This document shows positions 1 to 64,000 of a stretch of 64,000 nt of DNA, piece by piece. A model generated the notes under the pieces. It saw only the letters and a program-made list of their open reading frames with translations. It was not told where the DNA came from and did not search any database. Location of the stretch: contig NZ_CP051154.1 in NCBI RefSeq assembly GCF_012317045.1, forward strand, positions 2,604,001-2,668,000. The letters run 5' to 3'. A program made the position numbers and the translations under genes. Source of the stretch: Leifsonia sp. PS1209 (GTDB taxonomy: Bacteria > Actinomycetota > Actinomycetes > Actinomycetales > Microbacteriaceae). Each line of letters opens with the position of its first letter. The stretch's first letter is position 1.

Positions 1-69
1 AGAAACTCTAAATAAGGTGGACGGGATGGTCCACCAGGCACGTGCGCCAGGGAGCGGTAGCGTCGGTTT

Positions 70-762
70 ATGCGCACCGCCGATATCGTCACCGTCGAGA
101 CGACCCTCGGGCCCGGGCGGCTCACCGTGTCTGCCGCGGACGCGGACGCCGCGTCCGCCGCCGCTGCCACTCCGCGCCCGCGGGCGGTCCTCTGGCTCGG
201 CCACGGAGCAGGCGGAGGCATCGAAGCGGTCGACCTCGCCGCCCTGGCCGCCGCCCTTCCGGTCCTCGGGATCACTGTCGTCCGCTACGAGCAGCCGTGG
301 CGCGTCGCCGGCAAACGCGTCGCCTCCCGCCCCGCCGCCCTCGACACCGCCTGGCTCGAAACCGCCCCCGCCGTCGAGAAGATCGCCGACGGCCTGCCCA
401 TCCTGGTGGGCGGCCGCAGCGCCGGTGCCCGCGTGGCCTGCCGCACCGCCGCATCCACGGGGGCAGCCGCCGTGGTCTGCCTGGCGTTCCCGCTGCATCC
501 ACCGGGCCGGCCAGACACGAGCAGGCTGGACGAACTGCTCACCCCCGACGTGCCCGTGCTGGTACTGCAGGGCGAGCGCGACACGTTCGGCACCGCGGCC
601 ACCGTCGCCGCCGAGACCGAGGGACGCCCGAGCATCCGGGTAGTCCCGGTACCCGGCGCCGACCACGGGATGCGGGTGCTCGCGTCGTCCCCGTTCCCCG
701 CCGCCGCGGTGCGGGAGCTGCTGGTGTCTCAGGTGGCGGCGTTCGTGGACGGGGTGGTGTGA
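70..762 (+). CDS. alpha/beta hydrolase (KANL3/TEX30-like)
   Basis: A 230-residue single-domain alpha/beta hydrolase of unknown substrate. An oxyanion-type HGAGGG lies at residues 45-50. The nucleophile elbow GGRSAGAR (114-121) gives Ser117, and Asp171 (LQGERD) and His199 (GADHG) complete a plausible triad. There is no signal peptide, so it is probably cytoplasmic. The only nearby Shine-Dalgarno (GGGAG, 51-55) is about 14 bases from the ATG, so the start is likely but not certain. The stop is one base before the next ATG, so it is probably co-transcribed with the FAD oxidoreductase. The family includes dienelactone-hydrolase-like enzymes, and I cannot narrow it further. Confidence 0.8.
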   Translation: MRTADIVTVETTLGPGRLTVSAADADAASAAAATPRPRAVLWLGHGAGGGIEAVDLAALAAALPVLGITVVRYEQPWRVAGKRVASRPAALDTAWLETAPAVEKIADGLPILVGGRSAGARVACRTAASTGAAAVVCLAFPLHPPGRPDTSRLDELLTPDVPVLVLQGERDTFGTAATVAAETEGRPSIRVVPVPGADHGMRVLASSPFPAAAVRELLVSQVAAFVDGVV

Positions 763-763
763 G

Positions 764-1924
764 ATGGCGAGCGCAACCGGAACCGGCCCCACCACTGGCC
801 CCACCCCCACCCGCGCCTCGGCGATCATCGTCGGCACCGGTGTCGCCGGCGCAGCGACCGCGTTCTCCCTCGCCCGTCGCGGCGTCGCGGTGTCCCTGGT
901 CGATGGAGACTTCCCCGGCCAGGCGACCGCGGCGGGCGCCGGCATCATCCAGCCCTGGAGCTCGGCCGCCTCCGGCCCGTTCTACGACCTGTACGCGGCG
1001 AGCGCCGACCACTACCCGGAACTCATCTCCCAGCTCGCGGCCGCGGGCGTGCGCGACATCGGCTACCGCCGGTCGGGGGCGCTCATCGTCAACCGCGACG
1101 CCCACGTGCTCGACGAGATCGAGGCGCGCCTCGCCACCCGGGCCCCGCAGGCGCAGTCCATCGGCGAGGTCTCCCGCATCCCGAACAGTCGCGCCCGCGA
1201 GCTGTTTCCACCCCTCGGCGACAGCTTCGACGCGCTGCACATCTCCGGCGGCGCGCGGGTCGACGGCCGTGCTCTGCGCGCTGGCCTCCTCGCCGCGGCG
1301 CAGAGCCTCGGGGCGACGATGGTGCCGGGCACCGCATCCATCGTCCCCGTGGATGCGACCGGCTGGGCCATCGAGGTCGACGGCCGCCGACTCCACGCGG
1401 ACGCTGTGGTGCTCGCCGCGGGCGCCTGGACCAACCGACTGCTTCAACCGCTCGGCCGCCGCATCCCGGTGGAGCCCCAGCGTGGCCAGATCACGCACCT
1501 GCGCGTCGACGGTGCCGACACGCGCTCCTGGCCATCGGTGCACCCGGTGGCGAGCCACTACCTGGTCGCGTTCGACGACGCGCGCGTGGTGGTCGGCGCG
1601 ACCCGCGAGACCGGCTCGGGGTTCGACCCGCGGGTGACCGCGGAGGGCCAGCGTCAGGTCCTCGCGAACGCGCTCTCAGTCGCGCCCCGCCTCGCCGACG
1701 CGACCGTCATCGAGACCCGCGTCGGCCTGCGCCCGCTGGCCGATGGCGACCTCCCGGTGGTCGGCGCCCTCCGCGGGCTGGACGGCCTCTTCGTGAACGC
1801 CGGCTTCGGCGCGGCGGGCTTGACGATGGGCCCACTGGTCGGCGAACGTCTCGCCGCCGTGCTCACGGGCGAGGTGGCCGCCCCGGCGACCGGCTTCCTG
1901 TCGCCGGTCGACGCAACGGTGTGA
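764..1924 (+). CDS. FAD-dependent oxidoreductase (DAO family)
   Basis: A 386-residue flavoenzyme of the D-amino-acid oxidase/glycine oxidase superfamily. The Rossmann dinucleotide motif GTGVAGA is at residues 24-30. The C-terminal FAD-binding signature is seen as GLRPLADGDLPVVG followed by NAGFGAAGLTMGP. Length and architecture fit soluble enzymes that oxidise small amines or amino acids. The first ~18 residues are Gly/Thr/Pro-rich and low complexity, so translation may start later. It follows the hydrolase with no gap. The substrate cannot be assigned. Confidence 0.85.
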   Translation: MASATGTGPTTGPTPTRASAIIVGTGVAGAATAFSLARRGVAVSLVDGDFPGQATAAGAGIIQPWSSAASGPFYDLYAASADHYPELISQLAAAGVRDIGYRRSGALIVNRDAHVLDEIEARLATRAPQAQSIGEVSRIPNSRARELFPPLGDSFDALHISGGARVDGRALRAGLLAAAQSLGATMVPGTASIVPVDATGWAIEVDGRRLHADAVVLAAGAWTNRLLQPLGRRIPVEPQRGQITHLRVDGADTRSWPSVHPVASHYLVAFDDARVVVGATRETGSGFDPRVTAEGQRQVLANALSVAPRLADATVIETRVGLRPLADGDLPVVGALRGLDGLFVNAGFGAAGLTMGPLVGERLAAVLTGEVAAPATGFLSPVDATV

Positions 1925-1930
1925 GGGGTC

Positions 1931-2497
1931 TCACCCCAACTCCCGCCGCATAACCCACCGCTGCGTCGCCCCCGAGTGCGCATCCGTCGCCTGCACCCGC
2001 GAGAACCCGTGCTTCTCGAACAGCGCGACCGTCCCCACATACCCGCTGATCACATCCACGCGCTCCCCGCCGGTGTCGACCGGGTACCCTTCCACCATCG
2101 CGGCACCGGATGCGCGTGCGTGCTCCACCGCGCCGTCCAGCAGGTCGTGCATCAGCCCGCGCTTGCGGTAGCCACCGCGCACCACGAAGCACACGATGGA
2201 CCACGGATCGCGGTCCTCGTCGAGGTGCGGGATGGTCCGCGAGTTCATCAGCCGCCGGTACGTGGATTTCGGCGCGACGGAACACCATCCCGCCACCTCG
2301 CCGTCGAGATACACGAGCACTCCCGGCCCCGGCTCCGCCGAGCACTCGGACTTCATGTACTCGATCCGTTCGGGCATCCCGAGTCGCGCATCCCGGTACG
2401 ACATGCACACACACCCGCCACCACCGGGCTTGCGCGGCACCATGAACGTCGCGAAGTCGTCCCAGCGCCCGGTCGCCGGCAGCACCTCTATGGACAT
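1931..2497 (-). CDS. GNAT family N-acetyltransferase
   Basis: A 188-residue acetyl-CoA-dependent acetyltransferase. The pyrophosphate-binding motif A appears as RGGYRKRGL (107-115), preceded by the usual beta strand (SIVCFVV). A C-terminal strand with LFEKHGFSRV fits the GNAT fold. The N-terminal stretch (PRKPGGGGCVCMSYR) resembles a subgroup of actinobacterial GNAT proteins with unknown acceptors. It converges on the FAD oxidoreductase with only 6 bp between stops. The start ATG is at 2495-2497. Confidence 0.85.
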   Translation of the reverse strand: MSIEVLPATGRWDDFATFMVPRKPGGGGCVCMSYRDARLGMPERIEYMKSECSAEPGPGVLVYLDGEVAGWCSVAPKSTYRRLMNSRTIPHLDEDRDPWSIVCFVVRGGYRKRGLMHDLLDGAVEHARASGAAMVEGYPVDTGGERVDVISGYVGTVALFEKHGFSRVQATDAHSGATQRWVMRRELG

Positions 2498-2541
2498 GGC
2501 AGCACGTTACCCGCCGCCACCGACATCCGGCACCGGACGGG

Positions 2542-3015
2542 TTAGTACTCGCCCTTGATCACGAAGAACGAGCCGCGGATCGTCCCGGCCAGCTTCGACT
2601 TCTGCCTGGCGAACTTGAACTTCTCGGCCAGCTCCGCGGGAACCTCCATGCCGTCGGACAGCTTGAGCCCGACGGCCCGCTTGCCCGCCTCCTCGATCGT
2701 GTACATCACGTTGATCGACAGGCCGGACTCGTAGAACACGTACGCCATCCGGATGCCGTCGACCTCGAACGCGGTCGCCTCCAGCGGCCGGGATGCGATG
2801 GTGATGTCCCGCTCCTCCTTCAGGATGCGCGTCAACCACGCGAGCGCGTCCGCCGCCTCCCCCGGCTCATCCACCGAGCCGACGGTGAAGTCGTGATCAT
2901 ACTTGTTATGGAAATAGCGCGCCTCGTTCGCGCGAAGCCCCGCGAGCGCGTCGGCGACCGGGGAGGACTCCAAGCCAATGGTGGAGACGGTGACGAAGTC
3001 GACGGTGTATGGCAT
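2542..3015 (-). CDS. hypothetical protein, 157 aa
   Basis: A small soluble protein I do not recognise. The frame stays open upstream to 3159, but the ATG at 3013-3015 is preferred because GGAGGT lies at the right distance and the extension is Arg/Pro-rich non-coding-like sequence. The protein mixes acidic and hydrophobic segments, has no membrane span or cysteine motif, and ends in a positive segment (KFKFARQKSKLAG) followed by a hydrophobic beta-like strand. It is probably monocistronic, with about 190 bp of intergenic DNA before the exopolysaccharide promoter region. Confidence 0.7.
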   Translation of the reverse strand: MPYTVDFVTVSTIGLESSPVADALAGLRANEARYFHNKYDHDFTVGSVDEPGEAADALAWLTRILKEERDITIASRPLEATAFEVDGIRMAYVFYESGLSINVMYTIEEAGKRAVGLKLSDGMEVPAELAEKFKFARQKSKLAGTIRGSFFVIKGEY

Positions 3016-3207
3016 GCGGGGACCTCCAGGGTTGCGCGGTGGTGCGGTCGAATTCTGCCACAGTGCGTCTGGTGTGCGGGAACAGGGCATGCTCGACGTC
3101 GGTCGCAAAACTCGTCCACCCGGACGCTCAGCCCGCCTCCTCCGGGCGCACAACGCCACGGTGATGCAGTACGGCCAGCTGAATGGAACACCTGTTACAT
3201 CTCATCG

Positions 3208-3240
3208 TTATGCTATGGTCTAAACATTTCGTATGTTAAT
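3208..3240 (+). promoter_or_regulatory. candidate promoter of exopolysaccharide block
   Basis: The stretch from about 3190 to 3250 is strikingly AT-rich for this genome. TTATGC (3208-3213) and TATGTT (3232-3237), spaced 18 bp, can serve as -35/-10. An AACAT/ATGTT inverted repeat spans the -10. Transcription would start near 3244, just ahead of the AAGGAG that serves the 24-codon ORF. Inferred from sequence only. Confidence 0.4.
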
Positions 3241-3260
3241 TTGCCCGAAGGAGTTGGTGC

Positions 3261-3335
3261 GTGAATCCGACCATGTGGTTCCCACCCCCGGCCCACAGGC
3301 CACGGTCCGGCCAACCGCTCACCGATGAGGCGTGA
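3261..3335 (+). CDS. 24-residue leader ORF coupled to the autokinase
   Basis: GTG at 3261 begins a 24-codon ORF that stops at 3333-3335. A strong Shine-Dalgarno, AAGGAG (3248-3253), sits 7 bases upstream. The stop overlaps the start of the tyrosine autokinase as GTGA (3332-3335), the usual geometry for translational coupling. The downstream gene has no good ribosome site of its own. The peptide contains WFPPPAHRPR, with three consecutive prolines that can slow ribosomes without EF-P, and no hydrophobic segment. It could be a leader peptide that controls translation of the next gene, or only a ribosome-loading device. Confidence 0.5.
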   Translation: MNPTMWFPPPAHRPRSGQPLTDEA

Positions 3336-4753
3336 GCTTGGAACTCCGTGATTACCTCCGCGTCATTCGCGCCAACTGGATACTGATCGCGCTCAGCGCG
3401 TTGATCGGTGTCGCTGTGTCGACGGGATACTCCCTGACCGCGACGCCTCAGTATCAGTCGACGACCAAGTTGTACGTTTCCGCGCGAGCGAACGATAGCG
3501 GCGCGACCGCCGATCTCGCGCAGGGAACGAGTTTCGCCAGACAGGCGGTCTCGAGTTACGTGAGCGTCGTGAACAGCGCGAGCGTACTCGATCGCGTCAT
3601 TGCCGATCTCGACCTCGACACGACATCTGCGGCTCTGGCTTCCAAAGTATCGGCCAGTTCGCCCGCGAACACCGTGCTCATCGACATAACCGTGACGTCT
3701 GAGGATCCGGTTGCAGCTGCAGCGATCGCGAACTCAGTCGGCAAGAACACGGCCTACGTCGTCACGACCAAACTGGAGACCTCCGGGCAGGGACAGAGCC
3801 CGGTCAAGGTCCAAACCATCCAGACCGCGGTAGCACCCACACGTCCGACCAGTCCACGCATGTCCACCGACATCGCACTCGGACTCGTGCTCGGCCTCGG
3901 TGTCGGCGTCCTTATCGCTTTCTTGCGCTCTGTGCTCGACAACCGTGTCCGCACCGCACTCGACATCGAACGCACTACTGACCGACCGATCCTGGGGGTC
4001 ATCAGCCTCGACCATGATGCGGCGAAGCGGCCGCTCGTCTTTCACACGGAACCCCGCAGCCCGCGTGCGGAGTCCTATCGCAGCCTGCGCACGAACCTGC
4101 AGTTCACGAATCTCGACAACCAGCGAAGCTATGTGATCACGAGCTCGGTGCCCCGCGAGGGCAAGACGACCACATCCGTCAACCTGGCGATCGCGTTGGC
4201 CGAAACTGGTGCGCGCGTCGCACTGGTCGACGGCGACCTTCGTCTGCCGAAAGTGGCTGAGCGGATGGGTATCGAGGGCGCAGCCGGTCTGACGGATGTC
4301 CTTATCAACCGCGCTCGACTCGCCGACGTACTTCAACGCTGGGGCAGTGGACAGCTCTACGTACTGGCCGCCGGGCTCTTACCGCCCAATCCAAGCGAGC
4401 TTCTCGGATCGACGGCGATGGCCGCCCTCATCGACGATCTGACAGGCGAATTCGATTACGTTCTCGTGGACGCACCGCCGATCTTGCTGGTCACCGATGC
4501 TGCGGTCATCAGCAAGAGCACCGGCGGAGTCATCCTGACCGCCGCATGCGGAAAGGTGAAAAAGAACGAACTGGCAGCATCACTCCGCGCACTTGGCCAG
4601 ATCGGAAGCCATCTTGCGGGGATTGTCTTCACCATGCTCCCTGAGAGGCAAGCGGACTCGGACGGATACGGGGCATACACGCAGATGGCCTTGCGCGACT
4701 CCGCGGCTGATGTACCCGGCGGTCGGCGAGCACGTCGCGCGAAGGGAAAGTGA
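3332..4753 (+). CDS. Wzz-domain/BY-kinase exopolysaccharide tyrosine autokinase
   Basis: A 473-residue fusion of chain-length regulator and bacterial tyrosine kinase. Transmembrane helices lie at about residues 16-34 and 180-198 and flank an extracytoplasmic Wzz-type domain. The cytoplasmic kinase has Walker A SVPREGKTT (272-280), Walker A' VALVDGD (296-302) and Walker B YVLVDAPP (376-383). The family controls length and export of polysaccharide chains by autophosphorylating a C-terminal tyrosine cluster. Here the tail has only two tyrosines (DGYGAYTQ) and ends Arg/Lys-rich, so the switch may be simple. Start GTG overlaps the leader ORF stop. Codons are richer in A/T than in neighbouring housekeeping genes. 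Confidence 0.9.
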   Translation: MSLELRDYLRVIRANWILIALSALIGVAVSTGYSLTATPQYQSTTKLYVSARANDSGATADLAQGTSFARQAVSSYVSVVNSASVLDRVIADLDLDTTSAALASKVSASSPANTVLIDITVTSEDPVAAAAIANSVGKNTAYVVTTKLETSGQGQSPVKVQTIQTAVAPTRPTSPRMSTDIALGLVLGLGVGVLIAFLRSVLDNRVRTALDIERTTDRPILGVISLDHDAAKRPLVFHTEPRSPRAESYRSLRTNLQFTNLDNQRSYVITSSVPREGKTTTSVNLAIALAETGARVALVDGDLRLPKVAERMGIEGAAGLTDVLINRARLADVLQRWGSGQLYVLAAGLLPPNPSELLGSTAMAALIDDLTGEFDYVLVDAPPILLVTDAAVISKSTGGVILTAACGKVKKNELAASLRALGQIGSHLAGIVFTMLPERQADSDGYGAYTQMALRDSAADVPGGRRARRAKGK

Positions 4754-4804
4754 CGACGTTGCCTCCCCGAAGATCGTGGGGCGTGTCGCACCGCAGCGTC
4801 CGCG

Positions 4805-6097
4805 ATGAATAGCATCGAGGTTCTCCTCCTCGCCTGCGCCGGGACGCTGTTCACCGTCAGCCTCGTTCGCAAGGGCGCGCCCGCGATCTCGATCGCCCTC
4901 GCTGTGATGACCGGCAGTCTCGCGGCGCACATCATCGCTCCTCTGAGCCTGGAGCCGATGAGCGTCCAATCCGCGGTCATTGTCTTCTTCAGCCTCGTCG
5001 CACTGAGCGCACCGACCTGGTTGCCGGCGAGAAAGCCAGCTCGGGAGAAAGCCGGACATGGCGATTCGGGAGTCGCGTTCGCACGGCTCGTTCTCCTCGC
5101 CGTCGTCCTTCTCTCGGCCACGCTGATTGGCTTTCACGCCTTTACCTCATCTGTCGCGGCAGCGACCGGGACTGGCTTCAACAGCCTGTCGCTCGTCGAA
5201 GTCCGCGCGGCACAGAACGGCGCGGCCCGCGGTGGTGGCCTCCTCGTGCTGCTCGGCTCGCTGGGAACGGTGCTCGGTTGCGTCGGAGTGTACGGCGCGC
5301 TTCGCTTTTCCCGATTTTGGCTGATCTTGCCCGCCGTGTCACTCGCCGTAGTCCTTCAGAATCCGTCCAGGTCAAACAGCATCAGTCTGATCGTTGTGCT
5401 GGCCGTCTTTTACCTTCAGGTCAGGTCGAGCGTGCCGCCGCGACGCGGAACACGCGGTTCTCTCTCTCGCCGATCCCAGTGGATGCGAGCCGCTCTCTTC
5501 TCGACGCTCGTGACGGTCGGTGCGATCTCGGTTTTCAATGTCGTTGGAAGCGAGCTCGGCAAGAACGAGATGGCGTCAACACTGTTCCCCGACTATTCGT
5601 GGCCTGCCTGGTCGCTCAGCCCGATCTACTACGTCGCCGGCGGGTTCTCTGCGTTGTCCGAAGCCATGCGGCTCGGCACATCTCCATTCGCGCCAGGCAG
5701 CAGCTTCTTCAGCATCCTGCGAGTGTTCAATGCGGTTGGCGGCCCACCCCCGCCGGAGACGATCGCAGCCTACGTCTATATTCCGACACCGTTCAATCTT
5801 TACACCGGGCCGGGTCAGCTCTTTTTCGACTCAGGCATCTTCGGAACGATTGTTGCGATGTTGGCGCTCGGCATTCTGCTCACCTACGCGCACCGACGTG
5901 CTCAGGCGGGCTACACCGAGTGGGCGTGGGTATCGTCGGTGCTGTTCACCGTCGCCCTCTCTCTCCCGCAGTCGTTCACGCTGTTCCGGCTCGATCTGGA
6001 CTTCGAGATCCTGGTGGGATTCTGCGTCTTTCTGGCGATCAGGAGGAGCGCTGTTCGTTCGACGGCGCCCGCCGTCCGGTTACGGGACCGCCTGTGA
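4805..6097 (+). CDS. O-antigen/exopolysaccharide polymerase-like membrane protein
   Basis: A 430-residue polytopic membrane protein with roughly ten hydrophobic helices and a long extracytoplasmic segment near residues 245-340 (contains YVAGGFSALSEAM and TGPGQLFFDSG). This topology, one large outer loop between helices and an adjacent Wzz/BY-kinase, is typical of Wzy/O-antigen ligase-like polymerases. Sequence identity in this family is low, so the call rests on topology and context. It lies 51 bp after the kinase, probably in the same transcript. No glycosyltransferases follow, so the locus is minimal or incomplete. Confidence 0.65.
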   Translation: MNSIEVLLLACAGTLFTVSLVRKGAPAISIALAVMTGSLAAHIIAPLSLEPMSVQSAVIVFFSLVALSAPTWLPARKPAREKAGHGDSGVAFARLVLLAVVLLSATLIGFHAFTSSVAAATGTGFNSLSLVEVRAAQNGAARGGGLLVLLGSLGTVLGCVGVYGALRFSRFWLILPAVSLAVVLQNPSRSNSISLIVVLAVFYLQVRSSVPPRRGTRGSLSRRSQWMRAALFSTLVTVGAISVFNVVGSELGKNEMASTLFPDYSWPAWSLSPIYYVAGGFSALSEAMRLGTSPFAPGSSFFSILRVFNAVGGPPPPETIAAYVYIPTPFNLYTGPGQLFFDSGIFGTIVAMLALGILLTYAHRRAQAGYTEWAWVSSVLFTVALSLPQSFTLFRLDLDFEILVGFCVFLAIRRSAVRSTAPAVRLRDRL

Positions 6098-6314
6098 TCC
6101 CGACGCTACTCGCGGGAAGGCGCCCTCAGACGCTGAACGACGAAGCCGCCGACTGGGATGCACACGGCGGCAGACGGCGGAGACGACGCTGCTGTCCGGT
6201 GGCTCGCCCAGCAGGATTTGCGGCCGCGGTGCGCTCGTCGTCGCCGCATCGCCGCATCCCGCGCGATACGGTAAATTCACTCCGCGTGGATGGGGTGGCC
6301 GGGAAAGCGGAGGT

Positions 6315-6701
6315 TCAGCCGCCAGTGCAAATCGCGCGGTTCCACAGCGACCAGATCTCACGCGCGACAGGCGCATACCTCTCGGCCGGCCCCGCGATCT
6401 CCGAATCGAACCACGTCACGAACACCGCATGGACGATGTCCACGACGCCGCTTTCCGACGTCGCATCCGGCAACCGGATGACGATCGACTGCGCTTCGGC
6501 CCTGTACTCGTCAGCGTTCGTCCCGACGTTGATGCCAATGGGATCGGCCCGGAACAACACGTGCTCGACCGCCGCCACAAGCTGCGCCTGGCCACGACTC
6601 GCGAACTCACGCTCGGCTCGGGCGGCTGCCACGCGCGGAGAAACGACCGCGTTCCAGTACTCCTCGGTCATGTCCCCAGAGATATCCGGTGAGTCGGCCA
6701 C
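6315..6701 (-). CDS. small hypothetical protein, DPIGI...DEY motif
   Basis: A 128-residue acidic soluble protein. The central segment VLFRADPIGINVGTNADEY resembles the DPxGI...DEY pattern of small orphan proteins such as DUF1871, some of which neighbour toxin systems; this is recall, not a search. The start GTG (6699-6701) has no Shine-Dalgarno, but TAAAAC lies about 12 bases upstream on the minus strand, which suggests a leaderless transcript. A later start at MTEEYWN is possible. It sits between the polysaccharide block and a truncated orphan gene, away from any operon. Confidence 0.55.
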   Translation of the reverse strand: MADSPDISGDMTEEYWNAVVSPRVAAARAEREFASRGQAQLVAAVEHVLFRADPIGINVGTNADEYRAEAQSIVIRLPDATSESGVVDIVHAVFVTWFDSEIAGPAERYAPVAREIWSLWNRAICTGG

Positions 6702-6727
6702 GACTCAGTTTTACACCGCGCGAACGC

Positions 6728-7030
6728 TCAGACGGCGCTCTCGGTCTTCCACGTTCGGGGGCTGGATCCGTCTTCACCGAACTCGACGAGGTGGGCGTCG
6801 AGCATCTCATACGCGTCGCGCATCTCGCCCGTCACATCGTGCGACTTCGTCGAGTTCGGTTCGAGGACCCCACCGCGTGCGACGAAGACCACCTGCTCGG
6901 CGATGTCACCCAACGGCTTGTTGTTGGTGCGCACGAGGTCACGCCTCCGGAGTTCGGACACGATGCCCGCCTCGAGCCTCAGCAGATGCCTGACAGAGAA
7001 ACCCCTGAGGTCGGGCAGTTCGTCCACCAT
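6728..7030 (-). CDS. truncated nuclease-like (DUF6998-type) protein
   Basis: A 100-residue ORF. Residues ~35-67 (RTNNKPLGDIAEQVVFVARG, then LEPNSTKSHDV) resemble the N-terminal part of a family I recall as DUF6998, where NxPxGDYAE...NSxKxxDV is followed by a QVKAR-type PD-(D/E)XK nuclease core. Here the sequence runs into an unrelated acidic tail (DAYEMLDAHLVEFGEDG) and stops, with no QVKAR in any frame just downstream. It is therefore probably a truncated remnant, or a stand-alone DNA-binding-like half. CAGGGAG lies 8 bases before the ATG, so it may still be translated. Confidence 0.45.
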   Translation of the reverse strand: MVDELPDLRGFSVRHLLRLEAGIVSELRRRDLVRTNNKPLGDIAEQVVFVARGGVLEPNSTKSHDVTGEMRDAYEMLDAHLVEFGEDGSSPRTWKTESAV

Positions 7031-7169
7031 GTGTGTGCTCCCTGAGGGTCAGACGTTGAATCGGACATACACAACCCGATGCTGCGGCATCGCATTCGCG
7101 TCCAATCCATTCGAGCTTAGGCGGCGGTGCGGTCTTCGTGCGGATGGAAAGGCCGGCGGCGGACGGTGG

Positions 7170-7781
7170 TCAGACGCCTCCCTCGGCGGACCAGAGCTCC
7201 TCAGCGTCGAGGACCAGATCGATCAGCTGCCGCAGCAGACCCCCCATCGTCGTCGACCTCAGCAGCGTGTACCTGTCGTACTCGCCCAGCGGGGCGATCG
7301 CCGCCAGTTGCCACACGGCTTCGACGGGATCGTCCGACAACTCGATTCCGGCATCCGAGTGCGGCCCCGCGACGCGGGCGATCGCGCGGCGGACAAGCGC
7401 TTCCGCCTCGGTCCGCAGAGGTGCGAGCGCCTCGGACCACTCCAGTTCCGGCAGCATCGAGAGCTCGGCCCGGGGATACGGGTCCTCGTCGACCCAGCGC
7501 TCGACCGTGAACCGCCGGGTGCCAACACCGACAATGAGCAGGTCGTCGGCGCCCGCGGCGACGCTCGCCAGGCGCGCCATCGTCCCGACCGATGCGCGCT
7601 GGTCGCCACCCCCGGCTTCGGACCCGCGCTCGATGAGGACGACGCCGAACTCGAACCCCGGTTCGTCCTCGTCGAGCAACCGCCCGACCATCCTGAGATA
7701 GCGTGGCTCGAACACCCTCAGCGGGATGGGCACGCTCGGGAACAACACGGATCCGAGCGGGAACATCGGTGAGGCGGCCAT
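7170..7781 (-). CDS. LON peptidase substrate-binding domain protein
   Basis: About 203 residues forming a stand-alone Lon N-terminal domain: an N-terminal FPLGSVLFPSVPIPLRVFEPRY motif region, then a helical C-terminal half. There is no AAA or protease domain. Family members are thought to recognise unfolded or specific substrates, but the role of stand-alone forms is unclear. I chose ATG 7779-7781 because the family usually begins just before FPLG; a GTG at 7794-7796 adds five residues. Neither has a well-placed Shine-Dalgarno. It is divergent from the DUF427 gene with a short shared promoter region. Confidence 0.85.
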   Translation of the reverse strand: MAASPMFPLGSVLFPSVPIPLRVFEPRYLRMVGRLLDEDEPGFEFGVVLIERGSEAGGGDQRASVGTMARLASVAAGADDLLIVGVGTRRFTVERWVDEDPYPRAELSMLPELEWSEALAPLRTEAEALVRRAIARVAGPHSDAGIELSDDPVEAVWQLAAIAPLGEYDRYTLLRSTTMGGLLRQLIDLVLDAEELWSAEGGV

Positions 7782-7816
7782 ACTCCAGTGAAGCACCGCA
7801 GACGTAGAGTGAACAG

Positions 7817-8314
7817 GTGTCCAGACCGCGCCCCGATATCCCAGCCACGGGCCAGGAGTCTGTCTGGGACTACCCGAGGCCGCCGCGCGTCGAGCGCGTC
7901 ATGGCGCCCGTCACGATCCGTCTGGGCGGGCAGCTCATCGTCGAATCCCGTGACGTCGTCCGGGTGCTCGAAACCAGCCATCCGCCGGTCTACTACATCC
8001 CGATCGCGGACTTCGCACCCGGCGCGCTGGCCGACGCCGACGGTTCGTCGTTCTGCGAGTTCAAGGGCACCGCACGATATCTCGACGTGCGCGGAGGAGG
8101 CGAGGTGCGGTCCGCGAGCGCCTGGAACTACCCGCATCCGTCGCCCGGGTTCGAACTGCTCCGGGACCGCGTCGCCGTCTACGCGCAGCAGATGGACGAG
8201 TGCACGGTCGACGGCGAGGTCGTCACGCCGCAGCCCGGAGGCTTCTACGGCGGCTGGATCACGAAGGGCGTCGTTGGGCCGTTCAAAGGGGGGCCGGGGT
8301 CAGGGGGCTGGTGA
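7817..8314 (+). CDS. DUF427 domain-containing protein
   Basis: A 165-residue protein with the DUF427 fold: VWDYPRPPRVE at the N-terminus, the central strand-rich core ending FCEFKGTARYLDV, and the conserved AWNYPHPSPGF. The molecular function is not established for the family. The C-terminus is Gly-rich (FYGGWITKGVVGPFKGGPG), as in many actinobacterial members. Start GTG is only a few bases from the predicted transcription start, so the message may be leaderless. It converges on ychF. Confidence 0.9.
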   Translation: MSRPRPDIPATGQESVWDYPRPPRVERVMAPVTIRLGGQLIVESRDVVRVLETSHPPVYYIPIADFAPGALADADGSSFCEFKGTARYLDVRGGGEVRSASAWNYPHPSPGFELLRDRVAVYAQQMDECTVDGEVVTPQPGGFYGGWITKGVVGPFKGGPGSGGW

Positions 8315-8342
8315 ACGATGGTGATTCACCCGGTGAAGCCGG

Positions 8343-9416
8343 TCAGACGTTGAACCTGAACTCCACAACATCCCCATCCTGCATCACGTAGTCTTTCCCC
8401 TCCATGCGCGCCTTCCCGCGCGCCCGCGCCTCCGCGACCGACCCGGCATCCACCAGGTCGTCGAAGGAAATCACCTCGGCCTTGATGAAGCCCTTCTCGA
8501 AATCCGTGTGAATCACCCCCGCCGCCTGCGGCGCCTTCCAGCCCTTGTGGATGGTCCAGGCGCGCGACTCTTTCGGGCCGGCGGTGAGGTAGGTCTGCAG
8601 GCCGAGGGTGTCGAAGCCGATGCGGGCCAGCTGGTCGAGGCCGCTCTCCGTCTGGCCAGTGGATGCGAGGAGCTCGGCAGCGTCGTCCGCGTCGAGGTCG
8701 ATGAGTTCGGATTCGAGCTTCGCGTCGAGGAAGACCGCCTGGGCCGGGGCGACGAGCGCGGCCAGTTCGGCGCGGCGGGCGTCGTCGGTGAGGACCGATT
8801 CGTCCACGTTGAAGACGTAGATGAAGGGTTTCGCGGTGAGCAGGCCGAGTTCGGCGATCGGCTCGAGGTCGATCTTCGCGCTCGACAGCGGCTTGCCCTC
8901 GAAGAGCACAGCGTGCGCTGCCTGCGCCGTTTCGAGGACGACCGGTTCGAGCTTGCGGCCCTTGACCTCTTTCTCGTAGCGGGCGATCGCCTTGTCGAGG
9001 GTCTGCAGGTCGGCGAGGATCAGCTCGGTGTTGATGGTCTCCATGTCGCCGGCCGCATCCACTTTGCCGGCGACGTGGACCACATCCGGGTCGTCGAAAC
9101 CGCGGACCACTTGGGCGATCGCGTCGGCCTCACGGATGTTGGCGAGGAACTTGTTGCCGAGACCCTCGCCCTCGCTCGCGCCCTTCACGATGCCCGCGAT
9201 GTCCACGAACGACACCGGAGCCGGCAGGATGCGCTCGCTGCCGAACACCTCTGCGAGCTTGTCGAGGCGCGGGTCCGGCAGGTTCACCACGCCGACGTTC
9301 GGCTCGATCGTGGCGAACGGGTAGTTCGCCGCGAGCACGGTGTTCTTGGTCAGCGCGTTGAAGAGGGTGGACTTTCCCACGTTGGGGAGTCCGACGATTG
9401 CGATAGTGAGAGCCAC
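8343..9416 (-). CDS. ychF: redox-regulated ATPase YchF (Obg/OLA1 family)
   Basis: A 357-residue P-loop NTPase that prefers ATP over GTP and interacts with ribosomes and stress pathways. G1 is GLPNVGKS (residues 9-16), the switch region includes [19 protein letters not shown], and the C-terminal TGS domain ends in [12 protein letters not shown]. Length matches bacterial orthologues. The reading frame is open far upstream, but GTG at 9414-9416 ([12 protein letters not shown]) is the only start that fits the family. It is probably monocistronic; about 100 bp separate it from the methyltransferase. Confidence 0.95.
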
Positions 9417-9520
9417 GATCGACCATTCTACGGGGCCGGTCGCCGCACGGGTCCGCGCCAGCGCTGCATCCGGGCGCCCCTGCGCCTGCGCCTGCGCCGC
9501 AGCGCCCGCCCGCCCCGCCC

Positions 9521-10267
9521 TCAGCCCGCGAGCACCGCCCTGTAGCACTTCGTGACGTACGGCAGCTCGAACGTGTCCCGCCCGGCCAGATCGGGATGCT
9601 CGGCCGCGAGCCTGCGCAGCGAGCCGATCACCGCCGCCTGGGTGTCCGCATCCTTGGTGATGAAGTAGCTGCGCGACCTGGCCAGGTCGAGCATCCCGTC
9701 GACGGTCATCGGCTGCACCCAGCGCACCTCGTGCGTGTCCAGTGGGCCGAACGGCGCGCCGACCACCGGCTCCACCTCGTCGCTTGCGTACGCGGCGCCG
9801 GTGTCCATCAGCTCGCCGAGCTGCCGCACCCAGTCGACGGACTCGTCGCGGAAGTTCCACACCAGCCCGAGCGCCCCTCCCGGCCGCAGCACGCGCGCCA
9901 CCTCGGGCACGGCACGCTCCGGATCCACCCAATGCCACGCCTGCGCGGACAGCACCAGCCCGGCCGAATCGTCGTCCGCCGGAATGCTCTCCCCCGTCCC
10001 CAGCCGCACGCCGACGCCCGGGATGCGCTCCCCCAGCACGCGCAGCATCTCCGGCGACGGGTCGACCGCCGTGACCTCGAACCCGCGCTGCACGACAGCG
10101 GAGGTGAGCTTGCCCGTGCCGGCGCCGAGGTCGATCACCGGACCGCTCGCGTCGCCGATCAGCCACGAGACCGCCTCGGCCGGGTAGCCGGGCCGCGCTG
10201 CGTCGTAGACGTCGGCGGCGAGGTCGAACGAGCGGGCGTGGGCGTCGTGGTCGTTCCGTTCGTACAT
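9521..10267 (-). CDS. class I SAM-dependent methyltransferase
   Basis: A 248-residue methyltransferase of the Methyltransf_11/UbiE type. Motif I VIDLGAGTG is at 44-52, and an acidic residue ends the next strand (VTAVDPS). SAQAWHWVDPERA and a proline-rich post-motif III segment (VLRPGGALGLVWN) follow. The acceptor is unknown. The ATG at 10265-10267 places translation just before the conserved DLAADVYDAARPGYP segment. It is divergent from the exonuclease across a 182-bp region packed with GGATGC/GCATCC words. Confidence 0.88.
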   Translation of the reverse strand: MYERNDHDAHARSFDLAADVYDAARPGYPAEAVSWLIGDASGPVIDLGAGTGKLTSAVVQRGFEVTAVDPSPEMLRVLGERIPGVGVRLGTGESIPADDDSAGLVLSAQAWHWVDPERAVPEVARVLRPGGALGLVWNFRDESVDWVRQLGELMDTGAAYASDEVEPVVGAPFGPLDTHEVRWVQPMTVDGMLDLARSRSYFITKDADTQAAVIGSLRRLAAEHPDLAGRDTFELPYVTKCYRAVLAG

Positions 10268-10296
10268 GCTGCCGATGCTACGCGCGCCGCGACGGT

Positions 10297-10415
10297 GGAT
10301 GCGCGGGTGGGCACCGCGCATCCGGCCAGTGGATGCGCGCCCCCGCACCGCGCACCCAGCCAGTGGATGCGCACCCAACGACCGCACGCATCCGCGGCAC
10401 ACCGCCCGCGCATCC
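10297..10415. repeat. cluster of GGATGC/GCATCC words
   Basis: Six copies of GGATGC or its complement lie in about 120 bp, at 10297, 10318, 10331, 10365, 10388 and 10410. Two of them make a perfect 8-bp inverted repeat (GCGCATCC...GGATGCGC, 10316-10338). CCAGTGGATGCGC is repeated directly about 34 bp later. The cluster fills the divergent promoter region between the methyltransferase and exonuclease genes. The same words recur across the whole window. Confidence 0.7.
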
Positions 10416-10449
10416 CGGCGGCGTCGGTGGGCCGTGCGAGCATGTTCCC

Positions 10450-11031
10450 GTGCCACTGGACTTCACCGCTATCGACTTCGAGACCGCGAACGGGAGTGCG
10501 GCGTCCGCCTGCTCCGTCGGGCTGATCAAGGTGCGGGACGGCAAGGTGGTCGACCGGGTGGGGTGGCTCATCCAGCCGCCGATGGGACACGACTTCTTCC
10601 AGGAGTGGAACACGCGCATCCACGGCATCCGTGCGGAGGACGTCGTCGGCGCCGCCGGGTGGATAGACCAGCTTCCCGACCTGATCGCCTTCGCGGAGGA
10701 CGACTACCTCGTCGCCCACAACGCCGGTTTCGACATGGGCGTGATCCGCGCGGCCTGCACCGCCACCGCCGTCGCCTGCCCCGACTACAGCTACCTCTGC
10801 AGCCTGCAGGTGGCCCGCAGGACGTACACGCTCGACTCCTACCGCCTCCCGGTCGCCGCGATGGCCGCCGGATTCGAGGACTTCCACCACCACGACGCCC
10901 TCGCCGACGCCGAAGCGTGCGCCGCGATCATCGTGCACGCCGCCCGCCGTCACGGAGCGGCCACCATCGACGAGCTCGCCGCGAGCACGGGCTCCCGCCT
11001 CGGCAGGATCGGCACCCCGCAGGCCGCCTGA
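10450..11031 (+). CDS. DEDDh 3'-5' exonuclease (DnaQ-like)
   Basis: A 193-residue exonuclease domain protein. Exo I is AIDFETANG (Asp9, Glu11), Exo II is the LVAHNAGFDMGV segment, and Exo III is HHHDALADAEAC, giving the DEDDh catalytic set. There is no polymerase, helicase or BRCT domain, so it resembles stand-alone epsilon-like proofreading or RNase T-type enzymes. GTG at 10450 is chosen because PLDFTAIDFE follows at once. Other in-frame starts reach back into the repeat-rich spacer. Confidence 0.88.
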   Translation: MPLDFTAIDFETANGSAASACSVGLIKVRDGKVVDRVGWLIQPPMGHDFFQEWNTRIHGIRAEDVVGAAGWIDQLPDLIAFAEDDYLVAHNAGFDMGVIRAACTATAVACPDYSYLCSLQVARRTYTLDSYRLPVAAMAAGFEDFHHHDALADAEACAAIIVHAARRHGAATIDELAASTGSRLGRIGTPQAA

Positions 11032-11076
11032 CCCTGCCGCGCCGGCCCGCTGGTGCTAATGTCGGACCAAACCATT

Positions 11077-11086
11077 TGTCCTGACA
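11077..11086. promoter_or_regulatory. TGTCCTGACA operator at the regulator gene
   Basis: A perfect TGTCCTGACA lies 14 bp before the chosen GTG of the GntR gene; a weaker TGTCGGACCA starts at 11060. TGCTAATGT just upstream (11054-11062) can act as -10. The same 10-mer recurs at the transporter and operon promoters, which points to autoregulation. It also fits KGWCHTRACA, which I recall as the Corynebacterium glutamicum IolR motif. Confidence 0.65.
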
Positions 11087-11100
11087 TGATCGAGGTTTCG

Positions 11101-11862
11101 GTGCCCCAGAGCGACGGCTCCCTCCCGCAGCACCTCTTCATGGACCTCGACCATGCCGGCCCCGTTCCGCTCTACTTCCAGGTGGCCACCCGGATCGAGA
11201 ACGCCATCGTCGACGGCGAACTGCCCCCGGGATCCCGGCTGGAGAACGAGATCGCGCTCGGCGAGCGCCTCGGCCTGTCAAGACCCACCGTCCGCCGCGC
11301 CATCCAGGAACTGGTCGACAAGGGCCTCGTCGTACGCCGCCGCGGCATCGGCACCCAGGTCGTGCACGGCCCGGTCACCCGGAAAGTGGAGCTGACCAGC
11401 CTCTACGACGACCTCGCCCGCGACGGCAAACATCCGGAGACCGCGCTGCTGCTGCACGAGGTCATCCCGGCAGGCACCCTGATCGGGGAACTCCTCAACC
11501 TCGACGCGTCCAGTCCCGTCCTGCACTTGCGCAGGGTGCGCAGCGCCGACGGCGTGCCCGTCGGCGTGCTGGAGAACTATCTGCCGTCCGATTTCGTCGA
11601 CATCACCGAGGCCGACCTGGCCGCCCACGGCCTCTACCAGCTGATGCGCGGGCGCGGCACCACCATGCGCGTCGCCCGCCAGCGGATCGGCGCGCGCCGC
11701 GCGTCCGCGGAGGAGAGCACGCTGCTGGAGATCGACGAGGGCGGACCGGTGCTCAGCATGGACCGCACCGCCTACGACAACTCCGGCAGGGCCGTCGAGT
11801 TCGGCCACCACTGCTACCGCCCCGACCTCTACTCCTTCGAGATCACCCTCGTCGACAAGTAG
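11101..11862 (+). CDS. iolR: GntR/HutC-type regulator, probable inositol repressor
   Basis: About 253 residues: an N-terminal winged helix (PLYFQVATRIENAIVDGELPPG, then LGLSRPTVRRAIQELVDKGLV) and a C-terminal UTRA effector-binding domain (SPVLHLRRVRSADGVPVGVLENYLP onward). HutC-subfamily proteins are usually repressors released by a sugar or metabolite. I chose GTG 11101 because GAGGT precedes it and because more upstream starts would place the operator inside the coding region; ATG 11086 is possible. Neighbouring inositol genes and the shared operator support the role. The symbol is an inference from context. Confidence 0.8.
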   Translation: MPQSDGSLPQHLFMDLDHAGPVPLYFQVATRIENAIVDGELPPGSRLENEIALGERLGLSRPTVRRAIQELVDKGLVVRRRGIGTQVVHGPVTRKVELTSLYDDLARDGKHPETALLLHEVIPAGTLIGELLNLDASSPVLHLRRVRSADGVPVGVLENYLPSDFVDITEADLAAHGLYQLMRGRGTTMRVARQRIGARRASAEESTLLEIDEGGPVLSMDRTAYDNSGRAVEFGHHCYRPDLYSFEITLVDK

Positions 11863-11889
11863 GCCGCTGGCCTGCGGCGTCCGGCCACC

Positions 11890-11961
11890 GGCCCTCCCGC
11901 ATCCGGCCGCCCTGCCCCATCCGGCCGCCCTGCCCCATCCGGCTGGCCTGCCCCATCCGGC
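11890..11961. repeat. 18-bp tandem repeat, four units
   Basis: Three near-identical 18-bp units (CGCCCTGCCCCATCCGGC at 11908-11925 and 11926-11943; one variant at 11944-11961) follow a more diverged unit at 11890-11907. Each contains the word CATCCGGC. The array lies just after the GntR stop and 24 bp before a long palindrome. The rest of the 311-bp spacer (11863-12173) holds that palindrome and the transporter promoter. Confidence 0.85.
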
Positions 11962-11984
11962 CTCCGGCCACCCCGCCCAGCCGC

Positions 11985-12042
11985 CGAGATGCCAGTAACT
12001 GTCGCGAAACGCCCGGGATGCGCGACAGATAGTGGCATCTCG
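11985..12042 (+). repeat. family B palindrome, copy 1
   Basis: A 58-nt hairpin with arms 11985-12006 and 12021-12042 pairing at 20 of 22 positions around a 14-nt loop. The left arm contains CCAGTAACTGTCGCG. It lies between the regulator and transporter genes, which are in the same orientation. A second copy occurs in reverse orientation at 13686-13743 with compensatory changes in the arms. It may act as a terminator for the regulator gene. Confidence 0.8.
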
Positions 12043-12108
12043 TCCGCGCGCCCGATTTCCCTAACAGCCAGCATATTTATCCGCAGTGGTATACATCTGA
12101 CCACTCCC

Positions 12109-12147
12109 TTGCTAACACTTCAGAACTGACGTAATAATGTCCTGACA
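12109..12147 (+). promoter_or_regulatory. inositol transporter promoter with operator
   Basis: TTGCTA (12109-12114) and TAATAA (12132-12137) are spaced exactly 17 bp. The operator TGTCCTGACA (12138-12147) follows the -10 directly and covers the expected transcription start, a classic repressor position. A GTGGT...ACCAC inverted repeat upstream (about 12087-12105) may be a second site. AAGGGAG precedes the GTG of the transporter. Confidence 0.7.
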
Positions 12148-12173
12148 AAGCACCACAACGCAAGGGAGCGCCC

Positions 12174-13601
12174 GTGTCAGAACCAACAACGTCCACCGCA
12201 TCGCCCAGAGCAGGGGGCGGGATACCGTCGCCGAGCCGCCGCTATCTCCGCACCGTGACCGTCCTGTCCACCTTCGGCGGCCTGCTGTTCGGCTACGACA
12301 CCGGGGTCATCAGCGGCGCCCTGCCGTTCATGCGGTTCGCCGACGCCGCGCTCACGCCGCTGCAGGAGGGCATCGTCGTGTCGTCGCTCCTCGTCGGGGC
12401 CGCGCTCGGATCGTTCGCCGGAGGCCGCATCGCCGACCGCAGAGGCCGGCGCACGCTCCTCCTCTGGCTGGCCGCGGTGTTCTTCGTCGCCGCGGTCGGC
12501 TGCGCGGTCGCGCCGAGCATCGCCGTCCTGGTCACCGCGCGCTTCGTCCTCGGCATCGCCGTCGGCGGCGCATCCGTGACCGTCCCGCTCTACCTGGCCG
12601 AGATGTCGCCCGCCGCGCGCCGCGGCCGGCTGGTCACTCAGAACGAGCTGATGATCGTCAGCGGCCAGCTCGCCGCGTTCACCGTCAACGCGCTGATCGC
12701 GTCCCTCTTCCCCGGCAACGACGGCGTCTGGCGCTGGATGCTCGCCGTCGCGTCCATCCCCGCCGTCATCCTCTACTTCGGGATGCTCGTGCTCCCGGAG
12801 AGCCCGCGCTGGCTCATACTGCACGGCCGCTTCGCCGAGGGGCTCGCCGCCCTGCGTCGCGTCCGCGAGCAGGACGAGGCGTCGGCCGAGTTCGACGAGA
12901 TCCAGGCGCACGCCGCGCCACAGAACCCGGGCACCGCTCCCGAGCGCTCCGCGTTCTCCGAGCTGGCCGTGCCGTGGGTGCGCCGCATCTTCCTGATCGG
13001 CATCGGCGTCGCGATGGTGCAGCAGCTCACCGGCGTCAACTCGATCATGTACTACGGCGTGCAGATCCTGCAGCTGGCGGGCTTCGACCAGCAGGCCGCG
13101 CTGGTCGGCCAAATCGCGAACGGCGTCATCTCGGTGCTCGCCACGTTCGTCGGCATCTGGCTCCTCGGCAAGGTCGGGCGCCGCCCGATGCTGCTCACCG
13201 GACTCGTCGGCACGACCGTGTCGCTCCTCCTGGTCGGCGTCTTCTCGAGCACCCTGGACGGTTCCCCCGCCCTTCCGTTCGTGGTGCTCGGTCTCACGAT
13301 CACGTTCTTGGCATTCCAGCAGGGCGCCGTGTCGCCGGTCACCTGGCTGATGCTGGCCGAGATCTTCCCGGCGCGCATCCGGGGCTTCGCCTTCGGCCTG
13401 GCCGCCCTGGTGCTCTGGCTGACGAACTTCGTGGTCGGCTTCCTGTTTCCGCAGCTGGTGGATGCGCTGGGCATCTCGACCACGTTCTTCCTGTTCTTCG
13501 CGGTGGGCATCGGCGGTGTCGTCTTCGTGAAGCTCTGCCTTCCTGAGACCCGCGGCCGTTCCCTCGAAGCCCTCGAACGCGACTTCCAGCTCCGGCGCTG
13601 A
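12174..13601 (+). CDS. iolT: MFS sugar porter, probable myo-inositol transporter
   Basis: A 475-residue, 12-helix major facilitator of the sugar porter family. Diagnostic motifs are GGRIADRRGRR after helix 2, PESPRWL after helix 6, GKVGRRPML after helix 8 and PETRGRS after helix 12. These porters are proton-coupled importers of hexoses or inositol. Location between the putative inositol regulator and the iol operon, and a shared operator, argue for myo-inositol. The stop codon lies inside the first unit of a 16-bp tandem repeat. Confidence 0.88.
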   Translation: MSEPTTSTASPRAGGGIPSPSRRYLRTVTVLSTFGGLLFGYDTGVISGALPFMRFADAALTPLQEGIVVSSLLVGAALGSFAGGRIADRRGRRTLLLWLAAVFFVAAVGCAVAPSIAVLVTARFVLGIAVGGASVTVPLYLAEMSPAARRGRLVTQNELMIVSGQLAAFTVNALIASLFPGNDGVWRWMLAVASIPAVILYFGMLVLPESPRWLILHGRFAEGLAALRRVREQDEASAEFDEIQAHAAPQNPGTAPERSAFSELAVPWVRRIFLIGIGVAMVQQLTGVNSIMYYGVQILQLAGFDQQAALVGQIANGVISVLATFVGIWLLGKVGRRPMLLTGLVGTTVSLLLVGVFSSTLDGSPALPFVVLGLTITFLAFQQGAVSPVTWLMLAEIFPARIRGFAFGLAALVLWLTNFVVGFLFPQLVDALGISTTFFLFFAVGIGGVVFVKLCLPETRGRSLEALERDFQLRR

Positions 13602-13692
13602 GCTGCGCGAAAGCTGAGCAGCGCGAACGCCGAGCAGCACGAACGCCGAGCAGCGCGAAAGCCGAGCAGCACGAACGCCGAGCAGCGCGAAA
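13597..13692. repeat. 16-bp tandem repeat, six units, overlapping the stop codon
   Basis: Six consecutive 16-bp units of the form GCCGAGCAGCRCGAAM cover 13597-13692, with only a few substitutions. The first unit contains the TGA of the transporter gene (13599-13601). The last ends inside the left arm of the family B palindrome. Units alternate between AGCGCGAAA and AGCACGAAC endings, which suggests duplication of a two-unit block. A likely variable-number locus. Confidence 0.92.
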
Positions 13693-13743
13693 CCAACAAC
13701 TGCCGCGCATCCCTCCGGATGCGCGGCAGTTACTGGTTTCTCG
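13686..13743 (-). repeat. family B palindrome, copy 2
   Basis: Arms 13686-13712 and 13717-13743 pair at 24 of 27 positions around a 4-nt loop. Read on the minus strand it matches copy 1 (CCAGTAACTG, CGCG, GGGATGCGCG), with arm changes that keep pairing (GATGCC/GGCATC versus GAAACC/GGTTTC). It sits between convergent transporter and iolG stops, so it could work as a bidirectional terminator. Confidence 0.85.
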
Positions 13744-13755
13744 GCGCTGAGCCGC

Positions 13756-14772
13756 CTAGGCGTAGAACGCGGGACGCGGCACGTAGCTGACCTCGACCCG
13801 GGTCCCGGAGGCCTGCGCGGACACGCCCGCTTCGCAGACGGCGGCGGCGAGGTAGCCGTCCCAGGCGCTCGGTCCGTCGATCGTGCCGCGGCGCACCGCA
13901 TCCACCCACCGCTGCACCTCGGTGTCGTACGCGCGGGCGAACCGCGTCGTGTACGTCAGGTGCTCGGCCTGCCGGAACGCTCCGTTCACCCACCGGGCGA
14001 TGCCCGACGTGCGGCCGATCTCGGCGACGCTGCGCTCGAACACGGCATCCGTGGTCACCTGGTAGCCGAACTGGATGTTGACGCTGATCTCCACGTCCGC
14101 CAGCACACCGGATGCGGTCTCCAGCAGCACCAGCTGCGGCTCGCGTAGTCCCTCGGGAGCGAGCGAGTTCCGCCGCGGCTTCCGCACCTCGACGGCCGCG
14201 ATCGGCTCCCCCACCAGCCATGGCACGACGTCGATCTCGTGCACCACGGAATCGGTGATCAGCATGGTCTCGGTGTACCCGGGAGGTGTCGACGGGTTGC
14301 GGTGCGCGCAGTGCAGCGCGAGCAGAGCGCCGGCGTCGCCGGAGTCGATGAGGGCCTTCATCTGCAGGTACTCCTCGTCGAACCGCCGCATGAACCCCAC
14401 CTGGATGCGCGGACGGTCCGTCTTCTGCTCGGCCTCCAGGATGCGCAGCGACGATTCGGAGTCCGGCGTCAACGGCTTCTCGCACAGGATGTCCACCCCG
14501 GCGTCGAGCGCGGGCAGCAGCACGGATTCGTGGAACGGTCCGGGCGTCGCGATGATAACGGCGTCGATGTCGTCGTGTTCGAGGGCGTCTTCGATGCGGC
14601 TGCGCGTGACGGCACCGGGCGCTCCCGCCGCGGCGGCCGCCGCCCGGGTGGCGTCGGGCTCGACGACGGCCGCGACCTCGGCGCCGGTGATGCGCCCGGC
14701 GATGCGGCTGATGTGGTCGGAGCCCATGATCCCGGCGCCGACGACGGCGATCCGGAGCGGTTCTGTGGTCAT
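13756..14772 (-). CDS. iolG: Gfo/Idh family inositol 2-dehydrogenase
   Basis: A 338-residue NAD-dependent dehydrogenase that would oxidise myo-inositol to 2-keto-myo-inositol, the first catabolic step. The Rossmann motif is VVGAGIMGSDH (10-20), the family motif EKPLTPD carries the conserved Lys, and DSVVHEIDVVPWLVG holds the Asp and His of the active site. It is the last gene of the minus-strand operon and follows iolE after a 70-bp gap. Other Gfo/Idh substrates (scyllo-inositol, other sugars) are possible; context favours myo-inositol. Confidence 0.88.
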   Translation of the reverse strand: MTTEPLRIAVVGAGIMGSDHISRIAGRITGAEVAAVVEPDATRAAAAAAGAPGAVTRSRIEDALEHDDIDAVIIATPGPFHESVLLPALDAGVDILCEKPLTPDSESSLRILEAEQKTDRPRIQVGFMRRFDEEYLQMKALIDSGDAGALLALHCAHRNPSTPPGYTETMLITDSVVHEIDVVPWLVGEPIAAVEVRKPRRNSLAPEGLREPQLVLLETASGVLADVEISVNIQFGYQVTTDAVFERSVAEIGRTSGIARWVNGAFRQAEHLTYTTRFARAYDTEVQRWVDAVRRGTIDGPSAWDGYLAAAVCEAGVSAQASGTRVEVSYVPRPAFYA

Positions 14773-14842
14773 GCTGGTCTCTTTCGGTGGTGCGGTGAGC
14801 GGTGTGGGTGGAGCGTGTATGCCTTCGGCCGCGCGGGCCGGG

Positions 14843-15760
14843 TCAGTCCTGCCGGGCGTGCCGCGTGCATCCGAAGATGTGGTCGCGGGTGCGCTTCGCG
14901 ATCGGGTACGGACGCTCGATGTCGGTGCCGTACATGTCCTGCTCGACGATGGCGAAGATGTTCTGGTCGATGGCGCTGACGGCTTCGATGATCGGCGCGA
15001 AGTCGGGCACGCCGGCCGGCGGCTCCGTCATGACGCCGCGGGCGACCGCCGTGGCGAACGGGACGTCGTTCTTCAGCACGTCGGCGAGGATGTCGGTGTC
15101 CACCTGCTTGAGGTGCAGGTAGCCGATGCGCTCCGGATACGCCCGGATGAGTTTCAGGTTGTCACCGAGGTAGTAGGAGAAGTGCCCGGTGTCGAGGCAC
15201 AGGTTCGTGTACGCGGCGTCGGTCTCCGTGAGGAACCGCTCGACCTCGCCGTACGTTCCGACGTGGCTGTCGGCGTGCGAGTGGAACTGCTGGTGCATCC
15301 CGAACTCTTCCAGGAGCGCCTTGCCGAGCTTGTCGTGGCCGGCGGCGAGCTTCGCCCACTGCTCGTCGTCGAGCGTGCGGTTCTCGAGCACCTCCTCGGT
15401 GGCGTCGCTGCGCCACAGATCCGGGATCACGACGAGGTGCTCCGCGCCGAGCGCGGTGGCGAGCCCGGCGACCTGCAGCGCCTGGTCCCATGCCCGCTGC
15501 CACTGGTCCTCCCCCTTGTGGAAGCCGGTGAACACCGTTCCGGCGGATAGCTTCAGTCCGCGCGAGCCGAGTTCGTCCTCCAGCTGGTGCGGGTCGGTGG
15601 GCAGATAGCCGTACGGCCCGAGCTCGATCCAGGTGTAGCCGGAGGCGACCACCTCGTCGAGGAAGCGCTGCCACGGAATCTGCTTCGGGTCATCGGCGAA
15701 CCAGACGCCCCACGAGTCCGGGGCGGTGCCGATCCGCAGGGCGGGGGTGCTGTCTGTCAT
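14843..15760 (-). CDS. iolE: inosose dehydratase (sugar phosphate isomerase fold)
   Basis: A 305-residue TIM-barrel protein of the AP-endonuclease-2/xylose-isomerase-like superfamily. IolE removes water from 2-keto-myo-inositol to give the diketone that IolD hydrolyses. Metal-binding-type residues are visible in HQQFHSHADSHVG, LCLDTGHFSYY and IGYLHLKQVD. The N-terminus IGTAPDSWGVWFADDP is typical of IolE. GAGGAG lies 5 bases before the ATG (15758-15760). Order within the operon (iolD-iolE-iolG) supports the role. Confidence 0.92.
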   Translation of the reverse strand: MTDSTPALRIGTAPDSWGVWFADDPKQIPWQRFLDEVVASGYTWIELGPYGYLPTDPHQLEDELGSRGLKLSAGTVFTGFHKGEDQWQRAWDQALQVAGLATALGAEHLVVIPDLWRSDATEEVLENRTLDDEQWAKLAAGHDKLGKALLEEFGMHQQFHSHADSHVGTYGEVERFLTETDAAYTNLCLDTGHFSYYLGDNLKLIRAYPERIGYLHLKQVDTDILADVLKNDVPFATAVARGVMTEPPAGVPDFAPIIEAVSAIDQNIFAIVEQDMYGTDIERPYPIAKRTRDHIFGCTRHARQD

Positions 15761-15798
15761 CGTTCTCCTCGTGCTGCTCGGGATGTTCTGGGAGCGCC

Positions 15799-17696
<1,898 letters not shown>

Positions 17697-17700
<4 letters not shown>

Positions 17701-18701
17701 AGGGCTGCTCCTTCGTTGGATGCGGGGGTGGATGCGGGGGTCGCGGTGGGCTCGGGTGCGGTGGATGCGGCGCGATCCGGCAGATACGGAAGCCGCGCAT
17801 CCATCCCCTCCGCCTCCCAGGTCTGGCGCACCCATCCGTGCGCCGGGTCGTCGGTGATCAGCCAGGAGCGTTCCGCATCCGGGCCGGCCATCACGTTGAG
17901 GTAGTAGAGGTCGTAGCCGGGCGCGGCGACAGCCGGCCCGTGGTATCCGTGCGGCACGAGCGCGATGTCCCCGCTGCTCACGCGCGCGTCGATGGCGATC
18001 GGCCGCTCCCCCGACGAATACGTCGCGAACACGGCGAACGGCGCAGCGGTTGCCGGCGCATCCACCCCGCGCGTCACCGCCGTCTCGAAGTAGTAGATCT
18101 CTTCCAGGCGGGATTCGACGCCCGGCCGGTGCTCGTCGTGCTTGTGCGGCGGGTACGAGGACCAGTTGCCCGCCGGCGTGATCACCTCGCAGGCGATCAG
18201 CGTGGCCGCATCCAGGGCCCCGGGCACCCCGAAGTTGTGCACCTGGCGGCTCGACTGTCCTCCGCCGCGCAGCTCGACGGGAACCGCAGACGCCGGAAGG
18301 TACGCGGCAGCGCGACGCTCCCCAGCGCCCGCGCCCGACCCGGCGCCCGCCGCCGTCACCGCCTCGGCCACCGCGACCCGACCGTGCCCGCCGATGGTCG
18401 CCGCCGTTCCCGCGCCGAGGTAGAGCACATCCGTCGGACCGTCGAACACCGATGCACGCCCGGCCAGCCTCTGCGTCGCCCGCTCGGCCCCCGGCTCCTC
18501 GTACTCGACCGTGAACGAGCCCGCCAGCGGCACGATCATCCGCTCCACGTCGCCCGCGGCGAGCGCGACGGTGCCGCCGTCGAGCGCGGCGACACGCAGG
18601 CCGGTGTGCTGCCAGCCCGGGATGCGCGCATCCACCACCGACTCCCAGCCGTCCTCCGCGAGGTCGCCGGGGCCGTAGACCCACTCACTGCCGTTGCGCA
18701 T
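17697..18701 (-). CDS. iolB: 5-deoxy-glucuronate isomerase
   Basis: A 334-residue double cupin that isomerises 5-deoxy-glucuronate to 2-deoxy-5-keto-gluconate. The C-terminal cupin shows the metal site in WSSYPPHKHDEHRPG...EEIYYFE and the distal His in VPHGYHGPAVA. An Ala/Gly-rich insert (about 135-150) and a low-complexity C-terminal tail with GGATGC words (17715-17775) make it longer than many IolB proteins. Start ATG 18699-18701 has GGAGC 6 bases upstream, and the gap to iolA is 8 bp. Confidence 0.93.
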
Positions 18702-18709
18702 CGCTGCTC

Positions 18710-20215
18710 CTACTTGGTCTGCGGGAATCCGAGGTTGATGCCGCCGTGGCTCGGGTCGAGCCAGCGGCTGGTGACGGCTTTCTCCCTGGTGAAGAAGTCG
18801 AAGCCGTGCACACCGTACGCTTTCGCGTCCCCGAACAGCGACTGCTTCCACCCGCCGAACGAGTAGTACGCCACCGGCACGGGGATGGGCACGTTGATCC
18901 CGATCATGCCGACCTGCACCTCGTTCTGGAACCGGCGCGCCGCTCCCCCGTCGTTGGTGAAGATCGCCGTGCCGTTTCCGAACGCCCCGGAGTTGATCAG
19001 CTCGACGCCCTCCTCGTAGCTGGCGACGCGCACCACCGACAGCACCGGGCCGAAGATCTCCTCGGTGTACACCCGGGAGGTGCGGCTCACCCGGTCGATC
19101 AGCGTCGGTCCCAGCCAGAACCCGTCCGCTGCGCCGTCGACCTCGATGCCGCGACCGTCGATGACCACGTCGGCGCCATCCGCGATGGCGACGTCGATGT
19201 ACGACGCGACCTTGTCGCGGTGCTCGCGCGTGATGAGCGGTCCCATGTCGCAGTTGCGGCGGCCGTCTCCCACGCGCAGGCCGGCCACGCGCTCCTTCAC
19301 CTTGGCGATGAGGTCGTCGGCGACGGGTTCGACGGCCACGACGACGCTGATCGCCATGCAGCGCTCGCCCGCCGACCCGAAACCGGCGTTGACCGCAGCG
19401 TCCGCGACTAGGTCGAGGTCCGCATCCGGGAGCACGAGCATGTGGTTCTTGGCGCCGCCGAGAGCCTGGACGCGCTTGCCGTTCCTGGCAGCGGTCTCGT
19501 AGATGTAGCGGGCGATCGGCGTGGACCCGACGAACGAGATGGCCTGCACCTCCGGATGTTCGAGCAGGCCGTCGACGGCGACCTTGTCGCCCTGCAGCAC
19601 CGTGAAGACGCCGTCCGGCAGTCCCGCCTCGGTGAACAGCTCGGCGAGCCAGACCGCGGCCGAAGGGTCCTTCTCGCTCGGCTTGAGCACCACCGCGTTG
19701 CCGGCCGCGATGGCCACCGGCAGGAACCAGAGAGGGACCATCGCCGGGAAGTTGAACGGGCTCACGATGCCGACGACGCCGAGCGGCTGCTTGAGCGAGT
19801 ACACGTCGACGCCGGTCGACACGTTCTCGGAGTGCTCGCCCTTGATCAGGTGCGGGAACCCGGTGGCGAGCTCGACCACCTCGAGGCCGCGGGTGATCTC
19901 GCCGAGCGCGTCGGAGACGACCTTGCCGTGCTCGCTGGTCACGATCTCCGCGAGGTCGCCCTTGCGGGCGTTCAGCAGCTCGCGGAACGCGAACATGACC
20001 TGCTGACGCCGCGCCATCGAGGTGTCGCGCCAGCCGGGGAACGCCGCGGCAGCGGAGTCGATCGCCGCGGCGACCTCCGCCTCGTCCGCCAGTCCGACGT
20101 GCGCGCTCGGCTGCCCGACCGCCGGATCGTAGACCGGCGCGAGCCGCCCGCTGGTACTGGGCGTGCGCCGCCCGCCGATGTAGTGCGGGATGACGGGAAG
20201 CTCGGTGTCTGACAT
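18710..20215 (-). CDS. iolA: CoA-acylating methylmalonate-semialdehyde dehydrogenase
   Basis: A 501-residue aldehyde dehydrogenase that converts malonate semialdehyde to acetyl-CoA, the last inositol-specific step. The family features are PFNFPAMVPLWFLPVAIAAGN near 155-175, the VGSTPIARYIYE NAD-binding turn, and the catalytic Cys in GSAGERCMAISV. The absence of the usual general-base Glu near LGGAKNH is typical of this CoA-acylating subclass. AAGGAG precedes the ATG at 20213-20215. It is transcribed with iolB eight bases downstream. Confidence 0.95.
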   Translation of the reverse strand: MSDTELPVIPHYIGGRRTPSTSGRLAPVYDPAVGQPSAHVGLADEAEVAAAIDSAAAAFPGWRDTSMARRQQVMFAFRELLNARKGDLAEIVTSEHGKVVSDALGEITRGLEVVELATGFPHLIKGEHSENVSTGVDVYSLKQPLGVVGIVSPFNFPAMVPLWFLPVAIAAGNAVVLKPSEKDPSAAVWLAELFTEAGLPDGVFTVLQGDKVAVDGLLEHPEVQAISFVGSTPIARYIYETAARNGKRVQALGGAKNHMLVLPDADLDLVADAAVNAGFGSAGERCMAISVVVAVEPVADDLIAKVKERVAGLRVGDGRRNCDMGPLITREHRDKVASYIDVAIADGADVVIDGRGIEVDGAADGFWLGPTLIDRVSRTSRVYTEEIFGPVLSVVRVASYEEGVELINSGAFGNGTAIFTNDGGAARRFQNEVQVGMIGINVPIPVPVAYYSFGGWKQSLFGDAKAYGVHGFDFFTREKAVTSRWLDPSHGGINLGFPQTK

Positions 20216-20328
20216 GGTGCTGATGCTCCTTCGCGGATGGTTCGTGGCCGGACGCTGTGCCGGGATGGTGCGGGGTGGTGCGTTGCTGCGGATGATGCTG
20301 ATGCTGCGGTGCGCGGGGGTGGTGACGG

Positions 20329-21231
20329 TCAGTGCACGATGGCGGCCGCCCGGTCGACGGCGGACGGCACGTCGCCGTCCTCCGGGTAGAGCAGGGTGCG
20401 GCCGACGACCAGCCCCTTCACGCCGGGCAGGTCGATGGCGCCCGCCCAGGCGTCGTGCGCCGATCCCGGCTTGGCTCCCGGCACGGGATCGCCGCCGAGC
20501 AGCAGCGTCGGCAGCGTCGTGGCCGACATCACCGCGGCCATGTCGTCGATCACCGGCAGCTTCAGCCAGCTGTATGCCGAGCTGGCCCCGAGACCGGATG
20601 CGATGGCCACCGACGTGATGACCGCATCCGTCGACAGGTCGTTGACGACCCGGCCTGCTTCCCACGCGCTCATGAACGGTTCGAGCATGATCGGCAGGCG
20701 CGCGGCCGCCGCGGCGGTGACGGCGTCGGCCGAGGCGGCCAGCGTTGCCGCCGTGGCGTCGTCGGCGAGGTTGATCCGCACCAGCAGCTTGGCGAAGTCG
20801 AGGCGGGCGGCGACCAGCGCATCCACGTCGTAGGCGGTGAAACGGTCGTCCATCTCGAAGCTGGCGCCGCGCAGCCCTCCGCGGTTCATCGAGCCGACCG
20901 CGATGCGGCCGTCGAGGAGTCCGAGGACGGCCAGGTCTTCGATGATGTCCGGGGTGCCGAGCACGCCGTCGACGCCCGGGCGCTCCAGGGCGGAGGCGAG
21001 GCGCTGCACCAGGTCGTAGCGGTCGGCCATCGCGCGCGGGTCGGAGCCGACGCCGAGCGCGCCGCGGGCCGGGTGGTCGGCGGCGACGATGAAGAGGCGC
21101 TCGTCGCCGGTGAGCAGGTCGCGGGTCTGGCGGCCGGCGAGCGCCTCCGCGATCTTCGCCGGCTCCGCCGCCCTGATCCTGCGCAGCCTGTCGAAGTCCG
21201 CAGCGCTGATCGGTCCGTCAACGGGTGCCAC
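20329..21231 (-). CDS. Cgl0158-type (beta/alpha)8 aldolase in iol operon
   Basis: A 300-residue TIM barrel of the Cgl0158 family (deoxyribose-phosphate aldolase-like). LFIVAADHPARGALG near the start, FAKLLVRINLADD with the putative Schiff-base Lys, and PIMLEPFM are visible. By position it replaces IolJ and would split 2-deoxy-5-keto-gluconate 6-phosphate into dihydroxyacetone phosphate and malonate semialdehyde; this is inference from gene order. GTG 21229-21231 overlaps iolC by 14 bp, with GGAGGGAG 7 bases upstream, so translation is coupled. A 113-bp spacer precedes iolA. Confidence 0.82.
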   Translation of the reverse strand: MAPVDGPISAADFDRLRRIRAAEPAKIAEALAGRQTRDLLTGDERLFIVAADHPARGALGVGSDPRAMADRYDLVQRLASALERPGVDGVLGTPDIIEDLAVLGLLDGRIAVGSMNRGGLRGASFEMDDRFTAYDVDALVAARLDFAKLLVRINLADDATAATLAASADAVTAAAAARLPIMLEPFMSAWEAGRVVNDLSTDAVITSVAIASGLGASSAYSWLKLPVIDDMAAVMSATTLPTLLLGGDPVPGAKPGSAHDAWAGAIDLPGVKGLVVGRTLLYPEDGDVPSAVDRAAAIVH

Positions 21232-22207
21232 GGGATGCTCCCTCCAGCAGGGCGTCGACCTCCGCGGTCGTCGGCATGGCCGTCGAGCACTCGCGGCGGC
21301 TGGCGACGATGGCGCCGGCGACGTTGGCGAACCGGATGACCTGTTCCAGCGGCCAGCCGGCCAGCAGCCCGTGGCAGAGCGCACCGCCGAAGCCGTCGCC
21401 CGCGCCGAGGCCGTTGACCACCTGCACGGGGAACGGCTCGACCTCGACGGTCTCCATCCTGGTCTTCGCGAGCACGCCGCGCGGGCCCTGCTTCACCACG
21501 GCGAGGTCGAGCCCGCGATCGAGCAGCGCGTCCGCAGCCAGCTGCGGGTCGGACTCGCCGACGGCGATCTCGCACTCCTCGCGGTTTCCCACGGCGACCG
21601 TCACCTTCTCAAGCGCCCTGGACACCTCCGCGGTGGCCTCGGCGGGCGACGACCAGAACATCGGCCGGTAGTCGAGGTCGAGGACGGTCAGCGGCGCGCG
21701 GCCCCGCGCATCCCACGCCGCGTGGTGGGATGAACGGCTCGGCTCCTTCGACAGGCCGGTGACGGTGGCCCAGAAGATGCGCGCATCCCGGATGGCGCCG
21801 AGGTCGAGCTCGGACGGCTCGATCACCAGGTCTGGCGCGATCGGCTCGCGGTAGAAGTAGAGCGGGAAGTCGTCCGGCGGGAAGATCTCGCAGAGCGTGA
21901 TCGGGGTGTTGAGGCCGGGCACCGTGGAGACGAAGCGGTTGTCGACGCCGAGCCTGGCGATCTCCGCGCTCACGTAGCGGCCGAGCGGGTCTTCTCCCGT
22001 GCGCGTGACGATGGCCGAGCGGCGTCCGTGCCGGGCGGCGGCGACCGTGACGTTCGTCGCGCTGCCGCCGAGGTACTTGCCGAAGGTGCTGACCTCTTCG
22101 AGGCCGACGCCGTCTTGCAGCGGATAGAGGTCGACGCCGACCCTGCCGATGGCGAGCACGTCGAAGGGCGGCTCTGCCGTGCCGACCGCGCTGTCTGTGG
22201 TGGTCAT
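21218..22207 (-). CDS. iolC: 5-dehydro-2-deoxygluconokinase (PfkB family)
   Basis: A 329-residue PfkB-type kinase that phosphorylates 2-deoxy-5-keto-gluconate. The N-terminal signature LGGSATNVTVAAARHG is present (here YLGGSATNVTVAAARHGRR), and the C-terminal signature VNGLGAGDGFGGALCHGLL carries the anion hole and catalytic Asp. It is the first gene of the operon, directly after the promoter that carries TGTCCTGACA. The Cgl0158-type aldolase start lies inside its 3' end. Confidence 0.93.
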   Translation of the reverse strand: MTTTDSAVGTAEPPFDVLAIGRVGVDLYPLQDGVGLEEVSTFGKYLGGSATNVTVAAARHGRRSAIVTRTGEDPLGRYVSAEIARLGVDNRFVSTVPGLNTPITLCEIFPPDDFPLYFYREPIAPDLVIEPSELDLGAIRDARIFWATVTGLSKEPSRSSHHAAWDARGRAPLTVLDLDYRPMFWSSPAEATAEVSRALEKVTVAVGNREECEIAVGESDPQLAADALLDRGLDLAVVKQGPRGVLAKTRMETVEVEPFPVQVVNGLGAGDGFGGALCHGLLAGWPLEQVIRFANVAGAIVASRRECSTAMPTTAEVDALLEGASRGTR

Positions 22208-22234
22208 CCCTCGGTGGCTGCCCTTCGCGTTTCA

Positions 22235-22244
22235 TGTCCTGACA
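22235..22244. promoter_or_regulatory. TGTCCTGACA operator at the iol operon promoter
   Basis: A perfect 10-mer 28 bp before iolC. On the minus strand TATGTC next to it can be the -10. A partial second half-site (GTGACATGGACA, 22247-22258) flanks it. Same box as at the regulator and transporter genes. Confidence 0.65.
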
Positions 22245-22322
22245 TAGTGACATGGACAGCCTATTCACGGCGTGCCCTGCGCGCAACCTCCCAGTGTCGG
22301 AGGCCCCTGTCACACTCGAAGC

Positions 22323-23687
22323 ATGGACCCCATCCTCTCCCTCCTCCTCGGACTCCTCGCCGGCCTGGTCATCGGCGCCGGCGTCGGCGGGTACGCCGTC
22401 GCCACGCTTCTGCGCCGCCGCGCAGAGGCTGTCGCGCCCTCCGCGCCGGTGGAAGACCCTGCGGTCGTCGCCGCACGGCACGCGGCAGAGCTTGCGGAGC
22501 TGCGGGCGGCGGAGGCGGCTGTCCAGGCGGAGATCCGGCAGGATCTCGCGGCCACTCAGGCCACGGCGGACTCGCTGCGCGAACAGGTCATCTCGCACCA
22601 GCTGCAGTACCGCGAGCTGGTCGAGCGGCACCGGGTCGAGGCGCAGGCGCAGACCGAGCGGGAGCGCGCGGAGAGCAAGGTCCTGCAGGCGCTCGCGCCG
22701 GTGCGCGAAAGCCTGAGCGACATGCAGAAGAAGGTCGCCGAGCTCGAATCGCAGCGCAACCAGCAGCACGGCGAACTCGCGCAGCAGCTCAAGTCGGCCA
22801 CCGAGTCGGAGGAGCGCCTGCGCAGCACGGCGGAGTCGCTGGCGTCCGCGCTCCGCTCCAACAGCACGCGCGGCGTCTGGGGAGAGACCCAGCTGCGCAG
22901 CGTTGTCGAAGCGGCAGGGCTCATCGAGCGCGTGGACTTCAGCGTGCAGTCGAGCATCCAGTCGGAGTCGGGCGCAGGCCGTCCGGACATGATCGTGCAC
23001 CTGCCCGGCGGCAAGTCCATCGCGCTCGACGCCAAGGTGCCGTTCAACGCCTACCTGGAGGCCAGCCAGATCCCGGCGACCGCCACCGGCGCAGACGGCG
23101 CACAGCGGGATGCGCTGCTCAAGCAGCACGTCAAGGCCGTCCGCGACCACATCACGGCCCTCGGCAACAAGGCGTACTGGACGGGCCTGGACTCCTCCCC
23201 CGAGCTGGTGATCGCGTTCATCCCGAGCGAGTCTCTGGTGTCGTCGGCGATGGAGGCCGACCCCTCGATCATGGAGTTCGCGTTCAGCAAGCGCGTCGCC
23301 CTCGCCTCGCCGGTCACGCTCTGGTCGGTGCTGAAGACGGTGGCGTTCAGCTGGCAGCAGGATGTTCTCACCCAGGAGGCGAAGCAGCTCTTCGACCTGA
23401 GCCGCACGCTCTACACGCGCCTGTCCACCACGGCGACGCACATCGAGAAGCTCGGCCGCTCGCTCGAACGCACGGTCAAGGACTACAACGGCTTCGTCGG
23501 CTCGTTCGAACGCCAGGTGTTCCCGGCCGCCCGCAAGCTGAACGCCCTGGACGAGTCCAAGATGATCGGCGTCCTCGAGGGCATCGAGGAGTCGCCCCGC
23601 GAGCTCACCGCCTTCGAGCTCGTCGCCGAACTCGGCGACGACGCCGACTCCGACGCCCCGGCCCTCCCCGAGCGCCGCTCCGCCTGA
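22323..23687 (+). CDS. rmuC: DNA recombination protein RmuC
   Basis: A 454-residue RmuC homologue. An N-terminal membrane anchor (residues 3-27) is followed by a long coiled coil (about 45-180, Ala/Glu/Gln-rich) and an endonuclease-fold core with the conserved GVWGETQLRSVVEAAGL and SIALDAKVPFNAYLEA segments. RmuC limits inversions between short inverted repeats. ATG 22323 is chosen because the upstream extension lacks family sequence and overlaps the iol promoter. Stops converge with glpX, 9 bp apart. Confidence 0.95.
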   Translation: MDPILSLLLGLLAGLVIGAGVGGYAVATLLRRRAEAVAPSAPVEDPAVVAARHAAELAELRAAEAAVQAEIRQDLAATQATADSLREQVISHQLQYRELVERHRVEAQAQTERERAESKVLQALAPVRESLSDMQKKVAELESQRNQQHGELAQQLKSATESEERLRSTAESLASALRSNSTRGVWGETQLRSVVEAAGLIERVDFSVQSSIQSESGAGRPDMIVHLPGGKSIALDAKVPFNAYLEASQIPATATGADGAQRDALLKQHVKAVRDHITALGNKAYWTGLDSSPELVIAFIPSESLVSSAMEADPSIMEFAFSKRVALASPVTLWSVLKTVAFSWQQDVLTQEAKQLFDLSRTLYTRLSTTATHIEKLGRSLERTVKDYNGFVGSFERQVFPAARKLNALDESKMIGVLEGIEESPRELTAFELVAELGDDADSDAPALPERRSA

Positions 23688-23696
23688 CCCGTCCGG

Positions 23697-24698
23697 CTAC
23701 AGCTGGTCGGCCTCGAGCCACTTGGCGGCGAGGTGGTCGGCGATCACGCGGCGGATCGTGCCCGACTTCGAGCGCAGCACGATGGACTCGGTCCGGATGA
23801 TGGGGCCCTTGCGGCGGACGCCCTCCACGAGGCCGCCGTCGGTGACGCCGGTCGCGACGAAGAACGTGTTGTCGCCCTTCACCAGGTCGTCCGCGCCGTA
23901 GATGCGGTCCATGTCGAGCCCGGCCGCGATGCCGCCCGCGCGCTCCGCGTCGTCCTTCGGAGCGAGCCTGCCCTGCATGAAGCCGCCGAGCGCCTTGATC
24001 GCGCAGGCGGTGGTGATGCCCTCCGGGCTGCCGCCGATGCCGACGCACATGTCGATGCGCGACTCGTAGCGGGCAGCATTGATGCCGCCGGCGACGTCGC
24101 CGTCGAGCATCAGCCTGGTTCCGGCGCCCGCCGCGCGGATCTCCTCGATCAGTCCCTCGTGACGCGGACGGTCGAGCACCGCGACGCGCACCTCACCGAC
24201 CGGCTTGCCCTTCGCCTTCGCCAGCTCCCGGATGTTGTCCCCGATCGACTGCGACAGGTCGACGACGCCGAAGCCCTCCGGCCCCGTGACGATCTTGTCC
24301 ATGTAGAAGACACTCGACGCATCCAGCATCGATCCCCGGTCGGAGACCGCGATCACCGAGAGCGCGTTCTGGCGTCCGGCGGCGGTCAGCGACGTGCCGT
24401 CGATCGGGTCGACCGCGATGTCCACCGCCGGTCCCCGGCCGTTGCCGACATGCTCCCCGTTGAACAGCATCGGCGCGTTGTCCTTCTCGCCCTCGCCGAT
24501 CACGATGAGCCCGTCGAAGTTGACCGTTCCGAGGAACTTGCGCATCGCATCCACTGCCGCGCCGTCCGCCGCGTTCTTGTCACCCCGGCCGATGAAAGGG
24601 GTGGCCCGGATGGCCGCAGCCTCCGTCGCTCTGACGAGCTCCATAGCCAGGTTCCTGTCTGGATGCAGGTAGAGGGATGCGGTGTCAGTGCTGATCAT
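23697..24698 (-). CDS. glpX: class II fructose-1,6-bisphosphatase
   Basis: A 333-residue GlpX-type phosphatase of gluconeogenesis. The metal and substrate motif is DPIDGTSLTAAGRQNA (conserved DPIDGT), with IGEGEKDNAPMLFNGE upstream and GIGGSPEGITTACAIKALGG in the second half. Actinobacteria rely on this class. GGGAGGA lies upstream of ATG 24696-24698. It is divergent from the aldolase gene fba, which acts next to it in the pathway. Confidence 0.96.
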   Translation of the reverse strand: MISTDTASLYLHPDRNLAMELVRATEAAAIRATPFIGRGDKNAADGAAVDAMRKFLGTVNFDGLIVIGEGEKDNAPMLFNGEHVGNGRGPAVDIAVDPIDGTSLTAAGRQNALSVIAVSDRGSMLDASSVFYMDKIVTGPEGFGVVDLSQSIGDNIRELAKAKGKPVGEVRVAVLDRPRHEGLIEEIRAAGAGTRLMLDGDVAGGINAARYESRIDMCVGIGGSPEGITTACAIKALGGFMQGRLAPKDDAERAGGIAAGLDMDRIYGADDLVKGDNTFFVATGVTDGGLVEGVRRKGPIIRTESIVLRSKSGTIRRVIADHLAAKWLEADQL

Positions 24699-24907
24699 GA
24701 TGGGTCCTCCCGGACGGATTCGGTGCGTCGGCGTCGACGCTGCTTATCGGCGTTGCCAGTGTATCGGCGCGGCATCGCGGGGCCACGGAAAGCGCACGAA
24801 CGTTCACCCGGGATGCGCGCCAACTGCGCTCCGAGCACCGGCCGGGGCCGCTCCCGGCGGCTCGGTATGATGAGACTCGTTCGACACTTCGACTTCAAGG
24901 AGCTGTA

Positions 24908-25936
24908 ATGCCCATCGCCACGCCGGACCAATATGCAGAAATGCTCGACAAGGCGAAGGCCGGTGGATTCGCGTATCCCGCGTTCAACGTGTCGTCGTCG
25001 CAGACGATCAACTCCGTCCTCCAGGGCCTGACGGAGGCCGGCAGCGACGGCATCATCCAGGTGACCACCGGAGGCGCCGACTACTTCGCCGGCCAGACGG
25101 TCAAGAACCGCGCAGCGGGCGCCATCGCGTTCGCCAAGTTCGCCACCGAGGTCGCGAAGAACTACCCGATCACCGTCGCGCTGCACACCGACCACTGCCC
25201 GAAGGACGCGCTCGACAGCTTCGTGCTGCCGCTCATCGCCGCCTCCGAAGAGGAGGTCCGCGCCGGACGCAACCCGATCTTCCAGTCCCACATGTGGGAC
25301 GGCTCGGCCGTCCCGCTGGCCGAGAACCTCGAGATCGCGCAGGACATGATCAAGCGCACCAAGGCCATCAACGCCATCCTCGAGGTCGAGATCGGCGTCG
25401 TCGGCGGCGAAGAGGACGGCGTGCAGCACGAGGGCTCCAACGAGGCGCTCTACACGACCCTCGCCGACGTCGAGAAGGCCGTCGAGGCCCTCGGCCTGGG
25501 CGAGAACGGCCGATACATGGCCGCCCTCACCTTCGGCAACGTGCACGGCGTGTACAAGCCGGGCAACGTCAAGCTGCGCCCCGAGCTGCTGAAGACCATC
25601 CAGGACGGCCTCGCGGCCAAGTACGGTCACGGCCCGAAGCCGCTCGACTTGGTCTTCCACGGCGGTTCCGGCTCGACCGACGCCGAGATCGCCGAGGCGG
25701 TCGCCAACGGCGTCATCAAGATGAACATCGACACGGACACGCAGTACGCGTTCACCCGTTCGATCGCCGACTACATGTTCAAGAATTACGACGGCGTCCT
25801 GAAGGTCGACGGCGAGGTCGGCAACAAGAAGCTGTACGACCCGCGCGCGTGGGGCAAGGTCGCCGAGACGGCGATGGCTGCTCGCGTGATCGAGGCGACC
25901 CAGCAGCTCGGCTCCGCCGGACACTCCGGCAAGTAG
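24908..25936 (+). CDS. fba: class II fructose-bisphosphate aldolase
   Basis: A 342-residue zinc aldolase. ALHTDHCPKDALDSF contains the Zn-binding His/Asp set, ILEVEIGVVGGEEDGV is the second class II signature, and DLVFHGGSGSTDAEI and KMNIDTDTQYAF complete the site. AAGGAG sits 5 bases before the ATG. It pairs with divergent glpX at a glycolysis/gluconeogenesis node. A GC-rich hairpin follows the stop. Confidence 0.97.
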   Translation: MPIATPDQYAEMLDKAKAGGFAYPAFNVSSSQTINSVLQGLTEAGSDGIIQVTTGGADYFAGQTVKNRAAGAIAFAKFATEVAKNYPITVALHTDHCPKDALDSFVLPLIAASEEEVRAGRNPIFQSHMWDGSAVPLAENLEIAQDMIKRTKAINAILEVEIGVVGGEEDGVQHEGSNEALYTTLADVEKAVEALGLGENGRYMAALTFGNVHGVYKPGNVKLRPELLKTIQDGLAAKYGHGPKPLDLVFHGGSGSTDAEIAEAVANGVIKMNIDTDTQYAFTRSIADYMFKNYDGVLKVDGEVGNKKLYDPRAWGKVAETAMAARVIEATQQLGSAGHSGK

Positions 25937-25943
25937 TCCACCG

Positions 25944-25973
25944 CGGCGGCCGGGGCTCGCGCTCCGGCCGCCG
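25944..25973 (+). terminator. hairpin after fba
   Basis: CGGCGGCCGG (25944-25953) pairs perfectly with CCGGCCGCCG (25964-25973) around a 10-nt loop, 8 bp after the fba stop. There is no U tract, which is common in this GC-rich group. Confidence 0.6.
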
Positions 25974-25999
25974 TGTCATATCCAGGGAGGGCGGCCGGC

Positions 26000-26731
26000 A
26001 TGGCCGACGACGAACAGAGACCGGACGAGCGACCGCGCCCCAAATACGGCGAGCTCGCCCCCGAGGGCTGGGTGTGGCATCCGCCGGCGGATGCGAACCG
26101 GCTGGACACGACGCATCCCACCGCCGAACCCGACCGCTACGGGGAGCACGGCGACGCCGGGCAGCGCACAGCGGCCGGTCCGGACCAGCGCGCCCCGCAC
26201 GCCGACAGCCCGTGGTTCGGGCCGCAGAATCCGCAGAACCCGCAAAACCAGCAGCACTCGCAGGGTCAGCACCCGCAGAACCTCTACCCGCACCCTCAGC
26301 ACCCGCAGAACGGCCAGAGCCCCCAGCTGCGCTCCGACGCGCCGCGCTGGAACATGACGGTCACCGTGGTGCTCATCGTCTTCGGCTTCTTCGGGGCGAC
26401 GAACTCCATCGGCGGCCTGTTGTCCCTTCCCACCGCGATGCAGCTCATGCACACCAACGAGAACCTCGGCGATTACACCCCCGCAGGCTCCGTGCAGGGC
26501 ACCCTGATCGCCGGAGCCATCACCGTCGGCCTGATCTGGGCCATCTCCACCGGCCTGTCGGTCTGGCTCCTCGTCAAGCGCAGGATGGCGTTCTACATCC
26601 CGCTGATCGCCGGCGTCGTCGCCCTGATCGCGCTGCTCGGCTTCATGTCGGCCGTGCTGCTCACCGACCCGGTGCTGATCGACTTCTACAGCGGGCTCAC
26701 GCCGACGCCGTCCGGAACGCCGACCCCCTGA
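26000..26731 (+). CDS. DUF6264-type membrane protein
   Basis: A 243-residue protein. The N-terminus PKYGELAPEGWVWHPP is a hallmark of a Microbacteriaceae family I recall as DUF6264. A long Gln/Asn/Pro/His linker (residues ~75-115, with repeated NPQNPQN and HPQN) leads to four predicted helices (about 120-230). The role is unknown. ATG 26000 is chosen because AGGGAGGG lies about 9 bases upstream; a start 27 bases earlier lacks one. It is followed by a strong bidirectional terminator. Confidence 0.8.
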   Translation: MADDEQRPDERPRPKYGELAPEGWVWHPPADANRLDTTHPTAEPDRYGEHGDAGQRTAAGPDQRAPHADSPWFGPQNPQNPQNQQHSQGQHPQNLYPHPQHPQNGQSPQLRSDAPRWNMTVTVVLIVFGFFGATNSIGGLLSLPTAMQLMHTNENLGDYTPAGSVQGTLIAGAITVGLIWAISTGLSVWLLVKRRMAFYIPLIAGVVALIALLGFMSAVLLTDPVLIDFYSGLTPTPSGTPTP

Positions 26732-26768
26732 CGTCCGCGCCACGACCCGCGCTCCTGACCCGGACGAC

Positions 26769-26801
26769 GAACGGCCCGGCGCATCCCGCGCCGGGCCGTT
26801 C
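26769..26801. terminator. bidirectional terminator
   Basis: A perfect 14-bp stem, GAACGGCCCGGCGC (26769-26782) with its complement (26788-26801) and an ATCCC loop, lies between two convergent genes. Confidence 0.85.
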
Positions 26802-26831
26802 TCCGTCTCCGGATGCCGTCTCCGGATGCTG

Positions 26832-27701
26832 TTACGCGGCAGCCTGGTCGCGCGCGGCGCGCAGGGTGTCGGCGATCGGCGTCGTCGGGCGTCCGATCAG
26901 GTCGCTGACCGTCGTCGTCGCGTCGGCGAGGGCGCCGTCGCGGATGTTGCCGTCGAGCGCGACCACGAACCCGGCCGTGCCGTCGTCCAGGCCGGCACCG
27001 GTCAGGATGCTCGTGTGCTCCTCCGGGCTCACCGCGCGGTAGACCACGGGCCGTCCGACGATCTCGGACACCGCCTCGGCCAGCTCGGCGAACGACCACG
27101 CCTCGTCGCCCGAGAGCTCGTAGACGGCGCCTTCGTGGCCGGGCGTGCTGAGCACGACGGCCGCGGCGTCCGCGTAGTCTGCACGGCTGGCGCTGGCCAC
27201 CCGGCCGTCGCCGGCGCTGGACACGATCTCGCCCGTCGCCTCCGCGGTGTCGAGCTGGCCGACGTAGTTCTCGGAGTACCAGTTGTTGCGCAGGATGGTC
27301 ACCGGCAGCCCGGACTCGGCGAGCAGCTTCTCGGTGGCCGTGTGCTCCGGCGCGAGGACGAGGTCGGTGTCGTCGGCGTGCGGCGCGCTGGTGTAGACGA
27401 TGCGTCCCACACCGGCTGCGACGGCCGCGTCGATGGCGTTGGCGTGCTGCTGCACGCGCTGGCCGACCTCGCTGCCGGAGACGAGGAGGAGGGCGTCGGC
27501 GCCGGAGAAGGCGGAAGCGAGCGTGTCCGGCTTCTCGAAGTCGATGGTCGCGGTCTGCACGCCCAGGTCGGCGAGCGGGGCCAGCCGCTCGGCGGAGCGT
27601 CCCAGCGCGCGGATGTCGGTGGCGGGGACCCCGCGCTCGAGGAGGGATTCGACGACGAGGCGTCCGAGATGGCCGGTGGCACCGGTGACGACGATGGTCA
27701 T
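26832..27701 (-). CDS. NAD(P)H-binding quinone oxidoreductase-like SDR (QorB type)
   Basis: A 289-residue atypical short-chain dehydrogenase of the NmrA/QOR2 group. GATGHLGR at residues 7-14 binds NAD(P). YTSAPHAD and the ILRNNWYSENY segment are typical of the QorB subgroup, which reduces quinones or senses redox state. It is divergent from an HxlR regulator with a short shared region, the usual QorB/QorR arrangement, so control by that regulator is likely. Confidence 0.88.
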   Translation of the reverse strand: MTIVVTGATGHLGRLVVESLLERGVPATDIRALGRSAERLAPLADLGVQTATIDFEKPDTLASAFSGADALLLVSGSEVGQRVQQHANAIDAAVAAGVGRIVYTSAPHADDTDLVLAPEHTATEKLLAESGLPVTILRNNWYSENYVGQLDTAEATGEIVSSAGDGRVASASRADYADAAAVVLSTPGHEGAVYELSGDEAWSFAELAEAVSEIVGRPVVYRAVSPEEHTSILTGAGLDDGTAGFVVALDGNIRDGALADATTTVSDLIGRPTTPIADTLRAARDQAAA

Positions 27702-27770
27702 GGGGAAGTTTCCTTTCGGTCGGTCATCTCAGCCAACCACGGCCGCATCCTGATACTTCCCGATGGAGGG

Positions 27771-27786
27771 TACCCACTTTTTGGTA
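27771..27786. promoter_or_regulatory. candidate HxlR operator
   Basis: TACCCA-CTTT-TTGGTA is an imperfect inverted repeat in the 95-bp divergent region, 10 bp before the HxlR start. TAAGTT (27785-27790) could be the -10 of a leaderless HxlR message. Related TACT/GTAA words lie on both sides (GATACTTCC, GTAAGTTAC). Confidence 0.4.
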
Positions 27787-27796
27787 AGTTACTGAC

Positions 27797-28180
27797 GTGG
27801 ACACCAGTTTTCAGACGTTGAACGGCTTCGGCTTCACGGACGGCGTGCTTCCGTCCGCCTGCCCCACCCGTGTCGTGCTCAACCACGTCACGAGCACCTG
27901 GGGCGTGCTCGTGCTCGTCGCGCTCTCCCAGAGCGACCTCCGCTGGGGCGAACTGCGCCGCACCGTGCAGGGCATCAGCGAGAAGATGCTCGCCCAGACG
28001 CTGCGCACCCTGGAGCGCGACGGCTTCGTGCTGCGCACGGCCCAGCCGACCATCCCGCCCAGGGTCGACTACAGCCTCACCCAGCGCGGCCGCGACCTCA
28101 CAGAGCACCTGCTGCCGCTGATGTCCTGGATCGCTGCCAACGCCGACGAGATCGTCGCACCGCAGGCGGAAAGCGCTTAG
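27797..28180 (+). CDS. HxlR family transcriptional regulator
   Basis: A 127-residue winged-helix regulator. CPTRVVLNHVTSTWGVLVLVAL is the HxlR start signature, with a conserved Cys often used as redox sensor. DLRWGELRRTVQGISEKMLAQTLRTLERDGFV is the recognition region, and YSLTQRGRDLTEHLLPL closes the domain. It probably controls the divergent QorB-like gene in response to electrophiles or quinones. The GTG start has no Shine-Dalgarno. Confidence 0.9.
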   Translation: MDTSFQTLNGFGFTDGVLPSACPTRVVLNHVTSTWGVLVLVALSQSDLRWGELRRTVQGISEKMLAQTLRTLERDGFVLRTAQPTIPPRVDYSLTQRGRDLTEHLLPLMSWIAANADEIVAPQAESA

Positions 28181-28189
28181 CGGGCTGCG

Positions 28190-29245
28190 TCAGCGGCGTC
28201 CGCCGAGCGCGCGCGCATCCTGGTTGCCTGCGAGGTCTTTCCTGAGCTCCTTCGGCAGCGAGAACATCAGGTCCTCCTCCGCCGTCTTCACTTCCTGGAC
28301 GTCGCCGTATCCGGCGCCGCGCAGGTCGTCGAGGACCTCCTGCACCAGCACCTCCGGCACGGATGCTCCACTCGTCACACCGACCGTGGCCACGCCGTCG
28401 AGCCACTCCTGCTTGACCTCGCTGGCGTAGTCGACCCGGTATGCGGCCTTTGCGCCGTACTCGAGGGCGACCTCCACCAGACGCACCGAGTTGGACGAGT
28501 TGGCCGAGCCGACCACGATCACCAGGTCGGCCTGCTCCGCGACCTTCTTGATCGCGACCTGGCGGTTCTGGGTGGCGTAGCAGATGTCGTCGCTGGGCGG
28601 GTCCTGCAGATTCGGGAAGCGCTCGCGCAGGCGGCGCACCGTCTCCATCGTCTCGTCGACGGAGAGCGTGGTCTGCGAGAGCCACACCACCTTGTCCGGG
28701 TCTTTCACCGTGATGGTGTCGACGTCGTCCGGGCTGTTGACCAGGGTGACCTTGTCCGGCGCGTGGCCGGCAGTCCCCTCGACCTCTTCGTGGCCTGTGT
28801 GGCCGATCAGGAGGATCTCGAAGTCGTCGCGGGCGAACCGGACGGCCTCGCGGTGCACCTTGGTGACCAGCGGGCAGGTGGCGTCGATGGCCTGCAGCCC
28901 GCGGTCGGATGCGGCCTGCACCACAGCGGGCGACACACCGTGGGCGCTGAACACGACGTGCGCGCCCTCCGGCACCTCGCCGACCTCGTCGACGAAGATC
29001 GCGCCCTGCTGTTCCAGCGTGGACACGACGTGCACATTGTGGACGATCTGCTTGCGGACGTAGACGGGCGCGCCGTAGAGCGCGAGCGCCTTCTCGACGG
29101 CGATCACCGCTCTGTCCACACCCGCGCAGTATCCACGGGGTGCGGCCAGCAGGACCCGCTTGTGTCCGACGACCGGGGTATCCTGTAGCCGGCCTCGCGC
29201 ACCGGGAATCCTCGGCATCGGAAGGCTGATGGTTGCGTCGCTCAC
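28190..29245 (-). CDS. ispH: 4-hydroxy-3-methylbut-2-enyl diphosphate reductase
   Basis: A 351-residue 4Fe-4S enzyme that makes IPP and DMAPP, the last step of the MEP pathway. Cluster cysteines are in [24 protein letters not shown] and [10 protein letters not shown], and the His/Glu active-site region [10 protein letters not shown] and [12 protein letters not shown] are intact. GTG 29243-29245 gives a ~25-residue N-terminal extension seen in actinobacteria. It stands divergent from xseA with 45 bp between starts. Confidence 0.97.
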
Positions 29246-29290
29246 CCTTCGATCCTAGGTGAGTGCGCTGAACACTGGTTGGGAGGCTCG

Positions 29291-30586
29291 GTGACGGACA
29301 CGACCCGCGCACCGTCGATGGAGGTCGGGCCGCCGACGGCAGACGCTCCGTGGCCGGTGGCGACCCTGGCCGGCAAGATCCGCGGCTGGATCGAGCGCCT
29401 CGGCACCGCCTGGGTCGAGGGCGAGATCACCCAGTGGGGCGTCTCGGGCGGCAACGTCTACGGCAAGCTCAAAGACCTCAACGAGGATGCGACGGTCAGC
29501 TTCACGATCTGGTCGTCGGTGAAGGCGCGCATCCCGGCCGACCTCAAGCAGGGCGACCGCGTGATCGCCGCCATCAAGCCCAACTTCTGGGTCAAGGGCG
29601 GCACCCTCACCATGCAGGTCTTCGACATGCGCCACGTCGGCCTCGGCGACCTGCTCGAACGCCTCGAACGCCTCCGCCAGCAGCTCACCGCCGAGGGCCT
29701 CTTCGCCCCCGAGCGCAAGAAGCGCCTCCCGTTCCTCCCGCACACCATCGGGCTCGTGACGGGCAAGGACTCCGACGCGGAGAAGGACGTGCTCCGCAAC
29801 GCGCAGCTGCGCTGGCCGCAGGTGCGATTCCGCACCGTGTACGCCGCCGTGCAGGGCGAGCGGACGGTCTCCGAGGTGACGGCCGCCATCCGCACCCTCG
29901 ACGCCGACCCCGAGGTCGAGGTCATCATCGTCGCCCGCGGCGGAGGGGACTTCCAGAACCTGCTCGGCTTCTCCGACGAGGTCCTGGTCCGGGCGGCGGC
30001 GGCAGCGGTCACCCCGATCGTCAGCGCCATCGGCCACGAGGCCGACCGGCCGCTGCTCGACGAAGTCGCCGACCTCCGTGCATCCACACCGACGGACGCC
30101 GCCAAGCGCGTCGTCCCGGACGTCGCGGAGGAGCTGGCCCGCGTTCAGCAGGCCCGCGCCCGCATCGGGATGCGCGTGACGCACATGATCGCCGCGGAGA
30201 TCGACCGCATCGGTCACCTCCGCACCCGGCCGTCGCTCGCGTCGTCGAGCTGGATCGTCGACTCCCGGTCGGAGGAGCTCACCCGCTTCGTCGCCCGCGG
30301 CGCCGAACTGGTCGAACGCCGCGTCGACCGGGAGGCCACCAGGGTCGCCGAGCTGCGCGGCCAGCTGCGCGCGCTCTCGCCCCAGGGCACGCTCGACCGC
30401 GGCTACGCCATCGTGCAACTCGCCTCCGGGCACGTCGTCACCGCTCCGGAGGAGATGCCGTCCGGCACGGGGCTGCGCCTCACCGTCTCCGGCGGGGCCG
30501 TCGCCGCGACCGCCGGAGACCCCATCCCGTCGCCGGCCGGTCATCCGGATGCCGCTCACGAAGCAAGCCCCCAGCTAGACAAATAG
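29291..30586 (+). CDS. xseA: exodeoxyribonuclease VII large subunit
   Basis: A 431-residue XseA with N-terminal OB-fold ([22 protein letters not shown]) and catalytic core ([63 protein letters not shown]). It forms ExoVII with XseB for single-strand DNA degradation. GTG 29291 has GGGAGG 5 bases upstream and is preferred to TTG 29279. xseB follows one base after the stop. Confidence 0.96.
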
Positions 30587-30587
30587 A

Positions 30588-30866
30588 ATGGATGTCATGC
30601 CCACCACCGAGTCGCCCTCCGGCGACGACGCCTTCGCCTCGCTCAGCTACGAGGAGGCGCGCGACGAGCTGATCCGCGTCGTCGGTCAGCTGGAACAGGG
30701 CTCGTCCACGCTCGAGGAGTCCATCGCACTGTGGGAGCGCGGAGAAGCGCTCGCCCGGCACTGCGAGGAGTGGCTGATCGGTGCGAAGGCCCGGCTGGAC
30801 GCCGCTCGTGTCGGGGCGACCGCTGGAGCAACGGCTGGAGCCACGGGAGCGTCGAGCGCCGAATGA
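30588..30866 (+). CDS. xseB: exodeoxyribonuclease VII small subunit
   Basis: A 92-residue protein; residues ~16-70 ([23 protein letters not shown]...[22 protein letters not shown]) form the XseB coiled-coil domain. The C-terminus carries a [17 protein letters not shown] low-complexity run. ATG 30588 and ATG 30597 are both possible starts. The stop overlaps the next gene as ATGA. Confidence 0.95.
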
Positions 30867-31519
30867 GTCCCCGCACCAAACCACCGGCGGTGGTCGCCGA
30901 ACTCGGACGCCCGGAGACCCCGGAGGAGACGGCCGCCCGCAAAGCGGTCAACTCCGCCAATCACCGCAACAGGCAGACCGTCAACAACCTGGTCTACTCG
31001 CTGATCGCCTGCGTCGCCCTCGTCGCCGTGATCGTGCTGTTCGTGCCGCGCGGCAACCCCACCTCGTCCGCTCCCCCGGTCGACTACGCATCCATCGCCG
31101 CGCAGGCACAGGGCTCCGAGCCGAACCGCCTGCTCGTGCCGAAACTCTCCTCGGAGTGGAAGTCGAACAACGCCGAGCTGCGCACCAAGACCCCGGACCG
31201 CGTCGACTCCTGGTATGTCGGGCTGATCACGCCGAAGAAGCAGTACATCGGCATCACGCAGGGCTTCGACGCGAACGACTCGTGGACGGCCCAGCAGGTC
31301 AACAAGTCGATGATCAAGGGCACGCGGACCATCGACGGCGTCCGCTGGGACGTCTACGACAACCACACGTCGAGCGACGACAACGGCAACGTCGAATACG
31401 CGCTCGTCACCGCGGCGGGCAAGAGCACGATCATCGTGTTCGGCACTGCGAGCGATGCCGAGTTCGGCACGGTCGCCGGTGCGCTCGCCGACCAGATTCG
31501 TCAACTCGGAGGTTCATGA
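30863..31519 (+). CDS. DUF4245 domain-containing membrane protein
   Basis: A 218-residue actinobacterial protein. The Lys/Arg-rich N-terminus is followed by one helix (residues ~42-63, [19 protein letters not shown]) and an extracytoplasmic DUF4245 domain with [18 protein letters not shown]. The function is unknown. The start overlaps the xseB stop as ATGA, so it is translationally coupled; the xseAB-DUF4245 neighbourhood is common in actinobacteria. Confidence 0.9.
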
Positions 31520-32172
31520 TGGGTAAGCCGAGGCCGTCCCGCGTCTGGGACGCCATGCTGCGTGGCAACGAACGGTTCGTCTCCGGCGATCCCGAGCACC
31601 CCCGCCAGGACGTGGAGCGCCGCGAGACCATCGCCAGCGGCCAGGCCCCGCTCGCCGCGATCTTCGGCTGCGCCGACTCCCGTCTCGCCGCCGAGATCAT
31701 CTTCGACCTCGGCCTCGGCGACGCCTTCGTGGTCCGCAACGCCGGACAGGTCATCTCCGACTCCGTGCTCGGTTCGCTCGAGTACGCGGTCGGCGTGCTG
31801 GAGGTTCCGCTCATCCTGGTGCTCGGCCACGACGAGTGCGGCGCCGTCCGCGCCGCGATCGACTCGCAAGCCGAGGATGCGACGCCGCTGCCCCCGCACA
31901 TCGCGCACCTCATCTCCCCCATCGTCCCCGCGGTGCACACCGTCGCCGGCGTCCCGGCCGACCAGCCGGTGGACCCGGCGACCGTGGATGCGCTCGAGGT
32001 CGGCCGCGAGCACCTGCGGCACACCGTCGCCGAGCTCCTGGAGAGCTCCGAGATGATCAGCGCTGCCGTCGCGGACGGTTCGTTGGCTATCGTTGGTGCC
32101 AACTACCGGCTTCAGGAAGGTCGGGTCGTCCCCGACATCGTCGTCGGATTGGCCGACCAGGCCTCCGACTGA
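31519..32172 (+). CDS. beta-carbonic anhydrase
   Basis: A 217-residue beta-class enzyme that interconverts CO2 and bicarbonate. Zinc ligands are Cys51 (FGCADSR), His104 and Cys107 (LGHDECGAV), with the Asp53/Arg55 dyad. Of two adjacent ATG codons (31516, 31519), the second is 6 bases from GGAGG and overlaps the previous stop by one base. The chain continues to fumC after 55 bp. Confidence 0.95.
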
Positions 32173-32227
32173 AATCGCGGGAAGCCCGGCGAATCCGCCG
32201 GCCCCGCACCAGAAAGGAAAACACACC

Positions 32228-33634
32228 GTGGTGGACACCCAGGCGGACGCCGACTACCGCATCGAGCACGACACGATGGGCGAGGTCCGCGTCCCAGCGG
32301 CCGCGCTGTACGGAGCGCAGACGCAGCGCGCCGTCGAGAACTTCCCGATCTCCGGATCGGTGCTGGAGCCGACGCAGATCGCTGCACTGGCGCGCATCAA
32401 GAAGTCGGCCGCTCTCGCCAACGCGAAGCTCGGCGTGCTCGACCAGTCGATCGCCGATGCGATCGCCGCCGCCGCCGACGAGGTCGTCACCGGCGCGCAC
32501 GACGCAGACTTCCCGATCGACGTCTACCAGACCGGCTCTGGCACGTCCTCGAACATGAACATGAACGAGGTGCTGGCCACGCTGGCATCCCGCAGGCTCG
32601 GCCGGCCGGTGCACCCGAACGACCACGTGAACGCGTCGCAGTCCTCGAACGATGTGTTCCCGACCTCGGTGCACATCGCCGTCACCGGCGCCCTCATCGA
32701 CGACCTCATCCCCGCTCTCGACCACCTCGCGGTGTCGCTCGAGGAGAAGGCGGAGCTGTGGTCCACCGTCGTCAAGAGCGGCCGCACCCACCTGATGGAT
32801 GCGACGCCGGTCACCCTCGGCCAGGAGTTCGGCGGCTACGCGGCCCAGATCCGCCTCGGCATCGAGCGCGTGCAGGCGTCCCTGCACCGCGTCGCGGAGG
32901 TCCCGCTCGGCGGCACGGCCGTCGGCACGGGCATCAACACCCCGCTCGGCTTCCCGCAGCTGGTCATCGAGCTGCTCACGCAGGAGACGGAGCTGCCGAT
33001 CACGGAAGCCCGCAACCACTTCGAGGCGCAGGCCAACCGGGACGCGCTGGTCGAGGCATCCGGAGCGCTCCGCACGATCGCGGTCAGCCTCACCAAGATC
33101 TGCAACGACCTCCGCTGGATGGGCTCCGGCCCCAACACGGGCCTGGGCGAGCTGCACATCCCCGACCTGCAGCCCGGCTCGTCGATCATGCCCGGCAAGG
33201 TCAACCCGGTGATCCCCGAGGCGGTGTTGATGGTCGCCTCGCGCGTGATCGGCAACGACGCCACGATCGCCTGGAGCGGCGCATCCGGCCTGTTCGAGCT
33301 GAATGTGGCGATCCCGGTGATGGGCACGGCGTTGCTCGAGTCGATCCGCCTTCTCACGCAGGGCTCCCGCGTGCTCGCGGACAAGACGGTCGCCGGGCTC
33401 GAGGCCAACGTCGACCGCGCCCGCGCGTACGCGGAGTCGAGCCCGTCGATCGTGACCCCGCTCAACCGCGTGATCGGCTACGAGGCGGCGGCCAAGGTGG
33501 CCAAGCACTCGGTCGCCCAGGGCATGACCGTCCGCGAGGCCGTCATCGACCTCGGCTTCGTCGACCGCGGCGAGGTCACGCTCGAACAGCTCGACACGGC
33601 GCTCGACGTGCTGAGCATGACCCACCCGGGGTAA
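32228..33634 (+). CDS. fumC: class II fumarase
   Basis: A 468-residue fumarase C of the TCA cycle. Signature [16 protein letters not shown] and the regions [16 protein letters not shown] and [19 protein letters not shown] are intact. AAAGGAAAA lies upstream of tandem GTG codons (32228, 32231); either may start. A strong hairpin follows the stop. Confidence 0.97.
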
Positions 33635-33684
33635 TTCGGCTGGCAGCAGCACCCGGTCGCGGTTGCGGTCGCTGAGATCTGCGC

Positions 33685-33716
33685 ACAGGGCGCTCTCCCC
33701 AGGGAGGGCGCCCTGT
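33685..33716. terminator. terminator between fumC and prepilin peptidase
   Basis: Arms 33685-33699 and 33702-33716 pair along 15 positions with one G-U pair; the sequence between convergent genes fits a bidirectional terminator. Confidence 0.75.
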
Positions 33717-33730
33717 CGCGTTGCGCACGC

Positions 33731-34246
33731 TTATGAGAGCTGCACGATGGCCGCGGCGACGGCCCAGAACCCGACGAGCAGGTGCGGGCCGAGTGGGACT
33801 TCTGCCGCTGCGCCCGGGGCCGCATCGCGCGCCAGCACCGCGCCGCCCAGCACCGCGAGCCCCGCCGTGGTGAACGCCACCACGAAGAGCGCGACCACCG
33901 GCGGCCCTGGCCCGAGCCCTCGCTCCACCGCGAGCGCACCGAGCACGAGCGTGAGCAGGGCGGCGAGCTTCACGTCTCCCATCCCGATCCCGCCGCCCGA
34001 CGCCGCCGCACAGAGCACCGCGATCACCGCCGCCCAGCACAGCGCAAGCTCCACATACGCGCCCGGCGGATCTCCGCGTGCCAGCGCCGGCCAGCCGACG
34101 CCGAGCGCAGCGAAGGCGAACCCGGGCAGCACGAGCGCGTTGGGCAGCCGCCGCTCCCGCAGGTCGGTCGCGCACAGCGGGAGCGAGACCGCGGCGAGGT
34201 ACGCGACCCCCACCAGCCCGCCGACCGCCTGCCCGAGATTCTCCAT
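33731..34246 (-). CDS. A24 family prepilin peptidase
   Basis: A 171-residue membrane aspartyl protease lacking the methylase domain, as in short actinobacterial TadV/PilD types. The two catalytic Asp motifs are CATDLRERRLPN and GGGIGMGDVKLAAL. About six helices are visible. ATG 34244-34246 is chosen because the upstream extension is Cys/Arg-rich and unlike the family. No pilin or Tad genes are nearby, so its substrates are elsewhere. Confidence 0.87.
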   Translation of the reverse strand: MENLGQAVGGLVGVAYLAAVSLPLCATDLRERRLPNALVLPGFAFAALGVGWPALARGDPPGAYVELALCWAAVIAVLCAAASGGGIGMGDVKLAALLTLVLGALAVERGLGPGPPVVALFVVAFTTAGLAVLGGAVLARDAAPGAAAEVPLGPHLLVGFWAVAAAIVQLS

Positions 34247-34395
34247 ACATCGACCGTATGCGCCCGCCAGGCGGCGCGGCAGAAATCCACAGCACGGACC
34301 GGTTTCCACAGCCCAGCGCCCGGCTGCGTCAGCCGGAATACTGCAACACGAACAGGGCCTGATCCGCCCCCACAACACAGCACCTACAACGCACC

Positions 34396-34430
34396 GCGGC
34401 GCCCGCACCCACCTCGGGTGCGGACGCCGC
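34396..34430 (-). terminator. hairpin downstream of phoH
   Basis: Arms 34396-34410 and 34416-34430 pair at 14 of 15 positions around ACCTC, about 90 bp after the PhoH stop on the minus strand. The rest of the 34247-34520 gap is low-complexity GC-rich DNA with no clear gene. Confidence 0.65.
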
Positions 34431-34520
34431 CGCGCGCGCCTACCGCCGCCTACCGCTGCCGCCCTCCGCGCGCATCCGGCTCTCTCCCAGACCCGCGCAG
34501 CGCCAGCCAGCCGGCCGGCG

Positions 34521-35864
34521 TCACATCACTTCGTTCCCTTCCAGCATCTCCGTCACCAGCGCCGCGATCGCCGACCGCTCCGAGCGGGTGAGCGTCACGT
34601 GCGCGAACAGCGGGTGGCCCTTGAGCGTCTCGATCACCGAGGCGACTCCGTCGTGCCGTCCGACGCGGAGGTTGTCGCGCTGGGCGACGTCGTGGGTCAG
34701 CACCACGCGCGAGTTCTGCCCGACGCGGCTGAGCACCGTGAGGAGCACGTTCCGTTCGAGCGACTGCGCTTCGTCGACGATCACGAAGGCGTCGTGCAGC
34801 GACCGGCCCCGGATGTGCGTGAGCGGCAGCACCTCGAGGATGCCGCGGTCCTGCACCTCGTCGAGCACGTTCTGCGACACCAGCGCTCCGAGCGTGTCGA
34901 AGATCGCCTGGCCCCAGGGGTTCATCTTCTCGCCCTGGTCGCCGGGGAGGTAGCCGAGTTCCTGGCCGCCGACCGCGTACAGCGGACGGAACACCATGAT
35001 CTTCTTGTGCTGCTGCCGCTCCAGCACCGCCTCCAGGCCGGCGCACAGTGCGAGCGCCGATTTGCCCGTTCCCGCGCGGCCGCCCAGGGACAGGATGCCG
35101 ATCTCCGGGTCGAGGAGGAGGTCGATCGCGAGGCGTTGCTCAGCCGAGCGTCCGTGCAGGCCGAACACGTCCCGGTCGCCCCGGACGAGCTTCAGTTCGC
35201 CGTCCGCGACCACGCGCCCGAGGGCCGAACCGCGGTCGGAGTGGACGATGAGGCCCGTGTTGGCGGGCATCCCGCGCACGAGGTCGGTGCGCATCCACTC
35301 GTTTTCGTAGAGGTCGCTCATCGCGTCGCTGCCGAGGTCGATCTCGGCGAGGCCCGTCCATCCGGAGTCGACGGCGAGTTCGTGGCGGTACTCTTCGGCG
35401 GCGAGGCCGATCGAGGCCGCTTTGACGCGCAGCGGGAGGTCTTTGGAGACGACCGTGACCGCCAGCCCGTCGTTGGCGAGGTTGAGCGCCACCGCCAGGA
35501 TGCGGGAGTCGTTGTCCCCGAGCTGCAACCCGCTGGGCAGAACCGACATGTTGGAGTGGTTGAGTTCCACCCGCAGCGAGCCGCCGTCCCCGACCGGGAT
35601 GGGGAAGTCGAGCCGTTCGTGCTGGATCCTCAGCTCGTCCAGATTGCGCAGCGCCTGCCGCGCGAAGTAGCCGATCTCGGGATCGTTGCGTTTGCCCTCC
35701 AGTTCGCTCACGACGACGACGGGGATGACGACAGCGTGTTCGGCGAACCGGAAGATCGCCTGGGGGTCGGACAGCAGGACCGAGGTGTCGAGCACGTATG
35801 TGCGCTCCGCCTGGTTGGTTCCGCTGTCGGTCGACTCGAACTGTCGGGTACCTGATTCAGCCAC
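34521..35864 (-). CDS. PhoH family protein (PIN + PhoH ATPase)
   Basis: A 447-residue PIN-PhoH fusion of the mycobacterial PhoH2 type: an RNase-like PIN domain first ([13 protein letters not shown]; acidic residues onward), then a PhoH ATPase with Walker [12 protein letters not shown] and Walker B-type [12 protein letters not shown]. PhoH2 proteins act as ATP-driven RNA helicase/ribonucleases. GTG 35862-35864 is preferred because GGGAG lies 6 bases upstream; the frame is open to 35876. Transcribed alone. Confidence 0.9.
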
Positions 35865-36080
35865 GACCACTCCCACCCCGCTCGCTCCGTGGAGCGGGCG
35901 GATCTGTTTGGCGAGTCGGCCGGTGGGTGTCGAAACGAACTTACGTGGCCGTCTCGATCGGGCTCCGTGCCCGATAAGCCGAACCTACGCCGACCCACCG
36001 ACAGGCCACCGCGACACACCGCCGTCGCGCGTTTCCATCAGGTGAACTTTCGCCCCCACTTCGGGTCCCCCGCTGCCGGA

Positions 36081-36147
36081 GCGATCGAGCCGGGACTTGT
36101 GTACGCGAAACGCCGTGGGTGGCGTACATAACTCCCGGCTCGATTGC
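36081..36147 (+). repeat. family A palindrome, copy 1
   Basis: Arms 36081-36106 and 36122-36147 pair at 23 of 26 positions; the loop holds CGCGAAACGCCG. It lies in the 327-bp gap (35865-36191) between the PhoH start and the stop of the aminotransferase gene, both on the minus strand. The rest of the gap shows only promoter-like sequence for phoH. It shares its arm and loop core with copies at 49862 and 50400. Confidence 0.85.
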
Positions 36148-36191
36148 GCGGGACCTCGGGCGAGAGAGGCGTGGGGACGCGGGCGCCCGGG

Positions 36192-37313
36192 TCAGGAGGC
36201 GGACGCGTAGGAGGTGAACGCGCCGCGCAGCATGTCGAACGTCTCCTCCGTCGTGCCCGCGTGCACGGACAATCGCACGTTGGTCGCCCGGATGGATGCG
36301 GTGATCCCGTGGTTGAACAGGGACGCGCTGAGGGCCGTCAGCTGCTCCGGCAGCGGCTCGAGCACGACCATCCCCGCCCGTTCCGCCGCGTTGCGCGACG
36401 AGGCGACCGGGATCGCGTACTCGTCCGCCAGCTCGAACACCCGCTCGACGCCGTCGCCGATCGCAGTGCTGATCGCCGGAACGCCGACCGCCGCGATGTC
36501 CTCCAGTGCCGCGGCGAACCGGGCCTGGGCGATCGGGTCCGGGTTGGAGATGCTGAACGCGCGCGTGCTGTTGCTCGGCTCCCCGACCTCGTCCCACGAC
36601 CCGTCGAGGTCGGCGCCCGTCCACCCGCTGAACACCGGCGTCAGATGCTCGATGGCGCGCTCGCTCGCCGCGAGGAACCCGGTCCCCCAGCCCGCGCGCG
36701 TCCACTTCTGGCCGCCGGAGACGACGATGTCCGCAACCTCGAACGGCGCGTCCACCACACCGAAGCCCTGGATCGCATCCACGATCAGCAGCCGGTCGCC
36801 GATCACCTGGCGGATGCCGTCGATGTCGGCCAGATACCCGGTGCGCGAGTCGACCAGGCTGACCATCACCGCCGTCGTGTTCGGCGTCAACTGCTCCCGG
36901 ATGCGCGCAGGAGTGACACGCTGGTGGTCGGTCTCCAGCCAGGTCGGCGTGACCACCCGCATCGCCTGCGACGCGCGCACCGCCGCATACGTGATGCTCG
37001 GGAACTCCGCCGCAGACAGCAGCACCTCGCCCCCGGTCAGACCGAACGCGGCATGCATGAGCCCGATCGACGCCGTCGGCTGGAACACCACCTGATCGGA
37101 CGGGAACCGCGTCAACGCCGACACCGCATCCCGCACGCGCTGATCCTCGGCCTGCATCCGTCCGATGCTCCCGAACCGGGCCTTGGCGAGAATCTCGTAC
37201 TGCCCGAGCGTTTCCGCGAGGGCGGTCGCCGAGATCGGTCCGACCCGGCCGTAGTCGAGGTAGCCGGACTCCTCGGTGAACGTGCGGGCGAATTCGTCGA
37301 TCGTCGTCGTCAT
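36192..37313 (-). CDS. class V aminotransferase (PLP)
   Basis: A 373-residue fold-type I PLP enzyme. The pyridine-binding Asp lies in LLIVDAIQGFG and the Schiff-base Lys in VSGGQKWTRAGWGTG. The family includes cysteine desulfurases, isopenicillin N epimerase-like and kynureninase-like enzymes, and I cannot choose. ATG 37311-37313 has GGGAGGT 8 bases upstream. The ORF upstream of that start has no family sequence. Confidence 0.85.
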   Translation of the reverse strand: MTTTIDEFARTFTEESGYLDYGRVGPISATALAETLGQYEILAKARFGSIGRMQAEDQRVRDAVSALTRFPSDQVVFQPTASIGLMHAAFGLTGGEVLLSAAEFPSITYAAVRASQAMRVVTPTWLETDHQRVTPARIREQLTPNTTAVMVSLVDSRTGYLADIDGIRQVIGDRLLIVDAIQGFGVVDAPFEVADIVVSGGQKWTRAGWGTGFLAASERAIEHLTPVFSGWTGADLDGSWDEVGEPSNSTRAFSISNPDPIAQARFAAALEDIAAVGVPAISTAIGDGVERVFELADEYAIPVASSRNAAERAGMVVLEPLPEQLTALSASLFNHGITASIRATNVRLSVHAGTTEETFDMLRGAFTSYASAS

Positions 37314-37371
37314 GTGTGGTGACCTCCCGGAACATTCTGTCAGCCGGGAGGGTGGATCGTGCCCACCCGCA

Positions 37372-38385
37372 TCACACCACCGAACGCGCCGGCTCCCCCA
37401 CACGCCCGTCCCCGACCGCACCCGCCCCGGCACCGGCCAGCCACCGGGACACCGGCGGCAGCCACAGCGCGACGGCCGCCGCGACGGCGGCGATGGTCGC
37501 GACGAGGATCCCCGCACCGGAGACGCCCGCGTCGGCGTCGCTGCCGTCCGGCCACATCCCGAGCATGGACGTCTCGGTGAGATCGTTGAGGAGGACCACC
37601 GCGACCGCGCTGACGACGAGGCGGCCGAGCGCCGAACCGCGCACCACGAACAGTGCGGCGATCACCTGCACGGCCACCGCGATCACCGTCACCCAGGCGT
37701 GCACCAGAGCCACCAGCGCAGGACCCCACGCGTTCGGCACGATCAGAGCCTGCGCGACGACCAGGATGCTCGCCACGAACGCGACGAACGCCGCCCCCAC
37801 CGAGAACCACACGAACCGGGCCGCCGCTCCGGCGTTGCCCGCGTCCGCAGCGCCCACGGCGTCCATGCTCCCCGTCACGGTCGAAGACGGCACCCGCACA
37901 CCCCGCACCGCCACCGGCCGACGCGCCGTCAGAGCGAGCACACACGCGGCAATCGTCAGCGCCGCGAATCCCAGCCAGGTCAGCGTGGTCACGCTGAACA
38001 GCGCACTCCAGGCGAAGTGCACGGCGACCGCCACCTGCTGGACCTGCGCCGCGACGATCAGCACGGCCAGCACGATCGCCGTGACGAGCGCGCCGCGCCC
38101 GGAGCCGTCGCGCCCGGAGCCGTCGCGCCCGCGCCGTGCTACGCCGAGCACCACGCACACCACGGTGGCGCCGAGCAGGACCGCGCGCGTGCCGAACTCG
38201 GCCGTGAAGAGCAGACCTTCGTCCATCCCGACGGTCCAGAGAGCGTAGAGGCCGATCACGCGGAGGGCCGACCAGGTGAGGCCGATGCCGAGAAGGGCGG
38301 CGGCGGATGCGATCCAGGCCGCCGCGCGCATCCGGGTGTCGTCGGCGCGCCAGGCCGAGACCGCGAGTTGTCGTGCCGCACCCAT
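37372..38385 (-). CDS. hypothetical polytopic membrane protein
   Basis: A ~337-residue protein with eight or so hydrophobic helices, Ala/Val-rich, no recognised motif. A short duplicated segment RDGSGRDGSGRG (15-bp direct repeat near 38098-38127) lies in a cytoplasmic loop. ATG 38383-38385 is chosen as start; the frame is open to 38415. It lies 58 bp upstream of the aminotransferase and may be co-transcribed. I do not recognise the family. Confidence 0.7.
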   Translation of the reverse strand: MGAARQLAVSAWRADDTRMRAAAWIASAAALLGIGLTWSALRVIGLYALWTVGMDEGLLFTAEFGTRAVLLGATVVCVVLGVARRGRDGSGRDGSGRGALVTAIVLAVLIVAAQVQQVAVAVHFAWSALFSVTTLTWLGFAALTIAACVLALTARRPVAVRGVRVPSSTVTGSMDAVGAADAGNAGAAARFVWFSVGAAFVAFVASILVVAQALIVPNAWGPALVALVHAWVTVIAVAVQVIAALFVVRGSALGRLVVSAVAVVLLNDLTETSMLGMWPDGSDADAGVSGAGILVATIAAVAAAVALWLPPVSRWLAGAGAGAVGDGRVGEPARSVV

Positions 38386-38508
38386 CAGAACCCCCGTTGG
38401 TTGTGTCGTCCGCACTCATCCGCTCCCCGGCGGATCGTCTCCGACCCTAGCAGCGACCGCATCCCGTCCCTCGGGGCAGCGCCGGGGCGGGACGGAGCAG
38501 CCGGAGGA

Positions 38509-39294
38509 TCACCCCCCGTAGCGACGCTGGCGGCGCGAGTAATCGCGCACCGCACGCAGGAAGTCCACCTCGCGCAGGTCCGGCCCCAGCGCCTCCACGA
38601 AGTAGAACTCGCTGTGGGCGCTCTGCCAGAGCATGAAGTCGCTGAGGCGCTGCTCTCCGGAGGTGCGGATGACGAGGTCGGGGTCCGGCTGGCCGCCCGT
38701 GTAGAGGTGCTCGCCGATGAGGTCGGGGGTGAGCAGGTCGGCGAGGGTCTCCAGGCTGCCGCCCTTGGCATGGTGGGCGGCGACGATGTCGCGCATCGCG
38801 TCGGTGATCTCTTTGCGGCCGCCGTAGCCGACCGCCAGGTTCACGTGCAGGCCGGTGTTCTTGGCCGTGCGGTCCTCCGCGCCGGTCAGCGCGGCGACGA
38901 GCGGCTCGGGGAGGCCGGCGGTCGAACCGACGTGCTGCACCCGCCAGTCGCGGTAGTGGGAGAGGTCCTCGGCGAGTTCCGCGATGATCTCGATGAGGTC
39001 GGAGAGCTCGCCGCTCTCCCGGTTGCTCAGGTTGTCGCTGGACAGCAGGTAGAGGGTGACGACCTGGATGCCGAGGTCGTCGCACCACTCCAGGAACTCG
39101 CGCATCTTCGCAGCTCCGGCGCGGTGCCCGTGGGCGACCGTCGTGAGCCCGAGCTGGCGCGCCCAGCGGCGGTTGCCGTCGATGATCATCGCGACGTGGC
39201 GGGGCATCGACTCGGCGGGCAGGTTGCGCTTGAGCCTGTTCTGGTAGAGACCGTAGAGCAGCCCACGTCCGAGGGGGAAACTCCATCTGCTCAC
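38509..39294 (-). CDS. uppS: isoprenyl (undecaprenyl-type) diphosphate synthase
   Basis: A 261-residue cis-prenyltransferase. HVAMIIDGNRRWAR holds the catalytic Asp, VVTLYLLSSDNLSNR and DLVIRTSGEQRLSDFMLWQSAHSEFYF are the other conserved regions. It elongates prenyl chains for lipid carriers of cell-wall synthesis; actinobacteria often have a second short-chain Z-farnesyl type, so chain length is open. It is divergent from the hemolysin III gene. Confidence 0.94.
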   Translation of the reverse strand: MSRWSFPLGRGLLYGLYQNRLKRNLPAESMPRHVAMIIDGNRRWARQLGLTTVAHGHRAGAAKMREFLEWCDDLGIQVVTLYLLSSDNLSNRESGELSDLIEIIAELAEDLSHYRDWRVQHVGSTAGLPEPLVAALTGAEDRTAKNTGLHVNLAVGYGGRKEITDAMRDIVAAHHAKGGSLETLADLLTPDLIGEHLYTGGQPDPDLVIRTSGEQRLSDFMLWQSAHSEFYFVEALGPDLREVDFLRAVRDYSRRQRRYGG

Positions 39295-39366
39295 GGAAGT
39301 ACGTTACCGCGACCCGCGGCGTCGAACTCACAGCGCGAGGTCACGCTGCTCCCGTACGCTTGCTCC

Positions 39367-40173
39367 ATGACACCCCGAAAGAGCCAGAAGCAGGAAGACG
39401 TGGCCGACGTGCTCGCCGAACCGGCCGACTCTCTCGGCCCGGCGGACGCGGCCGTGAAAGCCGACGAGAACCGGGGACCCGACCTTCCGAACATCCCGCT
39501 GCTGGATGCGTCGATCGCCGACCCCACGGAGATCAAGCCCACCTGGCGCGGCTGGATCCATGCGGCCACCTTCCCGGTCACCATCGCGGCCGGCATCGTG
39601 CTCATCACCCTCGCCGAGGGCGCACCGGCCAAGTGGTCGTCTGCGGTGTTCGTGCTCACCTCGCTGCTGCTGTTCGGCAACTCGGCGCTGTACCACCGCT
39701 TCAACTGGCGGCCGCGCGTCAAGATCATCCTCAAGCGGATCGACCACGCCAACATCTTCCTGCTGATCGCCGGAACGTACACGCCGCTCGCCGTGCTCGC
39801 GCTGCCGCCGAACAAAGGCTTCCTGCTGCTCACGCTGGTCTGGGCCGGCGCGCTGATCGGCATCGCGTTCCGCGTGTTCTGGATCAACGCCCCGCGCTGG
39901 CTGTACGTCCCGCTCTACGTCGCCCTCGGCTGGGGCGCGCTGATGTACGTAGTCGACCTGCTCGACGCGAACGCGGCGATGATGGTGCTCGTGCTCGTCG
40001 GCGGCCTGCTCTACACCGTCGGCGCGGTCATCTACGGCTTCAAGAAGCCGAACCCGTTCCCCGGGGTCTTCGGCTTCCACGAGATCTTCCACACGTTGAC
40101 GGTGCTGGCATTCCTCTGCCACTGGACGGCGGTGCTGCTGATCGCCCTGCACCCGGTCTACAACGGGGGCTGA
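39367..40173 (+). CDS. hemolysin III/TrhA family membrane protein
   Basis: A 268-residue, seven-helix protein of the PAQR/YqfA family. Conserved metal-site residues appear in NSALYHRF, RIDHANIFLLIAGTYTPL and GFHEIFHTLTVLAFLCHW. The N-terminal 60 residues are hydrophilic and Asp/Ala-rich, longer than in enteric members. The family's molecular activity in bacteria is uncertain. ATG 39367 begins just before the shared promoter with uppS. Confidence 0.9.
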   Translation: MTPRKSQKQEDVADVLAEPADSLGPADAAVKADENRGPDLPNIPLLDASIADPTEIKPTWRGWIHAATFPVTIAAGIVLITLAEGAPAKWSSAVFVLTSLLLFGNSALYHRFNWRPRVKIILKRIDHANIFLLIAGTYTPLAVLALPPNKGFLLLTLVWAGALIGIAFRVFWINAPRWLYVPLYVALGWGALMYVVDLLDANAAMMVLVLVGGLLYTVGAVIYGFKKPNPFPGVFGFHEIFHTLTVLAFLCHWTAVLLIALHPVYNGG

Positions 40174-40197
40174 ACTAACGGCAGCTGAGCCGGCGCG

Positions 40198-40479
40198 CTA
40201 GCGCTCGCTGTCGTCCTGACCGGCCTGACCCGCCTGGCCGTTCTGCTCCGCCTGCTCGGCGTCCAGCTTCTCCGCGATCTCGGCGCGGTAGCGCACCCGC
40301 CGGATGCGCCGTGTCATGTCGAGCGCGAGCAGCACGGCAGCGACGGCGACCAGGAACGTCACCACGAAGCCGACCACACCAGGGGTCACCTGGTCGGCGT
40401 TCGGAGCGCCGGACGGCGTCGGGGAGGGCGTGGCGGCGGTGACCCACACGGCCGCGCGCAGCAGCGCATCCTGGATCAT
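40198..40479 (-). CDS. small single-helix membrane protein, 93 aa
   Basis: An N-terminal Thr/Pro/Ser segment, one strong helix (about residues 34-54, GVVGFVVTFLVAVAAVLLAL) and a basic then Gln/Gly-rich cytoplasmic tail (MTRRIRRVRYRAEIAEKL; QNGQAGQAGQ). Resembles small conserved proteins next to DUF4307 in actinobacteria. The 182 bp to the next gene show only a likely promoter. Confidence 0.7.
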   Translation of the reverse strand: MIQDALLRAAVWVTAATPSPTPSGAPNADQVTPGVVGFVVTFLVAVAAVLLALDMTRRIRRVRYRAEIAEKLDAEQAEQNGQAGQAGQDDSER

Positions 40480-40661
40480 CGCTCTCCCTCACGGTCGACG
40501 ACGATTCCTGCGCGCAGGTCGGTTACGGGCATCCGGGTCTCCACTTTCGAGCCGAGGACGAAGCGCAGGGTTTCACAGCTTCATCTCCTAGTCTGGGTTC
40601 AAGCCTACCGTCGCCCGGACGGTGCAGTTTCCACGGGAGAACGTTCAGTGCAGGGAGAAGG

Positions 40662-41063
40662 ATGGCGGTGACCGAGACCCTCGATCGCCGCTACGGTCGA
40701 ACGCCCGGTCGCAAGCGCCGGGACCGCTGGTGGATCATCGGAGTGGCTGTCGCGTTCGTCGCGATCTTCGCGGCGTGGACGTTCTGGGCGGGCTGGGACA
40801 ACGACCAGGCCGACCTCGAGGCGACGGACACCGCGTATACGATCACGGATGCGCACCACGTGCGGATCACGTTCACCGTGAACACGCCGCCCGGCACCCC
40901 GGTGACCTGCGCCGTGCAGGCGCTGAACGAGTCGTTCGCCATCGTCGGCTGGCGGATCATCAGCTATCCGGCCTCCGACAAGCGCCTCACGGAGTACACG
41001 GAGACGATCAAGACCACGGAGCAGAGCAATACAGGTTTGATTTCCAGCTGCTGGCTGACCTAG
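40662..41063 (+). CDS. DUF4307 domain-containing protein
   Basis: A 133-residue actinobacterial membrane protein: basic N-terminus (RYGRTPGRKRRDR), one helix (WWIIGVAVAFVAIFAAWTFWAG) and an outer domain ending WRIISYPASDKRLTEYTETIKTTEQSNTGLISSCW. The function is unknown; it neighbours greA in many actinobacteria. A short hairpin separates it from greA. Confidence 0.9.
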   Translation: MAVTETLDRRYGRTPGRKRRDRWWIIGVAVAFVAIFAAWTFWAGWDNDQADLEATDTAYTITDAHHVRITFTVNTPPGTPVTCAVQALNESFAIVGWRIISYPASDKRLTEYTETIKTTEQSNTGLISSCWLT

Positions 41064-41074
41064 GATTCTTCGAT

Positions 41075-41098
41075 ACGCCCCGACCGATGTCGGGGCGT
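41075..41098 (+). terminator. terminator after the DUF4307 gene
   Basis: ACGCCCCGAC (41075-41084) pairs perfectly with 41089-41098 around CGAT, followed by CGACTTTA. It precedes greA, so it could also be in the greA leader. Confidence 0.7.
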
Positions 41099-41173
41099 CG
41101 ACTTTATCCAGCCGGTCCCCGGACCGGCCGATCTGCCCAGCCGGTCACGACCGGCGGCGCAAAGGAGTTCATC

Positions 41174-41662
41174 ATGTCTCAGGAGTCTCAGGTCAGCTTT
41201 CTGACCCAGGATGCGTACGACCGTCTGTCGGCCGAACTCGAGGAGCTCAGCGTCAACGGCCGAAACGAGATCGCGAAGCGCATCGAGGCGGCCCGCGAGG
41301 AGGGCGACCTCAAAGAGAACGGCGGATACCACGCCGCGAAAGACGAGCAGGGCAAGATCGAGGCCCGCATCGTGCAGCTCACCAACCTGCTGCGCAATGC
41401 CACCGTCAGCGAAGCCCCGGAGAGCCACGGTGTCGTGGAGCCCGGAACGGTTATCACGGCGACCATCGCGGGCGACGAGAGCACCTTCCTCATCGGCAAC
41501 CGCGAGATCGCGGCGGGAACGGACCTGCAGGTCTACTCCGAGGGCAGCCCGCTCGGCGAGGCGATCCTCGGCCTTAAGGTGGGCGACTCCACGTCGTACA
41601 CCGCGCCGAACGGCAAGCAGATCGCCGTCACGATTGTGAACGTGGAGACCTACCGCGGCTGA
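41174..41662 (+). CDS. greA: transcription elongation factor GreA
   Basis: A 162-residue GreA: N-terminal coiled coil (RNEIAKRIEAAREEGDLKENGGYHAAKDEQGKIEARI region with conserved acidic tip DLKENGGYH) and FKBP-like C-terminal domain (SPLGEAILGLKVGD). It rescues backtracked RNA polymerase. AAAGGAG lies 7 bases before the ATG. A textbook terminator follows. Confidence 0.97.
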   Translation: MSQESQVSFLTQDAYDRLSAELEELSVNGRNEIAKRIEAAREEGDLKENGGYHAAKDEQGKIEARIVQLTNLLRNATVSEAPESHGVVEPGTVITATIAGDESTFLIGNREIAAGTDLQVYSEGSPLGEAILGLKVGDSTSYTAPNGKQIAVTIVNVETYRG

Positions 41663-41680
41663 GCGGACGGTTCGCGTGAG

Positions 41681-41714
41681 AAGCGCGGTGCGGGCATCCC
41701 GCACCGCGCTTTTT
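41681..41714. terminator. strong intrinsic terminator after greA
   Basis: A perfect 14-bp stem (41681-41694 with 41698-41711), CAT loop, then a run of T. It separates greA from convergent ilvA. Confidence 0.92.
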
Positions 41715-41734
41715 CGTGCAGGGGGCCGAACGGC

Positions 41735-42994
41735 CTACTCGTAGTCGAGCACGGGGTCGTAGCCCGCGGCACGGAGCGCTTCGATGACATGCTGGCGGTG
41801 GTCGGTGCCCCGGGTCTCGACGCTGACGTCGAGCTCCACCTGGCTGAGCTGCAGGCCGCGCCCATGCCGGGTGTGCAGCACCTCCACCACGTTGGCGTTG
41901 ACGCCGGCGAGGATCTCGGAGATGCGCGCGAGCTGACCGGGGCGGTCGGGCAGCATGATGGTGAGCTTGAGGTAGCGGTCGGAGGCCGCGAGACCGTGGC
42001 TGATGATGCGCTGCATGAGCAGCGGGTCGATGTTGCCGCCGGAGAGGATCGCGACCGTCGGGCCGATGGCGGGGACCTTGCCGGCCAGGATCGCGGCGAC
42101 GGCGGCTGCACCGGCCGGTTCGACGACGAGCTTCGCCCGCTCCAGGAGCACCAGGAGGGCGCGTGCGATGTCGTCCTCCGAGACGGTGACGACCTCGTCG
42201 ACCACGTCGCGGATGATCTGGAAGTTGAGGGCGCCCGGCTTGCTCACGGCGATGCCGTCGGCGATGGTGGCGACGAGCGCGATCTCAGTGGGCTCCCCCG
42301 CATCCAGGGACGGCGGGTACGCGGCGGCGTTGGCCGCCTGCACGCCGATGACGCGGATCTCCCTGCCCTCGGCGGCAGCGCGCTGCTTGACGGCGCTGGC
42401 CACCCCGGAGATGAGTCCGCCGCCGCCGATGGGGACGACGATCGTGGCCGCATCCGGCACGTCGTCGAGGATCTCGAGACCGAGCGTTCCCTGCCCGGCC
42501 ACCACATCCGGATGGTCGAAGGGCGGGATGAGGACGGCTCCGGTCTCCGCGGCGAAATCGGCGGCGGCACGCAGCGTCTCGTCGACGATGCTGCCGCTCA
42601 GGACGACGTCGGCGCCGTAGTCGCGGGTGGCCTGGAACTTGGGGATGGCGACACCGACCGGCATGAAGATCGTGGCGTGGATGCCCAGCTCCCTGGCCGC
42701 GAACGCGACCCCCTGGGCGTGGTTGCCCGCCGACGCGGCGACGACGCCGCGCTCGCGCTCCTCCGCGCTGAGCTTGGCCATCCGGTTGTACGCGCCGCGG
42801 ATCTTGTACGACCCGGTGCGCTGCAGGTTCTCGCACTTGAGGAAGACGGGGGCGCCGAGCACGTCGGCAAGGAACCGCGAGGTCTCGACGGGCGTCGGCT
42901 CCGCGACCTTCGACACGACGATGCGCGCGGCCTCGATCTCGTCGAGGCTCGGCCCAGCGAAAGGAGTGCGCGTCGAATCAGTCAGCGTGGCCAC
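41735..42994 (-). CDS. ilvA: threonine ammonia-lyase
   Basis: A 419-residue PLP enzyme, fold type II. PLP lysine in GSYKIRGAYNR, Gly loop in IGGGGLISG, and a single C-terminal ACT-like domain (LTIMLPDRPGQLARISEIL). One ACT domain and this length fit the short (catabolic-like) forms. It makes 2-oxobutanoate for isoleucine or catabolism. Stand-alone. Confidence 0.95.
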   Translation of the reverse strand: MATLTDSTRTPFAGPSLDEIEAARIVVSKVAEPTPVETSRFLADVLGAPVFLKCENLQRTGSYKIRGAYNRMAKLSAEERERGVVAASAGNHAQGVAFAARELGIHATIFMPVGVAIPKFQATRDYGADVVLSGSIVDETLRAAADFAAETGAVLIPPFDHPDVVAGQGTLGLEILDDVPDAATIVVPIGGGGLISGVASAVKQRAAAEGREIRVIGVQAANAAAYPPSLDAGEPTEIALVATIADGIAVSKPGALNFQIIRDVVDEVVTVSEDDIARALLVLLERAKLVVEPAGAAAVAAILAGKVPAIGPTVAILSGGNIDPLLMQRIISHGLAASDRYLKLTIMLPDRPGQLARISEILAGVNANVVEVLHTRHGRGLQLSQVELDVSVETRGTDHRQHVIEALRAAGYDPVLDYE

Positions 42995-43054
42995 GGGGAC
43001 AGCCTACTCGCGGACGTATTCCACGAACCGAATGTGACCCGTCGGCCGACAACG

Positions 43055-44311
43055 TCAGGTCCTCGCGCGCCGGGGCGGCCGCGGGACGGTCTGCCACAGC
43101 ACCGTATCGGGTGCCGAGTACTCCCGGTGGGTGCCCTCCCGCCACGCCCCGCTCGACACGTAGTGCACCATCACGTTGAGCACGGCGGCGACCGGCACCG
43201 CGAACAGCGCACCGGGGATTCCCGCGAGCAGCGATCCGGCCGCGACGGCGAGCACGACGGCCAGTGGATGCACCTTGACCGCCGTTCCCATGATGAGCGG
43301 TTGCAGCACATGCCCCTCGATCTGCTGCACCAGCAGCACCACGGCGAGCATGATGAGCGCGAACACCCAGCCCTTGAAGATCAACGCGATGAAGATCGCC
43401 AGCGCACCGGTGACGACGGCGCCGACGACCGGGATGAACGAGCCGAGGAAGACGAGCACCGCGATCGGGATCACCAGCGGCAGCCCGAGGAAGAACGCCC
43501 CGAGACCGATGCCGAGGGCGTCGATCGACGCGACCAGGATCTGCACCTTCACGAAGTTGCGCAGGGTCACCCAGCCGGCCTGGCCAGCGCCATCGACAGC
43601 CCGCCGGGCGCGCTTCGGGAAGATGCGCACGATCCAGTTCCAGATGGAGCGGCCGTCGATGAGGATGAACAGTGCGCTGAACAGCACGAGCAGCAGCCCG
43701 GCGAGCACGTGGCCGAGGGTCGAGCCGATCGACAGCGCGCCGGTGATGAAGATCTGGCTGTCCTGCTGGATCGACTTCGCGAGCGAGTCGAGGGCGCTGC
43801 TGATCTGGCTCTCGCTCAGGCCGAGCGGCCCGGACGTCAGCCACACGCGGAACTGGTCGTACGCCGCCACGGACTGCGTCTGAAGTTCGTGGCTCTGCCG
43901 CGTGACCTGCCAGACCGCGAGGTAGAGCAGTCCTCCGACCACCACGATCACCGAGACCATCGCCGCGACGATCGCGGCCCACCGCGGCCACCTGTGCCGG
44001 TGCAAGAAGTCGACGAACGGCACCAGCAGCGCCGAGATCAGCACGGCGATCAGCAGCGGGATGATGATGAGCCGCAGCTGCACCACGAGGAAGATCGCAA
44101 CGGCGATGACGGCGCCGATGACGAGCAGCCGCCACGACCAGGCGCCGGCCACGAGCATCCCGTGCGGCAGCGACTCCTCGACGGACCCGTGCTTCTGCAC
44201 CGCGCCGTCCTGCTCCGGGCGGCGGCCCTTGAGGAACCAGCCTCTGGCGGGCGCGCGGTTCTCGCGCGGCGTGACGGTGAGCTGCTTCGGCGTCGCGTCG
44301 TTCTCTGACAT
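43055..44311 (-). CDS. AI-2E family transporter
   Basis: A 418-residue membrane protein with eight helices and the central hydrophilic segment (about 150-220, ALDSLAKSIQQDSQIF) of the AI-2E/PerM family. FLGSFIPVVGAVVTGALAI and the QQIEGHVLQPLIMG segment are typical. Substrates vary in this family, so AI-2 export should not be assumed. ATG 44309-44311 chosen. Confidence 0.9.
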   Translation of the reverse strand: MSENDATPKQLTVTPRENRAPARGWFLKGRRPEQDGAVQKHGSVEESLPHGMLVAGAWSWRLLVIGAVIAVAIFLVVQLRLIIIPLLIAVLISALLVPFVDFLHRHRWPRWAAIVAAMVSVIVVVGGLLYLAVWQVTRQSHELQTQSVAAYDQFRVWLTSGPLGLSESQISSALDSLAKSIQQDSQIFITGALSIGSTLGHVLAGLLLVLFSALFILIDGRSIWNWIVRIFPKRARRAVDGAGQAGWVTLRNFVKVQILVASIDALGIGLGAFFLGLPLVIPIAVLVFLGSFIPVVGAVVTGALAIFIALIFKGWVFALIMLAVVLLVQQIEGHVLQPLIMGTAVKVHPLAVVLAVAAGSLLAGIPGALFAVPVAAVLNVMVHYVSSGAWREGTHREYSAPDTVLWQTVPRPPRRART

Positions 44312-44435
44312 GCCGGTCAGTCTAGGCGCGCACCGGCGCCGGTCCAGCGGGTTGACGCGCGCTGTTGGCAACCCACAGGATGCGCCCAGCTGTGGAGGGA
44401 TTGGCCACGGTCACCCGCCAGCGACACGTTCCCCC

Positions 44436-45566
44436 CTACGCCTCCCCCACCGTCACCGGCGTCCCCGCCAGCGACACGTGGATGCGCTCGCCCGGCGCCG
44501 GGGCGTGGCGCGTCTCGTGCTGCACCGCCAGCTCGGTGCCGTCGTCGAGGCGCACCCTGGTGCGGCGGAGGGCGCCGAGGAAGCTGGTGGTGAGCACGAC
44601 GCCGGGGAGGACGGGGCCCGCCGCGGCGGCGGACGGTCCGGAGAAGAGCACGTCCTCCGGGCGGAGGTAGACGGTCACGGGGCCGTCGGGCGACGGGGTG
44701 ACGAGCGGGAGGCGCATCCCGAACACGGTCAGCTCGCCGCCGATGACGGTGCCGCGCACGCGGTTGGTGAGGCCGACGAACTCTGCGACGAATGCGGAGG
44801 CCGGGCGGCGGTAGAGCTCTTCCGGCTCGCCGATCTGCTCGATGTCGCCCGCGCGCATCACGGCCACCCTGTCGGCGACGGCGAGCGCCTCCTCCTGATC
44901 GTGCGTCACGAAGAACGTGGTGATGCCGAGCTCGGTCTGGATGCGCCGGATCTCGTCGCGCAGCTGCACCCTGACCTTCGCATCCAGAGCGGACAGCGGC
45001 TCGTCGAGGAGGAGCACGCGGGGGCGGGTCACGAGCGCCCTGGCGAGGGCGACGCGCTGCTGCTGGCCGCCGGAGAGCTGGTGCGCGTAGCGGTCGGCGT
45101 GGTGGTCGAGGCCGACGAGGTCGAGGGCTTCCGCGGCGCGGCGGCGGCGGTCTGCCGAGGAGACTTTGCGCATCCGGAGCCCGAACTCGACGTTCTGGCC
45201 GGAGGTGAGGTGCGGGAAGAGCGAGTACGACTGGAAGACCATGCCGAGGTCGCGGCGGTTGGTCGGCTGGTCGGTGACGTCGTCGCCGTCGATCAGGATG
45301 CTGCCGGAGTCGACGCGTTCGAGCCCGGCGAGGGCGCGGAGGGCCGTGGTCTTCCCGCAGCCGCTCGGACCGAGCAGGGCGATCAGCTCTCCGGGCCTGG
45401 CGCTGAGGCTGAGACCGGCGAGGCCGGCCCCTCCGCCGAAGTCGCGCACGACGGAGCGCAGCTCCACGGTGCTGCCGAGGTCGCCGGAAGCGGCGACACC
45501 GGATGCGGCGACACCGGATGCGGCTCCCGCGGCGGCGGGAAGGACGGACGTTTCGGGTGCGGACAC
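44436..45566 (-). CDS. ABC importer ATPase (PotA/AfuC-like)
   Basis: A 376-residue ATPase. Walker A LGPSGCGKTT, Q-loop FQSYSLFPHL, signature LSGGQQQRVALARAL, Walker B VLLLDEPLSALDAK, and H-loop FFVTHDQEEAL are intact. The C-terminal TOBE-like domain fits class 1 importers for iron, polyamines or phosphonates. The N-terminus has a VAASGVAASG repeat built on GGATGC words. Last gene of the operon, 3 bp after permease 2. Confidence 0.93.
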   Translation of the reverse strand: MSAPETSVLPAAAGAASGVAASGVAASGDLGSTVELRSVVRDFGGGAGLAGLSLSARPGELIALLGPSGCGKTTALRALAGLERVDSGSILIDGDDVTDQPTNRRDLGMVFQSYSLFPHLTSGQNVEFGLRMRKVSSADRRRRAAEALDLVGLDHHADRYAHQLSGGQQQRVALARALVTRPRVLLLDEPLSALDAKVRVQLRDEIRRIQTELGITTFFVTHDQEEALAVADRVAVMRAGDIEQIGEPEELYRRPASAFVAEFVGLTNRVRGTVIGGELTVFGMRLPLVTPSPDGPVTVYLRPEDVLFSGPSAAAAGPVLPGVVLTTSFLGALRRTRVRLDDGTELAVQHETRHAPAPGERIHVSLAGTPVTVGEA

Positions 45567-45569
45567 GGG

Positions 45570-46391
45570 TCAGCCTTTCGCTGGGCGGCGTCGCCCGGCC
45601 GTCACGAGACGGTCGACGACGAAGAGGAGGAGGAACGCGAACACCAGCGCGAGCAGCGCGAAGATGACCGCGACGAACGGGTCGGACTGCGACACCAGCA
45701 GCAGCGCCGTCTGCAGGTTCACCCTGCTGAGGAGCGACGCGATGGTGAACTCGCCCAGCACGACCGCCACCGAGAGCACGCTCGCGGCGAGGATGCCGCG
45801 GCGCAGGTTCGGCACCAGGATGCGCAGCAGCACGCTCAGCCAGCCCGCGCCGAGCGAACGGCCGGCCTCGCTGAGGGTGACCACGTCGATCGCCGCGATG
45901 TTGCTCTGGATGGCGCGGTACGCATACGGCAGCACCAGGATGCCGTACGCGAAGGCGAGGGTCCAGGTGCCCGACCCGAACAGCTGGGTGACGGCGGCGT
46001 ACGTCGGCGCGAGGCCCACCACCAGCACGATCGCGGGGATCACGATGGGCAGCAGGCACACCAGTTCCAGTGCGCGCCGCAGCTTCGGGATGCGCAGCTC
46101 CACCAGGATCATCGTCGGCAGCAGCACGAGCAGCACGATCGCCACCGTGACGACGGCGAGGACCAGCGAGTTGCCGAGACCCTGGTAGATCCGGTCGTAG
46201 CGGGTGGTCTCGCCGCTGAAGACGAGCACCCACCTGTCGATGTTGTACACGCCGGGCTTCGCCGTGCGGAGGGTGAACTCCACCATCGAGAACAGCGGGA
46301 TGAGGAAGAACAGGCCGAAGATCACCCAGATGACCGTGCGCGTGACCGGGCCGGGACCGAAGCGCAGCGCCGGGGCCGCGCGGCGGCTCAT
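45570..46391 (-). CDS. ABC importer permease 2
   Basis: A 273-residue six-helix permease of the BPD_transp_1 family. The EAA-type coupling loop reads EAGRSLGAGWLSVLLRILVPNLRRGIL. ATG 46389-46391 overlaps the permease 1 stop as ATGA. Confidence 0.92.
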   Translation of the reverse strand: MSRRAAPALRFGPGPVTRTVIWVIFGLFFLIPLFSMVEFTLRTAKPGVYNIDRWVLVFSGETTRYDRIYQGLGNSLVLAVVTVAIVLLVLLPTMILVELRIPKLRRALELVCLLPIVIPAIVLVVGLAPTYAAVTQLFGSGTWTLAFAYGILVLPYAYRAIQSNIAAIDVVTLSEAGRSLGAGWLSVLLRILVPNLRRGILAASVLSVAVVLGEFTIASLLSRVNLQTALLLVSQSDPFVAVIFALLALVFAFLLLFVVDRLVTAGRRRPAKG

Positions 46392-47311
46392 CGCTGCCAC
46401 CGGGCGGTGCGGGAGGCGAGCGCGGAGTATCCGAGCATGACGACGATCATCACCACGAGCATCCCGAGCGACATCGCGCCGGCGAGGTTGGCGCGGCCGA
46501 GGACGGTCTCGGAGATGAGGGCCTGGCGGATCTGCAGGGAGACGATGTTGTTGGCCTGCCCGACGAGCGCCGCCGCGGTGGCGTACGACGAGAACGCGTT
46601 CGCGAACAGCAGCAGCAGGCTGCCGAGGAACGACGGGAGCAGCACCGGGATGCCCACCCGGAACCAGTAGGTGGCGCGGCTTCCCCCGAGGGTCGCGTTC
46701 GCCTCCAGCCACTGCGGCTTCAGGCCTTCCAGCGCCGGCATGAACATGATGACCATGAGCGGGATCTGGAAGTAGAGGTACGGCAGGATAAGGCCGGGCA
46801 CCGTGTAGAGCCAGACGCCGTTCTCGTAGATGTTGATGTGGAACTGATTGCGCAGCAGCACGGTCACGAGGCCCTGGGCGCCGATGGTCGCGATGAACGC
46901 GAACGCGAGCATCACGCCGCCGAACTGGGCGAGCACGCTGCTGGCCGAGTCGACCAGCGAGCGGGTGGCACCGCCCGGGCGCGAGCGCAGCATGGCGAAG
47001 CAGAGGGCCGCTCCGGCGACTGCGCCCACCACCGCGGTGACCGCGGAGAGAAAGAAGGCGCCGACGAACGAGCCGAAGATCGCGGGCTCGGCGAGGCCGG
47101 TGATGTTCGCCCAGGTGAAGCGGCCGTCCGCATCCACGAACCCGCTGCCGACCGCGATCACCGTCGGGACGGCGAGGAAGACGACGACATAGAACGCGAA
47201 CGGCGTGAGGCCGAGGATCGCGGGAAGGCCCCTGGGCAGCGACAGGCGCCGGGTCTCCCCGGCGCCGTCGCGCTCCAGCGGCGGCGCAGCAGCGCCGACC
47301 GTTTCGGTCAT
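46388..47311 (-). CDS. ABC importer permease 1
   Basis: A 307-residue six-helix permease. EAA loop EANATLGGSRATYWFRVGIPVLLPSFL is present. The N-terminal tail (about 30 residues) is hydrophilic. Start overlaps the binding-protein stop (TAATG). It forms the channel with permease 2. Confidence 0.92.
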   Translation of the reverse strand: MTETVGAAAPPLERDGAGETRRLSLPRGLPAILGLTPFAFYVVVFLAVPTVIAVGSGFVDADGRFTWANITGLAEPAIFGSFVGAFFLSAVTAVVGAVAGAALCFAMLRSRPGGATRSLVDSASSVLAQFGGVMLAFAFIATIGAQGLVTVLLRNQFHINIYENGVWLYTVPGLILPYLYFQIPLMVIMFMPALEGLKPQWLEANATLGGSRATYWFRVGIPVLLPSFLGSLLLLFANAFSSYATAAALVGQANNIVSLQIRQALISETVLGRANLAGAMSLGMLVVMIVVMLGYSALASRTARWQR

Positions 47312-48450
47312 TAGCCGACCGCGTTCGCCCAGGTGGCGTTGAGCAGGGTTCCGGCGTCGGTGGCCTGCTTGTCCGTCATGACGGCGGTCTTGTCGAGCTT
47401 GCCGGGGAAGTCGGCCTTGTTCAGCGTGCCGGCCTTCTCCATCGCATCCACGCGGGCCGGGTACGCCCCGCCCTTCAGCCACGCGTTCTGGGCGGCGTCG
47501 CTGTAGAGGTACTCCTCCCAGAGGCGCGCGGCCGCGGGGTGCGGGGCGTCCTTGTTGATGGCCTGGTTGTAGTAGCCGACGTACGCGGTGCCGGGAAGCA
47601 CGGTGTACTTCCAGTTCACGCCACCGCCCTTGATGGTGTCGGAGTTGGTGTAGCCCTTCTGGTTGAACGACCAGTCGAGCAGCACCGGGGTCTCGCCGGA
47701 GGCGATGGTGTTCGGCTTGCCGTCCGCGGCGTTCCAGTTGCCCGCCTTCTTCAGCTTGGCGAACCAGTCGACGCCCGGCTTGAGGTCGTCGAGGGTGCCG
47801 CCCGCCTGCAGGTCGGCGAACGCGACGGCGCCGGCAGCTGCTGCCGCCTGCGTGGGGTTGCCGTTCAGTGCGACGGCGCCCTTGTACTCGGAGACGAGCA
47901 GGTCGTCGAGGCTCTTCGGAGCCTTCTTGATCTTGTTGGCGTCGTAGCCGACGGCCATCACGCCGTAGTACCCGACCTTCCAGAGCCCGGTGGACTCCTT
48001 CTCGTTGGCCGGGATGTCGTCCCAGCCGGTGGGCTTGTACGGCGCGAAGTACTCGGTGTTGGCGAGGGCGACGGACGAGCCGATGTCGAAGGTGTCCGGA
48101 GCGGTGTCCTGGCCCTTGAGCTTCTTGGCCGCGTCGATCTCCTCCTGGCTGGATGCGCTGTCCTGGCTGGGGTTGATCGTGATGCCGTACTTCTTGGTGA
48201 AGCCGTCGAAGATCTCCTGGTAGTTCGCCCAGTCGCCCGGCGTCGCGATGATGTTGAGGGTGCCCTCCTTCTTCGCGGCGGCGACGAGCGCATCCATGCC
48301 GCCGGCAGCCTTCGCGTCGGCAGCGGTCGCGATGTCCTTCGACGATGTCGGGTCTGCTGCGTTCGCCCCGCCGGTGCAGGCGGCGAGCGAGAGTGCGACG
48401 ACGGTGGCCGCGGCGGCAAGGCCGGCGACGCGTGCGCGCTTGATGGTCAC
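47311..48450 (-). CDS. ABC importer solute-binding lipoprotein
   Basis: A 379-residue family 1/PotD-like binding protein. The signal peptide ends in a lipobox LSLAAC (Cys about residue 25), so it is lipid-anchored outside the membrane. GTLNIIATPGDWANYQEIFDGFTKKYG opens lobe 1, and GVMAVGYDANKIKKAPKSLDDLL is in the hinge region. The substrate is not evident; related sets carry polyamines, Fe(III) or 2-aminoethylphosphonate. GTG 48448-48450 has GGAGG upstream. Confidence 0.88.
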   Translation of the reverse strand: MTIKRARVAGLAAAATVVALSLAACTGGANAADPTSSKDIATAADAKAAGGMDALVAAAKKEGTLNIIATPGDWANYQEIFDGFTKKYGITINPSQDSASSQEEIDAAKKLKGQDTAPDTFDIGSSVALANTEYFAPYKPTGWDDIPANEKESTGLWKVGYYGVMAVGYDANKIKKAPKSLDDLLVSEYKGAVALNGNPTQAAAAAGAVAFADLQAGGTLDDLKPGVDWFAKLKKAGNWNAADGKPNTIASGETPVLLDWSFNQKGYTNSDTIKGGGVNWKYTVLPGTAYVGYYNQAINKDAPHPAAARLWEEYLYSDAAQNAWLKGGAYPARVDAMEKAGTLNKADFPGKLDKTAVMTDKQATDAGTLLNATWANAVG

Positions 48451-48481
48451 AGTTCCTCCAGTGTGGGGTGCCAGGGTGGTC

Positions 48482-48503
48482 GTCCCGCGTTCGGTCGCGG
48501 GAC
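48482..48503 (-). promoter_or_regulatory. leader hairpin of ABC importer operon
   Basis: GTCCCGCG (48482-48489) pairs perfectly with CGCGGGAC (48496-48503), about 30 bp before the binding-protein start on the minus strand. It may be a 5'-UTR structure; there is no known riboswitch match. Confidence 0.35.
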
Positions 48504-48616
48504 ACACGGATTCCCATCCGGGCCGGTGCAAACGTATGGCGGTCGTTCGACCGGTCGGGGTGCCGTCGATGGACGGAAAGTGAACGGCCGGGAAAGGACT
48601 GTCCGCGGTTCCCGCT

Positions 48617-49837
48617 ATGGTCGACGGTGTGGTTGAAAAGGTCTCCCCCGCGCTCGCACGGCGCATCGCCCTGGCCGCGCAGGGGTTCGGCCGCCCGCAT
48701 CCATCGACCGTCGGAACACGGCAGCTCAACGGGGTGATCGACCGCATCAACCTGCTGCAGATCGACTCGGTCAACGTGTTCGAGCGCAGCCACTACCTGC
48801 CGGTGTTCGCGCGGGTCGGCGCCTACGACAAGACGCTGCTCGACAGGCTGACGTTCGCGGCGAAATCGCCGCACACCGAATACTGGCCGCACGAGGCCGG
48901 GTTCATCCGGCGCGAGGACTGGCCGCTGTTCCGGTGGCGGATGGCGGCGTACCGCGAGCGCTACGGCACGGACCCGGACAGCTGGTATCAGCGGAACGCC
49001 TCCACGGTCGACTGGCTGCGCACCGAGCTCGCGTCGCGCGGGCCGCTCGTCGCCGGCGAGATCGAGCACGACGCCAACAAGCGGGCCGGCCCGTGGTGGG
49101 GCTGGTCGGACGTGAAGCGGGCGCTCGAGTTCCTCTTCCTGTTCGGCGAGGTGGCCGTGGCCGGGCGCACCCGGTTCCAGCGGAGGTACGCGCTCGCGGA
49201 GGACGTACTGCCCTCGTCGGTGCTCGACACCACGGTGACGACTCCGGATGCGGTCCGCGAGCTCATCCGCCGCTCCGCCGTGGCCCACGGCATCGGCACG
49301 GCGGGCGACCTGGGCGACTACTACCGCATCAAGCGCGCGCCGGCCGTGGCGGCCATCCAGGAGCTGGAGGACGCCGGGGAGCTGATCCCGGTGACGGTCG
49401 GCGGCTGGGAGCGCAACGGACGGCCGGAGAAGACCTGGCTGCACCGGGATGCGCGGCTCCCCCGCAGCGTGTCGGCGACCGCCCTGCTCTCGCCGTTCGA
49501 CCCCGTGGTCTGGTACCGCGACCGGGCGCTGCGCATGTTCGACTTCCACTACCGCATCGAGATCTACACCCCGGCGGAGAAGCGGATCTTCGGCTACTAC
49601 ACGCTGCCGATCCTGCTCGACGACCGCGTGGTGGGCCGCATCGACCTGAAGAGCGACCGGCAGGCGCGCATCCTGCGCGTGCAGTCGGCGTGGTCGGAGC
49701 CGGGCGCTCCCGCCGAGACGGTCGAGCGCCTGGTGCCGCTGCTGCGCACGACCGCCGCCTGGCAGGGCCTCGACGACGTCGCCGTCACCGCCCCGCACCG
49801 CGGCGACCTCGCCCCGCTGCTCGCCGCCGCCCTCTGA
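48617..49837 (+). CDS. AlkZ/YcaQ-like DNA glycosylase family protein
   Basis: A 406-residue HTH_42 family protein. LLQIDSVNVFERSHY contains the QxD catalytic motif (Gln48, Asp50) of crosslink and alkyl-base glycosylases. Three winged-helix units and the C-terminal beta region (LLSPFDPVVWYRDRALRMFDF) follow the family. Could unhook crosslinks or excise alkylated bases; biosynthetic clusters often carry such self-resistance enzymes, but none is visible here. The start could be ATG 48617 or a GTG a few codons later. Confidence 0.85.
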   Translation: MVDGVVEKVSPALARRIALAAQGFGRPHPSTVGTRQLNGVIDRINLLQIDSVNVFERSHYLPVFARVGAYDKTLLDRLTFAAKSPHTEYWPHEAGFIRREDWPLFRWRMAAYRERYGTDPDSWYQRNASTVDWLRTELASRGPLVAGEIEHDANKRAGPWWGWSDVKRALEFLFLFGEVAVAGRTRFQRRYALAEDVLPSSVLDTTVTTPDAVRELIRRSAVAHGIGTAGDLGDYYRIKRAPAVAAIQELEDAGELIPVTVGGWERNGRPEKTWLHRDARLPRSVSATALLSPFDPVVWYRDRALRMFDFHYRIEIYTPAEKRIFGYYTLPILLDDRVVGRIDLKSDRQARILRVQSAWSEPGAPAETVERLVPLLRTTAAWQGLDDVAVTAPHRGDLAPLLAAAL

Positions 49838-49861
49838 CCGGCCGCCCCGTCCCGCTCCCAC

Positions 49862-49928
49862 GCAATCGAGTCCGGACTTATGCACGCGACACGCCGACGC
49901 GAGCGTGCACAAGTCCAGACTCGATTGC
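49862..49928 (+). repeat. family A palindrome, copy 2
   Basis: Arms 49862-49887 and 49903-49928 pair at 24 of 26 positions; the loop has GACACGCCG. A second shell (GCCGCCCCGTCCC ... GGGACGGGCGGC) extends the structure outward. It lies between the AlkZ-like gene and the unknown gene at 49965. GCACGCGACACGCCG is shared with the minus strand of copy 3. Confidence 0.9.
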
Positions 49929-49964
49929 TTGGGGACGGGCGGCGGGCAGGCGTAGGGTGCGGGC

Positions 49965-50387
49965 ATGAGTTCACCGCTGGAGTATCTGGATGCTGCCGGG
50001 GCCGATGAGGCCGACTTCGAATCGCCGATGCGCGAGCTCTACGCGTATCGCGACGGCGACCGCTGGGTGGACGGGTTCGTCACCGGAGTCAGACCGGGCG
50101 GTGCCCAGGACGGCAGCACGATGGTGCAGTTCGACGGGAGCACCTGGGTGCCCGCCTCCGAGGTGCGGGCCTCCGACCACTACGTCGCCGTGCTCCTGAA
50201 CCCGGACGACACCGTCTACGCGGAGGTCGTGCAGAGCTACATCGACGGTCAGCCCGCCGATCCGATCCGCGACGTCTCCACCGTCGACGGCCAGAACGTC
50301 GGCACCCTGTGGCACCCGGTGGATGCGCCGCGCCTGTCGTCCACGCGCATCCCGTACCGCTACGCGGGCACCGCCGAGCTCGACTGA
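49965..50387 (+). CDS. hypothetical protein bracketed by family A palindromes
   Basis: A 140-residue acidic soluble protein I do not recognise. It has repeated strand-like segments (DGDRWVDGFVTGVRPGG; STMVQFDGSTWVPASEV) that suggest a small beta-barrel. No membrane span or cysteines. It stands between family A copies 2 (+) and 3 (-), which face each other. Its Shine-Dalgarno is weak; the start follows the copy 2 hairpin by 36 bp. Confidence 0.65.
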   Translation: MSSPLEYLDAAGADEADFESPMRELYAYRDGDRWVDGFVTGVRPGGAQDGSTMVQFDGSTWVPASEVRASDHYVAVLLNPDDTVYAEVVQSYIDGQPADPIRDVSTVDGQNVGTLWHPVDAPRLSSTRIPYRYAGTAELD

Positions 50388-50399
50388 CGCCATCCCGCA

Positions 50400-50464
50400 G
50401 CAATCGAGCCGGGACTTGTGCACGCGCCGCGCGGCGTGTCGCGTGCAGAAGTCCCGGCTCGATT
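50400..50464 (-). repeat. family A palindrome, copy 3
   Basis: Arms 50400-50426 and 50440-50464; 24 of 25 overlapping positions pair. On the minus strand it carries GCACGCGACACGCCG, identical to copy 2, so its orientation is opposite. It ends two bases before the htpX stop, in a convergent site suited to a bidirectional terminator. Confidence 0.9.
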
Positions 50465-50466
50465 TT

Positions 50467-51369
50467 CTAGAAGGTGGAGCCCATTTTCTCGAGGCGGTCG
50501 ACGCGCTCGGGGATGGGCGGGTGGGTGCTGAACAGGCGACTCATCAGGCTGGGCTTCAGCGGGTTGGCGATCCAGAGGTGCGCCATCGACGAGTTCTGCT
50601 TCTGCATCGGGCGGCCGTATGCCTCGAGCTTGAGCAGGGCGCTGGCCAGCGCATCCGGGTGCCGGGTGGTCATCGCGCCCGTGGCGTCTGCGAGGTATTC
50701 GCGCTGACGGGAGACCGCCAGCTGCACCAGGGTGGCGACCAGCGGGGCGATGATCGCGGCGATGAGGCCGAAGACCAGGATGACCGGGTTTCCGCCTCCT
50801 CCGCCGCCGTTGTTGTTGATGTTGCGGTTGCCCATGCCGCCGAAGAACGCCATGCGGAGGAAGATGTCGGCGATGAAGCCGATGGCGACCGTGAGGCCGA
50901 ACACGATCATCGACAGCCGGATGTCGTAGTTGCGGACGTGCCCCAGCTCGTGCGCCATGACGCCTTCGAGTTCGGCGTCGGTCATGATGTCGAGCAGCCC
51001 CGTGGTGGCCGCCACCGACGCGTGCTCGGGGTCACGCCCGGTGGCGAACGCGTTGGGCGCCGGGTCGTTGACGACGTAGACCGCCGGCATCGGCGTGCCC
51101 GTGGTGATCGACAGGTTCTCGACGATGTTCCACAGGCGCGGGTTGTCGGCCTTGGTGATCGGGATGGCGCCCGACATGCTCAGCGCCTGGCTGCTCGCCA
51201 GGAAGTACTGCACCACCGCGTAGAGCACGGCGCCGATGACCACGACCCACAGGATCGTGTAGCTCTGGTAGATGAAGCTCGCGAGCCAGCCGAGGCCGCC
51301 GATGATGATCAGGAACAGCAGGATCGTGAAGACCGTATTGCGCTTGTTCCTGGCTATCGCCCTATACAT
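50467..51369 (-). CDS. htpX: M48 family metalloprotease HtpX
   Basis: A 300-residue membrane zinc protease. Two N-terminal helices (13-33, 37-57), HELGH at 140-144, further helices at 155-175 and 185-215 and a Glu ligand region (SRQREYLADATGA) match HtpX. The Gly/Asn-rich loop NRNINNNGGGGGGN between helices is unusual. It degrades misfolded membrane proteins. It follows lemA by 9 bp, a frequent pair. Confidence 0.95.
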   Translation of the reverse strand: MYRAIARNKRNTVFTILLFLIIIGGLGWLASFIYQSYTILWVVVIGAVLYAVVQYFLASSQALSMSGAIPITKADNPRLWNIVENLSITTGTPMPAVYVVNDPAPNAFATGRDPEHASVAATTGLLDIMTDAELEGVMAHELGHVRNYDIRLSMIVFGLTVAIGFIADIFLRMAFFGGMGNRNINNNGGGGGGNPVILVFGLIAAIIAPLVATLVQLAVSRQREYLADATGAMTTRHPDALASALLKLEAYGRPMQKQNSSMAHLWIANPLKPSLMSRLFSTHPPIPERVDRLEKMGSTF

Positions 51370-51378
51370 CGCCGCCCG

Positions 51379-51945
51379 CTAGAACTGGACGCGCGGGGGC
51401 TCCGCGATCGCAGCGAGGTCGCTGACCTCGAAGAAGTCGCGCTCCGTGAAGCCCATGCGCTTGGCGAAGATGTTGTTCGGGAACACCTTGATCTTGGTGT
51501 TGAGTTCGCGGACTCCGCCGTTGTAGAACCGGCGCGAGGCCTGGATCTTGTCCTCGGTGTCGACCAGGTCGGCCTGCAGGCGCAGGAAGTTCTGGCTCGC
51601 CTGCAGCTGCGGGTATGCCTCGGCGACCGCGAAGATGCTCTTCAGCGCGCTCTGCATGTGACCCTCGGCCACGGATGCCTCGGCCGGTCCCTGCGCGGAC
51701 AGCGTCTCTGCGCGGGCCTGCGTGACGGACTCGAAGACGCCCTTCTCGTGCGCCGCATAGCCCTTGACCGTCTCGATGAGGTTGGGGATGAGGTCGGCAC
51801 GACGCTTGAGCTGCACCGTGATGTCGCTCCACGCCTCGTCGACGCGGACCTTGAGAGTCACCAGCGAGTTGTAGGTGGCCCACAGGTAGATCCCGATGAT
51901 CGCGACGATCACGACGACGATGATGACCGGGATGAGCCATTCCAT
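51379..51945 (-). CDS. lemA: LemA family protein
   Basis: A 188-residue protein with one N-terminal helix (residues ~2-24) and the all-alpha LemA domain (YNSLVTLKVRVDEAWSDITVQLKRRADLIPNL; ETVKGYAAHEKGVFE). The role is unclear. ATG 51943-51945 is chosen. It is co-transcribed with htpX downstream. Confidence 0.95.
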   Translation of the reverse strand: MEWLIPVIIVVVIVAIIGIYLWATYNSLVTLKVRVDEAWSDITVQLKRRADLIPNLIETVKGYAAHEKGVFESVTQARAETLSAQGPAEASVAEGHMQSALKSIFAVAEAYPQLQASQNFLRLQADLVDTEDKIQASRRFYNGGVRELNTKIKVFPNNIFAKRMGFTERDFFEVSDLAAIAEPPRVQF

Positions 51946-52098
51946 TTTCGGGTACTCCTTGGTGTCCTGGCGCGTGACGACTGGGCGCAGATCCCATCCT
52001 AACGGCGGCCCGCGACGCTCTCACCGCGTTCCCACCACTCTCAAAGCAAGCATGGTGCGGTTCGGCAGGCGCCGCTCCGCCGGGTGCACAATGGGCAG

Positions 52099-52758
52099 GT
52101 GAGTGAGGTCGCCGAACGTCGCGGTCGGGGCCGTCCCCGCAAGCAGCGGGACGGCGCCTCCGCCAAGTCCGCCATCCTGAAGGCGGCGACGGAGGAGTTC
52201 GCCGAGCGCGGCTACGACGCGGCGTCGCTGCGGGCCATCGCACGGAGGGCCGGAGTGGACTCGGCGCTGGTCCACCACTACTTCGACGACAAGGCCGACC
52301 TGTTCACCGCGTCGCTGGATGCACCGCTGCGGCCCGACCGCATCCTGGGCGTGATCCTCGCCGGTCCGCGCGAGGAGGTCGGCGCCTCGATCGTGCGGCT
52401 GCTGGTGCGGCAGCTCGACGACGCCCGGTCGCAGGCGCGCATCGTGGCGATCCTCCGCACGGCCCTCGGCAGCGGGCCGGGCAGCAGGATGCTCAAGGAG
52501 TTCCTGACCAGGGAGGTGTTCGTGCGGCTCGCCGCCCTGGCCGGAGGAGACGACGCCGATCTGCGGGCCAATCTGGCCGCATCCCAGCTGGTGGGGCTGA
52601 TGCTCACCCGGTTCGTGCTCAAGCTGGAGCCGGTGGCGCACGCCGACGCCGACGAGCTCGCCCGGCGCATCGGGCCGGTGATCCAGTGGCATCTGTTCGG
52701 GGATGTACAGGGCGGCACGGTGCTTCCGGGGAGCCCTGGGACGCAGCAACTGCCGTAG
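52099..52758 (+). CDS. TetR family regulator of the ABC-2 exporter
   Basis: A 219-residue TetR regulator. HTH: ATEEFAERGYDAASLRAIARRAGVDSALVHHYFDDKADLF. A basic RGRGRPRK tail precedes it. The C-terminal domain is a TetR_C-type effector pocket. GTG 52099 is preferred; GTG 52084 adds five residues. The exporter promoter with a perfect palindrome begins right after its stop, so it is the likely regulator. Confidence 0.88.
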   Translation: MSEVAERRGRGRPRKQRDGASAKSAILKAATEEFAERGYDAASLRAIARRAGVDSALVHHYFDDKADLFTASLDAPLRPDRILGVILAGPREEVGASIVRLLVRQLDDARSQARIVAILRTALGSGPGSRMLKEFLTREVFVRLAALAGGDDADLRANLAASQLVGLMLTRFVLKLEPVAHADADELARRIGPVIQWHLFGDVQGGTVLPGSPGTQQLP

Positions 52759-52761
52759 TCC

Positions 52762-52806
52762 TTGACGCGCCGGGGCTCGGAGCGAATAATTCATCACATG
52801 ATGAAT
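52762..52806 (+). promoter_or_regulatory. exporter promoter with palindromic operator
   Basis: TTGACG (52762-52767) and AATAAT (52785-52790) are 17 bp apart. ATTCATCA-CA-TGATGAAT (52789-52806) is a perfect 8+8 palindrome covering the -10 end, start point and first codons. The start point predicted from the -10 coincides with the ATG, so the message is likely leaderless. Confidence 0.7.
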
Positions 52807-53598
52807 ATGGCGGCCAGCGCGGTCTCCGTCGACGGCCTCACGGTGCGCCGCGGGAAAGCGACGATCCTGGACGGGCTGACCCTGCGCATCCCGCGCGGCG
52901 AGGTGGTCGGGCTGCTCGGGCCGAGTGGCTGCGGCAAGACCACCCTGATGCGCTCCATCGTGGGTGTGCAGCGGGTGGCGGGCGGCACCGTCGAGGTGCT
53001 GGGCGAGCCGGCTGGATCGCCCGGGCTCCGCCACCGCGTCGGCTACGTGACGCAGGCCGCGAGCGTCTACGACGACCTCACGGTGCAGCAGAACCTCACA
53101 TACTTCCGGCGCATCCTCGGTGCGGCGAAGGCCGATGTGGACCGCGCCATCGAGGCGACCGACCTCGGCGCCAACGCCGGCCAGCTGGTCTCCACCCTCT
53201 CCGGCGGCCAGCGCAGCAGGGTCTCGCTCGCCGCCGCACTGCTCGGCGCCCCGGATCTGCTCGTGCTCGACGAGCCGACGGTCGGCCTCGACCCCCTCCT
53301 CCGCGTAGAGCTGTGGGAGCTGTTCCACCGGCTCGCCGACGCGGGCACCAGCCTGCTCATCTCGAGCCACGTGATGGACGAGGCCAGCCGCTGCGACCGG
53401 CTGCTGCTGATGCGCGACGGGGCGATCCTCGCCGACGAGACGCCCGCCTCCCTGCTCGCGTCGACGGGGGCAGAGGATGCGGAGGGCGCGTTCCTGGCAC
53501 TGATCCGACGCCGCCATCCCAAGCACGCCCTCCCGGATGCGCCGGATGCACCGGATGCACCGAACACCGGGACAAAGGCCGACGGGGGCGAGCGATGA
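52798..53598 (+). CDS. ABC-2 exporter ATPase
   Basis: A 266-residue DrrA/CcmA-type ATPase. Walker A LGPSGCGKTT, signature LSGGQRSRVSLAAAL, Walker B LLVLDEPTVGLDP, H-loop LISSHVMDEA. The C-terminus repeats DAPDAPDAP, encoded by GGATGC words. Three ATG codons lie close together (52798, 52801, 52807); the first fits a leaderless start. Its stop overlaps the permease start as ATGA. Confidence 0.9.
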   Translation: MMNMAASAVSVDGLTVRRGKATILDGLTLRIPRGEVVGLLGPSGCGKTTLMRSIVGVQRVAGGTVEVLGEPAGSPGLRHRVGYVTQAASVYDDLTVQQNLTYFRRILGAAKADVDRAIEATDLGANAGQLVSTLSGGQRSRVSLAAALLGAPDLLVLDEPTVGLDPLLRVELWELFHRLADAGTSLLISSHVMDEASRCDRLLLMRDGAILADETPASLLASTGAEDAEGAFLALIRRRHPKHALPDAPDAPDAPNTGTKADGGER

Positions 53599-54329
53599 AC
53601 GGCACCCGCACCATCGCCACCGCCGGCCGCGTGCTGACGCAGATCCGGCACGACCCGCGCACCATCGCCCTGCTCGTGGTGGTGCCGAGCCTGCTGATCG
53701 GACTGGTCGCCTGGATCTTCACGGACACCGGCGTGTTCTCGACCATCGGCCCGGCGATGCTCGCGCTGTTCCCGTTCATCGTGATGTTCCTGGTGACGAG
53801 CATCACCACACTGCGCGAGCGGCGCACCGGCACCCTGGAACGCCTGCTGTCGATGCCGCTCGGCAAGGCGGACTTCATCCTGGGATACACGCTCGCGTTC
53901 GGGCTGCTGGCCGTGGTGCAGACGCTGGTCGCCGTGGCGTACGCCGTGTGGGTGTGCGGGCTCGACATCAAGGGCAGCGTGTGGCTGCTGGTCGCGGTGG
54001 CGCTCGCCGACGCGATCCTCGGCACCACGCTCGGCCTGTTTGTGAGTGCGTTCGCCCGCACGGAGTTCCAGGTGGTGCAGTTCATGCCGGCGCTGGTGTT
54101 CCCGCAGATCCTGCTCGGTGGCATCTTCATCCCGCGCGACCAGCTGCCGGATGCGCTGCACATCATCAGCGACTGGCTCCCGCTCTCGCACGCCATCGAC
54201 GCGCTGAACGCGGTGGCGAACGACACGCACGACGCCGCGTATGTGGGCGGCCAGCTGCTCATCATCGGCGCGTTCGCACTGGCCGCGATCGTCTTCGGCT
54301 CCCTCACCCTCCAGCGCCGCACCGCCTGA
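53595..54329 (+). CDS. ABC-2 exporter permease
   Basis: A 244-residue, six-helix ABC-2 permease (LVVVPSLLIGLVAWIF; LVFPQILLGGIFIPRDQLP). Such pairs export drugs, lipids or polysaccharides; the substrate is unknown. Coupled to the ATPase by ATGA. A hairpin (54433-54458) follows about 100 bp on. Confidence 0.9.
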   Translation: MNGTRTIATAGRVLTQIRHDPRTIALLVVVPSLLIGLVAWIFTDTGVFSTIGPAMLALFPFIVMFLVTSITTLRERRTGTLERLLSMPLGKADFILGYTLAFGLLAVVQTLVAVAYAVWVCGLDIKGSVWLLVAVALADAILGTTLGLFVSAFARTEFQVVQFMPALVFPQILLGGIFIPRDQLPDALHIISDWLPLSHAIDALNAVANDTHDAAYVGGQLLIIGAFALAAIVFGSLTLQRRTA

Positions 54330-54432
54330 GCAGAGGCGATCGACGGGCGACCTCGGCGGGAACGACGACGCGGCGCCGACGCCTCCGAGTGCCCGACACC
54401 GGAGGCGGTCGACGCCGCGATCGTTTCGCTGG

Positions 54433-54458
54433 CGGCATCCGTGGTCGGACGGATGCCG
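54433..54458. terminator. hairpin after the exporter operon
   Basis: CGGCATCCGT (54433-54442) pairs with ACGGATGCCG (54449-54458) around GGTCGG. No U tract. Confidence 0.5.
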
Positions 54459-54498
54459 TCAGAGCTCGGCTAGGGACGACCCCAGTTTCCCGATGGGG

Positions 54499-54615
54499 TC
54501 AGCACGAGCGTTGCACCGGGGCAGGGACCCCCGGGGTGGAGAACGGCGCGACCGCGGCGAGCGCGGGGCCGAAGCGTGCGATGGGGCGGGCGGAACGGGT
54601 GATGCGGTCGGACAT
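54499..54615 (-). CDS. possible 38-residue small ORF
   Basis: ATG 54613-54615, with GGGAG 7 bases upstream and an AATAAT-type -10 inside a copy of the exporter operator 12-mer. The basic N-terminus (MSDRITRSARPIAR) is followed by Ala/Pro-rich sequence and a single C-terminal Cys. It could encode a small regulator or be chance. The 54330-54869 gap (540 bp) holds no other clear gene. Confidence 0.3.
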   Translation of the reverse strand: MSDRITRSARPIARFGPALAAVAPFSTPGVPAPVQRSC

Positions 54616-54631
54616 CGGCGGGCTCCCTGAA

Positions 54632-54643
54632 GATGAATTATTC
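54632..54643 (-). promoter_or_regulatory. inverted copy of the exporter operator 12-mer
   Basis: GATGAATTATTC is the exact complement of GAATAATTCATC at 52784-52795. It lies on the far side of the exporter operon, pointing back at it and upstream of the 38-residue ORF. It may be a second site for the same regulator. Confidence 0.45.
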
Positions 54644-54759
54644 TCAACAACTCACAGGCGATTCACAGCTAGCAGGGAGTTTTCCAGGGAAATGAGGACG
54701 TGTCAAGAATCACGCCCGTCACACGAGTCACACGCGTCACCCCATCGACCACCGCAGAT

Positions 54760-54795
54760 CGCCGAAATCACGGCGTTTTCCGCGGAATCACGCGG
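54760..54795 (+). terminator. two tandem hairpins with a T run
   Basis: CGCCG-AAATCA-CGGCG followed by TTTT, then CCGCG-GAATCA-CGCGG. The first is a plausible intrinsic terminator on the + strand. The near-identical loops suggest duplication. Confidence 0.45.
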
Positions 54796-54869
54796 AAATC
54801 CGAGGCTTCCTCACCGGGCCGTCCCCTGGACACGCGGCACCCGCTTTGGGGACACCGCGCATCCACCGG

Positions 54870-56183
54870 TCACTCCCCCAGCACCCGCCGCAGGTACACG
54901 TTCTCGAAGCGGCGCTCCGGATCCAGCCGGTCGCGCACGGCCAGGAAGTCGTCGAACCGCGGATACGTCGCGCGCAGCGACTCGGCGTGCCTGGTGTGCA
55001 GCTTGCCCCAGTGCGGGCGGCCGTCGTGCGCCATCATGATCTCCTCCACCGCCGCGAAGTACTCCGTCGAGTCCTCGCGGTAGTAGCGGTGCACGGCGAT
55101 GTATCCGGTCTCACGTCCGTAGGCCGTCGACAGCCAGTTGTCGTCCGCGGCGGCGGAGCGCACCTCGACCGGGAACGAGATGCGCCAGCCGCGCCGCTCG
55201 ATCAGCGCCTTGACTTCGGCGAGGGCGCCGGGCACCGCCTCCCGCGGGATCGCGTACTCCATCTCGCGGAAGCGCACGGTGCGGTTGGTCACGAAGACGC
55301 GGGGAGAGATGTCGGTGAAGTCCCGGTTGCCGGTGAGCTTCTGCGCCAGGCGGCTGAACGGCGGGATGATCGCCGGGGCCATCGTGCCGACGGCGCAGAC
55401 CCCGCGGTAGAGGCCGTTGGCGAGCAGCTCGTCGTCGACCCAGCGGCCGAAGGCGGGCAGCGGTGCAGCGGGCGCGCTGAGCGGAAGCCGCGTGTTCGTC
55501 TTGGTGAGCGCCGTCTCGGTGTGCGGGAACCAGTAGAACTCGAAGTGGTCCTCCGCCGCCGAGCGTTCGAGGAAGGTGTCGAGCGTGTGCTGCAGCGGTT
55601 CCGGCCGCTCGACCGCCTGCAGGAGGTAGGCGGGGACGCACTGGATGGTCAGGTCGACCAGCACGCCGAGCGCGCCGAGGCCGAGACGCACGGCGGGCAA
55701 GAGCTCCGCGTTACTGGTCTCGTTCACCGTCAGCACCTCGCCCGTGCCCGTCACCAGCGTGGCGCCGACGATCTGGGTCGCGAGGCCGCCGAAGCCTCCG
55801 CCGGTGCCGTGGGTTCCCGTGGAGGTCGCGCCCGCGATGGTCTGCCGGTCGATGTCGCCCATGTTCTCGAGCGCGAGGCCGTGCTGGCGCAGCAGCCGGG
55901 GCAGCTCGTGCAGGTGGGTGCCCGCCGCGAGCGTCACCCGGCCGCGCTCCACGTCGACGTCGACGATGCCGCGCAGGGCGGACAGGTCGAGCTGCACCCC
56001 GGGAGCCACCGCGATGCCGGTGAAGCTGTGCCCGGCGCCGACGGCCTTGACGCGCATCCCCTGTCTCGCCGCCGCCGCGACCGCGCGTTGCACGGCATCG
56101 GCGTCGGCCGGGCGCTCGACGCGGGTGGGGCGGACCTGCTCCGTGCGGGCCCAGTTGCGCCAGAGGGCGCCCGTGGCCGTCAC
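54870..56183 (-). CDS. FAD-linked aldonolactone/alditol oxidase-type enzyme
   Basis: A 437-residue VAO-fold flavoprotein. VGAGHSFTGIAVAPG includes the His that covalently binds FAD in alditol oxidases. FAD-binding continues with GATSTGTHGTGGGFGGL. The C-terminal ALO domain ends with HWGKLHT, the ALO-family signature, near residue 378. It would oxidise a sugar alcohol or aldonolactone using O2. GTG 56181-56183 overlaps the previous stop as GTGA. Last gene of a four-gene coupled operon. Confidence 0.9.
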   Translation of the reverse strand: MTATGALWRNWARTEQVRPTRVERPADADAVQRAVAAAARQGMRVKAVGAGHSFTGIAVAPGVQLDLSALRGIVDVDVERGRVTLAAGTHLHELPRLLRQHGLALENMGDIDRQTIAGATSTGTHGTGGGFGGLATQIVGATLVTGTGEVLTVNETSNAELLPAVRLGLGALGVLVDLTIQCVPAYLLQAVERPEPLQHTLDTFLERSAAEDHFEFYWFPHTETALTKTNTRLPLSAPAAPLPAFGRWVDDELLANGLYRGVCAVGTMAPAIIPPFSRLAQKLTGNRDFTDISPRVFVTNRTVRFREMEYAIPREAVPGALAEVKALIERRGWRISFPVEVRSAAADDNWLSTAYGRETGYIAVHRYYREDSTEYFAAVEEIMMAHDGRPHWGKLHTRHAESLRATYPRFDDFLAVRDRLDPERRFENVYLRRVLGE

Positions 56184-57457
56184 AGGAACACCTTTCCGTC
56201 GCCGCGATAGCTGGGGACCGCTCCGACCACGGTAGCGCGGCCGTCGACCGCGTCGATCAGGTGGAACTCGTCGACGTGCTCGCTCAGCTCGCCGGACTTG
56301 GTGTGCCGCAGCCACACCCGGTCGCCGACGCGCATCACCCCGGCCGCCACCCCGGTGACGGGCGTCTGCACCTCGCCCGCCATCTCCCTGGCCACCATCG
56401 ACAGCCCGGTCGGCCACTCGATCTTGGGCATCCTGTCCGCACCGGGAGGACCGGAGGCGATCCAGCCGCCGCCGAGCATGGTCGCAACATCCGGGCCCGG
56501 CCGCCGCACGACGGACAGCGCAAACGACGCGGCAGGCGCTGGACGGAACCCGGCGTACGAATCGAACAGGTAGCCGCCGAACAGTCCGCTCCCCGCGGCG
56601 ATCTCGGTGACGGACTCGTCCGACGCCGTGAACTCCAGCGACCCCGTCCCTCCGCCGTTCACGAACTCGAGGTCCGCGATCTCGCGCACGGCCGCGACCG
56701 CCTGGCCGCGCCGGTCGAGCAGTTCGGCGCCGGAGTTCTTCTGCATCCAGCGCAGCGTCGCACCCCACGCCGGCCTGCCGGGCGGGTTGTTGCCCTGCCC
56801 GGCGATCTGCGCCTCGTAGGCCATCATGCCGACCAGGGTGAAGCCGGGACGGCGCACGATCGCCTCCGCCAGCTCGCGCACGGCGGCCGGCGTGTGCAAC
56901 GGAGACCGGAACACGCCGATGTGGCCGAGCACGGGGCTCAGCCACGACGCATCCAACTCGATGCACAACCGGATGCTCTGCCGCTGCGCCGGGGGGACGA
57001 CCGCGTCGATGAAGTCCAGGTGGGCCACGGAGTCGACCATGAGCGTCACGCGTTCCGCCAGCTCGGGGGCGTACGCCAGCCGTGCGATGGCCACGCGGTC
57101 GGCGGTCGGATAGCCGACCACCACATCCTCGATCGGCGGATGCCCGTCCGTCCCCTCCGCCAGCCACAGCGCCTCGGGCAGCGTGTACGCGAGGACGCCC
57201 GCGTATCCGGGGACCGCGAGCACCGCGTCCAGCACCGAGCGCACGCGCACCGACTTGGATGCGACCCTGATCGGCTTGCCGGAGGCCCGGCGCAGCATGT
57301 CGTGGGTGTTGTGCCGCAGCGCCGGCAGGTGCAGCACGGCGAGCGCCGGGTCGAGCCTGGCGGTCGCGGCCGACAGGGACGGCCAGAACGCATCCGGAGT
57401 GGTCCAGGTACGCTCGGCCGGCGTGGGCTTCGTGCTGAGGTCGATGGAGAAGGTCAT
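56180..57457 (-). CDS. PLP-dependent alanine racemase/D-threonine aldolase-like enzyme
   Basis: A 425-residue fold-type III protein. The N-terminal barrel starts AVLHLPALRHNTHDMLRR; PIRVASKSVRVRSVL holds the putative PLP Lys. The GGGTGSLEF and FGGYLFDSY segments fit the phosphate loop and the C-terminal beta domain. It resembles D-threonine/D-serine-type aldolases and dehydratases. The substrate is unknown. TGATG coupling with the upstream MFS gene. Confidence 0.82.
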   Translation of the reverse strand: MTFSIDLSTKPTPAERTWTTPDAFWPSLSAATARLDPALAVLHLPALRHNTHDMLRRASGKPIRVASKSVRVRSVLDAVLAVPGYAGVLAYTLPEALWLAEGTDGHPPIEDVVVGYPTADRVAIARLAYAPELAERVTLMVDSVAHLDFIDAVVPPAQRQSIRLCIELDASWLSPVLGHIGVFRSPLHTPAAVRELAEAIVRRPGFTLVGMMAYEAQIAGQGNNPPGRPAWGATLRWMQKNSGAELLDRRGQAVAAVREIADLEFVNGGGTGSLEFTASDESVTEIAAGSGLFGGYLFDSYAGFRPAPAASFALSVVRRPGPDVATMLGGGWIASGPPGADRMPKIEWPTGLSMVAREMAGEVQTPVTGVAAGVMRVGDRVWLRHTKSGELSEHVDEFHLIDAVDGRATVVGAVPSYRGDGKVFL

Positions 57458-58713
57458 CAGCGCACCGCTTTCACTCGTGCGACCGCGAGAGCACCCGCGA
57501 ACGCGAACAGGCCGGAGAGGACGAACAGCCCGACGAAACCGCCGAGCGCAGCGACGATGCCCGCGCCGATCAACGGGGCCATCGCCTGGGGGACGGCGGT
57601 GGCGATGTTCATGATGCCGAGGTCCTTCCCCCGGTTCTCCGGGTCGGGCAGCACCTGGGTGGCGAGCGCCTGGTCGACGGAGAGGAAGCAGCCGTAGCCG
57701 AGCCCGAGCAGCCCGGCGGCGACCATCGCCACCGACAGCTCCGGCACGAACGCCAGCAGCAGCGCCGCGACGCCCTGGATGGCCGAGGAGAGGAACACGA
57801 ACGCCTTGCGCCGCCCGATCCTGTCCGACCAGCGGCCCATCACCAGCGAGGCGACGATCACGAACACCATGTAGATGAGGATGAGGACGAGCAGGTCGTC
57901 GTCGGCGTTCTTGTCGTGCAGCCCGAACTCCAGGAAGTAGAGGAGAAGCGAGGTGCCGAACGCGTTGCCGAAGTTGACCAGCACGCGGCTGAGCAGCGTC
58001 CAGCCGAAATCGGGATGCTCGCGCGGCGAGATCCACAGGCTCTCGACGATCCCGCGGAACGTCATCCGCTGGCGCAGGTGCGGAGGGAGCACGGCGTCGG
58101 GGAGAAAGAGGAACGGCACGACGAGCACGAGCAGCAGCACCGCCATCGCCGTGTACCCGAACACCGCGCCGACGAAGACGTAGGTGACGAGCGAGACGCC
58201 GAGGATGATCCCGATGGCCTGCGGGGCGCTGATCCAGCCGGACACGTAGCCGCGCTGGCCGACAGGCACCTGGTCGGAGATCGTGGCGGTGAGGGCAGCG
58301 GTCAAGATGCAGAACCCGGTGAGCGCGAGCGACCAGAACACGCCGATCCCGACGATGGAGGTCTGAAGCCCGAGCAGGATGAGCGAGACCGCGAACACGA
58401 CGGCGCCCGCCGCGATCCACGGCCTGCGCCGGCCGAAGCGGCTGGTGGTCCGGTCGGAGAGGGCGCCGGTGAGCGGGTACGCGACGATCGCGCACACCCC
58501 GGAGATGCCCGAGATGATGCCGAAAACCACCACGTTGTCGACCCAGTACGTGGTGTCCAGCTGCTTCTGCACCTGGTCGGGCAGCAGCTTCTGGATGGGC
58601 GCGAGCTGCGCCATCCAGATGCCGAGCCAGGCGATCGCGAAGAACGCGATCCAGCGGCCGGTGACCCGGCGGGTGGGCTCGGCGAAGACCGCCGGAGCTG
58701 AGAGTTCTGTCAT
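57457..58713 (-). CDS. MFS transporter
   Basis: A 418-residue, 12-helix major facilitator with GALSDRTTSRFGRRRPWI, close to the glycoside/sugar GPH-like pattern. The segment after it (YWVDNVVVFG before; VGQRGYVSGWIS later) fits that group. Starts as ATGA on the TetR stop and ends as TGATG on the next gene. It probably imports the operon's substrate. Confidence 0.85.
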   Translation of the reverse strand: MTELSAPAVFAEPTRRVTGRWIAFFAIAWLGIWMAQLAPIQKLLPDQVQKQLDTTYWVDNVVVFGIISGISGVCAIVAYPLTGALSDRTTSRFGRRRPWIAAGAVVFAVSLILLGLQTSIVGIGVFWSLALTGFCILTAALTATISDQVPVGQRGYVSGWISAPQAIGIILGVSLVTYVFVGAVFGYTAMAVLLLVLVVPFLFLPDAVLPPHLRQRMTFRGIVESLWISPREHPDFGWTLLSRVLVNFGNAFGTSLLLYFLEFGLHDKNADDDLLVLILIYMVFVIVASLVMGRWSDRIGRRKAFVFLSSAIQGVAALLLAFVPELSVAMVAAGLLGLGYGCFLSVDQALATQVLPDPENRGKDLGIMNIATAVPQAMAPLIGAGIVAALGGFVGLFVLSGLFAFAGALAVARVKAVR

Positions 58714-59405
58714 CGGGTTCCTGCGTTCGGGTCGAGGGTGGACAGGACACGTGCCGGTTTCTCGCTGGGTGTCGCGAGCGTCGCCACCGCGTCGGCGGCG
58801 AAGTCGATGGTGGCCCGGGCCGCCGCGTCGTCGCGCGTGACGAGCCAGGCGACGGTGAGGCCGTCGGTGAGGACGACGAGCAGGCGCGCGACCTCTGCGG
58901 TGGGGCGCGACCACGCGCATCCGGTGATCGCCGCCGCCTGCACGACGGCGCGCTCCGCGACCTCGAAGTAGCGGTCGTACTGACGGCGTGCCAGCGGGGC
59001 GAAGCCGGGTTCGCGGAGCGCCCACTGGGTGAGCTCGAACATCGCCTTCTCGCGGTCGGGGTCGGCGCGGACGGCGGCGAAGTAGTGTTCGAGCCCGGCG
59101 CGCACCGCATCCCGCATCGTCGGCGGTTCGGCGCGGGGCGCAGCCTGCTCGTGGGCATCCTGCTCGGCGACCTGCTGCTCGAACACGGGGGCGAACGCGG
59201 ATTGCTCGCCGTCGACCACCGTGTTGACGAGTTCGGCCATCAGCTCGTCGCGCGAGGTGAAGGCGTAGTGGAAGCTGGCGAGGGACATCCCGGCCTCCGC
59301 GACGATCCTGCGCGTGGTCGCGGCGGCCACGCCGTCGCGCGCGACGACGGAGAGGGCGGCCTGCACCAGCGCGGTGCGGCGTTCCACGGCGGAGATACGT
59401 GTCAC
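58710..59405 (-). CDS. TetR family regulator (first gene of operon)
   Basis: A 231-residue TetR protein. HTH: ALSVVARDGVAAATTRRIVAEAGMSLASFHYAFTSRDELMAELV. The C-terminal domain is long and Ala-rich with several Trp. Being the first cistron of the operon, it is likely autoregulated. The 133-bp upstream gap has no clear palindrome. Confidence 0.9.
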   Translation of the reverse strand: MTRISAVERRTALVQAALSVVARDGVAAATTRRIVAEAGMSLASFHYAFTSRDELMAELVNTVVDGEQSAFAPVFEQQVAEQDAHEQAAPRAEPPTMRDAVRAGLEHYFAAVRADPDREKAMFELTQWALREPGFAPLARRQYDRYFEVAERAVVQAAAITGCAWSRPTAEVARLLVVLTDGLTVAWLVTRDDAAARATIDFAADAVATLATPSEKPARVLSTLDPNAGTR

Positions 59406-59538
59406 GGCGGACTCCTCAGCGCGGGCTCCTTGCGCATCCTCGCGCGAAGAGTGGGACGGTTGACCCAGTTGTCAGTATGCCGTAAATCCGGCTCGGGAGT
59501 TTGACAGAAGGGGGGCGCGCCACCTGAAATGGGGTGGA

Positions 59539-61875
59539 ATGCGGGTGTTTTCGTCTGATGTGTCGCCACCAGTCCGGCCGAGGGGGTCGTCCGGGCTGCT
59601 TGTCGGTGCCCTGATCGTGGTCGGCCTCGCGAGCGCAGCCATCCTCGGAGCCGTCGGCGTCGTCGCCCCGGCCAGCGCCGCCACCTCCACGCCGTCGCCG
59701 TCACCCTCCTCCGGCACACCGGCCCAGAACTCCCCTCAGCTGTCCAGGCCATCGCAGACCTCGCCATCGCAGACTTCGCCGGCAGACACCACCCCGAGCG
59801 CGGCACCGTCCGACACCGCTCCCCCCACCTCCCCGCCGCCGACTCCCGGCCCTCCGACGATCGACCAGCTGCCCTCCGGTCTCGTCACCTCCTTCCCGCT
59901 CACCGTATCCGGCACCGGCACGCCCGGCGACCTCATCCACGTCTCCGCCGGAGCCGCGAGCACGGCCGGCGCCCGCTGCGACGCCCCGGTGAACGCGAGC
60001 GGCGACTGGTCCTGCGCGCTCCCCACACCGCCGGACGGACCGGGCGTGGTGGTCCGCGCCGAGTCGCGCAACAACGGCCTCGAAGCCTCCGACCGGGTGG
60101 ATGTGCTCTCCCCGCCGGTCATCGCCGCCCTGAACGGCACCCTCGTCTCCGGCGGCGGCGTGCACGGCACGGCGTACCCGGGGGCGACCGTCACGGTCCG
60201 CGCCGAGAACGGCTCCACCTGCTCCTTCCCCGCCGACTCCACCGGCACCTGGGGCTGCGTGCTGAGCAAGCCGCTGCCGAGCGGCAAGCACACGATCACC
60301 GCGACGCAGCGCGCGCCGTTCTCCAGCCAGTCCTCCGGCAGGAGCGCGCCCGTCGCGATCACCGTCGACACCACGCCTCCCGCCGCTCCGCGCATCGGCT
60401 CCCCCGCCCCGGGCACGGAGACCCCAGTCGGCCGCCCGCTCGCCTTCTCCGGCACAGGAGAGGACGCCGCGAAGGTGACCGTGTACGGCAGCGACGACAA
60501 CGGCAGCGTCGTGGTGTGCACGGCCGTCGTGCGCGGCACGGCGTGGTCGTGCACCGGAACGCTCGGCGCAGGACGGTTCACCGTCTCCGCGCTGCAACGG
60601 GATGCGGCGGGCAACGTCAGCGGCGGATCCAACCCGGTCGCGATCACCGTCCTGACCGCCGCGCCGTCGCCCAGCACGTCTCCCGAGTCGCCGAGCACGA
60701 CGCCCTCCCCGCACACGACGCCGTCGCCGGCCGTCCCCGTCGTGCCGCCCGGCACGACCCCGAGCCCGACGCCGTTCGACCCGTACAGCGGAAACGGCGC
60801 CCCTACCCGGCCGGACTGGATGGGGACCCCGTTCACCAGCGCGTCGGCCCCTGTCGTCTCCGCCGCCGCCTTCCCGGGCTGGCTGCGGTCGCTCCTGCTC
60901 GCCGTCGCCGCCCTCCTGCTGCTCGCGCTGCCTGCCCGGCTGCTCGCGGTGACCGTCGCGCGCGAACGCGACGGACGCGCCGCGCGGACCCGGGCGAGCA
61001 TCTTCGGACGCAACCGCAGCAGGGCGGAGCTGCGCGACGCGGACGCTGCCGGGGCATCCCGCGTCGGGGCATCCGGGGCCGGTGCATCCGAAGTCGGCGC
61101 ATCCGGGGCCTCCGTCGCGTCGGCGGACGCCGCATCCGGAGCTGCCGCCCCGCGCAGCCCGTGGCTGATCCCGACGGCATTCGTCGCGGCGGCAGCCCTC
61201 GTGACCCTGTCCAGCCCGGTCGACGACGCGGGGGCATACCTGCGCGTCATCCTCGCCATCGCGGTCGCGCTGGCCGCGGTGAACGCTGTCTGGGTGGCCG
61301 TCGCGCGCTGGACCTCCCCGCACTTCGGCGGCGGTCGGGCGACCATGATCTTCCGGCCGTCGATGCTCATCATCGTCGGCGTCGCTGCCGTCGCCTCGCG
61401 GCTGATCGGGCTGCAGCCCGCCCTCCTGTTCGGGCTGATCCTCGGCGTCGCGTTCGCCGGTGCGGCCGGGAGGGTGGCGCGCGGCAGGGTCGCCGCCGTC
61501 CAGCTGGCCGGCGTCGCCGTGCTCGGCGTGATTGCCTGGCTGACCGTCGGCCTGCTGCCCGAGCCGACCGGCGTGGTCTCGGCGTTCTTCCGCGAACTCG
61601 CCAACGCGGTGTCGCTGCTCGGCCTCGGCTCCGCGGCCATCGCCCTGCTGCCGATCGGCGGGCTCGCCGGACGACAGGTGTTCCAGTGGTCGCGGGGCAT
61701 CTGGGTCGGACTGGCGCTGGTCGTCTACACCCTGCTGTTCGCGCTGCTTCTTCCCGTTGCCTCCCTCGTCGAGACGGGGCAGAGCACGCTGGTCATCGCC
61801 ATCGCCGCCTTCGCGTTCGCCGCGCTCAGCGTGTGCGTCTGGCTGTGGGAGAAATACGTGGAGCCGTCGCGCTAG
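59539..61875 (+). CDS. Ig-like-repeat surface protein with C-terminal membrane domain
   Basis: A 778-residue protein. An N-terminal signal/anchor (about 19-47) leads to a Ser/Thr/Pro linker (to ~108) and three bacterial Ig-like repeats (about 110-190, 195-280, 285-368), each with a GTGxPGDxIxV- or GTAYPGATVTV-type strand. A second Pro/Thr linker follows, then one helix, an Ala/Ser/Gly/Val repeat rich in GCATCC words (about 500-540), and six or seven helices to the end. It may sense or anchor at the envelope. It ends overlapping ychJ by four bases. Confidence 0.82.
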   Translation: MRVFSSDVSPPVRPRGSSGLLVGALIVVGLASAAILGAVGVVAPASAATSTPSPSPSSGTPAQNSPQLSRPSQTSPSQTSPADTTPSAAPSDTAPPTSPPPTPGPPTIDQLPSGLVTSFPLTVSGTGTPGDLIHVSAGAASTAGARCDAPVNASGDWSCALPTPPDGPGVVVRAESRNNGLEASDRVDVLSPPVIAALNGTLVSGGGVHGTAYPGATVTVRAENGSTCSFPADSTGTWGCVLSKPLPSGKHTITATQRAPFSSQSSGRSAPVAITVDTTPPAAPRIGSPAPGTETPVGRPLAFSGTGEDAAKVTVYGSDDNGSVVVCTAVVRGTAWSCTGTLGAGRFTVSALQRDAAGNVSGGSNPVAITVLTAAPSPSTSPESPSTTPSPHTTPSPAVPVVPPGTTPSPTPFDPYSGNGAPTRPDWMGTPFTSASAPVVSAAAFPGWLRSLLLAVAALLLLALPARLLAVTVARERDGRAARTRASIFGRNRSRAELRDADAAGASRVGASGAGASEVGASGASVASADAASGAAAPRSPWLIPTAFVAAAALVTLSSPVDDAGAYLRVILAIAVALAAVNAVWVAVARWTSPHFGGGRATMIFRPSMLIIVGVAAVASRLIGLQPALLFGLILGVAFAGAAGRVARGRVAAVQLAGVAVLGVIAWLTVGLLPEPTGVVSAFFRELANAVSLLGLGSAAIALLPIGGLAGRQVFQWSRGIWVGLALVVYTLLFALLLPVASLVETGQSTLVIAIAAFAFAALSVCVWLWEKYVEPSR

Positions 61876-62246
61876 AGCGCATCCACGTAGTACCAGTCCC
61901 CGCCGTCGCGCAGGAACCGGGATGCCTCGTGCTGCACCCCGCGCTCCGTGCCCGTGTAGTAGGCGGAGAACTCCACGACGCCGTCCCGGTCGAACGGGCC
62001 GCCGCGCTCGGTGCGCTCGATGTCGAGCCGGTACCAGCGCAGACCCTGGTCGAGTTCGAGCGTCTGCGGCCGGGTCGACGGATGCCAGCTGCGCAGCAGA
62101 TACGGGGCGTCGCCGAGCGCGAACGCGGAGAACCGCGACCGCATCAGCCGCTCGGCCGTCGGCGCCGCCTGCTCGCCGCGGTGCAGCGGACCGCAGCACT
62201 CGTCGTACGGCTGGCCGCTCAGGCAGGGACAGCGGGAGGAAGGCAC
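61872..62246 (-). CDS. YchJ family protein (SEC-C motif)
   Basis: A 124-residue protein. The N-terminal SEC-C zinc motif is CPCLSGQPYDECCGPLH; the rest is an NTF2-like domain (AERLMRSRFSAFALGDAPYLLRSWH). The function is unknown (UPF0225). Its TAG overlaps the preceding gene's TAG in CTAG (61872-61875). The 233-bp gap to the VOC gene shows no ORF worth calling. Confidence 0.93.
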   Translation of the reverse strand: MPSSRCPCLSGQPYDECCGPLHRGEQAAPTAERLMRSRFSAFALGDAPYLLRSWHPSTRPQTLELDQGLRWYRLDIERTERGGPFDRDGVVEFSAYYTGTERGVQHEASRFLRDGGDWYYVDAL

Positions 62247-62479
62247 CGCACGAGCCTACCCGCGCCGACGCTTCCGCCGACGCCGGATGCGGCCGGCCGA
62301 GAAGGACCCGGCCGTGGCGCTACGGGGAATCGATGCCACGACCGGGTCGGGAGACACCACACCAGTTCGGCGTCCGCTCTCACTCTCCACCGCAACCTTG
62401 AACGCAGCCTCTCCGCGCGCTGAAAGTCCTCACAGCCGCCGCCTGCGCACACTGCAGCCGTCAGCGCGCATCACAGCGG

Positions 62480-62848
62480 TCAGTGCTCGCGCGCCGCTTC
62501 ACCGGCGGCCACCACGCAGAACCTGTTGCCGTCCGGGTCGGCGAGCACCACGTAGTCCGCGCCCTCCTCGTAGTCCCAGTCCACCCGGGATGCGCCGAGC
62601 CCCAGCAGGCGCTCGACCTCCTCCCCCTGGTCGAGCGCATACAGGTCCAGGTGGTGGCGCTGATGCTCGGCGGCCGCACTGGAGACCTGCGTGATCGCCA
62701 GCTGCGGGCCGTGCCCGGCGTTCGGGACCAGGATCGCCCAATCGTCGTCGGGCTCCCGCAGCGGCCGGTAGTCGATGGCCGCTGTCCAGAACTCGATGGC
62801 CCGCGGCACGTCCCGCACACCCCACACGATCGATCCGATGCGCATCAT
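62480..62848 (-). CDS. VOC family protein
   Basis: A 122-residue glyoxalase/bleomycin-resistance fold. Two beta-alpha-beta-beta-beta halves: GSIVWGVRDVPRAIEFWTAAI and VDWDYEEGADYVVLADPDGNRFCVV. Typical dimer-forming size. The substrate is unknown. Confidence 0.9.
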   Translation of the reverse strand: MMRIGSIVWGVRDVPRAIEFWTAAIDYRPLREPDDDWAILVPNAGHGPQLAITQVSSAAAEHQRHHLDLYALDQGEEVERLLGLGASRVDWDYEEGADYVVLADPDGNRFCVVAAGEAAREH

Positions 62849-62908
62849 GGCCTCAGTATCCGCCCCGCCACGCGCGTCCGCCAGCGTCCGACGGTGTACC
62901 GTGAATGC

Positions 62909-63016
62909 ATGGCTGGATTGCTCATCGGATTCATTTGGCTCGTCGTCATCGTCGGCGGCGGCCTCTCGCTGGCCGCCCTCGTGCAGATGGCGAAGTCGCC
63001 GTACCGCAACCGCTGA
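62909..63016 (+). CDS. 35-residue single-helix membrane peptide
   Basis: ATG 62909 begins 35 codons. Residues 3-26 form one helix with a GGG break, and the basic C-terminus AKSPYRNR points inward. No clear Shine-Dalgarno, but TGTACC 12 bp upstream could be a -10 for a leaderless message. It resembles small conserved actinobacterial peptides. Confidence 0.6.
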   Translation: MAGLLIGFIWLVVIVGGGLSLAALVQMAKSPYRNR

Positions 63017-63081
63017 TCGCGGAGCGCCGTCTGGCGCGCCCCATCCGGCTCGTTCCGGACGCGTCAGTCGTTCCGGATGCT

Positions 63082-63657
63082 TCAGCGCAGCCCGGCGACG
63101 AACAGGTTCAGCACCCTGCGCAGATCGTCGCGGGTGTATCCGCTCTTATTGGCCGCCCACGCCAGTGAGCTGGCGAACACGAACAGGTCGTCGGCGACGA
63201 CGTCGGGCCGTACCGCACCCGCATCCTGAGCCCTGCTGAGCAGGCGCGCGGTGGCGACCTTCATCGAACTGCAGGGCGCCGTCAGCGGCGACTCCGGGTC
63301 GCAGACCGCGTCCGCCACCGAGTCCGGCAGCCCGTCGTAGCTGGACAGGTGCCTGGCCAGGTCGATCAGCCAGTCGTTGAGGGCCTCACCCGCATCCGGC
63401 CTGGTCAGCAGCTCCGTCGCCCGGGCGTCCAGGCCCTGCCTGCTCTCGACGAGGGCAGCGGCGAGCAGGCACTCCCTGGTCGGGAAGTGCCGGTAGAGCG
63501 TTCCCGCCCCGACGCCGGCCTTCTTGGCGATGTCGTCGAGCGACGTCTGCACGCCGTTCTCGGCGAACGCCTCGCACGCCACGTTGACGATCTTGTCGTA
63601 GTTGCGCTGCGCGTCCGCGCGCAACGGCTTGGGTTGGGTGATGGTGTCGCCGCCCAT
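63082..63657 (-). CDS. TetR family regulator of the DHA2 pump
   Basis: A 191-residue TetR protein with HTH FAENGVQTSLDDIAKKAGVGAGTLYRHFPTRECLLAA. AAGGAG precedes ATG 63655-63657. It is divergent from a DHA2 efflux gene, with two perfect palindromes between, a classical local repressor layout. Confidence 0.93.
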   Translation of the reverse strand: MGGDTITQPKPLRADAQRNYDKIVNVACEAFAENGVQTSLDDIAKKAGVGAGTLYRHFPTRECLLAAALVESRQGLDARATELLTRPDAGEALNDWLIDLARHLSSYDGLPDSVADAVCDPESPLTAPCSSMKVATARLLSRAQDAGAVRPDVVADDLFVFASSLAWAANKSGYTRDDLRRVLNLFVAGLR

Positions 63658-63692
63658 TCGAACTCCTTCTCGACCTGTTCACTTCATCGCCA

Positions 63693-63748
63693 TTGACAAA
63701 GCGGAGACAGTCTCCATATTGTTGATCACTCAAGAGGAGAGTCTCTCC
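63693..63748. promoter_or_regulatory. efflux promoter with two TetR palindromes
   Basis: TTGACA (63693-63698) and TATTGT (63717-63722) spaced 18 bp. GGAGACAGTCTCC (63703-63715), a perfect 6-1-6 palindrome, sits inside the spacer. GGAGAGTCTCTCC (63736-63748) lies downstream of the expected start. The consensus GGAGASWSTCTCC suggests one repressor binding both. Confidence 0.75.
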
Positions 63749-63786
63749 GGATAGCAGTCTAAGCCCCGCGGAACGGAACGCACCAT

Positions 63787-64000
63787 ATGTCGACCACCGA
63801 ACTCAACGAGAACCCACCAACCTCCCCGCTTCCCGCCGTCACCACCAGCGCGCCCCGCGCATCCCGTGCCTCGCTGCGCGGACCGGCCCTCGGCCTCGTC
63901 GTCGTCTTCATCACGCAGCTGATGCTGGTGGTCGACGCGAGCATCGTCAACGTCGCCCTCCCCGACATCCAGAACGAACTGCACTTCTCCCCCACCGACC
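63787..64000 (+). CDS. MFS DHA2 efflux transporter, partial
   Basis: Runs off the window; first 71 residues seen. A ~30-residue hydrophilic tail leads to helix 1 with LVVVFITQLMLVVDASIVNVALPDI, the DHA2 (EmrB/QacA) signature with the D-x-x-I-V-N-V-A-L-P motif. A drug or organic-cation efflux pump is likely. Under the divergent TetR regulator. Confidence 0.88.
   Translation, partial: MSTTELNENPPTSPLPAVTTSAPRASRASLRGPALGLVVVFITQLMLVVDASIVNVALPDIQNELHFSPTD

Follow-up and report, generated by a model that had tools for sequence, protein, structure and literature searches.

What are the three long and closely similar hairpins of the window, the 64,000-nt stretch of a Leifsonia chromosome analysed here, and how far does their kind extend? 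The initial annotation had described them as copies of a dispersed palindrome with a common loop core, GYACGCGAMACGCCG, and all three are indeed present, although the 22-bp arms that follow from the pairing profile put their spans a few bases inside those first given (Table 1). The compensatory differences listed between their arms were correct. The core itself was right as to its CGAMACGCCG part, which lies in the loop; its first five letters belong to the stem. Each of the three hairpins is 61 nt long, with seven loop letters after a fixed tag that vary by copy, and the CGAAACGCCG form of the tag is found in copy 1 alone among the 34 exact core matches in the genome. Copies 2 and 3 are, as described, turned toward each other on either side of the 140-aa ORF, the former lying 27 nt from the end of its left neighbour and the latter where that ORF and the M48 peptidase gene converge. 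A Pfam search of the 140-aa ORF product returned no domain over the cut-off.

Table 1. Hairpins, loop tags and neighbouring genes (window positions unless a locus is named).
Feature	Position	Strand	Remarks
Copy 1 hairpin	36084..36144	+	22-bp arms 36084-36105 and 36123-36144; 17-nt loop
Loop tag of copy 1	36106..36115	+	CGAAACGCCG
Probable gene behind which copy 1 stands	36192-37517	-	gene end 47 nt from copy 1
AlkZ-like DNA glycosylase gene	48617..49837	+	left neighbour of copy 2; PF06224, E 4.3e-67
Copy 2 hairpin	49865..49925	+	22-bp arms 49865-49886 and 49904-49925; 17-nt loop
Loop tag of copy 2	49887..49896	+	CGACACGCCG
140-aa ORF	49965..50387	+	neighbour between copies 2 and 3, outside the element
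Copy 3 hairpin	50403..50463	-	22-bp arms, 17-nt loop
Loop tag of copy 3	50432..50441	-	CGACACGCCG on the - strand
M48 peptidase gene	50467..51369	-	right neighbour of copy 3; PF01435
Second hairpin family copies	window 11985-12042, 13686-13743; L277 14645-14702; L279 2268-2323; L285 13983-14042; L286 13493-13554		arms like GAGATGCCAGTAACTG/CAGTTACTGGCATCTC

Seen over many copies, the element measures about 61-64 nt and forms a hairpin with two 22-23 bp arms and a 16-18 nt loop (16 nt in 54, 17 nt in 100 and 18 nt in 67 of 221 elements). The loop opens with the fixed tag CGACACGCCG and continues with 6-8 variable nucleotides, and with the tag confined to the 5' side of the loop every element has a direction. 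Each tag position is at least 95% conserved in the 221 elements, a figure conditional on their having been selected for nine or more tag matches. In the 56 copies of the window genome with enough flank, the fraction paired is 0.66-1.00 per position and mostly above 0.9 out to position 22, beyond which it is no higher than in reshuffled flanks; the corresponding limit in 63 Rathayibacter copies is position 23. An outer extension of the stem, which single copies had seemed to offer, was rejected on these grounds. Among 58 copies of the window genome the mean pairwise identity is 0.82 for stems and 0.98 for tags, while the variable part of the loop, which is G-rich, reaches 0.41 against the 0.37 to 0.50 expected from composition, with only 2 identical pairs in 1653. 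Rathayibacter loops are shared more often (30 distinct of 63).

The family extends well beyond the window. In the 4.09 Mb window genome (contig of 4091164 bases, the window being 2604001-2668000) it occupies at least 64 places: the 34 exact matches of the core (16 forward, 18 reverse) and 30 more that were read singly, the 127 both-strand matches of a covariance model (R1, built from the 34 exact copies) having been merged by eye. As R1 scored only 150 first-look candidates, 64 is a lower bound. The 10-nt tag is exact at 52 of the 64 places (33 of the 34 core-match copies, 19 of the 30 additional ones) and has at most one change at 61. The observation is thus confirmed, and the family is larger than first noted. 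Dispersal with conserved structure had been proposed from three copies, to be given up if no further copies or no loop conservation appeared; the opposite was found on both counts, in this genome and in its relatives.

Hairpins are abundant in high-GC genomes, and 26 long ones occur in 444 kb of the window genome's own sequence, 12 of them with no tag-like string and 10 of those 12 outside the family. Could the family be a chance assembly of ordinary, look-alike GC-rich hairpins? This reading is refuted here and retains virtually no probability. The core pattern when reversed has no match in the window genome, against 34 for the core itself, and all 34 lie in long hairpins. Over 26 genome rows, largely selected as element carriers and with Rathayibacter sp. 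VKM Ac-2857 entered twice, the 14-nt string CACGCGACACGCCG has 296 occurrences and its reversed pattern three. Hairpins selected by their stems alone, the tag being ignored, carry at least nine of the ten tag bases in 16 of 18 cases in the window genome and in 18 of 18 in stretches of Leifsonia sp. Root227; the two exceptions are a family member with 8 of 10 tag bases and a poor match with 14 of 18 arm bases. In Rathayibacter the full tag is present in 36 of 36, in loci that had been chosen by a tag-containing pattern.

Where do these hairpins stand? Copies adjoin stop codons closely on the 3' side, and about half lie between convergent genes: among 219 elements, 109 are in convergent and 84 in codirectional gaps, 7 in divergent gaps and 19 inside a called ORF, counts that are approximate, the gene calls coming from a simple codon-position GC caller. 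For 33 copies of the window genome, a set in which the motif expression missed the locus of copy 1 (L022), the figures are 23 convergent, 5 codirectional with the tag along and 3 with the tag against the genes, 1 divergent and 1 inside a called ORF (L034). Convergent gaps are occupied more often than other gene pairs in stretches of the window genome (8 of 74 v 10 of 253, p = 0.038), in those of Leifsonia sp. Root227 (17 of 68 v 4 of 224, p = 8.7e-9) and in Rathayibacter loci (24 of 63 v 28 of 169, p = 7.6e-4), although these stretches were mostly picked around elements or their syntenic places and their element sets differ from that of the 219, as does the convergent share. The direction of the tag in codirectional gaps is unbiased (46 v 38, p = 0.45). 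The family is 'oriented', as had been claimed, in the sense that each element carries its tag on one side of the loop, but it shows no bias toward neighbouring genes and is sometimes inverted at orthologous sites. Nor was a replichore bias seen in a hand count for the window genome (38 v 26, p = 0.17), which assumed an origin at coordinate 0 and in which the skews were noise.

A stable hairpin right behind stop codons, usable both ways, resembles an intrinsic terminator. The loop-tagged family differs in having no T-tract (no run of four or more T behind the hairpin on the motif strand in 56 own and 63 Rathayibacter copies; 1 of 56 and 0 of 63 on the opposite strand) and in conserving a 10-nt loop tag and a family-wide stem sequence, neither of which terminators are known to need. 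On both tests, that for a T-tract and that for loop conservation, the initial view that this is not a simple terminator set holds. A wider version of the idea would have a host-useful, bidirectional 3'-end hairpin that ends or protects the mRNAs of its neighbours, with a conserved RNA-binding or termination factor bound to the tag. The tight 3'-end placement, the convergent enrichment in three sets, the predicted RNA folds (34 copies folded together with their flanks, -39 to -78 kcal/mol) and the persistence of tag and stem where the variable part of the loop looks saturated all speak for such a role, and it may hold alongside the reading that we prefer below. Against it stand the missing T-runs, the direction of the tag, which is random toward the gene (though convergent sites may be transcribed on both strands), the existence of close relatives nearly devoid of the element, and the M48 gene, which has matches in all 28 Leifsonia genomes and is followed by a loop-tagged hairpin in only three of them. 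We regard it as the chief alternative, possible but less likely than not. In 4862 stem pairs of the motif strand, G.T pairs (69) and A.C mismatches (82, which are G.U on the other strand) are about equally frequent, so that pairing is not maintained for one RNA strand only. Rfam gave no family at gathering score on the element in 11 loci, with one FMN riboswitch and four tRNAs elsewhere in them, and in the window its matches were all sub-threshold, mostly microRNA hairpins.

Alternatively, the element might be a duplex binding site for a chromosome-organising or topology protein, set where positive supercoils collect, with the palindrome secondary. Convergent placement and the lack of direction bias would suit this, and a role of REPs in supercoiling has been hypothesised (PMC3733652), but a duplex site has no need of the double changes that restore pairing, described below, nor of the hairpins in which all 34 exact cores lie, even if the core includes five stem letters. 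We consider this very improbable.

The family is found in much of the genus and, more thinly, outside it. R1 had matches in 25 of 28 Leifsonia genomes (G000 denotes the window genome, G012 Leifsonia sp. Root227 and G022 Leifsonia sp. CL147), and their best copies keep the tag and the pairing on greatly changed arms. When 24 such copies, chosen for matching well, were aligned, both partners had changed in 23 of 26 pairs; covariation scored 0.526 vs 0.173 in shuffles, and 89% of cells pair vs 32-44% with slid partners. A more general model, R2, for which only 12 candidates were scored in each genome, found matches at E 1e-6 in at least 28 of 398 genomes of the taxonomic family and at least 5 of 85 genera. 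A scan of a named collection gave at least 119 stretches, with Rathayibacter, Promicromonospora, Sanguibacter, Aeromicrobium and, weakly, mycobacteria among the matches listed. In these other genera the tag occurs on different stems; in the first four there are hairpins in which 20-22 of 22 arm positions match. For mycobacteria there are one hairpin with 20 of 22 (L206) and one with 16 of 22 (L192), and R2 has four matches in the genome of L206 (G814) and none in that of L140 (G813). Seven of the 119 stretches hold no hairpin (L129, L131, L140, L156, L171, L236, L241), the match in L129, L156 and L171 lying at the very end of the sequence piece examined. Records labelled Planctomycetota and Burkholderiaceae are among the seven and were treated as chance or contamination. 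In a phylum-wide draw of 396 genomes a strict pattern matched the window genome alone, so the family is rare there or the pattern misses other stems. Plasmid and phage records and viral contigs gave no match to one own-type element or to one pattern. Long stems with no tag were also seen among the R2 matches, in 3 of 30 loci read (L105, L110, L117); L105 and L110, from a further genus of the taxonomic family, have similar arms (such as GTGAGAGTACG) and a different loop.

Copy number is not constant within the clade. With at most 136 candidates scored per genome, R2 gave 111 both-strand matches in G000, 130 in G012 and 118 in G010, and more than 100 also in G015, G019, G021 and G022 among the 28 Leifsonia genomes; the nearly devoid relatives mentioned above are G011 and G017 with none, G005 and G013 with one each and G007 with two. 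Taking half of the both-strand matches, the number of copies within Leifsonia ranges from 0 to about 65. In Leifsonia sp. CL147 three to five loop-tagged hairpins stand in same-direction arrays with repeated spacers at gene ends (L370, L371, L372). REP/BIME clusters consist of dimers or arrays in set orientation; what was seen of grouping in the loop-tagged family is these CL147 arrays and, in the window, the opposed pair of copies 2 and 3.

If the elements come and go, orthologous sites should be informative. Flanks in the window genome and in Leifsonia sp. Root227 are about 91% identical. Of 18 elements of the window genome, 11 have an element at the same place in Root227, two places are empty and five have no usable syntenic stretch. 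Conversely, of 23 Root227 elements 11 are shared, four face element-less gaps of 29-35 bases and five lack synteny; one faces a hairpin that has lost half of its loop (L301:12039), and one a hybrid whose arms come from two subfamilies (L299). The remaining one faces a gap of 600 bases; this place and one with a syntenic gap of 1552 bases, neither showing an element, were left out of the count. Six syntenic places, two from the first comparison and four from the second, are occupied in one of the two genomes only. No clean insertion was seen at any of the six: the short spacer is unlike the occupied spacer minus its element. The window genome has a hybrid at G000:C1:2802278 (in L277), which joins an arm of the GCCGGG subfamily to one of the GTCCGAAG subfamily and has lost part of its loop.

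Of the 11 shared places, eight have the element in the same direction and three have it inverted. Copy 3 has a Root227 ortholog with an almost identical loop; at the syntenic place of copy 1, Root227 has an element with a different stem and the loop inverted. For two Rathayibacter genomes, 38 elements were tested, 23 of them without synteny in the sequence examined; the remaining 15 all have an element in both genomes, inverted at one place and of like direction at 14, and the tag is identical at every one (in loci chosen for the tag). The eight same-direction ortholog pairs of G000 and G012 contain 37 changed stem pairs, of which 17 are double changes that still pair, 7 are one-sided changes that pair, 12 are one-sided changes that do not and 1 is an unpaired double change. 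Two ortholog pairs with differing stem subfamilies supply 10 of the 17, which may therefore have arisen through replacement by a different copy instead of local correction. Template switching between inverted repeats, treated also in PMC8794818, has as its stated products homogenised arms and spacer inversion (PMC8604942). Double changes and loop inversion are just such products, and covariation alone is therefore no proof of RNA function. Template switching cannot keep the tag, which needs selection or recognition. There is no sign of recent copying in the window genome, where nearly all variable loop parts differ; the intact tag of copies that are old suggests selection acting site by site instead.

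Might the element be cargo-bearing or transposon-derived? A small mobile cassette around the 140-aa gene, one of the possibilities first raised, has not stood: the gene has an ortholog at the same place in 11 of 28 Leifsonia genomes, nine of which have no loop-tagged hairpins adjoining it, the exceptions being the window genome and Root227. We therefore rejected it as cassette cargo, and the earlier interpretation as a whole is partly supported. The gene is common to copy-poor (G007 with 2 R2 matches, G011 with 0) and richer genomes (G006 with 43, G008 with 66, G020 with 30). Like MITEs, the elements are short, non-coding palindromic repeats in many copies, and their sharply bounded arms could be pictured as fused terminal inverted repeats of DNA transposon relics with almost no interior. 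In such relics one would not look for what is seen between genera, where the interior is kept and the ends diverge; the recurrent neighbours looked at include no parent transposon or transposase, and no target site duplication appeared at lengths of 2-9 and six offsets in two genera (1 of 96 tests was reached by at most 2 of 200 shuffles). A MITE origin is, in our judgement, extremely improbable.

The closest likeness is to REPs. The GTAG and CGTC classes, as treated in PMC3733652, are likewise dispersed extragenic palindromes with lineage-particular stems near ORF 3' ends, mostly in convergent or codirectional gaps, and the CGTC class is presented there as having no known dedicated transposase. 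In the GTAG class stems measure 5-13 bp and loops 2-20 nt, in the CGTC class 8-9 bp and 4-5 nt, and the tag stands unpaired at one foot of the palindrome (PMC3733652), whereas the loop-tagged family has arms about twice as long, 16-18 nt loops and its tag in the loop. In the 16 nt that flank the stem on its 5' and on its 3' side, respectively, GTAG occurs at 0 and 0 of 56 own and 2 and 0 of 63 Rathayibacter copies, CTAC at 2 and 2 and at 0 and 0, CGTC at 5 and 6 and at 13 and 9, and GACG at 1 and 7 and at 2 and 18. None of these is near universal, and an unpaired GTAG or CGTC is not a feature of the family. The earlier suggestion of a REP-like element is supported by dispersal, extragenic 3'-end placement and conserved structure; with REP-like distribution and two tested REP features failing, we call the family REP-like only. 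No word beginning 'Actino' occurs in the main text of PMC3733652. In open-licence literature, by titles and abstract starts, we found no earlier description of the family, and matches listed for the tag letters in open-licence paper texts look unrelated by title.

REPs of the best understood kind depend on RAYT enzymes. TnpA-REP reads GTAG together with loop or bulge features of single-stranded hairpins (PMC8266576), and the substrates of such enzymes are hairpins of this kind, strand-specific and with a fixed tag in single-stranded form (PMC8266576, PMC6006769). In this the loop-tagged family is like RAYT REPtrons. It is unlike them in that a Y1_Tnp protein (PF01797) was found neither in the window genome nor in any of 26 genome rows, Rathayibacter sp. 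VKM Ac-2857 again entered twice, while control genomes were positive in 5 of 14 cases. In the sample of PMC6006769, Actinobacteridae carry only subclass 1.1, of IS200 type.

From the anatomy, the copy number, the conserved tag, the 3'-end placement, the lack of direction bias and the presence, absence and loop inversion at orthologous sites, we infer spread by copying, template switching and a factor of a certain nature. On balance we think it probable, if by no great measure, that these hairpins are a dispersing population of REP-like extragenic palindromes with a putative hairpin reader and an anatomy that is new. Spread is favoured because copy number varies greatly within the genus, because six places are occupied in one genome only and because of the CL147 arrays. 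Copies would disperse along the chromosome and survive at the least harmful places, just behind stop codons and most often in convergent gaps. There the arms would remain complementary and the loop would occasionally be inverted, for which template switching between the arms during replication is the simplest route. The fixed loop tag across differing lineage stems suggests a factor that recognises the tag; acting in trans, it would tolerate each lineage's stem or have co-evolved with it. Presumably such a factor would bind the folded, single-stranded DNA hairpin and copy it, as is thought for TnpA-REP, while belonging to another protein family. More tentatively, and with somewhat less confidence than an even chance would give, we speculate that this is a REP-like system of the actinobacteria's own, in which a putative enzyme or binding protein other than RAYT reads the loop tag and recognition is split between the shared tag and a stem that is free to vary by lineage as long as it pairs.

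Several results count against this reading of dispersing palindromes. Besides the lack of target duplication and of clean insertion at the six unoccupied places, the 2 identical variable loops in 1653 pairs give no signal of recent copying in the window genome, and no mobilising gene was found among Y1_Tnp, RVT_1 and IS110-type proteins or recurrent neighbours. RVT_1 is present in 3 and IS110-type protein in 16 of 37 genomes, neither with a visible link to copy number. Mobilisation by IS110 or by a reverse transcriptase was rejected, the enzymes being missing in several copy-rich genomes: IS110-type proteins are absent from G010, G012, G019, G021 and G022, and RVT_1 from G010, G012, G021 and G022, though present in G019. 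Among 60 listed clusters of recurrent neighbours, ten representatives are of ordinary families, with no transposase (short-chain dehydrogenase, LacI and IclR regulators, aldehyde and acyl-CoA dehydrogenases, ROK, ABC transporters, oxygenase and acetyltransferase).

The family is real, is spread over part of the phylum and is unexplained by known REP machinery. REP habits combined with a different tag at a different position, in genomes that, as far as searched here, lack RAYT enzymes, let one ask directly what keeps such repeats going. Arm correction and loop inversion in palindromes can also be studied on this family as a natural data set, in which the variable loop acts as an inner clock.

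Other palindromes occur in the same sequences. In relatives with no loop-tagged element at the end of the M48 gene, palindromic repeats resembling ATTCGT(G/C)ACGAAT are found there, some of them in tandem (L254, L258, L263, L265, L267). The window genome also has a second hairpin family (Table 1), with six copies in the own sequence examined and unconserved loops, whose outer arm GAGATGCCA recurs in the Rathayibacter form of the loop-tagged family.
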